Positions 1-46,019 of a DNA stretch of 46,019 nucleotides are shown here, piece by piece. The stretch lies in IMG/VR virus record IMGVR_UViG_3300020074_000034, positions 1-46,019 of that record, one strand, 5' to 3'. The stretch is from a virus. Within the stretch, counting starts at the first letter, position 1, and each line of letters starts with the position of its first letter. Below the pieces are notes generated by a model. That model made no database searches. It saw only the letters and a program-made list of their open reading frames with translations, and was not told the DNA's origin. A program made the translations under genes and the position numbers.

Positions 1-3000
1 TTACGACGACCAGTTCTTTTGATGCGGTGACAAATGGTATTATTCAACAATCAAATGTAAACTTTAATGGATTTCCATATTTTGTAGGAAATGGTTTTGC
101 ATCCATTCCAGACACTTATACAAATAACTTTTGCAGAACAAACGATAAAATTCCAAAAGCATTTACTAGATCAGTAGATGTAGCAATTCCAAGATCTGAC
201 CAACTATATTTTCCTGGACTGCCATCAAACAAAAGATATCCAAAAGAAGATGTAAGTAATGATAAAACAATTTCTGGATCTTCTTCTTTAACTCCAGGTT
301 CCGTTGATAGTGTAATCATCGAATATCCAGGTAAAAATTACAAAGTTGGTGATAAGTTAGTTGTAGATAATACTCTTTCCTTTGGTTCTGGGTTTGGAGG
401 ATTTGTTTCTAAAATTTATGGTAAAGAAATTTCTACCTTTATTATTGATAATGGAAAAATAACAGTATTTACCAGTCAACCTTCTGAATTGTCTATTAAT
501 GATTTTGTATATTTTGATTATACAACTCCATCAAATCCAGTAGTTATTAATTTTCACGATTCTAATTTCTTACCAATTAGTAGCAAACTTATTGAGTCTC
601 AATCAATTTCTGCTCAACTTAGTAGCACAAATTATTCAAACAAAAGATTTTATTCATTGTCGTTGAATAAAAAATTTAAGTATAAGTTCAATATACCAAA
701 TTTACCATATTCATTTACTTATGATATTGATAAATTAAATGAGTACTTTGTAATTGAAGAAAATAACAATTCTGATCCTGCAGCTATAATTTTTGATGCA
801 TCTAAGTTGCCAACTACTTTGTATTTGCATATTGGAAATTATATTTACGAAATTACTACATCAATTCAATTTTCATCACAATATAGAGTTAGTTCAATCA
901 ATGTTGCAAGTAAATCATTTACATGTAATATTTTTGAGGATGTATCTACGTTTGAAACTAGTAATATTAAATATATAACTAATTCTATTAATCCAAACGG
1001 ATCTATTGCTGAAATTTCTGTATCAAATGGCGGTTATAATTACAGAAATTTGCCTAGTGTTACAGTTGATTCTAAAACTGGTTCTGGTGCAATTGTTCAA
1101 TTAGATTCAACTACAATAGGTAAAATTAGAAACATTAAGTATTTAACTGCAGGCGGAGGGTTCACATCCAACTTAAATGTTAATTATTACCTAAATTTAC
1201 CATCAACTGCAAAAATTATTAATAATTTTGAAATTTATGAAGTTGAAGTTATTGCTGGAGGAAATTATTACAAGGACAAACTTGAATTATTAGTTGATGG
1301 AAAATCTAATCTTGCTAAATTTAAAATAAATGTTCAAATAGGTGTAATTACTAGTATTGAAATTCTTGATGGCGGTTCTAATTTTGAAACTGTTCCAGAA
1401 TTACAACTCGTTAGTACTACTGGAGTTGGTGCAATTCTCAAAGCAAAAATTAGGAGAAAGAAACTTTTTTCTGGCGAATTTCTTACTGCAAAAGAAAATT
1501 CAATATTGTTCCCAGTTAAAGAAATTAGAGCTAAAACTTTGTCATTCAATGAATTAAATTCTACATTTGAATTTGAACAAAATATTGGTGAGTTTAAAAA
1601 TGGAGATCTTCTGTACACATCTGATGGTAAAAAATATGGTAGGATTACTAAAATTCGTAGGTCCGTAGCATATGCTAAAGTTAATCCCTATATTAACTTA
1701 GAATCATCAAAACTTGATATCACTGGGAATACAAGTGAATCTTTACAAAAAATTACAGATAATATAGTTTATCAAAATTGGTCTTATATCCTTTCTTCTT
1801 CTAGAGACACTAAAGACTGGAGAGATCAGATTACGGTAAATACACATCCAGCCGGACATAAGTTATTTGGTAAAAAAATAATTGATAGAAGAAAATCTTT
1901 CTTTGATAATCCAGATGATGTATTTAAAACTAATGTAATTTTTACTGCTAATTTAATAAATAAAATTCTGTTAAAAGTAAAATTAACCCCGTGTAAAGAT
2001 CAAGTTATTTCCATTATAAATCCAGGAAATTTTTCTATTGGTGATTACGTATTTGGATCTATATCAGAATCTATTGGTAGAATTGAAGAAATAACAGAAT
2101 ATTCATTAAAATTATCTCTACTTTCAGATACTAGATTTAAAATTGGTGAATTTATTATAAAAGTTCCAGCCTCATTCTCATTTGGCATAGAATCTGCAAC
2201 TTCAAAATCGTTTGTATTCTGGAATGGCATTATGCAGCAACCAGAATATAGTTATGAATCCGCATTTAAATATGTAAATAATCTTGGACAACCTTTGACT
2301 GTGCCTGTTGTTGATGTATTGATTCCAAAATTTGATTTATTACCAAGTGATGAATTACTACATTACAAAGTATCGTCTGCTCTTACAGTATATGATTCGT
2401 ATACATTAGATCCTAATGATGATATATATTTCCCTTCACTTAAGAAAAAATCTGTTTCTGTATCGGGTAATTTTTTAAACCAAACTATCATATCTGTTGG
2501 AGGTGCAGTTCAGAACCCATCAGATTTTCAAGTAAATGTTAATGAAAAATATATAAAATTAAATGATAAACCAAATTCTACCGCAACAGTATTTGCGATT
2601 GGCGGCGAAAATTTACACAGACTAATTTTTACTGGTCCTACTTCAGGAACCAAATTTCAACTTAATCATATTCCAACATCTAATTGTCAATTATTAATAT
2701 TCTATTCTGGTATTGAACAATCACATCTGCTAACAGATTATTCTGTATCTGGTAATGAAGTTGTTTTTTCAACAGCTGTTGAGAAAACAAATATTTTTGG
2801 TTGGATAAATATTGAACCTGTTGAATGTTTGCAAATAAATGTAAATGATTTATTAAAAAATAAAATTACTGGTACTTGGAATTGTGATACCAAAAACTTT
2901 ACTGAGTCTATACATTCTAGTGCAGTAAAAACTCCATCATCTTTATATGAGATTAGGAAAGAATATTTAGATGGTACTATTTTTCCAGATCCAGACAACA

Positions 3001-6000
3001 CCACGTTGTATGGGTTTGACACCAAATTTACATATACTACACCAGAGTACTCAAGAAGTTTTGTTGAAGTACTTGATACAATTCAATTTACTGGAGTTGA
3101 CAAGTCATTCAAACTCACAAGAATCGATGGCAATTCATACACACCAGTTAGAGGTGAAGGTTCATTAATGGTTTATGTTGATAATGTAGTAGTAGATCCA
3201 GATGAGTACTCTGTTACTGGTGACACTATTCTTTTCAACTTAGCATATGCATCAAGTTCTAAGTGTACAATTATTGATTTTAATAGTACTTATCGTGCTG
3301 ATTCTATTGGACTTGGCGGCGCTAATCTTGATAGATTAAATGTACAACACAACGGTATTAGAAAAAGATTTAATCTCTCCGATAGAGGTGTTCCCCAATA
3401 TACGAAGAATGTTGGAGATGTATTTGCAATTAGAAATGGTATTCTTCAAAGACCAGATCAAAGACATCAAACTATTTCTACCAATAAAATTACATTCAAC
3501 GATGCTCCAGAATTTATTGATACTACTGACCTAGTTTATTTTAACAGACAGTTATTACCATTACCAACTAAGAACGTAGTTCTTGATGATTTCTATTGTT
3601 TTGATGGAGTTAGAAAAGACTTCCCTTTAACTTTGGATGGTATTAATTTCTATCCTATTAATGTATACAATCTATTTGTTGTTAGAAATGGTGTTTATCA
3701 AAAACCTGGAATTGATTTTAGATTAGGCACTCCACTTGATATTAGAGAAGTGCCTGGTTTAGATAGTTATGAATTAGATGGATCTCATTTGGTGTTTGAT
3801 TCGGCCCCAGAAAAAACAGATGAAATTATTGTCTTCTATTCATATGATGGATTAAATCAAAATCTTAAGTTAGATCCATTCAGATATTTTAATGGTGTAC
3901 AAAAAACTTTCTCTCTAACTAAAAATTATATTTCAACAACTCCAACATCATCAGATCATATTCAGGTCTACAGGAACGGTGTCTATCAGTATTCTGGGTT
4001 GGATTATATTGTGGAAACTACGAATGGTGGTCCTAGAATTACGTTTACTACTGCTCCACTAGAAACTGATGATATTTTTGTTACTGAGTATAATACATCT
4101 ACTCGTTTTGTAAATAAAACAATAGATTTTGTTCAAATAAATTCCAATACCATCAAAAATCAATCAAATGAGTCACTAACAACTTCCGATGTAATTTTAA
4201 TTTATAAGTCTGGCATTTTAATTACAGATGGTTGGTTGATTGATTATACAAATCAAGTCATCAATTTTGATGAATCATTTACAATTGACAATAAAACAAG
4301 AATATTTGTAGTTAAAAACTGTGAAGGTCAACTTGACAAATTCTTCAAATTTGATGGTGTTGAGACTACTTTTCCAATCACAAAGAATGTAGTTTCAAAA
4401 ACTCCACATTCGGAAAATCATATTCAGGTTTACAGGAATGGTGTTTATCAGTATTCTGGCGTAGATTACAGTGTTTTTTCCACAAATGGTGGTCCTAGAA
4501 TTACGTTTACTAGTGCTCCTTTGGCATCTGATAACATCTTTATCACTAATTTCCACAGCACGTCTCACTTTACTGATGCTACATCTGGATTTACACAAAT
4601 TTCATCAACGAAATTCCAGTATACATCTTCAATTGGTGCGGTCTTCTTATTAATTTTTAAAGATGGTATAATTCAACTTGAGGACTCATATACAGTAAGT
4701 AACAATACTATTACATTTAGTGAACCAGTAGTATCTCCCAACATTAGAATTTATTTTATTGGTAATCAAGTCAAAAAACTTGACAACTTCTATATCATGA
4801 ATGGAGTTAATAAAGTATTCCCGCTATCTTATTTCTCTGAGTCAATCACTACAGATAATATTTTAGTTTACAGAAACGGTGTTTATCAATATCCCATATT
4901 AGACTATAACGTATCCTTCAATACGTATGGCAACAAATTAATTAGCTTTATTACTGCTCCTAATGAGACTGAAAATATTTTTATTGTAGAGGCAACAAAT
5001 ACAACCAACTTTGAAGACATTACAAATAATTTTGTTCAGGATAACTCAACAACCTTAGGTAATATTACAACTCTAAATCAATCTAAAATTTTACTAGTTT
5101 ATAATCAAGGAATTTTACAAAATTCAAATTCATATTCATATAATTACATCACAAACAAGTTACAATTTACTGAAACATTTGCATTAAATTCGTCAGTCAG
5201 AATTTATGCAGTTAAAAAAATTGTATCTTCCCCAACAACTGTTCCAACTGGAATTCTTGATAATGTATATAAAGTTGATGGAACAACAACAACTTTTCCA
5301 CTAACAATAAATAATTCCTCATTCACAGTATCAGCTGAACAAGGAATCGGTTGGCCAAAAGCTCAAGTTATTAGAAACGGTGTATTCCAAACTCAAGGGT
5401 ATTATACAACCAACACCAACGGTGGTCCAAGAATTATTTTTGATGATGCCCCCATCCAATCTGAAGATATTTTTGTAACTGCATTTGCAGCAAATCAATT
5501 TGTTGAATTGATATCCAATCCTACCACTGGATTAACTGAGACTAGTTCAACCGTAATTACATACAACGGAACCAGAAATCTTTCTGCCGGTGTAGTTTTA
5601 ATTTTTAGAGAAGGTATTCTTCAAAAACGTGGTACATACACTCAAATTGGAAATGTATTTACTTTCAGTGAATCGATAACTCTTGCAAATACTAAATTCT
5701 ATCACTTAGAAAATACTACTGTAATCGATTCTCCATATTTTAAAAATGGTGTAACTAATACTTTCCCATTAACTAAAAATAACCAATCTATATCTTCTTC
5801 AACTGTAAATGAAACTTTAGTCTACAGAAATGGTGTCTATCAGTACTATGGTGTTGATTATGTAATTACAGCTGCAAATGGCGGGCCTAGAATTACATTC
5901 ACCACATCACCCCAGTCAACCGAACCAGTATTTATTCATAATTTTACTAATCAAACTGGATTTAAGAATTTAACACCACAATTTACGGTAATCACTCCAA

Positions 6001-9000
6001 CAACATATCAGTACAGTGGAATTATTACTAGCGAACCACTATTGGTATTCGTTGGTGGTATTATGCAAGTTCGTGATTCTTGGTCATTTAATTTAAGCAC
6101 CAAGACAATTACATTTACAGAAATTCCAAATGGAACTGTAAATATTTTCCAGATCCAAAATTGTCCAATTCTTGTAAATCAAATTGTAACATCTGCAAAA
6201 CAAACTAGATATCAATTGAAAAATGGAAGAAAAAATCACTTCCCGGCATCTGCAGAATCATTATTTGTATGTGTTGATGGAATTGTTCAACAACCAAATG
6301 TTTCTTACGCCGTTGTTGGTTCCGAGTTAGTATTCATTAATGATATATTAACTACAGGAGTTCCACTAATAGTGATTGATGCGTCTGCTGCTGGGTTGAG
6401 ATGTTTAGACGATATTGAAACAGCATGGGAGATTGGAGATAAAAAGTATCTCAGAACACTCCAAAACTACCAGAGTGTCAATGATTCACAAATATTGTTA
6501 ACAATTAATGGAATTGTTCAAGATCCTAACTTCTATTCCGTTAACAATTATGTAATGACTATTTTTGATCAACCAGAGAATCCATGGAGCGTCATTGAAA
6601 TTTTCAATGCAACTCAATCTGGATTTGTAAGACTTGATAATCTCGGTTCAATGAGATCTATCACGAATAAGTATAAAGAAATGGTGATGTTTGATAACTA
6701 TTGGACTATTTCTTCATCTGCAACTTCATTGGTAGTGAATGCTGATGGAGTAGTTCAAAATCCAAAAATAAGTTATGAGACAAATGGAACTCTGATTAGA
6801 TTTAATTCACCAACAATAAATCTAGACAATGTTGAAGTTATTAACGTGACGAGTGGTTCTCTAAGAATCCTTGATAAGTTGTCTGATCTTTCTAATGAAT
6901 ATGTTGATTCTCAAGGTCTAATTCACACGGAGTTTGTGATTAGAAATAGCTACACTGAACTTACCACATCAACTGGGGCCCTAGTTGTTTATGGATCTAT
7001 TGTACAAAAACCAGGAGTTGATTATGTAATTCACAACAATCCACTTAAGACATTTAAAATTATTACCGAATATGGTGTAGATCTAAGTCAATTAAAGATT
7101 TATGACGTATCTAAGACTTCATACGAATTGATTGATAATCTAGATTCATTAATTTATTCATCTGGTGATAATTACACTCTTAGAATTACAAATAAGTATC
7201 AAACAATTTCTGGATTGTATGCTGAAAATACTTTAGTTCAAATAAACGGTATCGTACAGAATGTTTCATCGTACAATATTATTAATTCTACAATAACATT
7301 AATTGGTTTAAACTATAAAACGGCCAAAGTTTATAATTTATCTGGTGCAAATTTGAGACTGATTGATAATCTATCAGAAGATTTTTCAACCCCAACATTT
7401 AAATTGACTCAAAATTATAGTACATTTACTCCAAGCAATCTGGTAGATATCTTTTTACTCAGAGATTCTGTATTGCAAAATCCAACTGAAGATTATATTG
7501 CAGGATCTGGATATATTACATTTACATCAAATATTCAAAAATCTACAGATATATTCATTTTATATACACACAACTCACAAGAGATCATTCCAATATTGGC
7601 CATTCCATATACAATCTGTACTACGGAAGATACCTATACTCTTCCATATGCAATTCCAGAATCTGATAAAACTAAGTTAATTTTATACTTAAATGGTGTA
7701 CCAAATTTTTACGGAAAAGACTTCTTAATTAATGGAACAACTTTATCATTCCTTGGTGGTGCTTTCATTGATGAAAATACTGTCGCATTTATTATTAAAT
7801 ATACAAATATTACTTATATTGATAATTTAAAAAATTGTCCAGATGGAATTGAGACTAAATTCAAACTACTTTACAAGGGTAAAAATGTCCTTGCACAGTC
7901 TTCTGCTGATATTCTTACCAGCAGAAATGGAATTGTTCAAAAACCAAACGTAGATTATACTGTTAGTATCGTAACAATCGGTGGAAACTCAATTGCAAAA
8001 TATGTTACATTTGTAACCCCACTTGATAAGATACACAACACATTTTTTGTTAGAATGTATCAAAATATTTCTGCAACTCTAACTCAAATTTCTGCAACTC
8101 AATATCAAGTTACAAGTCCAGTGCTTGATTTTAATAATTTGTATGTTTTTGCAAATGGAAACTGGATGCTTCCTACTAAAGATTATACACTTAGTGCTAG
8201 TATAATTACACTTCAAGTTCCTGCAGTTGATGTATTTGCTATTGAATTTACTGGTGTAGTTAAGCTTCTTGATGAAATTCATACTCCTTATGATTCAATA
8301 AGAAATAGATTTAATCTATTTTTAACTGAGGAAAATTTTGTTCCCTTAGGAACAATAGAGTACAACACTATTGCAGATGAAACTAGTATTTTAGTAGTTA
8401 AAAATGGTAAGGTTCTGGATCCAAAAATTGACTATATCCTATCTGGAGATATTAGGTCACAGATTGTATTCCAAACTGCACCAATATTTTCCGATATTAT
8501 CATGATCAAGTCGGTTGGATCTTTCAAGAAACTTAATACTATAACATCTGGATTTACTGGAACTGTAAAGAAATATGATTTGAAAACTCTACCAGGCAGT
8601 TCTTCTTTATATAATGGAATTATGCAAAGAAATGGAATTCTCATAACTTCTCTATCGAATGAAGTTAAGACTAGAAATAATGGTATTATTCAGTTAGCTA
8701 ATAATCCATTCCAGACTCAACAAGTTCCTAGCGAAGACTATTATCCGAATGCTGAAATTGAAAGACCAAGAGATCATGAAAACCAAATTTTAATTATCAA
8801 AGATGGTTATATTCAAAGTCCTGTATATGATTACTATATCGACAACAATAAACTAGTATTTAATAATCCAGTTACAAATACAACATCTAAAATTGTAATA
8901 ATGGACTTTAGAGGAACTGTCGAAGATGTTCATGTTGACAATAGATTATATCAACTGAACGTTGGTGACAAAGTTAGCCTTGACTGTGCAATTGATGAAG

Positions 9001-10532
9001 AAAGAACTTTTACAATTAATAGAACTGTTACTAAAATTATTTCCCCAACTGTTCTGAAGACAACAACAGAAACTCAAAATATATTTGCAAACTTTAGTGC
9101 TTCTGTTGTATACAATGGTGGAAAGGTAACTGATTTTGTAGTTAGTGGCGGTGGAACTGGATATTCATATCCCTCTATTTTGAGAACTAAGGGATCTGGT
9201 TATGGTGCTAAAGGAGTTGCACAAATTGACATATATGGCGGCGGAAGAATAAAGAATGGATATATAGATATCCAATATCCTGGATACAACATATATGTGC
9301 CACAGGAAGTTTTTCCGACAGTATATGCATTTACATATAGAAACACTCAACTCACATCTTCAAATTTCACAAAAGCAACTGCTTTAACAGCAAATATTTC
9401 TGATACAGCTGATGTAATTCCAGTAATTAAAACTAGTATTTTTAAAACTAATCCATTACAAATTCAAATTACTTCTCCGACTGGATCTGGCGCATCATTT
9501 ATTCCTTTTGTAATAAATGGTTACTTGAGAAAGTTACAGATTGTCAATGGTGGTATCGGGTATGATGAAAGATATATTCAAGTTAATGTAATTGGTGGTG
9601 GAGGTTCTGGAGCTGTTCTGGAACCAGTTTTAGACGCACTAGGTAGAATTACTAATATGATTATTAGAAATCCTGGTATCGGTTACGATAGTTTCCGTGC
9701 ATTTATAAATTCGGAAGCAATTGAATATACTACTAAAACTAATACTGAATTACTTGGTGTAACTAGAAACGTACTAAATTATGGATTGAATCCAAATGAA
9801 TTCCCTCTAGTTAAAAATGAACTGTTTATCACAGTTCATTCTGAACATAACTTACAGGTGTTTAGAAATGGAGTTCATCAGATTCCAGGTATAGATTTTT
9901 ATACAGTTCCAATTCATTCTGGGTGTGATAAAATTTATTTTACAACTCCAGTTGAACTTGGTAGTGCTGATAATGTTTTTATTACACACTTTGATACGCC
10001 AAGTAACTTTACAAATATTTCTTCATCATTCACTCAAGTAAATTCAACTACAATACAATACAATGGAACATTATCGTATCAATATCTATTGATGTTTATT
10101 GATGGTGTGGTGCAGTTACAGGATGCATGGAGTTTTAATTCCAATACAAATAGAATTATATTTGATCAACCTGTTGACATTTCTTCTCAATCAGTTCTAA
10201 TTTACAGAATTTCTTCTCCAGTTAATGTATTAAATACTTTTGCGATGACTTTATCCAATACATATACATTATCGTCTTCAGTTTCTTCGGCAGAATCTAT
10301 AATGGTGATTATTGATGGTGTTGTACAACAACCATATGTTTCTTATACAACATCTGGTTCTACAATTAATTTTGCAAATGTTACACCTGGAAGTGATGTT
10401 CATATAATTAATTTTGCATCTGCAAATTATAGATTGCTTGATGATATTAAAGTATCTCGCTGGATTAATACCAGCACATGTGCCATTGGACACAAACAAA
10501 CAGATAGAGTATATTCTGGAACATATCTTTAA
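1..10532 (+). CDS. Giant repeat-rich virion (baseplate/fibre) protein, 5' truncated
   Basis: The reading frame is open to the left window edge (codons in phase from base 3), so the GTG at 27 is probably internal and over 3,500 residues are visible. The protein is built from about 30 copies of a beta-rich motif of the type NGVxQxPxxDY followed by ITFxxAP, a repeat seen in many phage tail-fibre proteins. Around 3580-6160 the copies are organised in tandem units of about 150 residues, with one more unit near 9770-10230. GxGY-type modules lie near 1027-1450 and 9145-9680. It directly precedes gp8, the slot of T4 baseplate gp7, so a baseplate-anchored structural role is likely, but I see no clear gp7 similarity in the visible part. 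There is no signal peptide or membrane segment. Structural function is confident; exact identity is not. Confidence 0.85.
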   Translation, partial: TTTSSFDAVTNGIIQQSNVNFNGFPYFVGNGFASIPDTYTNNFCRTNDKIPKAFTRSVDVAIPRSDQLYFPGLPSNKRYPKEDVSNDKTISGSSSLTPGSVDSVIIEYPGKNYKVGDKLVVDNTLSFGSGFGGFVSKIYGKEISTFIIDNGKITVFTSQPSELSINDFVYFDYTTPSNPVVINFHDSNFLPISSKLIESQSISAQLSSTNYSNKRFYSLSLNKKFKYKFNIPNLPYSFTYDIDKLNEYFVIEENNNSDPAAIIFDASKLPTTLYLHIGNYIYEITTSIQFSSQYRVSSINVASKSFTCNIFEDVSTFETSNIKYITNSINPNGSIAEISVSNGGYNYRNLPSVTVDSKTGSGAIVQLDSTTIGKIRNIKYLTAGGGFTSNLNVNYYLNLPSTAKIINNFEIYEVEVIAGGNYYKDKLELLVDGKSNLAKFKINVQIGVITSIEILDGGSNFETVPELQLVSTTGVGAILKAKIRRKKLFSGEFLTAKENSILFPVKEIRAKTLSFNELNSTFEFEQNIGEFKNGDLLYTSDGKKYGRITKIRRSVAYAKVNPYINLESSKLDITGNTSESLQKITDNIVYQNWSYILSSSRDTKDWRDQITVNTHPAGHKLFGKKIIDRRKSFFDNPDDVFKTNVIFTANLINKILLKVKLTPCKDQVISIINPGNFSIGDYVFGSISESIGRIEEITEYSLKLSLLSDTRFKIGEFIIKVPASFSFGIESATSKSFVFWNGIMQQPEYSYESAFKYVNNLGQPLTVPVVDVLIPKFDLLPSDELLHYKVSSALTVYDSYTLDPNDDIYFPSLKKKSVSVSGNFLNQTIISVGGAVQNPSDFQVNVNEKYIKLNDKPNSTATVFAIGGENLHRLIFTGPTSGTKFQLNHIPTSNCQLLIFYSGIEQSHLLTDYSVSGNEVVFSTAVEKTNIFGWINIEPVECLQINVNDLLKNKITGTWNCDTKNFTESIHSSAVKTPSSLYEIRKEYLDGTIFPDPDNTTLYGFDTKFTYTTPEYSRSFVEVLDTIQFTGVDKSFKLTRIDGNSYTPVRGEGSLMVYVDNVVVDPDEYSVTGDTILFNLAYASSSKCTIIDFNSTYRADSIGLGGANLDRLNVQHNGIRKRFNLSDRGVPQYTKNVGDVFAIRNGILQRPDQRHQTISTNKITFNDAPEFIDTTDLVYFNRQLLPLPTKNVVLDDFYCFDGVRKDFPLTLDGINFYPINVYNLFVVRNGVYQKPGIDFRLGTPLDIREVPGLDSYELDGSHLVFDSAPEKTDEIIVFYSYDGLNQNLKLDPFRYFNGVQKTFSLTKNYISTTPTSSDHIQVYRNGVYQYSGLDYIVETTNGGPRITFTTAPLETDDIFVTEYNTSTRFVNKTIDFVQINSNTIKNQSNESLTTSDVILIYKSGILITDGWLIDYTNQVINFDESFTIDNKTRIFVVKNCEGQLDKFFKFDGVETTFPITKNVVSKTPHSENHIQVYRNGVYQYSGVDYSVFSTNGGPRITFTSAPLASDNIFITNFHSTSHFTDATSGFTQISSTKFQYTSSIGAVFLLIFKDGIIQLEDSYTVSNNTITFSEPVVSPNIRIYFIGNQVKKLDNFYIMNGVNKVFPLSYFSESITTDNILVYRNGVYQYPILDYNVSFNTYGNKLISFITAPNETENIFIVEATNTTNFEDITNNFVQDNSTTLGNITTLNQSKILLVYNQGILQNSNSYSYNYITNKLQFTETFALNSSVRIYAVKKIVSSPTTVPTGILDNVYKVDGTTTTFPLTINNSSFTVSAEQGIGWPKAQVIRNGVFQTQGYYTTNTNGGPRIIFDDAPIQSEDIFVTAFAANQFVELISNPTTGLTETSSTVITYNGTRNLSAGVVLIFREGILQKRGTYTQIGNVFTFSESITLANTKFYHLENTTVIDSPYFKNGVTNTFPLTKNNQSISSSTVNETLVYRNGVYQYYGVDYVITAANGGPRITFTTSPQSTEPVFIHNFTNQTGFKNLTPQFTVITPTTYQYSGIITSEPLLVFVGGIMQVRDSWSFNLSTKTITFTEIPNGTVNIFQIQNCPILVNQIVTSAKQTRYQLKNGRKNHFPASAESLFVCVDGIVQQPNVSYAVVGSELVFINDILTTGVPLIVIDASAAGLRCLDDIETAWEIGDKKYLRTLQNYQSVNDSQILLTINGIVQDPNFYSVNNYVMTIFDQPENPWSVIEIFNATQSGFVRLDNLGSMRSITNKYKEMVMFDNYWTISSSATSLVVNADGVVQNPKISYETNGTLIRFNSPTINLDNVEVINVTSGSLRILDKLSDLSNEYVDSQGLIHTEFVIRNSYTELTTSTGALVVYGSIVQKPGVDYVIHNNPLKTFKIITEYGVDLSQLKIYDVSKTSYELIDNLDSLIYSSGDNYTLRITNKYQTISGLYAENTLVQINGIVQNVSSYNIINSTITLIGLNYKTAKVYNLSGANLRLIDNLSEDFSTPTFKLTQNYSTFTPSNLVDIFLLRDSVLQNPTEDYIAGSGYITFTSNIQKSTDIFILYTHNSQEIIPILAIPYTICTTEDTYTLPYAIPESDKTKLILYLNGVPNFYGKDFLINGTTLSFLGGAFIDENTVAFIIKYTNITYIDNLKNCPDGIETKFKLLYKGKNVLAQSSADILTSRNGIVQKPNVDYTVSIVTIGGNSIAKYVTFVTPLDKIHNTFFVRMYQNISATLTQISATQYQVTSPVLDFNNLYVFANGNWMLPTKDYTLSASIITLQVPAVDVFAIEFTGVVKLLDEIHTPYDSIRNRFNLFLTEENFVPLGTIEYNTIADETSILVVKNGKVLDPKIDYILSGDIRSQIVFQTAPIFSDIIMIKSVGSFKKLNTITSGFTGTVKKYDLKTLPGSSSLYNGIMQRNGILITSLSNEVKTRNNGIIQLANNPFQTQQVPSEDYYPNAEIERPRDHENQILIIKDGYIQSPVYDYYIDNNKLVFNNPVTNTTSKIVIMDFRGTVEDVHVDNRLYQLNVGDKVSLDCAIDEERTFTINRTVTKIISPTVLKTTTETQNIFANFSASVVYNGGKVTDFVVSGGGTGYSYPSILRTKGSGYGAKGVAQIDIYGGGRIKNGYIDIQYPGYNIYVPQEVFPTVYAFTYRNTQLTSSNFTKATALTANISDTADVIPVIKTSIFKTNPLQIQITSPTGSGASFIPFVINGYLRKLQIVNGGIGYDERYIQVNVIGGGGSGAVLEPVLDALGRITNMIIRNPGIGYDSFRAFINSEAIEYTTKTNTELLGVTRNVLNYGLNPNEFPLVKNELFITVHSEHNLQVFRNGVHQIPGIDFYTVPIHSGCDKIYFTTPVELGSADNVFITHFDTPSNFTNISSSFTQVNSTTIQYNGTLSYQYLLMFIDGVVQLQDAWSFNSNTNRIIFDQPVDISSQSVLIYRISSPVNVLNTFAMTLSNTYTLSSSVSSAESIMVIIDGVVQQPYVSYTTSGSTINFANVTPGSDVHIINFASANYRLLDDIKVSRWINTSTCAIGHKQTDRVYSGTYL
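3580..6160 (+). repeat. Tandem ~150-residue protein repeats in the giant structural gene
   Basis: Six successive units each read: aromatic start plus NGV and a phenylalanine-rich strand, then RNGVYQ(Y/K)xGxDY, then NGGPRI(T/I)F, AP, DxIFxT. Five of them continue with a second half-unit containing GI(I/L/M)Q and a terminal ITF strand. Copies begin near 3580, 3870, 4335, 4775, 5250 and 5720. The first unit is shorter. The DNA is diverged between copies but the protein pattern is obvious. Shorter, more degenerate copies continue to about 8500. Confidence 0.85.
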
Positions 10533-10538
10533 TAAATA
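10532..10538 (+). promoter_or_regulatory. Late promoter-like ATAAATA ahead of gp8
   Basis: ATAAATA, one base short of the T4 late consensus TATAAATA. Its first A is the last base of the giant gene's TAA stop. gp8 starts 28 bases downstream. Confidence 0.6.
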
Positions 10539-10565
10539 ACTGTACAAATAACAAAATAGAGAATA

Positions 10566-12110
10566 ATGCCTTCACTAGTTGCTGATAATTTCAGAGTATT
10601 TGCTGCTGAACAGTTTATTGAATCTCTAGAGGAGCCATATGACTCTTCAAACAATGCCGTAGCTGATAATACACCTGCTGCATATAATTATAGAAGTAAA
10701 ATTTATCTTTTTGTGGGTAGATCTCAACCGTGGCCTATTGAAAAATATACTGGACAAACTAGCGTAACCGAATTTGAACCGCCAGATCCATATGATTCAT
10801 TCAATGATATGAATGAGATATATGACGATATGATTGCTGTAAAAAGAATTACTAGTAGTGATGTATCTAAAGTTATAAGAAAAAGAATTTGGAAATCTAA
10901 TGTTATTTACGACATGTATAAAAATGATTATACTCCAAAAAATTTATCGGTAAATGGTCAATCTAAATTATACGATGCACAATTTTATGTAATGAATAGT
11001 AATTATCAAGTGTATAAATGCATCTTTAATGGTCAAAGTCCAACATATCCAGCTGGCAGACCGTCTATAGTAGAACCAACTGGTAATGCAACTTCAATTA
11101 TAGAATCTTCAGATGGGTATCGTTGGAAATATATGTATACTATTAATATTTCAGATTATATTAACTTTGTATCTAGTGATTTTATCCCAATTAAAAATGA
11201 TCCAACCGTAATATCTGCAGCAGTTGATGGTGCAATTCTACAAACATTGATTAAAAATAAAGGAACTGGACTTAATCCAGGCACTTATTATGCCCCTGTT
11301 GTTGGAGACGGAAGTGAAAATGCCGTGGTACGAATTATTGTACCAACTGGAAATGATTACATTGAAAATGCTGATATGCAAATTGTTGGTAAGGGATATA
11401 CTTATGGCAAAATTTTATTGACAGAAGTATACGCTACTGCTGCGGCAGCTGTAACCCGCACTGGCACTTCTTTATCATTAGGCACTGTGGCAGATGTTGA
11501 AGCAATTATTTCTCCCCCAGGCGGACATGGATTTAATTCTTCACTCGAATTAGGTGGATATAGAGTTATGGTTCACAAAAGTCTGGATTTCTTAGATGGA
11601 GATGGTGATATACCAGTTGATTGTCAATTTAGAAGTTTTGGACTTGTATCAGATCCCACAACTCCAAATAACATTGATTTAACCGCAACTACCGCTACTG
11701 CATGTCATGCAATTAAGTTTCCGGCGGCTACAACTACAAATTTTGAACCAGGAGAAATTATCACTCAAAATGTAACTGGTGCAAAAGGTAGAGTGATTCA
11801 TTGGGATAGTGTAACTAAAGTGCTTCGTTATTATCAAAATGAATACATAAATTCACTTCAATCTGGTAAAAATCAATATAAATTAATTCCTTTTAGCGGA
11901 CAGAACTCAGTCACTGGATCTACGAGTGGGACTACTTTGACTCCAGATATATCAATTAATACTGGATTTTTTGGTATTCATTTTGTTGCGGGATATGCAA
12001 GTCCAGAAATTAAGAAACATAGTGGTAAAGTAATATACGTAGAAAATAGAAAAGCAGTTAATAGATCTAATGATCAGATTGAGGACATCAAACTAGTCAT
12101 TGAATTTTAA
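10566..12110 (+). CDS. gp8: Baseplate wedge subunit gp8
   Basis: Baseplate wedge protein that binds gp7/gp10 in T4-like tails. The N-terminal region contains FVGRSQPWP (T4: FGRSEPW), the centre contains DGYRWKYMYTI (T4: DGYVWEYLFEI), and the C-terminus has HSGKVIYVENR followed by an acidic DQIEDIKLVIEF tail, closely matching the T4 gp8 ending. At 514 residues it is much longer than T4 gp8 (334). The extra length lies at about residues 220-440 and includes a GEIITxxxTGAKGRV module also seen in neighbouring structural proteins. It starts at ATG 10566 after a 33-base gap. Identification is confident from the conserved motifs at both ends plus position. Confidence 0.92.
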   Translation: MPSLVADNFRVFAAEQFIESLEEPYDSSNNAVADNTPAAYNYRSKIYLFVGRSQPWPIEKYTGQTSVTEFEPPDPYDSFNDMNEIYDDMIAVKRITSSDVSKVIRKRIWKSNVIYDMYKNDYTPKNLSVNGQSKLYDAQFYVMNSNYQVYKCIFNGQSPTYPAGRPSIVEPTGNATSIIESSDGYRWKYMYTINISDYINFVSSDFIPIKNDPTVISAAVDGAILQTLIKNKGTGLNPGTYYAPVVGDGSENAVVRIIVPTGNDYIENADMQIVGKGYTYGKILLTEVYATAAAAVTRTGTSLSLGTVADVEAIISPPGGHGFNSSLELGGYRVMVHKSLDFLDGDGDIPVDCQFRSFGLVSDPTTPNNIDLTATTATACHAIKFPAATTTNFEPGEIITQNVTGAKGRVIHWDSVTKVLRYYQNEYINSLQSGKNQYKLIPFSGQNSVTGSTSGTTLTPDISINTGFFGIHFVAGYASPEIKKHSGKVIYVENRKAVNRSNDQIEDIKLVIEF

Positions 12111-12111
12111 A

Positions 12112-12118
12112 ATAAATA
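12112..12118 (+). promoter_or_regulatory. Late promoter-like ATAAATA ahead of the 2,133-residue gene
   Basis: ATAAATA two bases after the gp8 stop and 33 bases before ATG 12151. It is the same element as at other virion gene starts. Confidence 0.55.
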
Positions 12119-12150
12119 ATCAAAAGAACTCCCTGAACAAGGTTTAATAA

Positions 12151-15100
12151 ATGCAGGACACCAATCTTAAAGTATCTCCATATTTTGACGATTTTGATCG
12201 ATCAAAAAATTATCATAAAGTATTGTTTAAACCAGGATACTCGGTTCAAACTAGAGAGTTAAACAACTTACAATCAACTTTACAAAATCAAGTTGAAAGA
12301 TTTGGTCAACACATCTTTAAAGATGGATCTGTAGTTATTCCTGGAAATATTGGATATAACTTACAATATACTGCTGTACTTGTTCAAAATTTAATTAATG
12401 GAATACGAGTTGAAGAATATAGATCCTCTTTAGTTGGAACTACAATAAAAGGATCGTCTTCTGGAGTTAAGGCAGAAATTATTGATACGATTAGCGAAGA
12501 AGATTCAGAAAAAAATATTATTACTTTGTATGTAAAATATACTGCTGGCGGATTCTTTGAAGATGATATACAATTAAATAAATTTAAAAATAATGAAATT
12601 CTCATAAGAGAATCTGATGGTATTCCCATTGCAGTTACTACTGTACAAAATGCAACCGCATATACTGGGTCTGTAGCTTATATTAATTCGGGTGTATATT
12701 TTATTAAAGGATTTTTTGTAGAAGTTCCTACACAGAGAATTATTTTAGATCAATATACAAATCAACCATCATACAAAGTGGGGTTAGTTGTAAATGAAAG
12801 TATTGTTACTTCAGAAGATGATGAGAGTTTATTTGATAATGCTTTAGGATCAACTAATTACTCTGCTCCAGGAGCAGACAGACTTAAAATAAGTACTGAA
12901 CTGACTAAACAAAATTTATTATTAACTGATGATTCAAATTTTATCGAACTTCTTCGTCTTGAAGAGGGTTCTGCAGTTAAACTTGTAGAATTTTCTGCAT
13001 ATAGTGAGTTAGAAAAAAATTTAGCTAGAAGAACATTTGATGAATCTGGTAATTATACTCTGGATCAGTATTCAATTAAAATCAGAGAAGCTTTATTTGA
13101 TGGAGAAAATAATGGTGTATATTTTACGAATCAACTAATACCAGATGGAAGAACAATTTTGGATAGAGATCCTACGGAAGATGAAGATACTTCAATAAAC
13201 GGAAATGATTACTATGCTTTGGAAATTTCAGAAGGAAAAGCATATGTAAAAGGATTTGAAGTAATAAACACCAAAAAACAATATATATTGGCAGAAAAAC
13301 CTAGAAAATCATCATCACTTAATAATCAAGGTATTTTTCTAAATATTGGTCAATATTTTAATCTTGATCCAAATCAAACAATTTCTGGATCTGTAAACTT
13401 TAATAGTCCATTGATACTAAAAGATGTTGATAATCAAATAGTAGGAGAAGCAAAAGCTCTTGGATTAACATTTGGATATAAATTATATATCACTGATCTT
13501 ACTGTATATACTACTTTAACTCTTTCTACATCATCACATTCATTGCAATCTGGAGATTTTATTACTGGATCAACTAGTGGAGCTACTGGTGTTGTAGAAT
13601 CTTTTTCGGGACAGAATGTAATATTAAGGCAGGTAACAGGTTCATTTTTACCATCGGAAGCAATTCAATCAAGTAGAGTTGATTATACATCACCAGTCAC
13701 TATATCAACAATTAATGTACCAAAATTAGAAAATGTTAGAAAGATTCAAAGAATAAGCGGATCTAACACAGTATTTACATCATTTGTAAAATTAGATCCT
13801 GTACCTATTAGTGGATCTTCTTTTTCAGTTAATGGAACTACATTCACTGGAACAGGTACTAAGTTTAACTCTGAAGTATTTGCAAAATCTAAACTAAGAA
13901 TTGGAAGTTCTGATGTTGAAGTCTCTACCGTAACTAACGCAAGTACAATTGTTTTAACATCTCCAACAAATTTGACAAATGGAATATATTATAATGTTTC
14001 AAAATTGACATGTAAACTGTATTCATCAAATAATGGTCTTTCTATAAAAACATCTTCATATCCAGTAAAATCAACCACAGATTTTAGTTATGATATATCT
14101 AAGACAGAACAATATACAGTACTTAATGGTGGATTTACAATTTCAAGACCATTAACAGAATCTATTGAAGCAAGTACTGTAATTGTAACTTCTGCAACTG
14201 CATTACTAACTCCAGTAATAACTCAAACTAGTGGAAATGTAGTTTCTGTATCTGGATTAGATCCTCAAAACGGCTCTGTGGTAAATGTTTTTTATAAATT
14301 AAGATTATCAAATGCTTCGCCTAGAAAAAAAATCTCTGTTCCTTATCAAAAATTAATAGTAGATTTATTTAAGAATTCGAACAATACCAAATATGGAACT
14401 AGATTAATTGATAGGGAGTGGTCTTTAAAATTTCCAGATGTATATAAAATTCATGCAATTCATGAAGCAACATCTGCTCAAATACAAGCAGTAGACATGT
14501 TTGATAGTATTGTTCTGAACAATTCTGATAAAATTGTGGTTGGTGATGTAATTGTTGCTGGAAATATTAGAGCAAGAATTATTGAAATTTCTTCTACAAA
14601 TTTAAAAATAAAATACTTAAGTGATGATAAATTTGTACAAGGATCAAATTTAGCAATTAAAGTAGAAGTTTCGACAAATGCTAGTATAATTGGACGTTTT
14701 GTAAAACAATCAACATATGGTGCATATAAAGATATTTCTTCTAACTTTAGTTTAGTAAAAAACGACACTGAAGATTTTTATAGAGTTTCTAAATTAGTCA
14801 GAAAATTAAATAAACCATATCCAGTAAATAAAATTATTGTAGTTTTTGATTATCTTAAACACGAAGACTTATCTAATGATTTTTATGTGGCTGATTCTTT
14901 TACTAATTTAGAGTATTCTGAAGTACCAACTTCATATAATGGAGTTTCGTATAGTGATCTCGTAGATTTTAGGTATTATATCGCACCATCAACTGGATCA
15001 AATGGAGGTTCTGGCACTCTATCAGATCCATATAGAGAAACTCAATCTGCGTTTGATTTTAAATTAAATCAAATTCAATCATCAACAAAATTTGCATATC

Positions 15101-18100
15101 CGCAAAAGTTAGTTACATTAGATTATGATTTTTACTTAGGGCGTATTGACAAAGTTTATCTAAATGAAACTGGATATGCGTCAATAATTAAGGGTGCAGA
15201 TTCTATTAATCCAAAATTACCATTAACTAATGATACTGGATTATTGTTAGGAACTATCAGTCTACCTCCATATCTTAAAAAAGTATCCGATGCTTCTATT
15301 AAATTAGAAAATACTAAAGGTTATACAATGAAAGATATTGGTCTACTTGATGAAAGATTAACAAATGTAGAAACTTATACTTCTTTAAATTTACTAGAAA
15401 TTAATACAAATACCTTGAATATTTTAGATGATGAAGGAAAAAATAGATTTAAGAATGGTTTTATCGTAGATAAATTTAATACAGTAACTATTGCTGATAT
15501 AACAAACCCAGACTATAGTATTTCTATAGATACCAATAATTATTTAGCTAGACCATATCCATATGTAAATAATGTTGATTTTGTATATAGCAATACTGAA
15601 GGTGCAACTAAAAAAACTGGAGATCTAATTACTTTACCATATACAGATGTTGTGTATATAAGTCAATCTTTTGCATCTAGAGTAGAAAATATTAATCCAT
15701 TTGAAATTGTTAATTGGGTTGGAAATATTACTTTAACTCCAAAAAAAGATGTTTGGTATGATACTGTTCGAACTATGGGCGAAACACAAACTATTGATCT
15801 AGAGGGACCAATTAGATTTTTATTTGATCAAAGTGGTGCTGCAGGTGATCAATGGGGTTCTTGGACTACTACTCGTTCAGAGCGTACAAATGGTGGTACA
15901 AATAATTTTCAATCAAGAACTGGAGTTAATAATAGGATCGATGTTACGGAACAGACGATTAACACGGGGGATACAATTAATAGTATTGTAGATTTAAGAT
16001 TTGTCAGATCTTCTATTATTGATTTATTAGGAACTTCTTTAAAACCAAATACAAATTTTAATTTTTATATTAATGAGATAAATGCAACAGAATTTTTATA
16101 TCCCAAAATAATCACTAACATTAGTGGAGTTAATAAAAAATTTATTGTTGGAGAGACTGTAGAACTTTTTCCTCTTCCGCCATTGCTATTTGACATTCCT
16201 GCTGACTCATTTCAGGTGTTGCCAACAGATTTTAATACAATAACTGCAACAGTTGTTGATCCATATAATTTTACATCAAATAAAGATCTAATTGGTAATA
16301 ATTTTGCATTAAATCAAACTAGTCAAACTATCGAATATTCACAAAATACTACAATATTAGCAATTGATAAAATTAGTACTACAAATCTTAATTTGATAAA
16401 TCCAACGTTACTAGGACAAAGATTTAGTATTCGTGGTATGACATCTGGCGCGATAGGTACAACACAAGTACCTCAAAAAGTGATATCTAATGAAATTGGA
16501 ACAATTCATGCTTTTGTTACTATTCCTCCACAAAAATTTGAAACTGGAATATTAACCTTTACAATTTCAGATAAACCAGGTGATATTTTTGCTATTGGAT
16601 ATACATCTTCCAGTGCTTCAACTTCATATTTGACTGAAGGCACCCAAGTAAATGTGACATCAAATATCGTTTCTGTCTCTGTACCAGAAGTAGTTACTAC
16701 ACCAATTTCTCAAAATAGAACGGTATTTGTTGCAGATCCCGTTCAGGCCCCTGGCGGTAGGGATCCATTAGCTCAATCATTCTTTATAGACACTGAAGGT
16801 GGAATATTTGCAACATCTATTGATTTGTATTTCTATACCAAAGATAATATAGTTCCAATTTCTGTGGATATTAGAACTGTAGAAAATGGTTATCCTACAT
16901 CTACAGTAGTTCCATATAGTAGTGTGACAGTAAATGCATCAGATGTAAAAATTTCATCTGATGCATCTATACCAACAACATTTACATTTCCAAGTCCTGT
17001 ATATTTATCAGATAAAACAGATTATTGTTTTGTAGTTAAGGCAGTTTCTCAAAATTATTATATATGGGTTTCTAGATTAGGTGAAATCGATGTAACTAAC
17101 AATAATGCTATTGACAAACAACCATACATTGGAGTTCTCTTTAAGTCTGCTAATCAATCTACTTGGACTCCTGATCAATATGAAGATATTAAATTTACTC
17201 TTAATAGAGCTAAATTTACTACCAATACAACAGTACCAGCAGTATTGTATAATAAACCAATTCCCCCAGTAAAACTACAACCAGAATCGTTACGATTTAA
17301 TCAAGACTCTACTACAATTACTGTATTTCAACCAAATCATGGTATGCACGGCACACAAAATTATGTAATTCTTAATGATGTAGTGTCCGATCAACCTAAT
17401 TCACTTCTTGGTGCAACTATTTCAAATACTGCATTAACATTAACATTGAACGATTTAAGAAATCAATCTATCAATTACAATTCATTCACTACTTGGACAA
17501 AAGTTAATAACGCATCTATCTCTTCAACGAATCCAGGATACATTAAAATTAACAATGAAATTATTGCATACTCAGAGATAACTAGCGACAATGTTTTTAC
17601 TGTACAACAAAGAGGAGCTTTGGGAACTATTGCTGCACAACACTTAAGCGGGTCAATAGTTAAATGTTATAATTTAAATGGAATGAATCTTGATAGTATT
17701 AATACTACTCACAAAATTTTAAATGTATTAAATATTGACGAATATCAAATTGTAAATCAAAATAAAGCAAACTTTACTATTTCTGGCGGCGGCCCAAATG
17801 CATATGCAACTAGAAATATTCCATATGAAATTCTTAATCCACAAATTAATATTTTAACTTTACCAGATACAGACTCCACTTTAGTATTGGATTCAATAAC
17901 TGGAACTAGCATTGGCAATACATCACAGGTTTCTTTCTTACTTAAGGATGGTGAAACTATATCAAATAAAACAGAAAATGAACTTTCATCACCAAGACTT
18001 GTTGCCTCAGATATAAATGCAAAAAAATATTTAAATGGCGTAAAAGGAAGCATGAAACTAATGATTAATATGTCAACAACAAAAGATACAATAAGTCCAG

Positions 18101-18552
18101 TACTGGATTTGATTGGATCTTCTATCATCACAATTTCAAATAGAATTAATAAAGAACTTACTGATAGTGGAAATATTGATATTAGTTCTGAATTACTACC
18201 TATAGGTGGATTGCATCCCGCATATATTACAAAAAAAGTTACTTTAGAAAAATCTGCTTCTTCTGTAAGAGTTTTATTTGATGCTATTAGAAGACAAGGA
18301 GTTGATATTAAAGTCTTTGTTAAGATTAAAGGAGACTCTGCCTTGGGTAGTTTTGGTGATATGAACTATACTGAAATACCTGTCGAATCATATCCAGTTT
18401 CTCAAACTGAAAATGAATACAGATCGTTTGAATATGAAATTCGTGGATTGCAAGAATTTAAAGAATGGAGTATTAAAGTTATTATGATCGGTAATGATCA
18501 AAGTAATATTCCAAAAATTAAAAACTTTAGAGCAATTGCTCTTGCTATTTAA
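12151..18552 (+). CDS. Large virion structural protein, DUF4815-like N-terminus
   Basis: A 2,133-residue protein in the position that gp9-gp12 hold in T4, between gp8 and the neck genes, so probably a baseplate or tail-fibre component. The N-terminus (FDRSKNYHKVLFKPGYSVQT, then RELNNLQSTLQNQ) resembles the DUF4815 family of phage structural proteins; I recognise this from memory, not from a search. Recurring modules include SGDFITGSTSGATGVV (about residue 470), GTGTKF (about 570), PNHGMHG (about 1730) and a QRGALGT..AQHLSG unit (about 1820-1835). The C-terminus ends in a conserved-looking block with EWSIKVIMIGNDQSN and IPKIKNFRAIAL. No membrane segment or catalytic motif was seen. Confidence 0.8.
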   Translation: MQDTNLKVSPYFDDFDRSKNYHKVLFKPGYSVQTRELNNLQSTLQNQVERFGQHIFKDGSVVIPGNIGYNLQYTAVLVQNLINGIRVEEYRSSLVGTTIKGSSSGVKAEIIDTISEEDSEKNIITLYVKYTAGGFFEDDIQLNKFKNNEILIRESDGIPIAVTTVQNATAYTGSVAYINSGVYFIKGFFVEVPTQRIILDQYTNQPSYKVGLVVNESIVTSEDDESLFDNALGSTNYSAPGADRLKISTELTKQNLLLTDDSNFIELLRLEEGSAVKLVEFSAYSELEKNLARRTFDESGNYTLDQYSIKIREALFDGENNGVYFTNQLIPDGRTILDRDPTEDEDTSINGNDYYALEISEGKAYVKGFEVINTKKQYILAEKPRKSSSLNNQGIFLNIGQYFNLDPNQTISGSVNFNSPLILKDVDNQIVGEAKALGLTFGYKLYITDLTVYTTLTLSTSSHSLQSGDFITGSTSGATGVVESFSGQNVILRQVTGSFLPSEAIQSSRVDYTSPVTISTINVPKLENVRKIQRISGSNTVFTSFVKLDPVPISGSSFSVNGTTFTGTGTKFNSEVFAKSKLRIGSSDVEVSTVTNASTIVLTSPTNLTNGIYYNVSKLTCKLYSSNNGLSIKTSSYPVKSTTDFSYDISKTEQYTVLNGGFTISRPLTESIEASTVIVTSATALLTPVITQTSGNVVSVSGLDPQNGSVVNVFYKLRLSNASPRKKISVPYQKLIVDLFKNSNNTKYGTRLIDREWSLKFPDVYKIHAIHEATSAQIQAVDMFDSIVLNNSDKIVVGDVIVAGNIRARIIEISSTNLKIKYLSDDKFVQGSNLAIKVEVSTNASIIGRFVKQSTYGAYKDISSNFSLVKNDTEDFYRVSKLVRKLNKPYPVNKIIVVFDYLKHEDLSNDFYVADSFTNLEYSEVPTSYNGVSYSDLVDFRYYIAPSTGSNGGSGTLSDPYRETQSAFDFKLNQIQSSTKFAYPQKLVTLDYDFYLGRIDKVYLNETGYASIIKGADSINPKLPLTNDTGLLLGTISLPPYLKKVSDASIKLENTKGYTMKDIGLLDERLTNVETYTSLNLLEINTNTLNILDDEGKNRFKNGFIVDKFNTVTIADITNPDYSISIDTNNYLARPYPYVNNVDFVYSNTEGATKKTGDLITLPYTDVVYISQSFASRVENINPFEIVNWVGNITLTPKKDVWYDTVRTMGETQTIDLEGPIRFLFDQSGAAGDQWGSWTTTRSERTNGGTNNFQSRTGVNNRIDVTEQTINTGDTINSIVDLRFVRSSIIDLLGTSLKPNTNFNFYINEINATEFLYPKIITNISGVNKKFIVGETVELFPLPPLLFDIPADSFQVLPTDFNTITATVVDPYNFTSNKDLIGNNFALNQTSQTIEYSQNTTILAIDKISTTNLNLINPTLLGQRFSIRGMTSGAIGTTQVPQKVISNEIGTIHAFVTIPPQKFETGILTFTISDKPGDIFAIGYTSSSASTSYLTEGTQVNVTSNIVSVSVPEVVTTPISQNRTVFVADPVQAPGGRDPLAQSFFIDTEGGIFATSIDLYFYTKDNIVPISVDIRTVENGYPTSTVVPYSSVTVNASDVKISSDASIPTTFTFPSPVYLSDKTDYCFVVKAVSQNYYIWVSRLGEIDVTNNNAIDKQPYIGVLFKSANQSTWTPDQYEDIKFTLNRAKFTTNTTVPAVLYNKPIPPVKLQPESLRFNQDSTTITVFQPNHGMHGTQNYVILNDVVSDQPNSLLGATISNTALTLTLNDLRNQSINYNSFTTWTKVNNASISSTNPGYIKINNEIIAYSEITSDNVFTVQQRGALGTIAAQHLSGSIVKCYNLNGMNLDSINTTHKILNVLNIDEYQIVNQNKANFTISGGGPNAYATRNIPYEILNPQINILTLPDTDSTLVLDSITGTSIGNTSQVSFLLKDGETISNKTENELSSPRLVASDINAKKYLNGVKGSMKLMINMSTTKDTISPVLDLIGSSIITISNRINKELTDSGNIDISSELLPIGGLHPAYITKKVTLEKSASSVRVLFDAIRRQGVDIKVFVKIKGDSALGSFGDMNYTEIPVESYPVSQTENEYRSFEYEIRGLQEFKEWSIKVIMIGNDQSNIPKIKNFRAIALAI

Positions 18553-18553
18553 T

Positions 18554-18775
18554 ATGGATAAATTGAACGTTGATGGCCATCCAGATCTATATCGAGATTT
18601 AAAAAGTGGAGCAATCATAAACAACAATCCCAGTGATTACGAATCATATCTAAAATCTTATCAGGCCCGTAAATCTGAAAAAGAAAGAGTTGCAAATATT
18701 GAAACAAATTTAAATGAGTTAAAAGATGAAATAAATGAGATAAAAAAATTATTACAACAATTAGCCTTTAAGTAA
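18554..18775 (+). CDS. Small coiled-coil conserved phage protein (73 aa)
   Basis: ATG 18554 lies one base after the previous stop. An earlier in-frame ATG at 18494 would place 60 bases inside the upstream gene, so 18554 is preferred. The protein starts MDKLNVDGHPDLYRDLKSGA and ends with a heptad-like helix (ERVANIETNLNELKDEINEI then KKLLQQLAF), predicted coiled coil over the last 35 residues. Similar small proteins occur in T4-like marine phage tail clusters, but I know no assigned function. Position suggests a tail or chaperone role. Confidence 0.7.
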   Translation: MDKLNVDGHPDLYRDLKSGAIINNNPSDYESYLKSYQARKSEKERVANIETNLNELKDEINEIKKLLQQLAFK

Positions 18776-18788
18776 GATTACTAACTAA

Positions 18789-18796
18789 TATAAATA
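18789..18796 (+). promoter_or_regulatory. Perfect late promoter TATAAATA ahead of the fibre-like cluster
   Basis: Exact T4-type late -10 octamer, 21 bases before ATG 18817. It is likely to drive the 18817-22505 genes. Confidence 0.7.
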
Positions 18797-18816
18797 AAAA
18801 TAAGTGGTAAACTCTT

Positions 18817-19143
18817 ATGGCAGCAGTACACAATCTGTATATTGATCAAGGATCAGACTTTTCCGCACAAATTGGAATCTATGACGATTCTAATGTGTAT
18901 TGGAACTTGACTGGTTATACTGCAGCTGCCAAAATTAAAAAATCATATTATAGTTCAACATCTGTTGATTTTACTGTTTCCGTTAACGGAAACGGAACTG
19001 TTTCTTTGTCTTTGCCTTCTTCATCTACGTCCAATATGGAACAGGGAAGATATTTGTATGATGTAATAATTGTTTCAAACGGTGGGGTGAAAACAAGAGT
19101 TATTGAGGGTATAGTCACAATCAACCCAGGAGTAACAAAATGA
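18817..19143 (+). CDS. Small beta-rich structural protein (BppU N-terminus-like fold)
   Basis: 108 residues, starting MAAVHNLYIDQGSDFSAQIG, with alternating hydrophobic strands (NLTGYTAAAKIKKS; VSLSLPSSSTSNMEQGRY; DVIIVSNGG) and ending EGIVTINPGVTK. The pattern of a short domain with DFSAQIGIYDDSN then WNLTGYTAAAKIK resembles N-terminal domains of phage upper baseplate proteins (BppU-like). This is a fold-level guess. It overlaps the next gene by ATGA (19140-19143), indicating translational coupling. A perfect 18-bp palindrome lies inside it at 18976-18993. Confidence 0.75.
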   Translation: MAAVHNLYIDQGSDFSAQIGIYDDSNVYWNLTGYTAAAKIKKSYYSSTSVDFTVSVNGNGTVSLSLPSSSTSNMEQGRYLYDVIIVSNGGVKTRVIEGIVTINPGVTK

Positions 19144-19346
19144 ACACCAAAGTAACAGTATCTAGAGTACCCCAAGTCATCACTGTAAATACAGCTGGCG
19201 GCGGTAGGCTTTCAGGATTGACTGACGTAAATATGACAGGTGCATCAGATGGAGCTCTGCTTCAATATGATGCTGCAAGTGGATCTTGGATAGCACAAAA
19301 TATTTTAGAAAAATCTGGTTTACAAATTAATTGCGGTAATTTCTAA
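19140..19346 (+). CDS. Small fibre-associated protein (68 aa)
   Basis: Starts in a 4-base ATGA overlap with the preceding gene. It contains LSGLTDVNMTGASDGALLQY followed by DAASGSWIAQNIL, a motif common in phage tail-fibre and collar proteins (LTDV...DGqvL.Yd...W.a). Its proximity to the 1,046-residue fibre-like gene suggests it is a small attachment or trimerisation partner, or a split-off piece of a larger fibre. The function is inferred from motif and context only. Confidence 0.7.
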   Translation: MNTKVTVSRVPQVITVNTAGGGRLSGLTDVNMTGASDGALLQYDAASGSWIAQNILEKSGLQINCGNF

Positions 19347-19364
19347 TCACACAGGTAAAAAGAC

Positions 19365-22300
19365 ATGGCATCAATCTTAAAGATTAAAAGATCCAGTACC
19401 AACCCAACAGCAACCCCGGCTGGATTGGGTCAGGGTGAGCTTGCTTACGGGGAAGGCACTAGTACTTATACAGATGCTCAAGGTGCAAACGTTACCTCTT
19501 TTGGTAAACTGTTTGTGGGTAGAGGACCTGAAACTGCTGGTGTCTCAGCAAATATTGATATCATAGGTGGCAAGTATTTTACAGATCTTCTAGATCATGG
19601 ACATGGAACAATTGTTTCAAACTCTGCAGCAATTGTAGACTCATCTAAAAAGGTTAATGAATGGAATGTTGATAACATCACCCTAGATGGCAATACAATT
19701 TCCACCACAAATTCAAATGGTAATTTGACCATTGACACAAATGGAACTGGAGATGTGGTAATTTCTGGTTCTAGTACACTTGGTGATAATTTATTCAAAA
19801 TTAACGACGGATCTGTCGATAGATTTATCGTTGATAGTTTTTCTGGCGCGGTTGATATTACATCCCCAACTCTAAGTGCTTCAGATACTTTACTTAATAT
19901 CTCATCCACCTGGAACAATGGCGGTTCAACTTTTTACGGTATTGATGTTGACGTAATCAATACTGCATCGGCAGCAAGCTCAAGACTTCTTAACTTATCT
20001 GTTGGCGGTTCAGATAAATTTAATGTAGATGTTTCCGGCAATGTTTATTTAACTGGAAATATTTCATATGCAACCGCAGTAAACTCTAGCATTCAAGATA
20101 ATACTGCAGGTGCCTTTGTAGTAAAAGAAGGTTCAAATAAGTATATTGATATTGATACTACAAATAATGCAGAACTGTTAACTCTTGGTAATTCGTTAGC
20201 AACAGTCAATATTGTTATTGAAGATAACACACCAACTGCTTTTGCTATTAAAGAAGGATCTCAAAATTATGTTGAGGTTGATACAAATAATGCACAACAA
20301 AAAATAACAATTGGTAATGATAATACCAGACTAGATAATAAAATTATTTCAGGATCTGATGCGTTCATTGTACGAGAAGGATCAAACAAATATATTGATA
20401 TTGATACTGGCGCTGGATCAGAATTAATTACATTCAGTACTGGTAATGTTGACATTGATAATGATTTAAACATTGATGGTGGTGATTTAACTACTAATCA
20501 ATCTACATTTAACTTACTAAACACAAATGCTGCTACAGTTAACTTTGCTGGATCAGCAACTACTGTAGAAATCGGGTCTGCTACTGGCACTACTAATGTT
20601 AATAATAATTTAGTAGTAGACCTAGATTTACAAGTAAACGGTGGGGATTTAACTACTAATCAATCTACATTTAACTTACTAAACACAAATGCTGCTACAG
20701 TTAACTTTGCTGGATCAGCAACTACTATTGAGATTGGGTCTGCTACTGGTACTACTAATGTTAATAATAACCTTGATGTAGATGGAGACCTTAATATTGA
20801 CGGCGGGGATCTTACTGTTTCTAACATTACTTTTAACCTTGCAAATGCTAATGCTACTACAGTTAATGCTTTTGGTGCAGCAACTGCTATTGAGATTGGT
20901 GCCGCTAGTGGCACTACCAATATCAACAACAATCTAGATGTAGATGGTGATGTAAATATTGATGGTGGAGCTCTTACTGTTTCTACTGCTACGTTTAACC
21001 TTGCAAATGCAAATGCTACCACAGTTAACTTTGCTGGATCAGCAACTACTGTAGAGATTGGGTCTGCTAGTGGTACTACTAACATCAATAATAACCTTGA
21101 TGTAGATGGAGACGTTAATATTGATGGTGGAGATCTTACTGTTTCTACTGCTACGTTTAACCTTGTAAATACAACCGCTACTACAGTTAATGCTTTTGGT
21201 GCAGCTGGAACAATTAATTTTGGATCCGCAGGAAGTGGTACTACTAGGTTTAGAAATAATACTTTAGTTGGTACTGAATCAACACAATATCTTTTTGATA
21301 CTGTTGCTACTACAGTTAACTTTGCTGGGGCAGCAACTACTGTAGAGATTGGTGCCGCTAGTGGCACTACTAACATCAATAATAACCTTGAGGTAGACCT
21401 AGATTTACAAGTAAATGGTGGTGATTTAACTACTAATCAATCTACATTTAATTTACTTAACACAACCGCTACCACAGTTAACTTTGCTGGGGCCGCAACT
21501 ACTGTAGAGATTGGTGCCGCTAGTGGCACTACCAATATCAACAACGATCTAGATGTAGATGGAGACGTTAATATTGATGGTGGAGATCTTACTGTTTCTA
21601 CTGCTACATTTAACCTTGTAAATACAAATGCTACCACAGTTAACTTTGCTGGGGCAGCAACTACTCTAAACATTGGTAGTTCTTCAACCGAAGTTGACTT
21701 TGGAGATTTGAGAATTGTAGGTTCTACAATTTATAGTGACAATTCAGGTGCTCAAACAATCACAATTGACCCATATCCTGCCGGCGGTGATGGTGCTGGT
21801 AATGTTGTAGTTAGAGGTAACTTACAAGTTTCTGGTACTACAACAACGGTCAATTCTACACAGATGACTGTTAATGATCCTATATTTACACTTGGAGATA
21901 GTATTAGTGAAAAAACTGTTGTTTCTGCTGCAGCAAGTGGACAGTCAGTAGTTATTCTTGATGATGTAGACGGGTTGAATGTTGGTGATATTGTTTCTGG
22001 TAATGCATCGATTCCAAACGGAACAACTATTACCAACATTAATGTAGGTGCTAATACTATTACTCTTAGTGCAAACCTATCTGCTGGTATCGCAGCAAGT
22101 ACAAATACATCACCAAAAATTCTAACCTTTACGCAAGGTGCAGATGATAATAAGGATCGTGGTATTGAATTTAAATATTTTAACAGTGGTCTAAAAACTG
22201 GATTTTTTGGTTATGATGAATCTGGTACATCGGAGGGAGCTACCACCACATATTATTTCACATATATTCCAGATGCAACAAATACTTCTCAGGTATTTAC

Positions 22301-22505
22301 TGGAACTGTTGGTAGTGCATATTTTAATACTACTAAACTAGATATTGGTATTCACAAAGGTGTTCCATATTTCGATCAATATAAAAGACTTACTTCAACA
22401 GATGCAGCAGGAACATCTGATATAACAACTTCAAACCAAATTTTGACTGTAACTGCTGCGGGTGTTCCTGTGTGGACTACTACAATTGATGGTGGTACTT
22501 ATTGA
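19365..22505 (+). CDS. Tail fibre-like structural protein with 54-residue tandem repeats
   Basis: 1,046 residues. The N-terminus (MASILKIKRSSTN, AGLGQGELAYGEGTSTYTD, KLFVGRGPE) is typical of T4-like marine phage fibre or structural proteins. Three ~45-residue repeats (AFVVKEGSNKYIDIDT, AFAIKEGSQNYVEVDT, AFIVREGSNKYIDIDT) lie at about residues 244-360, followed by seven units of a 54-residue repeat (GGDLT...ATTVNFAGxATTVEIG...GTTNxNNNL). The C-terminal part contains GFFGYDESG and a YFDQYKRLTSTD block. The long beta-solenoid-like repeat with little charge fits an elongated fibre shaft. It corresponds in position to T4 gp12/wac (before gp13) but without recognisable sequence similarity. Whether it binds the host is not shown by the sequence. 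Confidence 0.8.
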   Translation: MASILKIKRSSTNPTATPAGLGQGELAYGEGTSTYTDAQGANVTSFGKLFVGRGPETAGVSANIDIIGGKYFTDLLDHGHGTIVSNSAAIVDSSKKVNEWNVDNITLDGNTISTTNSNGNLTIDTNGTGDVVISGSSTLGDNLFKINDGSVDRFIVDSFSGAVDITSPTLSASDTLLNISSTWNNGGSTFYGIDVDVINTASAASSRLLNLSVGGSDKFNVDVSGNVYLTGNISYATAVNSSIQDNTAGAFVVKEGSNKYIDIDTTNNAELLTLGNSLATVNIVIEDNTPTAFAIKEGSQNYVEVDTNNAQQKITIGNDNTRLDNKIISGSDAFIVREGSNKYIDIDTGAGSELITFSTGNVDIDNDLNIDGGDLTTNQSTFNLLNTNAATVNFAGSATTVEIGSATGTTNVNNNLVVDLDLQVNGGDLTTNQSTFNLLNTNAATVNFAGSATTIEIGSATGTTNVNNNLDVDGDLNIDGGDLTVSNITFNLANANATTVNAFGAATAIEIGAASGTTNINNNLDVDGDVNIDGGALTVSTATFNLANANATTVNFAGSATTVEIGSASGTTNINNNLDVDGDVNIDGGDLTVSTATFNLVNTTATTVNAFGAAGTINFGSAGSGTTRFRNNTLVGTESTQYLFDTVATTVNFAGAATTVEIGAASGTTNINNNLEVDLDLQVNGGDLTTNQSTFNLLNTTATTVNFAGAATTVEIGAASGTTNINNDLDVDGDVNIDGGDLTVSTATFNLVNTNATTVNFAGAATTLNIGSSSTEVDFGDLRIVGSTIYSDNSGAQTITIDPYPAGGDGAGNVVVRGNLQVSGTTTTVNSTQMTVNDPIFTLGDSISEKTVVSAAASGQSVVILDDVDGLNVGDIVSGNASIPNGTTITNINVGANTITLSANLSAGIAASTNTSPKILTFTQGADDNKDRGIEFKYFNSGLKTGFFGYDESGTSEGATTTYYFTYIPDATNTSQVFTGTVGSAYFNTTKLDIGIHKGVPYFDQYKRLTSTDAAGTSDITTSNQILTVTAAGVPVWTTTIDGGTY
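20095..20450 (+). repeat. Three ~45-residue KEGSNKYIDIDT repeats
   Basis: Three coding repeats, each containing AF(V/A/I)(V/I)(K/R)EGS(N/Q) and a (Y)(I/V)(D/E)(I/V)DT strand, beginning near 20095, 20225 and 20350. They precede the 162-bp repeat array in the same fibre-like gene. Confidence 0.8.
20478..21740 (+). repeat. 162-bp in-frame tandem repeat array (54-aa units)
   Basis: Units begin at 20478, 20640, 20802, 20964, 21126, 21417 and 21579. Spacing is exactly 162 bp except for the unit at 21126, which is 291 bp and contains a compound segment with a divergent 43-residue insert. Long stretches are nearly identical at DNA level (for example around 20485-20550 and 20647-20712). Two flavours of unit start (GGDLTTNQSTFNLLNT and GGDLTVSTATFNL) are mixed along the array, which suggests recombination between units. 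Confidence 0.93.
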
Positions 22506-22511
22506 TAAATA
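22505..22511 (+). promoter_or_regulatory. Late promoter-like ATAAATA ahead of the neck genes
   Basis: ATAAATA sharing its first A with the TGA stop of the fibre-like gene. A GAGG ribosome site follows at 22521 and ATG at 22530. It probably serves the 73-aa gene and gp13. Confidence 0.6.
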
Positions 22512-22529
22512 ATTAAAAATGAGGTAATT

Positions 22530-22751
22530 ATGAATCCTGATGAAGCCAACACTTTAATGCAAGTGATGAGTAGCAAAATTAATCAACTTACCCAACAAAA
22601 TATTATGTTAGAGTCTAAAGTAATGTATTTAAACTCTGTCATACAACAACTACAGAGTTCTCCCGAAAAGATACACGATAGTGAAACATTTAATGAAACT
22701 TCACCAGTAAAACAAAGTAATGGCAAACCCAAGCAGCAGGTCGCAACTTAA
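22530..22751 (+). CDS. Small coiled-coil protein upstream of gp13 (73 aa)
   Basis: Preceded by a good GAGG ribosome site nine bases upstream of its ATG. The N-terminal half is a heptad-like helix (ANTLMQVMSSKINQLTQQN, then LESKVMYLNSVIQQLQ) and the C-terminus is polar and probably disordered. It overlaps the gp13 start by 32 bases, so the two are probably co-translated. I do not recognise a family. A role in neck or collar assembly is only suggested by position. Confidence 0.72.
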   Translation: MNPDEANTLMQVMSSKINQLTQQNIMLESKVMYLNSVIQQLQSSPEKIHDSETFNETSPVKQSNGKPKQQVAT

Positions 22752-23541
22752 GGAATACTGCTTACGAAAATTAGGTAAGCCAGTAATTGAAATTAATGTT
22801 GACGATGATCAAATTGAAGATTTAATTGATGATACCATTCAACTCTACAATGAGAGGGTTTATAATGGGGTTGAAAGGGTTATGTTAAAGTATAAATTTA
22901 CTAATGAAGATATTGAAAATGGCAGAAAAAGAAATACTTCAACCACAGTAACAGATCAAAATACTGCTACGCCGCCAAGAACTCTTCAATTTGAAGAAGG
23001 TAGAGGGTATTTTACTTTACCAGATCATGTTATTGGTGTTGAAAATATAATGCCTATTTCTAATACATACGTAAATAGTATGTTCGGTTTTAGATATCAA
23101 TTTTTCTTAAATGATTTTTATAATTTTTATGCGTATGATATTTTAAATCTAACTATGACTATGACATACTTAGAAACATTAGAATTTCTTTTAGAAGGTA
23201 AAAAAATAATAAGATATAATAAAGTTCAAAATAAAATATATGTTGATGTTGATTGGCAAAGAGTGGCTGCAAACGACTATCTAGTTATTGAATGTTACAG
23301 AGCACTAGATCCAGTCACATGGCCAAAAATTTACAATGAAATTTTTATAAAAAAATATCTCACATCGTCTATAAAGAAACAGTGGGGTCAAAATTTAATG
23401 AAATTTCAGGGTATAAAATTACCTGGTGGAGTAGAGTTTAATGGTAGACAATTGTATGATGACGCGGTTCAAGAGTTGGATAAACTAACAGAAGAAATGT
23501 CTTCTACATATGAACTTCCACCATTAGACTGCGTAGGTTGA
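22720..23541 (+). CDS. gp13: Neck protein gp13
   Basis: 273 residues, slightly shorter than T4 gp13 (309). The N-terminus MANPSSRSQLKEYCLRKLG followed by VIEINVDDDQIEDLIDD is the characteristic start of cyanophage gp13. A conserved core (QLYNERVYNGVERVMLKYKF) and a C-terminal helix-rich part (IKKQWGQNLMKFQGI, GGVEFNGRQLYDDAVQEL) follow. gp13 and gp14 form the neck that closes the filled head and accepts the tail. The next gene is gp14, one base after the stop. Confidence 0.93.
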   Translation: MANPSSRSQLKEYCLRKLGKPVIEINVDDDQIEDLIDDTIQLYNERVYNGVERVMLKYKFTNEDIENGRKRNTSTTVTDQNTATPPRTLQFEEGRGYFTLPDHVIGVENIMPISNTYVNSMFGFRYQFFLNDFYNFYAYDILNLTMTMTYLETLEFLLEGKKIIRYNKVQNKIYVDVDWQRVAANDYLVIECYRALDPVTWPKIYNEIFIKKYLTSSIKKQWGQNLMKFQGIKLPGGVEFNGRQLYDDAVQELDKLTEEMSSTYELPPLDCVG

Positions 23542-23542
23542 T

Positions 23543-24874
23543 ATGGCTAAAAATGTTTATTTTTCAAATGGTACACTTTCAGAACAAAGACTATATGAGA
23601 ATTTAATCATAGAGTCTTTACAGATTTATGGACATGATGTATATTACTTACCCAGAGAAATAGTAAAAAAAGATAGAATTTTTAGAGAAGACATACTTTC
23701 AAAATTTGATGAAAATTATTTAATTGAAATGTATCTATCAAGTTTCGAAGGTTTCGAAGGCGATGGAACTTTACTATCAAAGTTTGGCGTAAGAATTTCT
23801 GATGAAGCAACGTTTATAATTTCAAAGAGAAGATGGGAAGATCTTGTTTCGTCTTCAAATAATTTAGTATCGTCAAAACGACCCAATGAAGGAGATCTAT
23901 TATATTTTCCTCTCACTCAACAATTTTTTCAAATCAAGTTTGTTGAACACGAAAAACCATTTAGACAACTTGATGCTATTCAAACATATCAACTCATTGT
24001 AGAAACAATGGAGTTTTCTGATGAAAGGATTGAGACTGGAATTAAAGAAATCGACGATATTACCAAAGACTCTGGATATTCAGTTGTGTTTAAACTCATC
24101 GATGGTATTAAATCTGTATATCTAACAAATGCTGGAACTGGCTATGGAAGAAATACTACTGTAACATTTGGGCCACCAGGAACTGGGTCAAAAGCATCCG
24201 TTAGTGTCTCAACAACCAATGGTTCTATTAGTTCAATTAATTTGACAGAACCAGGGGTTGGTTATTCTACCGCACCACTTGTATCATTTATTGGTTCTGG
24301 TTCTAATGCATCAGCAATTACAACGGTTGCAAATAAAAAATCATTCAAAAATGGAGAACTTGTATTTGGTTCATCCAAATCTGCAGATGCAGCTGCAACA
24401 ATAACTTCTGGATCTGTGACTAACATTAAAGTTTTAAAACTTGGAGAGGAATATAAAACAGTTCCAACTGTAACTATATCATCACCGGCAACTGGAGTAA
24501 AAGCAACTGCAACAGCTGTTCTTACTAATGGAAAAGTAACTTCCATAAATATTACGAATCCAGGTTCTGGTTATACTACAGCACCAACTATTACAATACA
24601 AAGATCTCCATCCGAACCAAAAGGTAAAGTTACGAGATATGATGGTACTAATAAAGAACTAGAATTAATTAATATTGTAGGAACTTTCGTTGATAATGAT
24701 ACGTTAGTTGGTGAAGAAACTGGTGCTGAATGGACTATTACCTCATTCAGTACTATAGAAAAAGAAAATGATCCTGGTGCTGAAAATGAATGGTTTGAGT
24801 TATCTGGTGATAAAATTATTGACTGGACTGCAAAAAATCCATTTGGTGAATATGGAAATATGGGAGTATTCTGA
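23543..24874 (+). CDS. gp14: Neck protein gp14 with inserted GxGY repeats
   Basis: The N-terminal ~175 residues (MAKNVYFSNGTLSEQRLYEN, YYLPREIVKKDRIFREDILS, FIISKRRWEDL) match the gp14 neck protein of T4-like phages, and the C-terminus (WFELSGDKIIDWTAKNPFGE) is the conserved gp14 tail. At 443 residues it is much longer than T4 gp14 (256). The extra segment, about residues 185-375, holds four GxGY-type beta repeats (AGTGYGRNTTVTF, PGVGYSTAPLVSF, LGEEYKTVPTVTI, PGSGYTTAPTITI) and a GKVTRYDG...TLVGEETGAEW module. gp14 completes the head-tail neck. It overlaps gp15 by one base. Confidence 0.93.
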   Translation: MAKNVYFSNGTLSEQRLYENLIIESLQIYGHDVYYLPREIVKKDRIFREDILSKFDENYLIEMYLSSFEGFEGDGTLLSKFGVRISDEATFIISKRRWEDLVSSSNNLVSSKRPNEGDLLYFPLTQQFFQIKFVEHEKPFRQLDAIQTYQLIVETMEFSDERIETGIKEIDDITKDSGYSVVFKLIDGIKSVYLTNAGTGYGRNTTVTFGPPGTGSKASVSVSTTNGSISSINLTEPGVGYSTAPLVSFIGSGSNASAITTVANKKSFKNGELVFGSSKSADAAATITSGSVTNIKVLKLGEEYKTVPTVTISSPATGVKATATAVLTNGKVTSINITNPGSGYTTAPTITIQRSPSEPKGKVTRYDGTNKELELINIVGTFVDNDTLVGEETGAEWTITSFSTIEKENDPGAENEWFELSGDKIIDWTAKNPFGEYGNMGVF

Positions 24875-25941
24875 TGTTAGGTAAACATTTTTATCACGAA
24901 ATTATTCGTAAAACTATTGTTGGGTTTGGAACCCTCTTTAATAATATTGAATTAAGGCGCGTTGATGCCAATGGAAATATTGTTCAAACTATTAAAGTGC
25001 CTCTTTCCTATGGACCAAGAGAAAAGTTTCTTGCAAGAATTGAAGCAGAACCGCAATTAGATGGAAGATCTGAGATTCAAATTCAATTGCCAAGAATTGC
25101 ATTTGAAATGAAAGGAATTAATTATGATTCTACTAGAAAGTTAGCACCAATTAATATTTGCAAAACTCCAAAGTCTGGTGATACCAAAGAAGTATATACT
25201 CAATATACTCCAGTGCCGTACAACCTAGATTTTGAACTTAATATTATTAGTAAAAATAATGATGATTCTGTTCAAATTTTAGAACAAATTCTTCCATACT
25301 TTCAACCAATGTTTAATATTACTATTAATCTTATTGATCAAACAAAAGAAATTAAAGACATACCAATTATATTACAAAATGTAAGTATTCAAGATGATTA
25401 TGAAGGAGATTTTAGAAGAAGGAGATCTTTAATTCATACTTTAAATTTTGTAGCAAAAACTTATCTATATGGCCCAGTTGTATCTCAAGATGTGATTAAA
25501 ACAGTTAATGTTGATATTGGTACGGCAATTAACACTGGTTCTAGATATGTAAGATATAGTGCAACTCCAAAAGCACTAGAAGATTATACTAATGATGGTA
25601 CTGACATTTCATTCACGGAAGTCAATGTAAATAGCAACACAATTACTTTGCCCAATCATGGATTTATTACTGGTGATTTTGTAACGTATAGAGTTACCAA
25701 TCAAACTGGATCCCCTATCGGTGGATTGGAATCTGGCAGTGAATACTATATTGTTAAAATTGATAATAATAATTTTAGAGTTGCAACAACGAAGTATAAT
25801 TCTCAACGTGATATTAATATAAATTTAACTTCGCAGGGAACAGGTCCTCACAAATTCTCAGTAATTACTACTCTAGATGATCAATTTGTAGAACCAGATG
25901 ATAATTTTGGTTTCAATGAATCTTGGACAACATTATTATGA
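24874..25941 (+). CDS. gp15: Proximal tail sheath stabilizer gp15
   Basis: 355 residues against 272 in T4. The T4-like core includes GTLFNNIELRRVDANG near the start, LPRIAFEMKGINYDSTRK (T4: LPRINLHLVDFSYN), QYTPVPYNLDFEL, and the diagnostic VQILEQILPYFQPMFNITI (T4: FQIVEQILPYFQPHFNTTM). gp15 caps the tail at its head-proximal end and stabilises the contracted sheath. The C-terminal ~85 residues are an extra beta module with LPNHGFITGDFVTYRVT, similar to modules in other virion proteins here. The start codon overlaps the gp14 stop by one base and the end overlaps gp16 in an ATGA. Confidence 0.94.
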   Translation: MLGKHFYHEIIRKTIVGFGTLFNNIELRRVDANGNIVQTIKVPLSYGPREKFLARIEAEPQLDGRSEIQIQLPRIAFEMKGINYDSTRKLAPINICKTPKSGDTKEVYTQYTPVPYNLDFELNIISKNNDDSVQILEQILPYFQPMFNITINLIDQTKEIKDIPIILQNVSIQDDYEGDFRRRRSLIHTLNFVAKTYLYGPVVSQDVIKTVNVDIGTAINTGSRYVRYSATPKALEDYTNDGTDISFTEVNVNSNTITLPNHGFITGDFVTYRVTNQTGSPIGGLESGSEYYIVKIDNNNFRVATTKYNSQRDININLTSQGTGPHKFSVITTLDDQFVEPDDNFGFNESWTTLL

Positions 25942-26354
25942 TAGATCCTTTTGAAAATTTAAACAAAGAATTCAATGTCGAATGTGAAATTATGAAAGCT
26001 GAAGAGACTGTAAGAGAAATTAAATTAGTAAAAAGTGATAATCAGGTAAAAGATGATCATGAGTATGCAAGAGGCAATCTTTATAACTTAATTGAAAAAG
26101 GACAGGAAGCAATCAATGATATTCTTGATGTTGCAAAACAAACAAATCATCCAAGAGCATATGAAGTAGCTGGCAATTTAATTAAAAATGTTGCCGATAT
26201 TACTGACAAACTTTTAGAATCTCAAAAAAAACTTAAAGAAATTAATGAAGATAGTCATACTAAAGGTCCAAACGTTGTCAATAACTCTTTGTTTGTTGGA
26301 TCAACCTCAGATCTTCAAAAAATGATTAAACAAATAAATAGTCAAGAGAAATAA
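25938..26354 (+). CDS. gp16: Small terminase subunit gp16
   Basis: 138 residues, starting at ATG 25938 in an ATGA overlap with gp15; an upstream TTG at 25923 is less likely. It aligns with T4 gp16 (164 aa): a hydrophobic N-terminus, then DDHEYARGNLYNLIEKGQEA (T4: EDDYGVVRRNMHFQQQ), a central helix NHPRAYEVAGNLIKNVADIT (T4: DSPRHMEVFATLMGQM), and a C-terminal NNSLFVGSTSDLQKMI (T4: NATVFMGSPTELMDEI). It recognises DNA and regulates the gp17 motor during packaging, but here is separated from gp17 by about 2.4 kb. Confidence 0.92.
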   Translation: MIDPFENLNKEFNVECEIMKAEETVREIKLVKSDNQVKDDHEYARGNLYNLIEKGQEAINDILDVAKQTNHPRAYEVAGNLIKNVADITDKLLESQKKLKEINEDSHTKGPNVVNNSLFVGSTSDLQKMIKQINSQEK

Positions 26355-26377
26355 AAAAATAAAAAGGATATCAACTT

Positions 26378-27829
26378 ATGAAACAAAAGATTAACGAAGA
26401 TGTAAATAAATCTTTTGAACAATTTATGGCAGAGGCTGCTGCTTGTACAAAAAAATCTAGCAAAAACTTTGAAGGTGAACTAGTTGATGAACTCAAGGAA
26501 AAACTTGGACTGTGGGACCGTATCCATGCTAAAAGAAAGCGTGGAGAACGTCCAGCCAAACCAGGTGAAAAGGATTATCCAAAAACTTTGAACGTTGAAG
26601 GACTTGATATGAAGACCTTCAAATCAAATCGTGCAAAGGCAGTAACTAAAGCTGCTACGAAGGATGCTCGTGACAGAGGGCACGAAGGACACGAATGGCA
26701 CAATACTGGAAGAACTTATAGTCCAGATGAAGCAAAGTCTCGTCGTGCAAATATGTCCGATGATGATAGAGCAGCAAGACACCGTGTTGCTGTAGATCCT
26801 GATGATGATCGTGATGAGAATACATACTCAGCAGATAAGACTAAGAATCCTAAGAAACTTCGCAAACAAAAAGCGATGGGGGAAGAGTATGATGAAATGT
26901 TTGACATCTATGAAGCAGAAGGTTCATATGGAAAAACTCCAGAATCAACAAAAAGATGGAATAAGGCAACACTCTCCAGAATGCACAAACCTGCAAGTGG
27001 GTATCCAAACAGAGGTGATAAGAAAAAGGAAGTTGCAAAGTATTCAAAGCACAATCAAAGAACTATGAGTCTTCAACACGATGCAAGTCGTGGTCCTGGT
27101 AAAAAATCTTCCAGAGGTGTTGGTGGAAGACAAGGACTCAAAATGACTCAACAGGATAGAGATGATGCGAGAGGGCAAGCAGAATATGGACATACTGGAT
27201 ACGATCCAAGTTTTGATGGTCCACCAAGTTCCCCTGGTTCAAAACCAAAAGGTAAGAAACTTGAGAGGCAAAAGAAAACTGGTGTAAGTGCTGAAAGTTT
27301 TGATATTTACGACATCATTCTCTCACACTTACTTGATGAAGGCAAAGTGGAACTAAAGCAAAGAAACAAAAATGAAATGCAACGCAAGGCAGGCAACCTT
27401 GGTCGTGAAGTAGTTTCAACTCCCAATACCAAGAAAAATGCAGCAAAGAGAGGCGCTGCTATGGATAGAATGAAAAAACTTGTAAGTGTGATTGCTCGTG
27501 ATGATGAGGAAAAGAGATTTAAAACAATTGGACAATCACCTCTACATAACTCTTACGAAACAGAAGGTGATCAACTTGATGAAGTTGCAGCATGGCAACG
27601 TAGTGAAGGTAAGAATAAATCTGGTGGTCTTAACGAAAAAGGACGTAAATCTTATGAAAGAGAAAATCCTGGAAGCGACCTTAAGGCACCTTCAAAGAAG
27701 GTTGGAAATCCCCGCAGGAAGAGCTTCTGTGCCAGAATGAAAGGTATGAAATCAAAACTAACTTCTGCAAAAACTGCAAGAGATCCAGATTCAAGAATCA
27801 ATAAATCACTTAGAGCTTGGAACTGCTAA
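26378..27829 (+). CDS. Highly charged conserved phage protein with C-terminal KSFCARMxGM domain
   Basis: 483 residues, with an AAGGA ribosome site and ATG at 26378. The sequence is Lys/Arg/Asp/Glu-rich with few long hydrophobic strands and looks partly disordered. Visible elements: LGLWDRIHAKRKRGERPAKP and KDYPKTLNVEG near residues 43-75; a His-rich RGHEGHEWH at about 100-108; an acidic FDIYEAEG at about 175-182, echoed by FDIYDIILSHLLDEG near 310; and a C-terminal domain GGLNEKGRKSYERENPG...NPRRKSFCARMKGM...SLRAWNC, which resembles a small domain found in many phage proteins (possibly DUF6321, from memory). It sits between the terminase subunits. A packaged or DNA-associated role is possible but unproven. 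Confidence 0.8.
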   Translation: MKQKINEDVNKSFEQFMAEAAACTKKSSKNFEGELVDELKEKLGLWDRIHAKRKRGERPAKPGEKDYPKTLNVEGLDMKTFKSNRAKAVTKAATKDARDRGHEGHEWHNTGRTYSPDEAKSRRANMSDDDRAARHRVAVDPDDDRDENTYSADKTKNPKKLRKQKAMGEEYDEMFDIYEAEGSYGKTPESTKRWNKATLSRMHKPASGYPNRGDKKKEVAKYSKHNQRTMSLQHDASRGPGKKSSRGVGGRQGLKMTQQDRDDARGQAEYGHTGYDPSFDGPPSSPGSKPKGKKLERQKKTGVSAESFDIYDIILSHLLDEGKVELKQRNKNEMQRKAGNLGREVVSTPNTKKNAAKRGAAMDRMKKLVSVIARDDEEKRFKTIGQSPLHNSYETEGDQLDEVAAWQRSEGKNKSGGLNEKGRKSYERENPGSDLKAPSKKVGNPRRKSFCARMKGMKSKLTSAKTARDPDSRINKSLRAWNC

Positions 27830-28086
27830 TGTCATACATCAGACGCAACACATCAAATACTCAAGTAAATCCACAGCCAACATATTCCACAATCACTTTG
27901 TATTCAGGAAGTGAAGGGTGGTCTACACGTACATATAAAGTGTGGACTGGAAATTATGTTGCAAGAAATTCTGACAACACAACCAGGACACCAGGAGTTT
28001 ACCAGAAAAGAAATGTGAATAATCAATCAATATCTCCAGGAACCTATCAAAGATATGATGTAAATAATACTGCAATAAATAATTGA
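27829..28086 (+). CDS. Small hypothetical protein with YQ(K/R) repeats (85 aa)
   Basis: The start at ATG 27829 overlaps the previous stop by one base (TAATG). The protein begins MSYIRRNTSNTQ and has a Thr/Tyr/Asn-rich body with PGVYQKRNVNN and PGTYQRYDVNN, a short internal repeat. There are no hydrophobic segments. I do not recognise a family. Tight coupling to the charged gene before it suggests joint expression. Confidence 0.65.
   Translation: MSYIRRNTSNTQVNPQPTYSTITLYSGSEGWSTRTYKVWTGNYVARNSDNTTRTPGVYQKRNVNNQSISPGTYQRYDVNNTAINN
28075..28081 (+). promoter_or_regulatory. Possible late promoter ATAAATA inside the 3' end of the 85-aa gene
   Basis: ATAAATA five bases before the end of the preceding gene and 52 bases ahead of ATG 28133. 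It matches the element used elsewhere but could be a chance hit in AT-rich sequence. Confidence 0.35.
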
Positions 28087-28132
28087 TCAAAGTAATCTAT
28101 ATCATCTCACTGTTGTTTGTAGATAAACACAT

Positions 28133-28330
28133 ATGAACACAAAAATCTGTCCTAAATGCGGGGCATGCTGGATTAATGATCAGCACCATTGGACTGGCAC
28201 AAATAAAAAAGGAGATGAAACTGAATTAGCAAATCTAGTTTGTGATAAATTTAAATATGATACCTGTATTAATCCATCAAAAGGTACAACAAAAGGAACT
28301 GGGTGGGAGGATAGACTAAGTAAATTATAA
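28133..28330 (+). CDS. Small Cys-rich, zinc-ribbon-like protein (65 aa)
   Basis: 65 residues beginning MNTKICPKCGACW, with a CPKC pair near the N-terminus and two further cysteines later (VCDKFKYDTC), plus HH at 18-19, consistent with a zinc-binding knuckle. It is Trp/Gly-rich at the end (KGTGWEDRLSKL). The partner or function is unknown. It lies in the interval between gp16 and gp17. Confidence 0.65.
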   Translation: MNTKICPKCGACWINDQHHWTGTNKKGDETELANLVCDKFKYDTCINPSKGTTKGTGWEDRLSKL

Positions 28331-28333
28331 ATA
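28326..28333 (+). promoter_or_regulatory. Perfect late promoter TATAAATA ahead of the small basic genes and gp17
   Basis: Exact late octamer containing the TAA stop (28328-28330) of the preceding gene. It is positioned to transcribe 28358-28683 and then gp17. Confidence 0.65.
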
Positions 28334-28357
28334 ATTTGCTACCAATTTTTACGAAAA

Positions 28358-28474
28358 ATGGCAAAGTCCGCAAATAAGGGCAAAAAAGGATCAACTGGAG
28401 GTCAAAAAAACTCCAAGCAAAATCAAGGGAATGCTACGGCAAACAAGGCAAAGAACGGGGGCAAGAAAAAATGA
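28358..28474 (+). CDS. Tiny basic Lys/Gly/Asn-rich protein (38 aa)
   Basis: ATG 28358 to TGA 28474, 38 codons: MAKSANKGKKGSTGGQ and then KNSKQNQG, ending NGGKKK. It consists almost only of K, G, N, A, S, Q and T, so is strongly basic and surely disordered. Support for its being real: a perfect late promoter 25 bases upstream and an ATGA overlap with the next start codon. Against: short length and no clear ribosome site. A DNA- or RNA-binding or packaged basic peptide is conceivable. Confidence 0.5.
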   Translation: MAKSANKGKKGSTGGQKNSKQNQGNATANKAKNGGKKK

Positions 28475-28683
28475 TTCCTCTAGTTTTAGCATCCGTTTTT
28501 ACAGCTACTCCTATGGGACCTGGACAAGTTCCTTACTTTATGAGAACGTGTGACAGAATACGTATTCATGATGCTAAAACAGGAACTAATTGGATCTTAT
28601 GTATCGACGGTGTTTATCAGTTTCCTAAAAATGGAAAACCCCAGGACAGAAGTTTGCCACAACATAAACAACAATTGATTTAA
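28471..28683 (+). CDS. Small hypothetical protein preceding gp17 (70 aa)
   Basis: Starts in an ATGA overlap with the tiny basic gene. The N-terminus MIPLVLASVFTATPMG is hydrophobic and could be a weak signal or membrane anchor. It is followed by a compact domain with CDRIRIHDAKTGTNWILCID and GVYQFPKNGKPQDRSL. I do not recognise a family. Conserved location beside the terminase would be needed to argue for a role. Confidence 0.6.
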   Translation: MIPLVLASVFTATPMGPGQVPYFMRTCDRIRIHDAKTGTNWILCIDGVYQFPKNGKPQDRSLPQHKQQLI

Positions 28684-28719
28684 TTTTACTTCAGTACTGA
28701 AAAAATTTAAGAAACACAA

Positions 28720-30396
28720 ATGAATGATAACACAGTATATCTTGGCAACCCCAATTTAAAAAAAGCTAATACTCAAATTGAATTTACCCAAGATCAAATA
28801 GAAGAATTTGTAAAGTGTACTAAGGATCCTGTTTACTTTGCAAAAAATTATATTAAAATTGTTTCTCTTGATGAAGGTTTAGTACCTTTTAACATGTATG
28901 ATTTTCAAGAGGATATGGTACGTAGTTTTCATACCAATAGATTTAATATTGCAAAACTACCAAGACAAACTGGCAAATCTACTACTGTAGTTTCATACCT
29001 GCTTCATTATATTATATTTAATCAAAATGTAAATATTGGTATTCTAGCAAATAAAGCATCCACTTCTAGAGAACTACTTTCTCGTTTACAACTTGCATAC
29101 GAAAATCTACCTAAATGGATGCAACATGGCATTCTTTCTTGGAACAAGGGTAATGTAGAACTAGAAAATGGATCTAAAATTCTTGCAGCATCAACTTCTA
29201 GTTCTGCTGTACGAGGAATGTCATTCAATATTATTTTTTTAGATGAATTTGCATTCGTCCCAACTCATATTGCGGAACAATTCTTTTCATCTGTTTATCC
29301 TACTATTTCATCTGGTAAATCTACAAAAGTTATTATTATTTCAACCCCAAATGGGATGAACATGTTCTACAAGCTCTGGCATGACGCTGAGAGGGGTAAG
29401 AACGAATATATAACCACAGAAGTACACTGGAGTCAAGTTCCAGGTAGAGACGCTGCCTGGAAGGCGCAGACAATTGCTAACACATCTAAACGACAGTTTG
29501 AACAAGAGTTTGAATGTAATTTTTTAGGATCTGTAGACACATTAGTTTCGGCAGCAAAGTTGAGGACTATGGTATATGAAGATCCTATTGAAAAAAGAAA
29601 CGGTCTTGATATCTATGAACCGCCGCAAAAAGATCATGAGTATGTAATTACAGTAGACGTTTCAAGAGGAACTAATAATGATTATTCTGCATTTATCGTT
29701 TATGATATTACAACTATTCCATATAAGATAGTCGGAAAATATAAAAATAATACGATAAAACCTTTATTATTTCCAAATATTATTGATACTATTGCTCGTA
29801 ATTATAACAAGGCATATGTACTAGTGGAGGTTAATGATATTGGTGGGCAGGTCGCAGATATTCTACAATTTGATTTGGAGTATGAAAATATTTTAATGTG
29901 TGCTATGCGAGGCAGAGCTGGTCAAATTGTTGGACAAGGATTTTCTCATAAATCACAATTGGGTCTTAAAATGACCAGTACAGTTAAAAAGACTGGTTGT
30001 TCAAACCTGAAAGCATTGATTGAAGATGATAAATTAATCATTCCAGATTATGATATTATTGCAGAACTTACAACGTTTATCCAAAAACATAATTCTTTTG
30101 AGGCAGAAGAAGGATGTAATGATGACCTTGCAATGTGTCTTGTTATATTTTCTTGGTTGGCAGTTCAACCGTATTTTAAAGAACTGACTTCAGATGATAT
30201 TAGAAAAAGAATATTTGAAGATCAGAGAGAATCTATTGAAGAAGACATGGCTCCATTTGGATTTATTTTAAATGGACTTACTGATGAAGAAACATTTATA
30301 GATAATAAAGGTGATATTTGGCAGAATGCATCTAAAGAAGATCAATTTAGATTAGATGAATATGGAGATATGCAATATATGTGGGAATATAGGTAA
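28720..30396 (+). CDS. gp17: Terminase large subunit gp17 (DNA packaging motor)
   Basis: 558 residues (T4: 610). ATPase domain: Walker A RQTGKST at residues 82-88 (an arginine-led variant, as in T4), Walker B IIFLDE at 171-176, and coupling motif IISTPNG at 206-212. The nuclease domain follows, with the first acidic residue in TVDVSRG (D313), then EVNDIGGQVAD and a C-terminal CNDDLAM acidic cluster, the RNase H-like metal site. It drives DNA translocation into proheads through the gp20 portal and cuts the concatemer. It overlaps the next small gene by one base. Confidence 0.97.
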   Translation: MNDNTVYLGNPNLKKANTQIEFTQDQIEEFVKCTKDPVYFAKNYIKIVSLDEGLVPFNMYDFQEDMVRSFHTNRFNIAKLPRQTGKSTTVVSYLLHYIIFNQNVNIGILANKASTSRELLSRLQLAYENLPKWMQHGILSWNKGNVELENGSKILAASTSSSAVRGMSFNIIFLDEFAFVPTHIAEQFFSSVYPTISSGKSTKVIIISTPNGMNMFYKLWHDAERGKNEYITTEVHWSQVPGRDAAWKAQTIANTSKRQFEQEFECNFLGSVDTLVSAAKLRTMVYEDPIEKRNGLDIYEPPQKDHEYVITVDVSRGTNNDYSAFIVYDITTIPYKIVGKYKNNTIKPLLFPNIIDTIARNYNKAYVLVEVNDIGGQVADILQFDLEYENILMCAMRGRAGQIVGQGFSHKSQLGLKMTSTVKKTGCSNLKALIEDDKLIIPDYDIIAELTTFIQKHNSFEAEEGCNDDLAMCLVIFSWLAVQPYFKELTSDDIRKRIFEDQRESIEEDMAPFGFILNGLTDEETFIDNKGDIWQNASKEDQFRLDEYGDMQYMWEYR

Positions 30397-30626
30397 TGGA
30401 TATTTCAGATTATTTTTCTTTAGAACACTTAATTTTTTCCCGTAGAAAATGTAGATCGTGTGGAAAAGAAAAAGATCTTATAGAAGATTTTTATCTTACC
30501 AGAAAAAATAGAGGGGCATTCCCATCAGCATATTCATATGAGTGTAAAAGCTGTACAATTAAACGAATTTCTACAAGTAGAGTAAAGAGTAAAACTTTAA
30601 CTATATGGGAATATCCAGACTGGTAG
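30396..30626 (+). CDS. Small zinc-finger protein downstream of gp17 (76 aa)
   Basis: 76 residues with two CxxC pairs (CRSCGKEK and CKSC) separated by about 28 residues, a treble-clef or HNH-like zinc-binding layout, but without the catalytic HNH histidines, so it is not an obvious homing endonuclease. The motif DFYLTRKNRG between the cysteine pairs is common in small phage and bacterial zinc proteins that often precede HNH domains. It is translationally coupled to gp17 by a one-base overlap. The function is unknown; a DNA-binding packaging accessory is one option. Confidence 0.75.
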   Translation: MDISDYFSLEHLIFSRRKCRSCGKEKDLIEDFYLTRKNRGAFPSAYSYECKSCTIKRISTSRVKSKTLTIWEYPDW

Positions 30627-30655
30627 TGTTCATGGGCAGTTTCCCCACTTAAAAA

Positions 30656-30672
30656 ATAAATATAAATAAATA
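30656..30672 (+). promoter_or_regulatory. Triple overlapping late promoter elements ahead of gp18
   Basis: ATAAATA at 30656-30662, TATAAATA at 30661-30668 and ATAAATA at 30666-30672 overlap in one run. This is the densest late element in the window, placed before the very abundant tail sheath gene (ATG 30706). Confidence 0.65.
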
Positions 30673-30676
30673 GTTT

Positions 30677-30690
30677 TGAGAAAAATCTCA
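30677..30690 (+). promoter_or_regulatory. Leader hairpin upstream of gp18
   Basis: TGAGA / TCTCA, a 5-bp stem with an AAAA loop, between the late promoter cluster and the AGAGG ribosome site (30692-30696). It may cap the 5' end of the sheath mRNA. Confidence 0.4.
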
Positions 30691-30705
30691 TAGAGGTAAT
30701 AAAAA

Positions 30706-33339
30706 ATGGCTTTAGCTTCACCTGGAGTACTTATTAAAGAAGTTGATTTTACAGCAACCGTTCAAGTTGCTGATCAAAATATTGGTGTTGTTGCTATTGA
30801 TGCTGAGAAGGGTCCTACTGATACTCTCACATATATATCTAGTGAAAGAGAATTGGTTGATTTATTTGGTTTGCCAAACGACTATAATTATGAATCATGG
30901 TTTGCTGCAAGCACCATTATTCAATATGGAGGAGTGGCTGCTATAATTAGACCAACTGGCGGTAACGTAAATCTTGGTTTAAATAACGCTAATATTCGTA
31001 AAAATGGTACTGTAAGAAACAATCTTCTTATTAAAAACAAAGAACATTTTCAATCACTTGAAGATGGTCAAAAATCATTTTTATTCACATCAAGAACAGC
31101 AGGCGAAAAATTTAATAATGGAATAAAAGTTGTAGTAGTTGATCATGGTGCAGATCAAATCATAACTCTTTCTGGTGCAACTTCAAATTATTTACAAATT
31201 ACTGTTGCTTCAGACTCATTCGCAATTAACGATTTTGTAAAAATTGAAAACGAATATTTTAAAATTACATCGGCTGCAACAGCTGTTACACTCGGAAACA
31301 GCACTGTATATAGATATGCTGTTCAAAATGCTCAAATTGGATCAACTCAAGCAGTTCATGCAGTTGGGGCAACAGTACTCAAGTGGACTTTTGCTGAAAA
31401 TGCTCTTGCAGCAAAATCTCTTGCTGAACCAAACGCTACTGACGAAATTGAGTTAACTGAATTAACTATTACTCTTAACAATGTAACTGGTCTTGCAGCA
31501 AATGATCATCTAAGAATTAGAAGAGTTCCTACTGGTGGCACAACAGTTATAACCGAAGAATTCGTAAAAATTGTAAGTGTTGATGGTGACACTAATACAG
31601 TTCTTGTTACAAGGGGTCAACTAGGAACATCTGCAATTGCATTTGATGATGATCAAGCTGGAGATGAAACTGGAGCTCCAACGATTACAGTTAAGAAATT
31701 TGATTTTGCACAAGCCTCCCCTACAGTAACTACGACTCTCAGTGTTGCAATTCCAACAGTAACTTTTTCTGGTGCTGTATCTGGACTTACGGTAGGTGAT
31801 TTAATTAAAACCACTGTAGGTGGATCAGTTAGATATGGAAACATTTATAGAATTGACGGTGCAAATTTCTATATAACTCTCTGGGATACTTCAAAGAGAT
31901 TTGCTGCTGGACAAACTTTAGTTAATGATGCAAACGTTACTTTATCAACAGTTGCAAGTGTTGTTGAAGATGATGTATATGCAACTCTAGAGTATGCACC
32001 AAATAGAAGATGGTTATCTCTTGCTCCACAACCAGGAACATCAGTTGCTACTTTGTCTAAAGGAGGGCGTTTTGATGAATTCCATATTGCAATTCTTGAT
32101 AGTACTGGAGCAATAAGTGGAACTCCACATACTGTCCTTGAAACTTTAACTTATGTCTCAAAGGCATCTGATGGTAGAAGTTCCGATGGAGACTCAACTT
32201 TCTTCAAAAAAGTAATTGAAAGTAATTCAACTAATATTTTTTGTGGTGACGATGATTTAGTAACCAAACTTACTGAAACTGTTGCATTTAAATACGTTGA
32301 CTCCGCCGGAGTTGTTCAAACTGGTGACGGAGATATTGGCGAAACAAGTCAAAATCAAGTATTTAGAATGTTCAAAAATTCTGATGGAACTCCTGTTTTT
32401 GGATTTGTGTTGAGTGGTGGTACAAATTATAATTATGCCACGGCGGCAAGTCAACTATCAGTAACAAATGCTCTTTCAACGTCTTATGACCTTGTAAGAG
32501 ATCCAGAAACTTTTGGTGATATTGATTTCTTAGTTCCAGGTAAAGTTACTGAACTTGGTGCAGTAAAATTAATTGATATTGCAGAATCAAGAAGAGATTG
32601 TATTGCTTGCATTTCACCAAGAAGAATAGATGTTATTAATACAGAGTCTACAACTGTAAAAACTGATGCAATTGTTGGATTTTTCAAAACTTTACCAAGT
32701 TCATCATTTGCAATTTTTGATTCTGGGTATAAGTACATATATGATAAGTATAATGATAAATATCGTTATGTTCCTTGTGGTGCTGACGTTGCTGGACTTT
32801 GCATTTCTACTACAATTAATGCAGAAACTTGGTTCTCTCCAGCTGGTTATAACAGAGGAAATCTACGTAATGCACAAAAACTTACATATTCACCAAAACA
32901 AGCAGAGAGAGATCGTCTTTATGTGAATAGAATCAATCCAATAGTTTCTTTCCCAGGTCAGGGTATTGTTTTATTTGGTGACAAAACTGCTCTTGCTTCT
33001 CCTAGTGCATTTGATAGAATTAATGTTCGTAGATTGTTTATTGAACTAGAGAAAAATATTGCAACTTTTTCAAAATTTCAACTATTTGAAATTAATGATG
33101 AAATTACCAGAAGTGGTTTTAAAGCAGCAGTTGAACCATACCTCAGAGGTGTTCAAGGTAGAAGAGGTATTTATGACTTCTTAGTTGTTTGCGATTCTTC
33201 AAATAATCCCCCTGATGTAATTGATCGTAATGAGTTTAAGGCTGAAATTTACATTAAACCAGCAAGAAGTATCAACTTCATTACAATCACCTTTGTCGCA
33301 ACGAGAACAGGTGTTTCTTTCAATGAACTAATTAATTAA
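30706..33339 (+). CDS. gp18: Tail sheath protein gp18
   Basis: 877 residues against 659 in T4. The N-terminus MALASPGVLIKEVDFTATVQ and the C-terminal block (RRLFIELEKNIATFSKFQLF; YLRGVQGRRGIYDFLVVCD; KAEIYIKPARSINFI) are diagnostic of gp18, whose C-terminal domain forms the contractile lattice. The extra length lies at about residues 150-340, where two beta modules (VKIENEYFKI...AQIGS...HAVGATV and FVKIVSV...TRGQLGT) resemble a module in the 2,133-residue protein. Good AGAGG ribosome site, late promoters and a leader hairpin precede it, consistent with high expression. Confidence 0.96.
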   Translation: MALASPGVLIKEVDFTATVQVADQNIGVVAIDAEKGPTDTLTYISSERELVDLFGLPNDYNYESWFAASTIIQYGGVAAIIRPTGGNVNLGLNNANIRKNGTVRNNLLIKNKEHFQSLEDGQKSFLFTSRTAGEKFNNGIKVVVVDHGADQIITLSGATSNYLQITVASDSFAINDFVKIENEYFKITSAATAVTLGNSTVYRYAVQNAQIGSTQAVHAVGATVLKWTFAENALAAKSLAEPNATDEIELTELTITLNNVTGLAANDHLRIRRVPTGGTTVITEEFVKIVSVDGDTNTVLVTRGQLGTSAIAFDDDQAGDETGAPTITVKKFDFAQASPTVTTTLSVAIPTVTFSGAVSGLTVGDLIKTTVGGSVRYGNIYRIDGANFYITLWDTSKRFAAGQTLVNDANVTLSTVASVVEDDVYATLEYAPNRRWLSLAPQPGTSVATLSKGGRFDEFHIAILDSTGAISGTPHTVLETLTYVSKASDGRSSDGDSTFFKKVIESNSTNIFCGDDDLVTKLTETVAFKYVDSAGVVQTGDGDIGETSQNQVFRMFKNSDGTPVFGFVLSGGTNYNYATAASQLSVTNALSTSYDLVRDPETFGDIDFLVPGKVTELGAVKLIDIAESRRDCIACISPRRIDVINTESTTVKTDAIVGFFKTLPSSSFAIFDSGYKYIYDKYNDKYRYVPCGADVAGLCISTTINAETWFSPAGYNRGNLRNAQKLTYSPKQAERDRLYVNRINPIVSFPGQGIVLFGDKTALASPSAFDRINVRRLFIELEKNIATFSKFQLFEINDEITRSGFKAAVEPYLRGVQGRRGIYDFLVVCDSSNNPPDVIDRNEFKAEIYIKPARSINFITITFVATRTGVSFNELIN

Positions 33340-33374
33340 TTTATTTCGTTAACAAAATCTAGGAGAAAACTAAA

Positions 33375-34025
33375 ATGGCTAGAGGTATTTCAGAATTTAA
33401 ATCTCGTCTTGCTAAAGGTGGGGCAAGGCCTAATCTATTCATGTGTAGATTAAATTTTCCAACCACTCTGTCCAATATTGTTGATATTACTGCTGTTGAT
33501 TCCGCTACTGATCTAACTGGTCAAGCTGAATTTCTTGTAAAGACCGCTCAACTACCAGCGTCTACCGTTGGTGTTATTGACGTTCCTTTCCGTGGAAGAA
33601 TGCTAAAGGTTGCCGGAGACAGAACCTTTGAACCATGGTCTGTTACTGTTATTAATGATGGTGCTTTCAGACTCCGCAAGGCGTTTGAAACCTGGTCAAG
33701 AGGTGTTAACGCTCTAACCGAGAACGTTTCACAACTTGGATATGGTTCTGGAGATCCAATTTCATATTGTGTTGACATGTCTGTGTTTCAACTCAGTAGA
33801 GATAACCAGACGCCAAGTAAAACACCAACTAATATGAATACTCTTGGTGAAGATGGTATGGAAGTTGTACGTGCATACAAATTTTTTGATGCATGGCCTT
33901 CTTCATTGTCTGCAATTGATCTTTCATACGAATCAAATGATCAGGTTGAAGAATTTACTGTAGAGTTTCAATATAATTATTATGAAGTAACTCAACCAAC
34001 TCTTGACACAGCAGTAGGATCATAA
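33375..34025 (+). CDS. gp19: Tail tube protein gp19
   Basis: 216 residues (T4: 163). It starts MARGISEFKSRLAKGGARPN then FMCRLNFP, typical of gp19; the core has AQLPASTVGVIDVPFRGRML and WSVTVINDGAFRLRKAFE. It ends with a strand-rich tail (VEEFTVEFQYNYYEV). It polymerises into the inner tail tube within the gp18 sheath. An AGGAGA ribosome site lies at 33361-33366, but no late promoter motif is visible just upstream, so it is probably read from the gp18 promoter. Confidence 0.95.
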   Translation: MARGISEFKSRLAKGGARPNLFMCRLNFPTTLSNIVDITAVDSATDLTGQAEFLVKTAQLPASTVGVIDVPFRGRMLKVAGDRTFEPWSVTVINDGAFRLRKAFETWSRGVNALTENVSQLGYGSGDPISYCVDMSVFQLSRDNQTPSKTPTNMNTLGEDGMEVVRAYKFFDAWPSSLSAIDLSYESNDQVEEFTVEFQYNYYEVTQPTLDTAVGS

Positions 34026-34031
34026 TAAATA
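34025..34031 (+). promoter_or_regulatory. Late promoter-like ATAAATA ahead of gp20
   Basis: ATAAATA whose first A is the last base of the gp19 stop. gp20 starts 27 bases after it. Confidence 0.6.
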
Positions 34032-34059
34032 GTATTTGATATAATCACGCTTATACTAT
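34029..34059 (+). promoter_or_regulatory. Inverted repeat that includes the gp20 start codon
   Basis: ATAGTAT (34029-34035) and ATACTAT (34053-34059) can pair perfectly over 7 bp with a 17-base loop. The right arm runs into the gp20 ATG (34058-34060) and the left arm overlaps the late promoter element. No clear ribosome site is seen. Confidence 0.5.
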
Positions 34060-35680
34060 GTCTCAACTATTTGGATTCTCAATTGAGGAGCGTAAGAAAA
34101 AAGAAAAACTGATTTCTCCAGCTCCTCCAAATAACGATGATGGCACCTCCGTAGTTGCGGCTGGTGCCTATTTTGGTCAATATATTGATATTGATGGTAT
34201 TCCTAAAAACAATAATGAATTTGAATTAATTCGTAAATATAGGGAAATTGCCTTGCATCCAGAGTGTGATAATGCTATTGATGATATTATTAACGAATCC
34301 ATTAGTAGTGATTTAGATTTTTGTCCCGTTAAAATTGAGTTATCTAATTTAGAAGTTAGTGATAAAATTAAAAAAATAATTAGAGAAGAATTTAATTATA
34401 TTATACGACTGATTGATTTTGATAGAAAATCTCATGAGATTTTCCGTCGTTGGTATATTGATGGAAGACTATACTATCATAAGTTAATTGATTTCGATAA
34501 CCCAAAAGAAGGTATTAAAGAGTTAAGATTTATTGATGCTCTTAAAATTCGTAAGGTAAGAGAAGTTATACGAAATAAAGATAATCAAATTGTTCTTAAT
34601 GGCACTGCAAGATTTGATTACGGAGATACTTTAGAATATTATCTTTATTTCCCTGCCGGATATAAAGCAGATCAAAATAAAGGAATTAGAATTACAAATG
34701 ATGCAATTACATTTGTATCATCTGGTTTAATGGACCATAATCATAATATGGTCATTAGTCATTTGCATAAGGCAATCAAGTCTGTAAACCAGTTGAGGAT
34801 GATTGAAGATTCTTTGGTTATCTACAGACTATCAAGAGCACCAGAACGTAGAATTTTTTATATTGATGTTGGTAACTTGCCCAAGATGAAGGCGGAACAA
34901 TACCTTAGAGAGGTTATGTCTCGTTACCGCAACAAACTTGTATACGACTCCGCAACAGGTGAAATTCGTGATGACCGCAAACACATGAGCATGCTTGAAG
35001 ATTTCTGGTTACCTCGTCGTGAGGGTGGTAGAGGAACGGAAATTACTACTCTCCCAGGCGGCCAGAATTTAGGCGAACTAGAGGATGTTAAATACTTCCA
35101 AAAGAAACTTTACAAGTCTCTCAATATTCCTCTGTCAAGATTGGAACAAGAAAGTTCATTCACTATCGGTAGATCTAATGAGATTACTAGAGATGAACTT
35201 AAGTTTGCCAAATTTGTTGGTCGTCTTCGTAAGAAATTTAGCGATCTTTTCTTAGATTTATTACGCACACAATTAATTCTAAAAGGTGTCTTTACTCCAG
35301 AAGATTGGAATAACATGAAAGAGAATGTTCAATTTGATTATATTTTTGACAATCATTTTGCAGAACTCAAAAATAATGAATTACTTACAGAACGTTTAAA
35401 TTCTGTAAATCTTGTAGAACCATATGTTGGCAAATACTTCTCCGCAGAGTATGTAAGAAAGCAAGTTCTTCAATTTACGGATGAAGAATGTGAAGATATT
35501 GATTTGCAAATTAAAAAAGAAATTGAATTAGGTATTATTGCAGATCCAAGTGCAATGATGGATCCTGCAATGGGTGGAGCACCAGCTGAGGGTCAACCTC
35601 CTCCAGCTGCTGGCGGCGATTTAGATACCGCCTTTGCAAGCGCAATTTCCTCATCAGATTATTCTAAAGGAAATATTTAA
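34058..35680 (+). CDS. gp20: Portal vertex protein gp20
   Basis: 540 residues, close to T4 gp20 (524). Conserved portal blocks are evident: ECDNAIDDIINESI near residue 70, RRWYIDGRLYYHKLID, DSLVIYRLSRAPERRIFYID near 255, the long helix with MKAEQYLREVMSRYRNK, and EITTLPGGQNLGELEDVKYF near 330. It forms the dodecameric ring through which gp17 packages DNA and around which the prohead initiates. The C-terminus is an Ala/Pro/Gly-rich tail (MDPAMGGAPAEGQPPPAAGG), probably flexible. The DNA of roughly 34860-35060 is visibly richer in G and C than its surroundings. Confidence 0.97.
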   Translation: MSQLFGFSIEERKKKEKLISPAPPNNDDGTSVVAAGAYFGQYIDIDGIPKNNNEFELIRKYREIALHPECDNAIDDIINESISSDLDFCPVKIELSNLEVSDKIKKIIREEFNYIIRLIDFDRKSHEIFRRWYIDGRLYYHKLIDFDNPKEGIKELRFIDALKIRKVREVIRNKDNQIVLNGTARFDYGDTLEYYLYFPAGYKADQNKGIRITNDAITFVSSGLMDHNHNMVISHLHKAIKSVNQLRMIEDSLVIYRLSRAPERRIFYIDVGNLPKMKAEQYLREVMSRYRNKLVYDSATGEIRDDRKHMSMLEDFWLPRREGGRGTEITTLPGGQNLGELEDVKYFQKKLYKSLNIPLSRLEQESSFTIGRSNEITRDELKFAKFVGRLRKKFSDLFLDLLRTQLILKGVFTPEDWNNMKENVQFDYIFDNHFAELKNNELLTERLNSVNLVEPYVGKYFSAEYVRKQVLQFTDEECEDIDLQIKKEIELGIIADPSAMMDPAMGGAPAEGQPPPAAGGDLDTAFASAISSSDYSKGNI

Positions 35681-35686
35681 TAAATA
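35680..35686 (+). promoter_or_regulatory. Late promoter-like ATAAATA ahead of the gp67-like gene
   Basis: ATAAATA sharing its first A with the gp20 TAA stop. A GGAG ribosome site follows at 35701 and ATG at 35711. Confidence 0.6.
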
Positions 35687-35710
35687 ATTATTGTATAACT
35701 GGAGTATATT

Positions 35711-35935
35711 ATGACATCTATATCTAGAGAAATTGTTGACGCAATTCTTGATCGAGATAATGTAAATGCAAACGAAAAAATTTATAATGCACTCTATGGA
35801 AAGAGTTCGGAAGAACTTCTTACTAGAAAAGCAACAATTGCAAAACATTTCTTTAATCCTGATTTTGACGGAAATGAACCTGATAATAATGTAGAAGTTG
35901 AAGACACCGAAGACACCGAAGAAACCGAAGAGTAA
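35711..35935 (+). CDS. gp67-like prohead core protein
   Basis: 74 residues: an N-terminal amphipathic helical part (SREIVDAILDRDNVNANEKI, then LTRKATIAKHFF) followed by a very acidic tail ending EDTEDTEETEE. T4 gp67, between gp20 and gp21, has the same plan (80 residues, helical start with KIAIARNF, acidic tail). Position, size and composition support the assignment although identity is low. gp67 is a prohead core component later degraded by gp21. No gp68 equivalent lies between this gene and gp21. The acidic tail is encoded by a 9-base repeat. Confidence 0.8.
   Translation: MTSISREIVDAILDRDNVNANEKIYNALYGKSSEELLTRKATIAKHFFNPDFDGNEPDNNVEVEDTEDTEETEE
35900..35932 (+). repeat. 9-base GAAGACACC-type codon repeat in the acidic tail
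   Basis: Two exact copies of GAAGACACC and a third variant GAAGAAACC, followed by GAAGAG and the stop. It encodes EDTEDTEETEE and is a likely slippage site altering tail length. Confidence 0.8.
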
Positions 35936-35940
35936 ATCCA

Positions 35941-36591
35941 ATGAAACTAATATCAGAAGAAATTATAGATATTCAATTTATTGCCGAAGAAAAAAATGGC
36001 AATAGATCTTACTTTATTGAAGGAGTATTTTTACAATCCGATATTAGAAATCGTAACGGAAGAATGTATCCCTTTGATACTTTAAATAGAGAGGTATCAA
36101 AGTATAATGAAAATTATATTCAACGGGGTAGAGCTTTAGGTGAGTTGGGTCATCCAGATGGTCCAACAATTAATTTAGATAGAGTTTCACATAAGATTAT
36201 TTCCTTAACATCTGAAGGTAAAAACTTTATTGGTAAGGCAAAAATTCTTGAGACTCCAATGGGCAAGATCGCAAAGAACTTGTTAGATGAAGGTGTAAAA
36301 CTTGGAGTTTCTTCAAGGGGCCTTGGATCAATTGAGAGAAGAGGTGATACCAATATCGTTAAAGACGATTTTATGCTTTCCACGGCAGCAGACATTGTTG
36401 CGGATCCTTCCGCTCCAGATGCTTTCGTAGAAGGAATTATGGAAAATAGAGAATGGATTTGGAACAACGGTTGTTGGAAAGAGTCTTCTCTAGAAGGAGC
36501 AAAACAATATTTGGATGGATCATCATCCAATGAACTACTAGATAGAAAACTTAAAGTTTTTGAGACTTTCTTACGTAATATAAAATTTTAA
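35941..36591 (+). CDS. gp21: Prohead core scaffold protease gp21
   Basis: 216 residues, matching T4 gp21 (212). The herpes-protease-like family motifs are visible: GELGHPDGP with catalytic His71, and GVKLGVSSRGLGS with catalytic Ser at 124 or 125. The N-terminal DIRNRNGRMYP strand and the downstream DIVADPSAPDAFVEG segment also match. It degrades the scaffold (gp22, gp67) and trims gp23 during head maturation, cutting after (L/I)xE. It sits five bases after the gp67-like gene, in the standard order. Confidence 0.96.
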   Translation: MKLISEEIIDIQFIAEEKNGNRSYFIEGVFLQSDIRNRNGRMYPFDTLNREVSKYNENYIQRGRALGELGHPDGPTINLDRVSHKIISLTSEGKNFIGKAKILETPMGKIAKNLLDEGVKLGVSSRGLGSIERRGDTNIVKDDFMLSTAADIVADPSAPDAFVEGIMENREWIWNNGCWKESSLEGAKQYLDGSSSNELLDRKLKVFETFLRNIKF

Positions 36592-36597
36592 TAAATA
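36591..36597 (+). promoter_or_regulatory. Late promoter-like ATAAATA ahead of gp22
   Basis: ATAAATA whose first A is the last base of the gp21 stop. ATG of gp22 is at 36634. Confidence 0.6.
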
Positions 36598-36602
36598 CTA
36601 GT

Positions 36603-36619
36603 AGAAAATACAATTTTCT
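36603..36619 (+). promoter_or_regulatory. Leader hairpin upstream of gp22
   Basis: AGAAAA / TTTTCT, a 6-bp A-T-rich stem with a 5-base loop, located between the late promoter and the AGAGGGG ribosome site (36622-36628). It is weak alone but resembles the gp18 and gp23 leaders in placement. Confidence 0.35.
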
Positions 36620-36633
36620 TTAGAGGGGAACCC

Positions 36634-37755
36634 ATGTCCAATAATACATTTGAAATTTTAAGTGAGGAACCAGTAACCGCAGGAGCAAAACCTGCGGAGA
36701 AAATGCCTCGTATTGTTAATACAAATCCAGGTCAGTCAGGATCGGCGGAAGATCTTGGTGGTCCATTAACAAAACCATCACCAGATACGGAACCAACTCC
36801 TGGTAAATCTGTTTCTTCAAAAGCTAAACAGCTTTCAAATAGAATTACTCAAGGTGCTGGTAGTGCCGATGGAATGCCAACTCTTCAAGGATCAACTCCT
36901 GGTCAACCAGGGACTGCTCCAAGTTCATCTTCTGGTGGAGATGCTATGCCAAGACTAAAAGGTTCAACTCCAGGTCAATCTGGGGTTAAGGAAGAAGAAG
37001 AACTAGATTCAGAAGAAGTTCTTGCAGAAGATTCTGGAGAACTAGAAATTGATGTAACTGAAGATGTAGATGCACTTTTACGTGGCGAAGATCTCTCAGA
37101 GAATTTTAAATTTAAGGCAGCAACAATTTTTGAAGCTGCAGTAAAATCAAAAGTAATTGAAGAATTAGAAAAATTTGAAAAACTATATGATAAGAGACTT
37201 CAAGAGGAAGTTGAAGAGATTAAAGAATCTCTAGAAACCCGTGTTGAAGCTCATCTTGATTACGTATCTGAGCAATGGCTAGTTGAAAATCAACTTGCTG
37301 TTGATAACGGACTACGTAGTGAGTTGGCCGAAGAGTTCATTCTTGGTATCAAGAATGTATTCGAATCATGTTATGTCGATATCCCTGAGGATAAGTACGA
37401 TGTTCTCGGAGAAATGTCCGAGAGACTAGATCAAATGGAAGAGAAACTCAACGAACAAATCGAAGTAAATGTTGAGCTAAATTCGGCAATCGGAGAATTT
37501 ATTAAAGATGGAATTATTGCAGAAGTATCCGAAGGCCTTGCTCAGACACAAAAAGAAAAACTCACTTCTCTAGCAGAAGGTGTTGAGTTCATTAGTGAAG
37601 AATCTTATCGTGAAAAAATCGAAACAATCAAGGAAAGCTATTTTCCTAAGTCTCAAACTTCTTATACAGAAGATCTAATTGAGCAAACTCAGACCATGCA
37701 AGTAGAAGGACCAATGGCAGCATATGCGGCCGCAATTTCTAAGTGGTCTAAATAA
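36634..37755 (+). CDS. gp22: Prohead scaffold core protein gp22
   Basis: 373 residues (T4: 269). The C-terminal ~240 residues are acidic and helical (KSKVIEELEKFEKLYDKRLQ; MSERLDQMEEKLNEQIEVNV) and end AAAISKWSK, the usual gp22 ending in cyanophages. The first ~120 residues are low-complexity and hold three related motifs, MPRIVNTNPGQSG (24-36), MPTLQGSTPGQPG (81-93) and MPRLKGSTPGQSG (105-117), absent from T4. Candidate gp21 cleavage sites of the LxE type occur, for example LSE at 9-11 and LAE at 130-132. It forms the internal core around which gp23 assembles and is proteolysed during maturation. Confidence 0.93.
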   Translation: MSNNTFEILSEEPVTAGAKPAEKMPRIVNTNPGQSGSAEDLGGPLTKPSPDTEPTPGKSVSSKAKQLSNRITQGAGSADGMPTLQGSTPGQPGTAPSSSSGGDAMPRLKGSTPGQSGVKEEEELDSEEVLAEDSGELEIDVTEDVDALLRGEDLSENFKFKAATIFEAAVKSKVIEELEKFEKLYDKRLQEEVEEIKESLETRVEAHLDYVSEQWLVENQLAVDNGLRSELAEEFILGIKNVFESCYVDIPEDKYDVLGEMSERLDQMEEKLNEQIEVNVELNSAIGEFIKDGIIAEVSEGLAQTQKEKLTSLAEGVEFISEESYREKIETIKESYFPKSQTSYTEDLIEQTQTMQVEGPMAAYAAAISKWSK

Positions 37756-37762
37756 TAGATTC

Positions 37763-37770
37763 TATAAATA
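37763..37770 (+). promoter_or_regulatory. Perfect late promoter TATAAATA ahead of gp23
   Basis: Exact late octamer 48 bases before the major capsid start. It lies in a 63-base spacer with no other gene. Confidence 0.72.
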
Positions 37771-37802
37771 ATCATAGATTCCTAACAATTAACCAACACT
37801 AA

Positions 37803-37815
37803 TAGGAGTTTCCTA
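37803..37815 (+). promoter_or_regulatory. Ribosome site of gp23 within a small hairpin
   Basis: TAGGA / TCCTA, a perfect 5-bp stem with a GTT loop. The AGGAG ribosome site (37804-37808) forms its left arm and ATG 37819 follows three bases after the stem. Confidence 0.4.
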
Positions 37816-37818
37816 CCT

Positions 37819-39195
37819 ATGTACAACGCAGAACACCTTCAAGAGAAGTGGGCTCCAATTCTAGAGCACACAGGTCTTGATTCAATCAAAGATTCACACC
37901 GTAAAGCAGTTACGGCTATCCTTCTAGAAAACCAAGAGCGTTTCCTACGTGAAGAGCGTGGAATGCTTACAGAAGCGCCTTCTTCACCAACCATGTCGGC
38001 TGGTACAGGTGGTTTCACAGGTTCGGGTGCTAACCCTCCTGTTGCAGGTTTTGATCCAGTTCTAATTTCACTCATCAGACGTTCAATGCCAAAACTAATG
38101 GCATATGACATCTGTGGTGTTCAACCAATGAGTGCTCCAACAGGTCTAATTTTCGCAATGCGTTCACATCGTGGTACTGATCGTGATGGTAACGGCGCTA
38201 CTCCAAACGTATTTGATAACGAGACCTTCTTTAATGAAGTTCCATCTGGATTCTCTGCTGCAGGCGGTGCTTACAGTGCTGTAGCTGGTGAAACCGCAAC
38301 AAACCCTGCTGTGCTTAACGCTGCAGGTGCATATTCTGCAGGTCCTGGTGGTATGAACACCACTGCACTTGAGCAACTAGGTTCTGATCCTGCTGCTGCA
38401 TTCCGCGAGATGTCATTCAGCATTGAAAAAGTTGCTGTTGAAGCAAAGGGTCGTGCTCTAAAAGCTGAGTACTCACTAGAACTCGCTCAAGACCTCAAGG
38501 CAGTTCATGGTCTTGATGCTGAGACTGAACTTGCAAACATCCTTTCTGCAGAAGTTCTTGCAGAAATCAACCGTGAAGTAGTTCGTACCATCTACGTAAC
38601 TGCAAAGCCTGGTGCTCAGAACAACGTTGCAAACGCTGGTACGTTTGACCTTGACGTTGATTCAAACGGTCGTTGGATGGCAGAGAAGTTCAAGGGTCTC
38701 ATTTATCAAATTGAGAGAGACGCTAACGCAATCGGTCACGAGACTCGTAGAGGGAAGGGTAACTTCCTCGTCTGTTCTGCAGACGTTGCAAGTGCTCTCG
38801 CAATGGCAGGTGTAATGGATTACACCCCAGCACTCAATGGTAACAACGCTCTCGCAGGTGTTGATGATACCGAGTCAACTCTAGTTGGTACTCTAAACGG
38901 TCGTATCAAGGTTTATGTTGATCCATATTCCGCGAACATCTCTAACGAGCACTATTATGTAATGGGTTACAAGGGTACTTCTGCATATGATGCAGGTCTC
39001 TTCTACTGCCCATACGTTCCTCTCCAAATGGTTCGTTCCATTGGTCAGGACACCTTCCAACCAAAGATTGGATTCAAGACACGTTACGGAATGGTTGCAA
39101 ACCCATTCTCACGTGGCACCACTCAGTCTTCTTCTGCAATTGTTGCAAACAGCAACGTATACTACAGAAGAACCAGAGTTATCAACCTCATGTGA
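37819..39195 (+). CDS. gp23: Major capsid protein gp23
   Basis: 458 residues (T4: 521), with the T4-like capsid signatures FDPVLISLIRRSMPKLMAYD, ICGVQPMSAPTGLIFAMR, EMSFSIEKVAVEAKGRALKA and YSLELAQDLKAVHGLDAE, and the C-terminal GRIKVYVDPYSA and GFKTRYGMV. The N-terminal ~52 residues are a propeptide: RGMLTEAPSS contains LTE/A, the gp21 consensus, giving a mature chain of about 406 residues. The gene is strikingly richer in C-ending codons (TTC, AAC, GAC, CTC) than its neighbours, as expected for the most highly expressed gene. A perfect late promoter precedes it and a strong terminator follows. Confidence 0.98.
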   Translation: MYNAEHLQEKWAPILEHTGLDSIKDSHRKAVTAILLENQERFLREERGMLTEAPSSPTMSAGTGGFTGSGANPPVAGFDPVLISLIRRSMPKLMAYDICGVQPMSAPTGLIFAMRSHRGTDRDGNGATPNVFDNETFFNEVPSGFSAAGGAYSAVAGETATNPAVLNAAGAYSAGPGGMNTTALEQLGSDPAAAFREMSFSIEKVAVEAKGRALKAEYSLELAQDLKAVHGLDAETELANILSAEVLAEINREVVRTIYVTAKPGAQNNVANAGTFDLDVDSNGRWMAEKFKGLIYQIERDANAIGHETRRGKGNFLVCSADVASALAMAGVMDYTPALNGNNALAGVDDTESTLVGTLNGRIKVYVDPYSANISNEHYYVMGYKGTSAYDAGLFYCPYVPLQMVRSIGQDTFQPKIGFKTRYGMVANPFSRGTTQSSSAIVANSNVYYRRTRVINLM

Positions 39196-39215
39196 TTCAT
39201 TCTTCGCAGAGTTTC

Positions 39216-39244
39216 AAGAGACCCCAATTGGGGTCTCTTTTTTT
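39216..39244 (+). terminator. Strong intrinsic terminator after gp23
   Basis: A 10-bp stem (AAGAGACCCC / GGGGTCTCTT) with an AATT loop runs straight into a tract of seven Ts (39238-39244). It ends the capsid transcript 21 bases after the gp23 stop and is the best terminator in the window. Confidence 0.92.
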
Positions 39245-39247
39245 ATC

Positions 39248-39254
39248 ATAAATA
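39248..39254 (+). promoter_or_regulatory. Late promoter-like ATAAATA ahead of gp3
   Basis: ATAAATA immediately after the terminator and nine bases before ATG 39264. The short distance would give an almost leaderless transcript, so it could be a weak promoter or chance. Confidence 0.45.
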
Positions 39255-39263
39255 AAAATAAAA

Positions 39264-39800
39264 ATGGCTGCTAATTTTATTAACAACGACAACTGTCCTC
39301 AGAATTTTTTATCTGGAGTAGGATTTCAATTTGATATAAAAGACCTTCCAGGAGTTTCTTTTTATTGTCAGTCTGCAAATGTTCCATCTATTAATCTTGT
39401 AGTTGCTCAACAAGCAACCAGGTGGAATACAATTTCGCATCCTGGGGATGAAATAAACTATGATGATCTTAGTATCAGATTTCTAGTTGATGAAGATCTT
39501 AAAAATTATATTTCTCTTCACAAATGGATTAGATTCTTAGGACATCCAGAATCTTCAAATGATTTTGGTATGATGACTGGAGATACATATGAAGAAAAAA
39601 CATATTGTGATGGAGTTCTTTTTATTTTAGATTCAAATTTTAATAAAAAATTTAAAATTACTTTTCAAGATTTATTTCCAGTTAGTCTTGGCGGCCTAAA
39701 TTTTGATTCAACATATGGAGATACTGAATATTTTGCAGTGGATGCAACTTTTAAGTATACTATTTACAACATTACAACTATTAATGATAAAGGTTTATGA
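39264..39800 (+). CDS. gp3: Tail completion and sheath stabilizer protein, gp3-like
   Basis: 178 residues, like T4 gp3 (176). It has a tail-tube-like beta pattern: GVGFQFDIKDLPGVSFYCQS, then NLVVAQQATRWNTISHPGDE, FLVDEDLKNYISLHKWIRFL and a C-terminal strand. The placement between gp23 and uvsY is where cyanophage genomes carry gp3, which caps the tail tube. Assignment rests mainly on synteny and size, since gp3 and gp19 share the same fold and this could be described as a tube-terminator paralogue. It overlaps uvsY by an ATGA. Confidence 0.72.
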   Translation: MAANFINNDNCPQNFLSGVGFQFDIKDLPGVSFYCQSANVPSINLVVAQQATRWNTISHPGDEINYDDLSIRFLVDEDLKNYISLHKWIRFLGHPESSNDFGMMTGDTYEEKTYCDGVLFILDSNFNKKFKITFQDLFPVSLGGLNFDSTYGDTEYFAVDATFKYTIYNITTINDKGL

Positions 39801-40228
39801 TTACACTTGAAAATATTAAATCCCAATGGGCTGAAGATTCTGTAATAGATCGTGAATTGTTAGACGAAGAATCTCTAAAAATTCCACAACTTCATAGCAA
39901 ATATCTAAATTATCTTTCCGATGTAAAACTACTTAAAATTAAAAAAGAACAAGAATATAAAACTTTAATTAGAGACAAGTTTGAATATTACACGGGAAGA
40001 GCTGATGCTGAAATATATCAACAAAAACCATTCGATTTGAAAATCTTAAAACAAGATCTTGCCTTATACATGGATAGTGATACTGAAATACAACTGTTAC
40101 AAACTCGTATAAATTATTATGAGGAGATAATTTATTTCCTCGAAAAAGTTTTAAGTTGTATCAACAATCGCGGTTTCCAAATAAAAAACAGCATTGATTG
40201 GCAACGATTTATGCAAGGTAGTGCTTAA
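39797..40228 (+). CDS. uvsY: Recombination mediator UvsY
   Basis: 143 residues (T4: 137). It matches UvsY in order: IDRELLDEESLKIPQLHSKY near the N-terminus, DKFEYYTGRADAEIYQ (T4: ARLDYYSGRGDGDEF), and the C-terminal NNRGFQIKNSIDWQRFMQG (T4: KSRGFAIKHIQDMRAFEAG). UvsY loads the UvsX recombinase on gp32-coated single strands, an essential step of recombination-dependent replication. ATGA coupling with the gene before it and a one-base overlap with uvsW place the three genes in one translation unit. Confidence 0.94.
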   Translation: MITLENIKSQWAEDSVIDRELLDEESLKIPQLHSKYLNYLSDVKLLKIKKEQEYKTLIRDKFEYYTGRADAEIYQQKPFDLKILKQDLALYMDSDTEIQLLQTRINYYEEIIYFLEKVLSCINNRGFQIKNSIDWQRFMQGSA

Positions 40229-41703
40229 TGACCGATGTAATTATTCAGAAGAAAAACGAAGTTTATCTTTCAGTTGATTGCGAACCTCACATCAAATATG
40301 AATTGTCAGAATACTTTACCTTCGAGGTTCCAAACGCAAAATTTATGCCACAATATAAAAGAAAATTGTGGGATGGAAAAATCAAATTGTTCAGTCCGGC
40401 AGATGGACAAATCTATGTTGGTTTATATGACTACCTTGTAGATTGGTTGGAGGCTAGAGAATACTCGTATGAGAACAGAGAAAATAAATTTTATGGACTC
40501 CCAAAAGAATCTAACGAATCAATTTCTGCTCCTGGTATTGTTGACTATGTAAAGTCTTTGAACATTCCATTCAAGATCCGAGATTATCAATATACAGCAA
40601 TCTATCAGGCACTTAAGTACAATCGTAGACTTTTGTTGTCTCCAACTGCATCAGGAAAGTCTCTGATGATCTATGCTATTACAAGATATTTTTCAGATAC
40701 TAATAGAAGCACTTTGATTGTAGTTCCTACAACTTCTTTAGTAGAACAACTTGTGGGAGACTTTGATAGTTATGGATGGAATTCAGAAGATCACTGTCAT
40801 AAAATTTATGCTGGTAAAGAAAAACAAACAAACAAACCAGTAGTAGTTACAACTTGGCAATCAATCTACAAAATGTCTAAATCATGGTTTGAACAATTTA
40901 ATTGTGTGATTGGAGATGAAGCTCACCAGTTCAAAGCAAAATCTTTGATTGGCATTATGACCAAACTTCATAACTGCAAACATCGTATTGGATTCACTGG
41001 AACTTTAGACGGGTCTAATACAAATCAACTTGTTCTTGAAGGTTTATTTGGTCCTGTTAATAAAGTTGTTAAAACTAAACAACTTATTGATAAAGGATAT
41101 CTGTCTAATCTTAAAATTAACATTCTTCTTTTACAACACGATGAGTTGTCATTTGAGTCGTATCAAGAAGAAATTGATTACATATGTCGTCACGAAAAAC
41201 GAAATAAATTTATTCAAAATCTTGCCCTAAATCAAACTGGTAATACATTAGTTTTATTTGCTTACGTGGAAAAGCACGGCCAGGTATTATATGATATGAT
41301 AAATAGTAAGGTATCTGGTAGTAGAAAAGTCTTCTTCGTGCATGGCGGAGTAGAGACTGAGGATAGGGAAGAAGTTAGAAAAATTACTGAAGAACAATCA
41401 GATGCCATTATTATAGCATCTTACGGCACATTTTCTACAGGAATTAATATTCGCAATTTACACAATATTATATTTGCTTCTCCATCCAAATCTAGAATTA
41501 GAAATTTGCAATCAATTGGTAGGGCTCTTAGAAAAAGTGAATCTAAAGATTCTGCAGTTCTATTTGATATTGCTGATGATTTTACAAAAAAAGAAAGGAA
41601 GAATTATACTCTTAACCATATGATAGAGAGAATTAAAACATACTCTCAAGAAAATTTTAATTATGAAATAATCCCAATTAATTTTAGGAGAAAAAACGAA
41701 TGA
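40228..41703 (+). CDS. uvsW: UvsW-type DNA helicase
   Basis: 491 residues, close to T4 UvsW (502). It is a superfamily 2 helicase: a small N-terminal domain (FMPQYKRKLWDGKIKLFSP), QYTAIYQAL Q-like motif near residue 121, Walker A SPTASGKS at 138-145, DEAH box at 230-233, GFTGT motif III, and motif VI QSIGRALRKS near 430. UvsW unwinds branched DNA and R-loops, shifting T4 from origin- to recombination-driven replication. It overlaps the next gene by ATGA. Confidence 0.97.
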   Translation: MTDVIIQKKNEVYLSVDCEPHIKYELSEYFTFEVPNAKFMPQYKRKLWDGKIKLFSPADGQIYVGLYDYLVDWLEAREYSYENRENKFYGLPKESNESISAPGIVDYVKSLNIPFKIRDYQYTAIYQALKYNRRLLLSPTASGKSLMIYAITRYFSDTNRSTLIVVPTTSLVEQLVGDFDSYGWNSEDHCHKIYAGKEKQTNKPVVVTTWQSIYKMSKSWFEQFNCVIGDEAHQFKAKSLIGIMTKLHNCKHRIGFTGTLDGSNTNQLVLEGLFGPVNKVVKTKQLIDKGYLSNLKINILLLQHDELSFESYQEEIDYICRHEKRNKFIQNLALNQTGNTLVLFAYVEKHGQVLYDMINSKVSGSRKVFFVHGGVETEDREEVRKITEEQSDAIIIASYGTFSTGINIRNLHNIIFASPSKSRIRNLQSIGRALRKSESKDSAVLFDIADDFTKKERKNYTLNHMIERIKTYSQENFNYEIIPINFRRKNE

Positions 41704-42098
41704 ATATAGAATTTCTCGGTCTAATTAAACTTATTTCTGGAGATGAAATTATCGGTAATGTTATAGTGTGTGAACAAGAAAATGGATTTGTGATTGAGAA
41801 TCCATTTGTTATAGATGAACAAATTATTGAAACGCCCAAAGGAGAAATGTTAAAAGTAGACCTTAGACCTTGGGTAAAATTTTCCAAAGAAGATATTGTT
41901 TTTATTGATAAAGAAAAAACAATTACTGTATACGAGGCTGATTCTCGTATTGTATCAATTTATAATCGTACTGTAAAAAAATATTTTAATTCTAATGATA
42001 ACGAAGCAAATAAAGTTAATCTAGATGAAGAGATGGGGTTCAAATCAAAAGTGAATGATGCTAGAAAGTTATTAGAAAATATCTATAAATTAAGCTAA
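41700..42098 (+). CDS. Sm/LSm-like conserved phage protein downstream of uvsW
   Basis: 132 residues, translationally coupled to uvsW through an ATGA overlap. The first ~75 residues (LGLIKLISGDEIIGNVIV, ENGFVIENPFVID, LRPWVKFSKEDIVFIDKEK) follow the five-strand pattern of Sm-like RNA-binding domains (GDEIIGNV resembles the Sm1 loop), followed by a helical tail. This resemblance is by eye and no RNA-binding residue set is certain. Similar genes occur next to uvsW in marine T4-like phages as far as I recall. Possible role: RNA or nucleic acid binding. Confidence 0.75.
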   Translation: MNIEFLGLIKLISGDEIIGNVIVCEQENGFVIENPFVIDEQIIETPKGEMLKVDLRPWVKFSKEDIVFIDKEKTITVYEADSRIVSIYNRTVKKYFNSNDNEANKVNLDEEMGFKSKVNDARKLLENIYKLS

Positions 42099-42145
42099 CC
42101 TTTAATCGAACCTTGGCAGAGTTATTATACAAAAATTTGAAAGCC

Positions 42146-42174
42146 TTGTCAACCCCCCATTTTTATGGTATACT
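42146..42174 (+). promoter_or_regulatory. Host-type promoter ahead of gp55
   Basis: TTGTCA (42146-42151), 17-base spacer, TATACT (42169-42174), a near-ideal sigma-70-like promoter 31 bases before the gp55 start. It lies in the only sizeable gap (106 bases) of this region. No late element is present, consistent with early or middle expression of the sigma factor. Confidence 0.8.
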
Positions 42175-42204
42175 ATTGGTACACAAAAAACATTTTTATG
42201 TTTC

Positions 42205-42672
42205 ATGAAAAAGAAAGAACACTATGTAAACAATAAGGACTTCCTAGATGCGTTAGTTCAATATAGAATTCATGTTCAAGAAGCTAAAAATCAAGGTAAC
42301 CCAAAACCAAAGGTTCCTGAGTATGTCGGTGAGTGTTTTCTAAAAATAGCAACTCATTTATCGTATCGTCCAAACTTTGTAAATTACATGTTTAAGGATG
42401 ATATGATTTGTGATGGTATTGAAAATTGTCTTCAATATATTGACAATTTTGATCCAGCTAAATCAACAAATCCATTTGCTTATTTTACACAAATTATTTA
42501 CTTTGCATTCCTCCGTCGTATTCAACGAGAGAAGAAACAGTTGGATATTAAAGCTCGTATATTAGAAAAATCTGGTTTTGATGAAGTATTTTCTGTAGAC
42601 GAAGGATCTGGACTTAGTATTTCTGATTTGAATAGCATTAAAGAAAGTTTAGAAATTAAGGTAAATCGATGA
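42205..42672 (+). CDS. gp55: Late-transcription sigma factor gp55
   Basis: 155 residues, shorter than T4 gp55 (185). It begins with HYVNNKDFLDALVQY (T4: YNYVNNKELLQAI) and has the sigma region-2-like block MICDGIENCLQYIDNFDPAK, then STNPFAYFTQIIYFAFLRRI and QREKKQ (T4: [22 protein letters not shown]). This family recognises the TATAAATA late promoter. The T4 C-terminal clamp-binding tail (DFLYE) is not seen; the protein ends SIKESLEIKVNR. It overlaps gp47 by an ATGA. Confidence 0.95.
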   Translation: MKKKEHYVNNKDFLDALVQYRIHVQEAKNQGNPKPKVPEYVGECFLKIATHLSYRPNFVNYMFKDDMICDGIENCLQYIDNFDPAKSTNPFAYFTQIIYFAFLRRIQREKKQLDIKARILEKSGFDEVFSVDEGSGLSISDLNSIKESLEIKVNR

Positions 42673-43715
42673 CCATCGCTCTTATTACAGATCAACATCT
42701 AGATGGAAGAAAGTCTTCTCAGATTTTTTGGGAATTCTTTATGAAATTTTATAATGATGTATTTTTCCCCTATTTACAAAAACATAAGATCAAAAATTTA
42801 ATTGATCTTGGTGATACTTTTGATAATAGAAAAGGTATTGATTTGGGTGCATGGCATCGTATCAAGACAGAATATTATGATACTTTGAAATCCATGGGCA
42901 TCAATCTTCACATGATCGTTGGAAATCATACAGCATACTATAAAAACACAAACAAAATCAATACTCCAGAACTCTTACTTGGAGAATACAACAACATTAA
43001 TATTTACAGTGAAATTACTGATATTGAAGTTGAAGGACTTAAGATTACTATGGTGCCTTGGGTTAACTCTGAAAACCGCGAGAAGGTGATGTCACATCTT
43101 AACAAAACCGATTCAAAAGTTGTGATGGGACACCTAGAACTTAATGGGTTTATGGCTCATCCAGGACATGTATTCCATGGTGGATCTGATGCATCATTGT
43201 TTCAGAATTTTGAAAAAGTATTTTCTGGACACTTTCACCACAGATCAAAAAAGGGCAACATTGAATATCTTGGCAACCCATACGAATTGTACTGGAATGA
43301 TTATAATGAAAAGAGAGGATTCAATCTTTTAAATCCAGAAACTCTTGATACAACATTCATTCAAAATCCGTATAAGATGTTTAGAAAAATATTTTATAAT
43401 GATGTCAAGAATGACTATAAAATATTTAACGTACATGAATACAAAAATTCTTATATTAAAATTATCGTAGAAGAACGTACAAATAATCGTATGTTTGAAC
43501 AACTAGTAGAACGTCTCTATGATGTTGGTATTCATGATCTCAAAATTATTGAAGATGATAACTTTAATTTTGAAGAGGATTCTGGCGATCTGGAATGTGA
43601 AGATACTCTTACTATATTAAATAGATACATAGAAGAGATGGAATTATATGTTAATAAAACTGAATTAAAATCTATCATCAAATCTATTTACGTAGAAGCT
43701 TGTGAAATGCAGTAA
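42669..43715 (+). CDS. gp47: Recombination endonuclease subunit gp47 (Mre11-like)
   Basis: 348 residues (T4: 339). Metallophosphoesterase motifs appear in order: DQH (D8, H10), GDTFDNR (D49), GNHT (N86, H87), GHLE near 155 and SGHFHHRS near 185, the five metal-binding motifs of Mre11-type nucleases. With gp46 it resects DNA ends to start recombination-dependent replication. The DNA at roughly 42880-43290 looks richer in G and C than either flank. One small gene separates it from gp46. Confidence 0.97.
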   Translation: MTIALITDQHLDGRKSSQIFWEFFMKFYNDVFFPYLQKHKIKNLIDLGDTFDNRKGIDLGAWHRIKTEYYDTLKSMGINLHMIVGNHTAYYKNTNKINTPELLLGEYNNINIYSEITDIEVEGLKITMVPWVNSENREKVMSHLNKTDSKVVMGHLELNGFMAHPGHVFHGGSDASLFQNFEKVFSGHFHHRSKKGNIEYLGNPYELYWNDYNEKRGFNLLNPETLDTTFIQNPYKMFRKIFYNDVKNDYKIFNVHEYKNSYIKIIVEERTNNRMFEQLVERLYDVGIHDLKIIEDDNFNFEEDSGDLECEDTLTILNRYIEEMELYVNKTELKSIIKSIYVEACEMQ

Positions 43716-43999
43716 TGTATATCCTAACCTTAAAAGATAAAGAAGGCGAAGGCGCCCTCGCCGTATCAACACAAACAGGAGATAAAGTTCTGCAGCTTTT
43801 TGAAGAGTATGATGATGCACAACGTTATATTGTTCTTTTAGAAGCAGATAATTTCCTTGATCTGGAACCACTAGAACCAATGGAAATCGAACCAGAACAG
43901 GCTATTGCGGCTTGCGAAAGATTCGGTTATAATTATGTTGTCATTACGTCAGACGACTTTGTAATCCCGCCATTTCAACCGTCTTATGATTTTATTTAA
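43715..43999 (+). CDS. DUF3110-like protein between gp47 and gp46
   Basis: 94 residues. The pattern VLQLFEEYDDAQRYIVLLEA, DNFLDLEPLEPMEIEPEQ and ACERFGYNY closely follows the DUF3110 family of cyanobacteria and plastid-bearing plants (MFE..DDA.RY..LLEAQDF and a later FC...GY). The family has no known function to me. Position, overlapping the gp47 stop by one base and the gp46 start by 14, means it is expressed with the recombination nuclease. It is a possible host-derived gene or a nuclease accessory. No catalytic residue is obvious. Confidence 0.78.
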   Translation: MYILTLKDKEGEGALAVSTQTGDKVLQLFEEYDDAQRYIVLLEADNFLDLEPLEPMEIEPEQAIAACERFGYNYVVITSDDFVIPPFQPSYDFI

Positions 44000-45704
44000 A
44001 AGTATTTCTTACAAAAATTTTCTTGCGGCGGGGAATACTCCCATCAAAATTGATCTGAATGGTTTTGGTACAACTTTAATTGTTGGTCAAAACGGCGCAG
44101 GAAAAAGTACAATTATTGAAGCACTAGTATTTGCACTATTCAATAAATCATTTCGTAAAGTTAATAAAAACCAACTCATCAACTCTATCAATGAAAAAGA
44201 TTGTCTAGTTGAAGTAAATTTTTCTATTGGCAATGTTGAATGGAAAGTTTGCCGTGGAATCAAACCTGCTATTTTTCAGATTATCAGAAACGGAACTGTT
44301 TTAGATCAATCTTCTTCTGCCGTAGATCAACAGAAATGGTTTGAACAAACTGTACTAAAACTTAATTATAAATCTTTTACTCAGATTGTAGTTCTTGGGT
44401 CATCCACGTTTGTTCCATTTATGCAACTTCCAACTGCAAGTCGTAGGGAAGTTATTGAAGATCTTTTAGATATTAAAATTTTCTCTGCCATGAATGTGAT
44501 CCTAAAGGATCGTATTAAAATTACATCGGAAGAACTTAAAGAATCAAACTCTCAAATTAATTTTCTCAGAGAAAAAGCAGATCTTCAGAAACAATTTATT
44601 AAGACAATTGAATCACAAAACAAAAAAACCATTACTCAAAAACTAGAAAAAATTGAGAACCTAAATTATGATATCTCTAATTGTGAAACCAAAATTGTTG
44701 AGATGGAATATCAAATTGAAGAGAAACAAAAAGAGCTTGAAGGTTATAAGACGATTGAAAAAGAACTAAAGACATTAGAGAAACACTCTCATGGATTCTC
44801 TTCACGTATCAAAGATTTTGAGAAAAGTAAAAAATTCTATGCAGATAACGATATCTGCCCAACTTGCAATCAAGATCTAAGTGAAAATCTTAAGACTACT
44901 GCAATTAAAGAAGGTGATAAAGAGATTCGTAAGTGCGAGAAAGCACTTCATAAGGTAGAGTCTGAGATTGTAGATATTCAAAAGAAAATAGAAGATAAAA
45001 ATACAATTGTAAATGATATCTCAGATCTTAATTATGAAATACGTAAACAAGTTAATGACATAAGTCTTAATAACAAATACGTTAGAGAAATTGCAGATGA
45101 GATTGAAGAACTCAGAACCAATAAAGAAAATATTGAGTTTGAGAAAAACAAACTTATGGAGATTGCTGCAGAAGGAATAACTGCACAACATTTTATCACT
45201 AGACTTAAAGATGATCGTAGAAACTACGATCTCATTTCAAGTCTTCTTAAAGACACTGGAATTAAATCCATGATCATTAAGAAGTATCTTCCAGTCATGA
45301 ATAAGTTAATCAATCAGTATCTTCAGATGCTTGATTTTTACGTAAACTTTACATTAGATGAAGAGTTTGACGAAAGTATAAAATCTCGTTATCGAGATGA
45401 TTTTACGTATTCCTCATTTTCGGAAGGTGAAAAAATGAGAATTGATCTGGCACTAATGTTCACTTGGAGATCCATTGCTAAATTAAAAAATTCAGCAAAT
45501 ACTAATTTGTTAATTCTTGATGAAGTATTTGATTCTTCACTTGATGTTGCCGGCACTGAAGATTTTCTACGTATTTTACGAGGAGTTACAGACGACTCCA
45601 ATATCTTTATCATCTCTCATAAGGGAGAACTACTTCATGATAAATTTGATAGAGTAATGAGATTTGAAAAAGTTAAAAACTTCAGCAAAGTTTCTGTGTC
45701 ATAA
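43986..45704 (+). CDS. gp46: Recombination endonuclease subunit gp46 (Rad50/SMC-like)
   Basis: 572 residues, close to T4 gp46 (560). Walker A GQNGAGKST at residues 34-42; long coiled coil from about 175 to 415 interrupted by a zinc-hook CPTC (Cys291 and Cys294); ABC signature SFSEGEKMRIDLAL near 478; Walker B NLLILDEVFD near 507-516 and a histidine switch ISHKGEL near 540. It is the ATPase partner of gp47 in DNA end resection. The start overlaps the preceding gene by 14 bases. Confidence 0.97.
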   Translation: MILFKSISYKNFLAAGNTPIKIDLNGFGTTLIVGQNGAGKSTIIEALVFALFNKSFRKVNKNQLINSINEKDCLVEVNFSIGNVEWKVCRGIKPAIFQIIRNGTVLDQSSSAVDQQKWFEQTVLKLNYKSFTQIVVLGSSTFVPFMQLPTASRREVIEDLLDIKIFSAMNVILKDRIKITSEELKESNSQINFLREKADLQKQFIKTIESQNKKTITQKLEKIENLNYDISNCETKIVEMEYQIEEKQKELEGYKTIEKELKTLEKHSHGFSSRIKDFEKSKKFYADNDICPTCNQDLSENLKTTAIKEGDKEIRKCEKALHKVESEIVDIQKKIEDKNTIVNDISDLNYEIRKQVNDISLNNKYVREIADEIEELRTNKENIEFEKNKLMEIAAEGITAQHFITRLKDDRRNYDLISSLLKDTGIKSMIIKKYLPVMNKLINQYLQMLDFYVNFTLDEEFDESIKSRYRDDFTYSSFSEGEKMRIDLALMFTWRSIAKLKNSANTNLLILDEVFDSSLDVAGTEDFLRILRGVTDDSNIFIISHKGELLHDKFDRVMRFEKVKNFSKVSVS

Positions 45705-45720
45705 ATTATCCTTATCAAAT

Positions 45721-45745
45721 GCCTCATTGACTGATGGCCTTTTTT
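45721..45745 (+). terminator. Weak bulged hairpin terminator after gp46
   Basis: GCCTCA pairs with TGATGGC with one bulged base and a 5-base loop, followed by six Ts (45740-45745). It overlaps the -35 box of the next promoter, so it may act only partially. Confidence 0.45.
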
Positions 45746-45755
45746 GGCGTATTAT
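45727..45755 (+). promoter_or_regulatory. Host-type promoter ahead of the last gene
   Basis: TTGACT (45727-45732), 17-base spacer, TATTAT (45750-45755), then ATG 45780 after 24 bases. It is a good sigma-70-like match with no late element nearby. Confidence 0.75.
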
Positions 45756-45779
45756 AGCTTCATCGATAAGAAATCACAC

Positions 45780-46019
45780 ATGACCATCAACCGTCAAGTT
45801 AAAAGTACTCTCGCAAAACTTCTTGCTACAGAGAACCTAACTGTGGAACACTCTAATGTTCCCACTGCATCCTTTGATATTGAAAACCGTGTGTTGAGTC
45901 TTCCTGTCTGGGAAAATGTAAGTAATGATGTTTATGATCTTCTGGTGGGGCATGAAGTTGGACATGCAATTTATACACCAAATGCATGGGGAGATACCTA
46001 TGGAATTCCTCAGTCCTAT
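45780..46019 (+). CDS. HEVGH metallopeptidase-like protein, 3' truncated
   Basis: Starts at ATG 45780 and stays open to the right edge, giving 80 residues of a longer protein. The start is MTINRQVKSTLAKLLATENL, and the visible end contains LLVGHEVGHAIYTP, the HExxH zinc-peptidase motif (HEVGH at about residues 64-68). T4-like marine phages carry a protein of several hundred residues with this motif after gp46, usually labelled peptidase; that is from memory. The rest of the protein, including any third zinc ligand, is outside the window. Confidence 0.75.
   Translation, partial: MTINRQVKSTLAKLLATENLTVEHSNVPTASFDIENRVLSLPVWENVSNDVYDLLVGHEVGHAIYTPNAWGDTYGIPQSY

Follow-up and report, generated by a model that had tools for sequence, protein, structure and literature searches.

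Repeat-built phage fibers and duplication of the T4 fiber adhesin are both already known, and the principle behind the gene described here is not new. Duplications in the T4 tail-fiber adhesin, the subject of Tetart et al. in 1996, reportedly expand host range. That case resembles ours in that recombination alters repeat number in a fiber gene, but in T4 the adhesin is duplicated and varies in culture, whereas the repeats studied here would form a shaft and are stable among near-identical viruses. The work of Tetart et al. on T4 tail-fiber duplication (PMID 8637004) is cited in PMC9004378. The T4 tail fibers gp34 and gp12 have repeated units, as our protein does, in a fibrous trimer with a beta-stranded shaft and Gly/Ser/Asn turns (PMC5537660), an architecture that we propose for our protein as well; there is no sequence match, however, and the motif repeated in gp34 and gp12 is of another, mixed alpha-beta kind. 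In antireceptors of Streptococcus thermophilus phages, collagen-like repeats separate domains (PMC5601072), forming a similar repeat spacer between host-recognition domains, but these repeats are Gly-X-Y and unrelated in sequence to our 54-aa unit.

Closer counterparts are found in cyanophages. By synteny, the ortholog is PHM2_092 of Prochlorococcus phage P-HM2 (T4-like GC 509). PHM2_092 and its ortholog in P-HM1 occupy the same place after VrlC, GC112, GC211, and GC508 and their N-terminal and C-terminal regions are conserved relative to our protein, down to the final DGGTF/Y; the P-HM1 protein is the best fold match. On the other hand, PHM2_092 has 561 aa and lacks the 54-aa array, and the putative shaft is therefore not essential to the family. 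The 54-aa units themselves are present in UTS52182.1, deposited as a "tail fiber protein" of the cultured Synechococcus phage BUCT-ZZ01, a cyanophage from a lake in China whose host is S. elongatus PCC 7942. This 1,168-aa protein contains five recognizable units, four of them in an array, and a related C-terminal segment, but its N terminus, far C terminus, and gene context differ. We found no description of the 54-aa module in the part of the literature covered.

The stretch of DNA analyzed here (the window, 46,019 nt) is a metagenomic virus record that covers the structural genes of a T4-like myovirus related to cyanomyoviruses. PHROG and Pfam searches identified genes for a gp8-like baseplate protein, a VrlC-like protein, gp13, gp14, gp15, terminase, sheath, and tube, as well as portal, protease, scaffold, and major head protein. 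The terminase and portal are 77% and 65% identical, respectively, to those of Synechococcus phage S-CREM1, a likeness that makes a picocyanobacterium the probable host. The repeats lie in a single 1,046-aa ORF (19365-22505, plus strand), and the gene order VrlC-like, 93 aa, 108 aa, 68 aa, 1,046 aa is that of PHM2_088 to PHM2_092 in P-HM2 (Table 1). The neck genes that follow match the PHROGs named head-tail adaptor Ad2 and head closure Hc2. In related phages, the interval from VrlC to gp14 is a host recognition cluster with tail fibers (PMC7029224). A tblastn comparison with the P-HM2-type fiber protein gave an E value of 2e-30, spanning residues 1 to 1046 with 39% identity over 48% of the query.

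Several neighboring genes have features of their own. The tail sheath gene (30706-33339) encodes 877 aa, and the approximately 450 positions of the sheath profile are spread over aa 1 to 874, which suggests a large insertion. The gp14-like neck protein (23543-24874) has a long C-terminal extension (aa 180 to 443) matching fiber, baseplate, and structural-protein profiles, and the gp15-like sheath stabilizer (24874-25941) has one at about aa 210 to 334 matching baseplate and fiber profiles. Directly after the portal gene, GAAGACACC is repeated in 3.6 copies (35900-35931). Near 26360, just before ORF 26378, the window and contigs L002 to L013 show a small length difference that shifts an ungapped comparison.

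The sequence-only reading had placed seven unit starts at 20478, 20640, 20802, 20964, 21126, 21417, and 21579, with spacings of 162, 162, 162, 162, 291, and 162 bp and a compound 291-bp unit; all of these proved exact. Its description of the units as near-identical was too strong, as their pairwise nucleotide identity is 52 to 86%. The tandem repeat analysis that it proposed gave TRF scores of 676 and 453, which exclude chance. The unit has 54 aa, and the 162-bp period is in frame with the ORF. The 291-bp compound consists of two shortened units (aa 588 to 636 and ∼637 to 684, split by hmmsearch at about aa 636), so that there are eight units in total, the last of them partial (aa 739 to 781). 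No other ORF of the window was found to contain the unit. The same ORF also holds an upstream array that is more diverged than the 54-aa array.

Table 1. Features of the putative fiber gene and its borders in the window
Feature	Coordinates	Strand	Basis
VrlC-like baseplate protein with DUF4815, bounding fiber slot on the left	12151..18552	+	Pfam DUF4815; order as VrlC in P-HM2
68-aa gene, in place of P-HM2 "YadA domain-containing protein" PHM2_091	19140..19346	+	gene order
Tail-fiber-type virion structural protein with array, 1,046 aa	19365..22505	+	ORF; PHROG; PHM2_092 synteny
Conserved N-terminal region, aa 1-241	19365..20087	+	conserved in relatives and in cyanophage and Melnitz fiber proteins
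Upstream tandem array, three diverged 41- to 42-aa units, AFVVKEGSNKYIDIDT type	20088..20462	+	repeat family D2, translation
54-aa unit 1, flavor TTNQSTFNLLN	20478..20639	+	
54-aa unit 2, flavor TTNQSTFNLLN; 81-bp exact tract with unit 1	20640..20801	+	
54-aa unit 3, flavor TVSNITFNLAN	20802..20963	+	
54-aa unit 4, flavor TVSTATFNLAN	20964..21125	+	
Compound unit of 97 aa, made up of units 5 and 6 in shortened form	21126..21416	+	hmmsearch split
54-aa unit 7, flavor TTNQSTFNLLN	21417..21578	+	
Terminal partial unit 8, flavor TVSTATFNLVN, continuing into C-terminal region	21579..21707	+	
Conserved C-terminal region, aa 782-1046	21708..22502	+	most conserved part of family
Small beta domain, ∼aa 850-920	21912..22124	+	pLDDT 82-95; Foldseek 9n71, 4hiz, 4y9v, 4ru4
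gp13-like and gp14-like neck genes, bounding fiber slot on the right	22720..24874	+	PHROG Ad2, Hc2; Pfam T4_neck-protein

The ORF matches PHROG families of virion structural proteins and short tail fibers, and for one cyanophage PHROG that bears the name "short tail fiber protein", the match falls mainly on the repeat part. Pfam searches of the ORF for a gp12/collar domain gave only a sub-threshold chance match, and no YadA head or stalk model matched; the YadA label is present only in annotations of related cyanophages. PDB sequence searches yielded no solved structure. The N-terminal region, which is also conserved in the fiber proteins of P-HM2/P-HM1, P-SSM2, and Methylophilales phage Melnitz, is probably the virion-attachment end; the C-terminal region is the probable distal end and may have a receptor role. 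In Foldseek searches, its small beta domain matched domains from phage tailspikes and tail tubes.

AlphaFold2 modeled the last units and the C-terminal region with a mean pLDDT of 77 (76 to 88 for the units). In this monomer model, the units form an extended chain with almost no within-chain strand pairing. A confident yet unpaired chain is what an intertwined trimeric beta-shaft, with its strands pairing from one chain to another, would be expected to give; in the triple beta-helix of T4 gp34, main-chain hydrogen bonds are exclusively between monomers (PMC5537660). Foldseek matches included the P-HM1 ortholog (E value of 5.9e-23), the S-TIM5 tail fiber (7.5e-8), and a P-SSM2 tail fiber-like protein (6.1e-5). 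A model of the whole protein had a mean pLDDT of 47, a confidence too low for it or its fold search to be used. Strands of the monomer model are spaced about nine residues apart, but a permutation test on the hydrophobicity profile gave a P value of 0.18, and we do not claim a nine-residue sub-period.

The earlier proposal that the repeats form a tail-fiber shaft is thus supported indirectly, by gene position, by PHROG and fold matches, and by the confident, unpaired extended chain. Alternatively, the protein may be a whisker/fibritin-like or baseplate-decorating protein with the repeat as a mere spacer, rather than a receptor-binding fiber. A position between the VrlC-like and neck genes fits such accessory proteins too, "virion structural protein" is among the PHROG labels, and the fold search gave no confident match to a known receptor-binding domain in the C-terminal region. 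We nevertheless consider this alternative unlikely, because tail fibers are the closest of the named matches in the fold search and the slot is the tail-fiber cluster of related phages (PMC7029224). Overall, we favor a shaft built of the repeats in a probably trimeric fiber; the shaft itself is well supported, though indirectly, and we infer it together with the trimer and the orientation.

The sequence-only reading described two unit flavors shuffled between positions, with almost identical flanking DNA, and took this as a signature of unequal recombination or gene conversion. This interpretation is supported: exact tracts of at least 40 nt are shared only within the same genome, and relatives differ in length by whole units. 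Such tracts occur in 6 of 88 within-genome unit pairs and in none of 1,171 between-genome pairs, an excess reached by none of 5,000 label permutations. Units 1 and 2, the strongest pair, are identical over an unbroken 81 bases, and their 22 mismatches all lie elsewhere; when mismatches were placed at random, none of 100,000 trials gave such a run. Either an exchange of short tracts or a partial duplication inside the gene accounts for these observations.

Could shared structural constraint alone, without recombination, make the units alike? Mean unit identity is barely higher within genomes (0.691) than between them (0.684), as would fit constraint. Moreover, of the 13 SNPs that near-identical contigs show in the array, 11 agree with another unit (4.7 expected, P = 4e-4), with larger excesses in L019/L093 and L021/L022, but nearly equal numbers came from a control in which the templates were units of unrelated genomes. 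This largely reproduced signal is again what constraint would give, and we rejected SNP templating as evidence for gene conversion. Constraint as the sole cause is nonetheless quite improbable: it would not keep synonymous sites only within one genome, where all of the long exact tracts, including that of units 1 and 2, are found.

Other candidate traces of exchange carry less weight. L007 has the same change, to Lys, in the two junction codons that precede the TTNQ flavor (20639 and 21416), which is consistent with exchange between units but anecdotal. A higher SNP density in the L007 array gave P values of 2.6e-5 against the 12-kb stretch and 0.066 inside the gene; we give it little weight, as SNPs cluster elsewhere too. 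Import of the array from a co-occurring relative was rejected: the array has no exact tract longer than 30 nt in common with L009, L012, L014 to L017, or L023.

Contigs that are near-identical to the window (at least 99.7% over 6 to 13 kb) contain no 162-bp indel; six cover the array in full (L002 to L007) and two in part (L008 and L013), and they come from several metagenomes but are not fully independent, since four of the contigs are equal in length and may share a source. An exact-pattern scan for further near-identical contigs with the array returned the same set. The sequence-only reading had suggested that copy number varies within a population and proposed a comparison of the locus across close relatives. 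That suggestion was not supported: units and order, whose invariance it had named as refuting evidence, are the same in every full-length near-identical contig found, as judged from short-read assemblies, which are a consensus and would hide minority length variants.

Because the record is metagenomic and tandem repeats misassemble easily, the array or its unit order might be an assembly artifact. We regard this as extremely unlikely. No exact repeat in the array exceeds 81 bp, which is less than the length of a typical short read, and the reading frame is open across the whole array. Furthermore, contigs of several separately named metagenomes, although several may share a source, carry the same array.

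Among 40 distinct relatives, between the conserved ends, the unit count ranges from 1 to 10. Pairs differing in unit count make up 0 of 7 at flank identities of at least 97%, 0 of 2 at 92 to 97%, 1 of 40 at 88 to 92%, 16 of 30 at 84 to 88%, 36 of 50 at 80 to 84%, and 99 of 105 at 75 to 80%. Unit counts therefore diverge only below ∼88% flank identity, a threshold that is approximate because many of the pairs at 88 to 92% are from one clade. In clear cases, the indels are whole units, of 162 bp (L019/L038) or 324 bp (L042/L026).

These counts bear on the idea of a length switch that works at the population level through rapid changes in unit number, like phase-variable repeats. Arrays of similar units can recombine, and unit number varies widely in the family. 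In addition, the fiber genes of L052, L053, and L054 (ORF starts 226, 933, and 226), from three metagenomes, are identical save for a copy-number difference of exactly 108 bp, L052 being longer, though this lies in a different, collagen-like Gly-X-Y array and we rejected it as a copy-number change of the 54-aa unit; while real in the contigs, it may reflect true variation or assembly collapse. Against a switch, units and order are unchanged in L002 to L007 and in the covered parts of L008 and L013, and counts differ in none of the nine distinct pairs at flank identities of at least 92% and in a single pair at 88 to 92%. A switch of this kind is thus very unlikely.

We consider it likely that the ORF encodes a trimeric tail-fiber-type protein with shaft units that are slowly gained and lost whole and exchange short tracts within the same gene. 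The conserved N-terminal region would attach the fiber to the virion, the 54-aa units would build an intertwined beta-stranded shaft, and the conserved C-terminal region would form the distal end. The shaft would evolve by occasional gain or loss of in-frame units combined with short-tract exchange, fast enough to be seen between species-level lineages but not inside a single near-identical population.

The 54-aa unit is also present in differently designed fiber-type proteins, with up to ∼25 matches (L062, L056, L046, L061, and L052). Tentatively, and with less confidence than doubt, we propose that T4-like phages of fresh and marine waters may employ it as a general shaft module, with 1 to ∼25 units in several fiber designs, and that its number may be a slowly evolving, selected ruler of fiber reach, kept regular by short-tract exchange between units.

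Whole-module steps between distant relatives are an ordinary mode of viral fiber evolution, and it is reasonable to infer that unit number sets fiber length. Fiber proteins that share their ends but have anywhere from 1 to 10 units, together with a related repeat fiber in a cultured cyanophage, form a natural ladder, which makes the common assumption that repeat number sets fiber length and reach testable. They also provide a time scale for array change, stable within near-identical viruses and variable below ∼88% flank identity.
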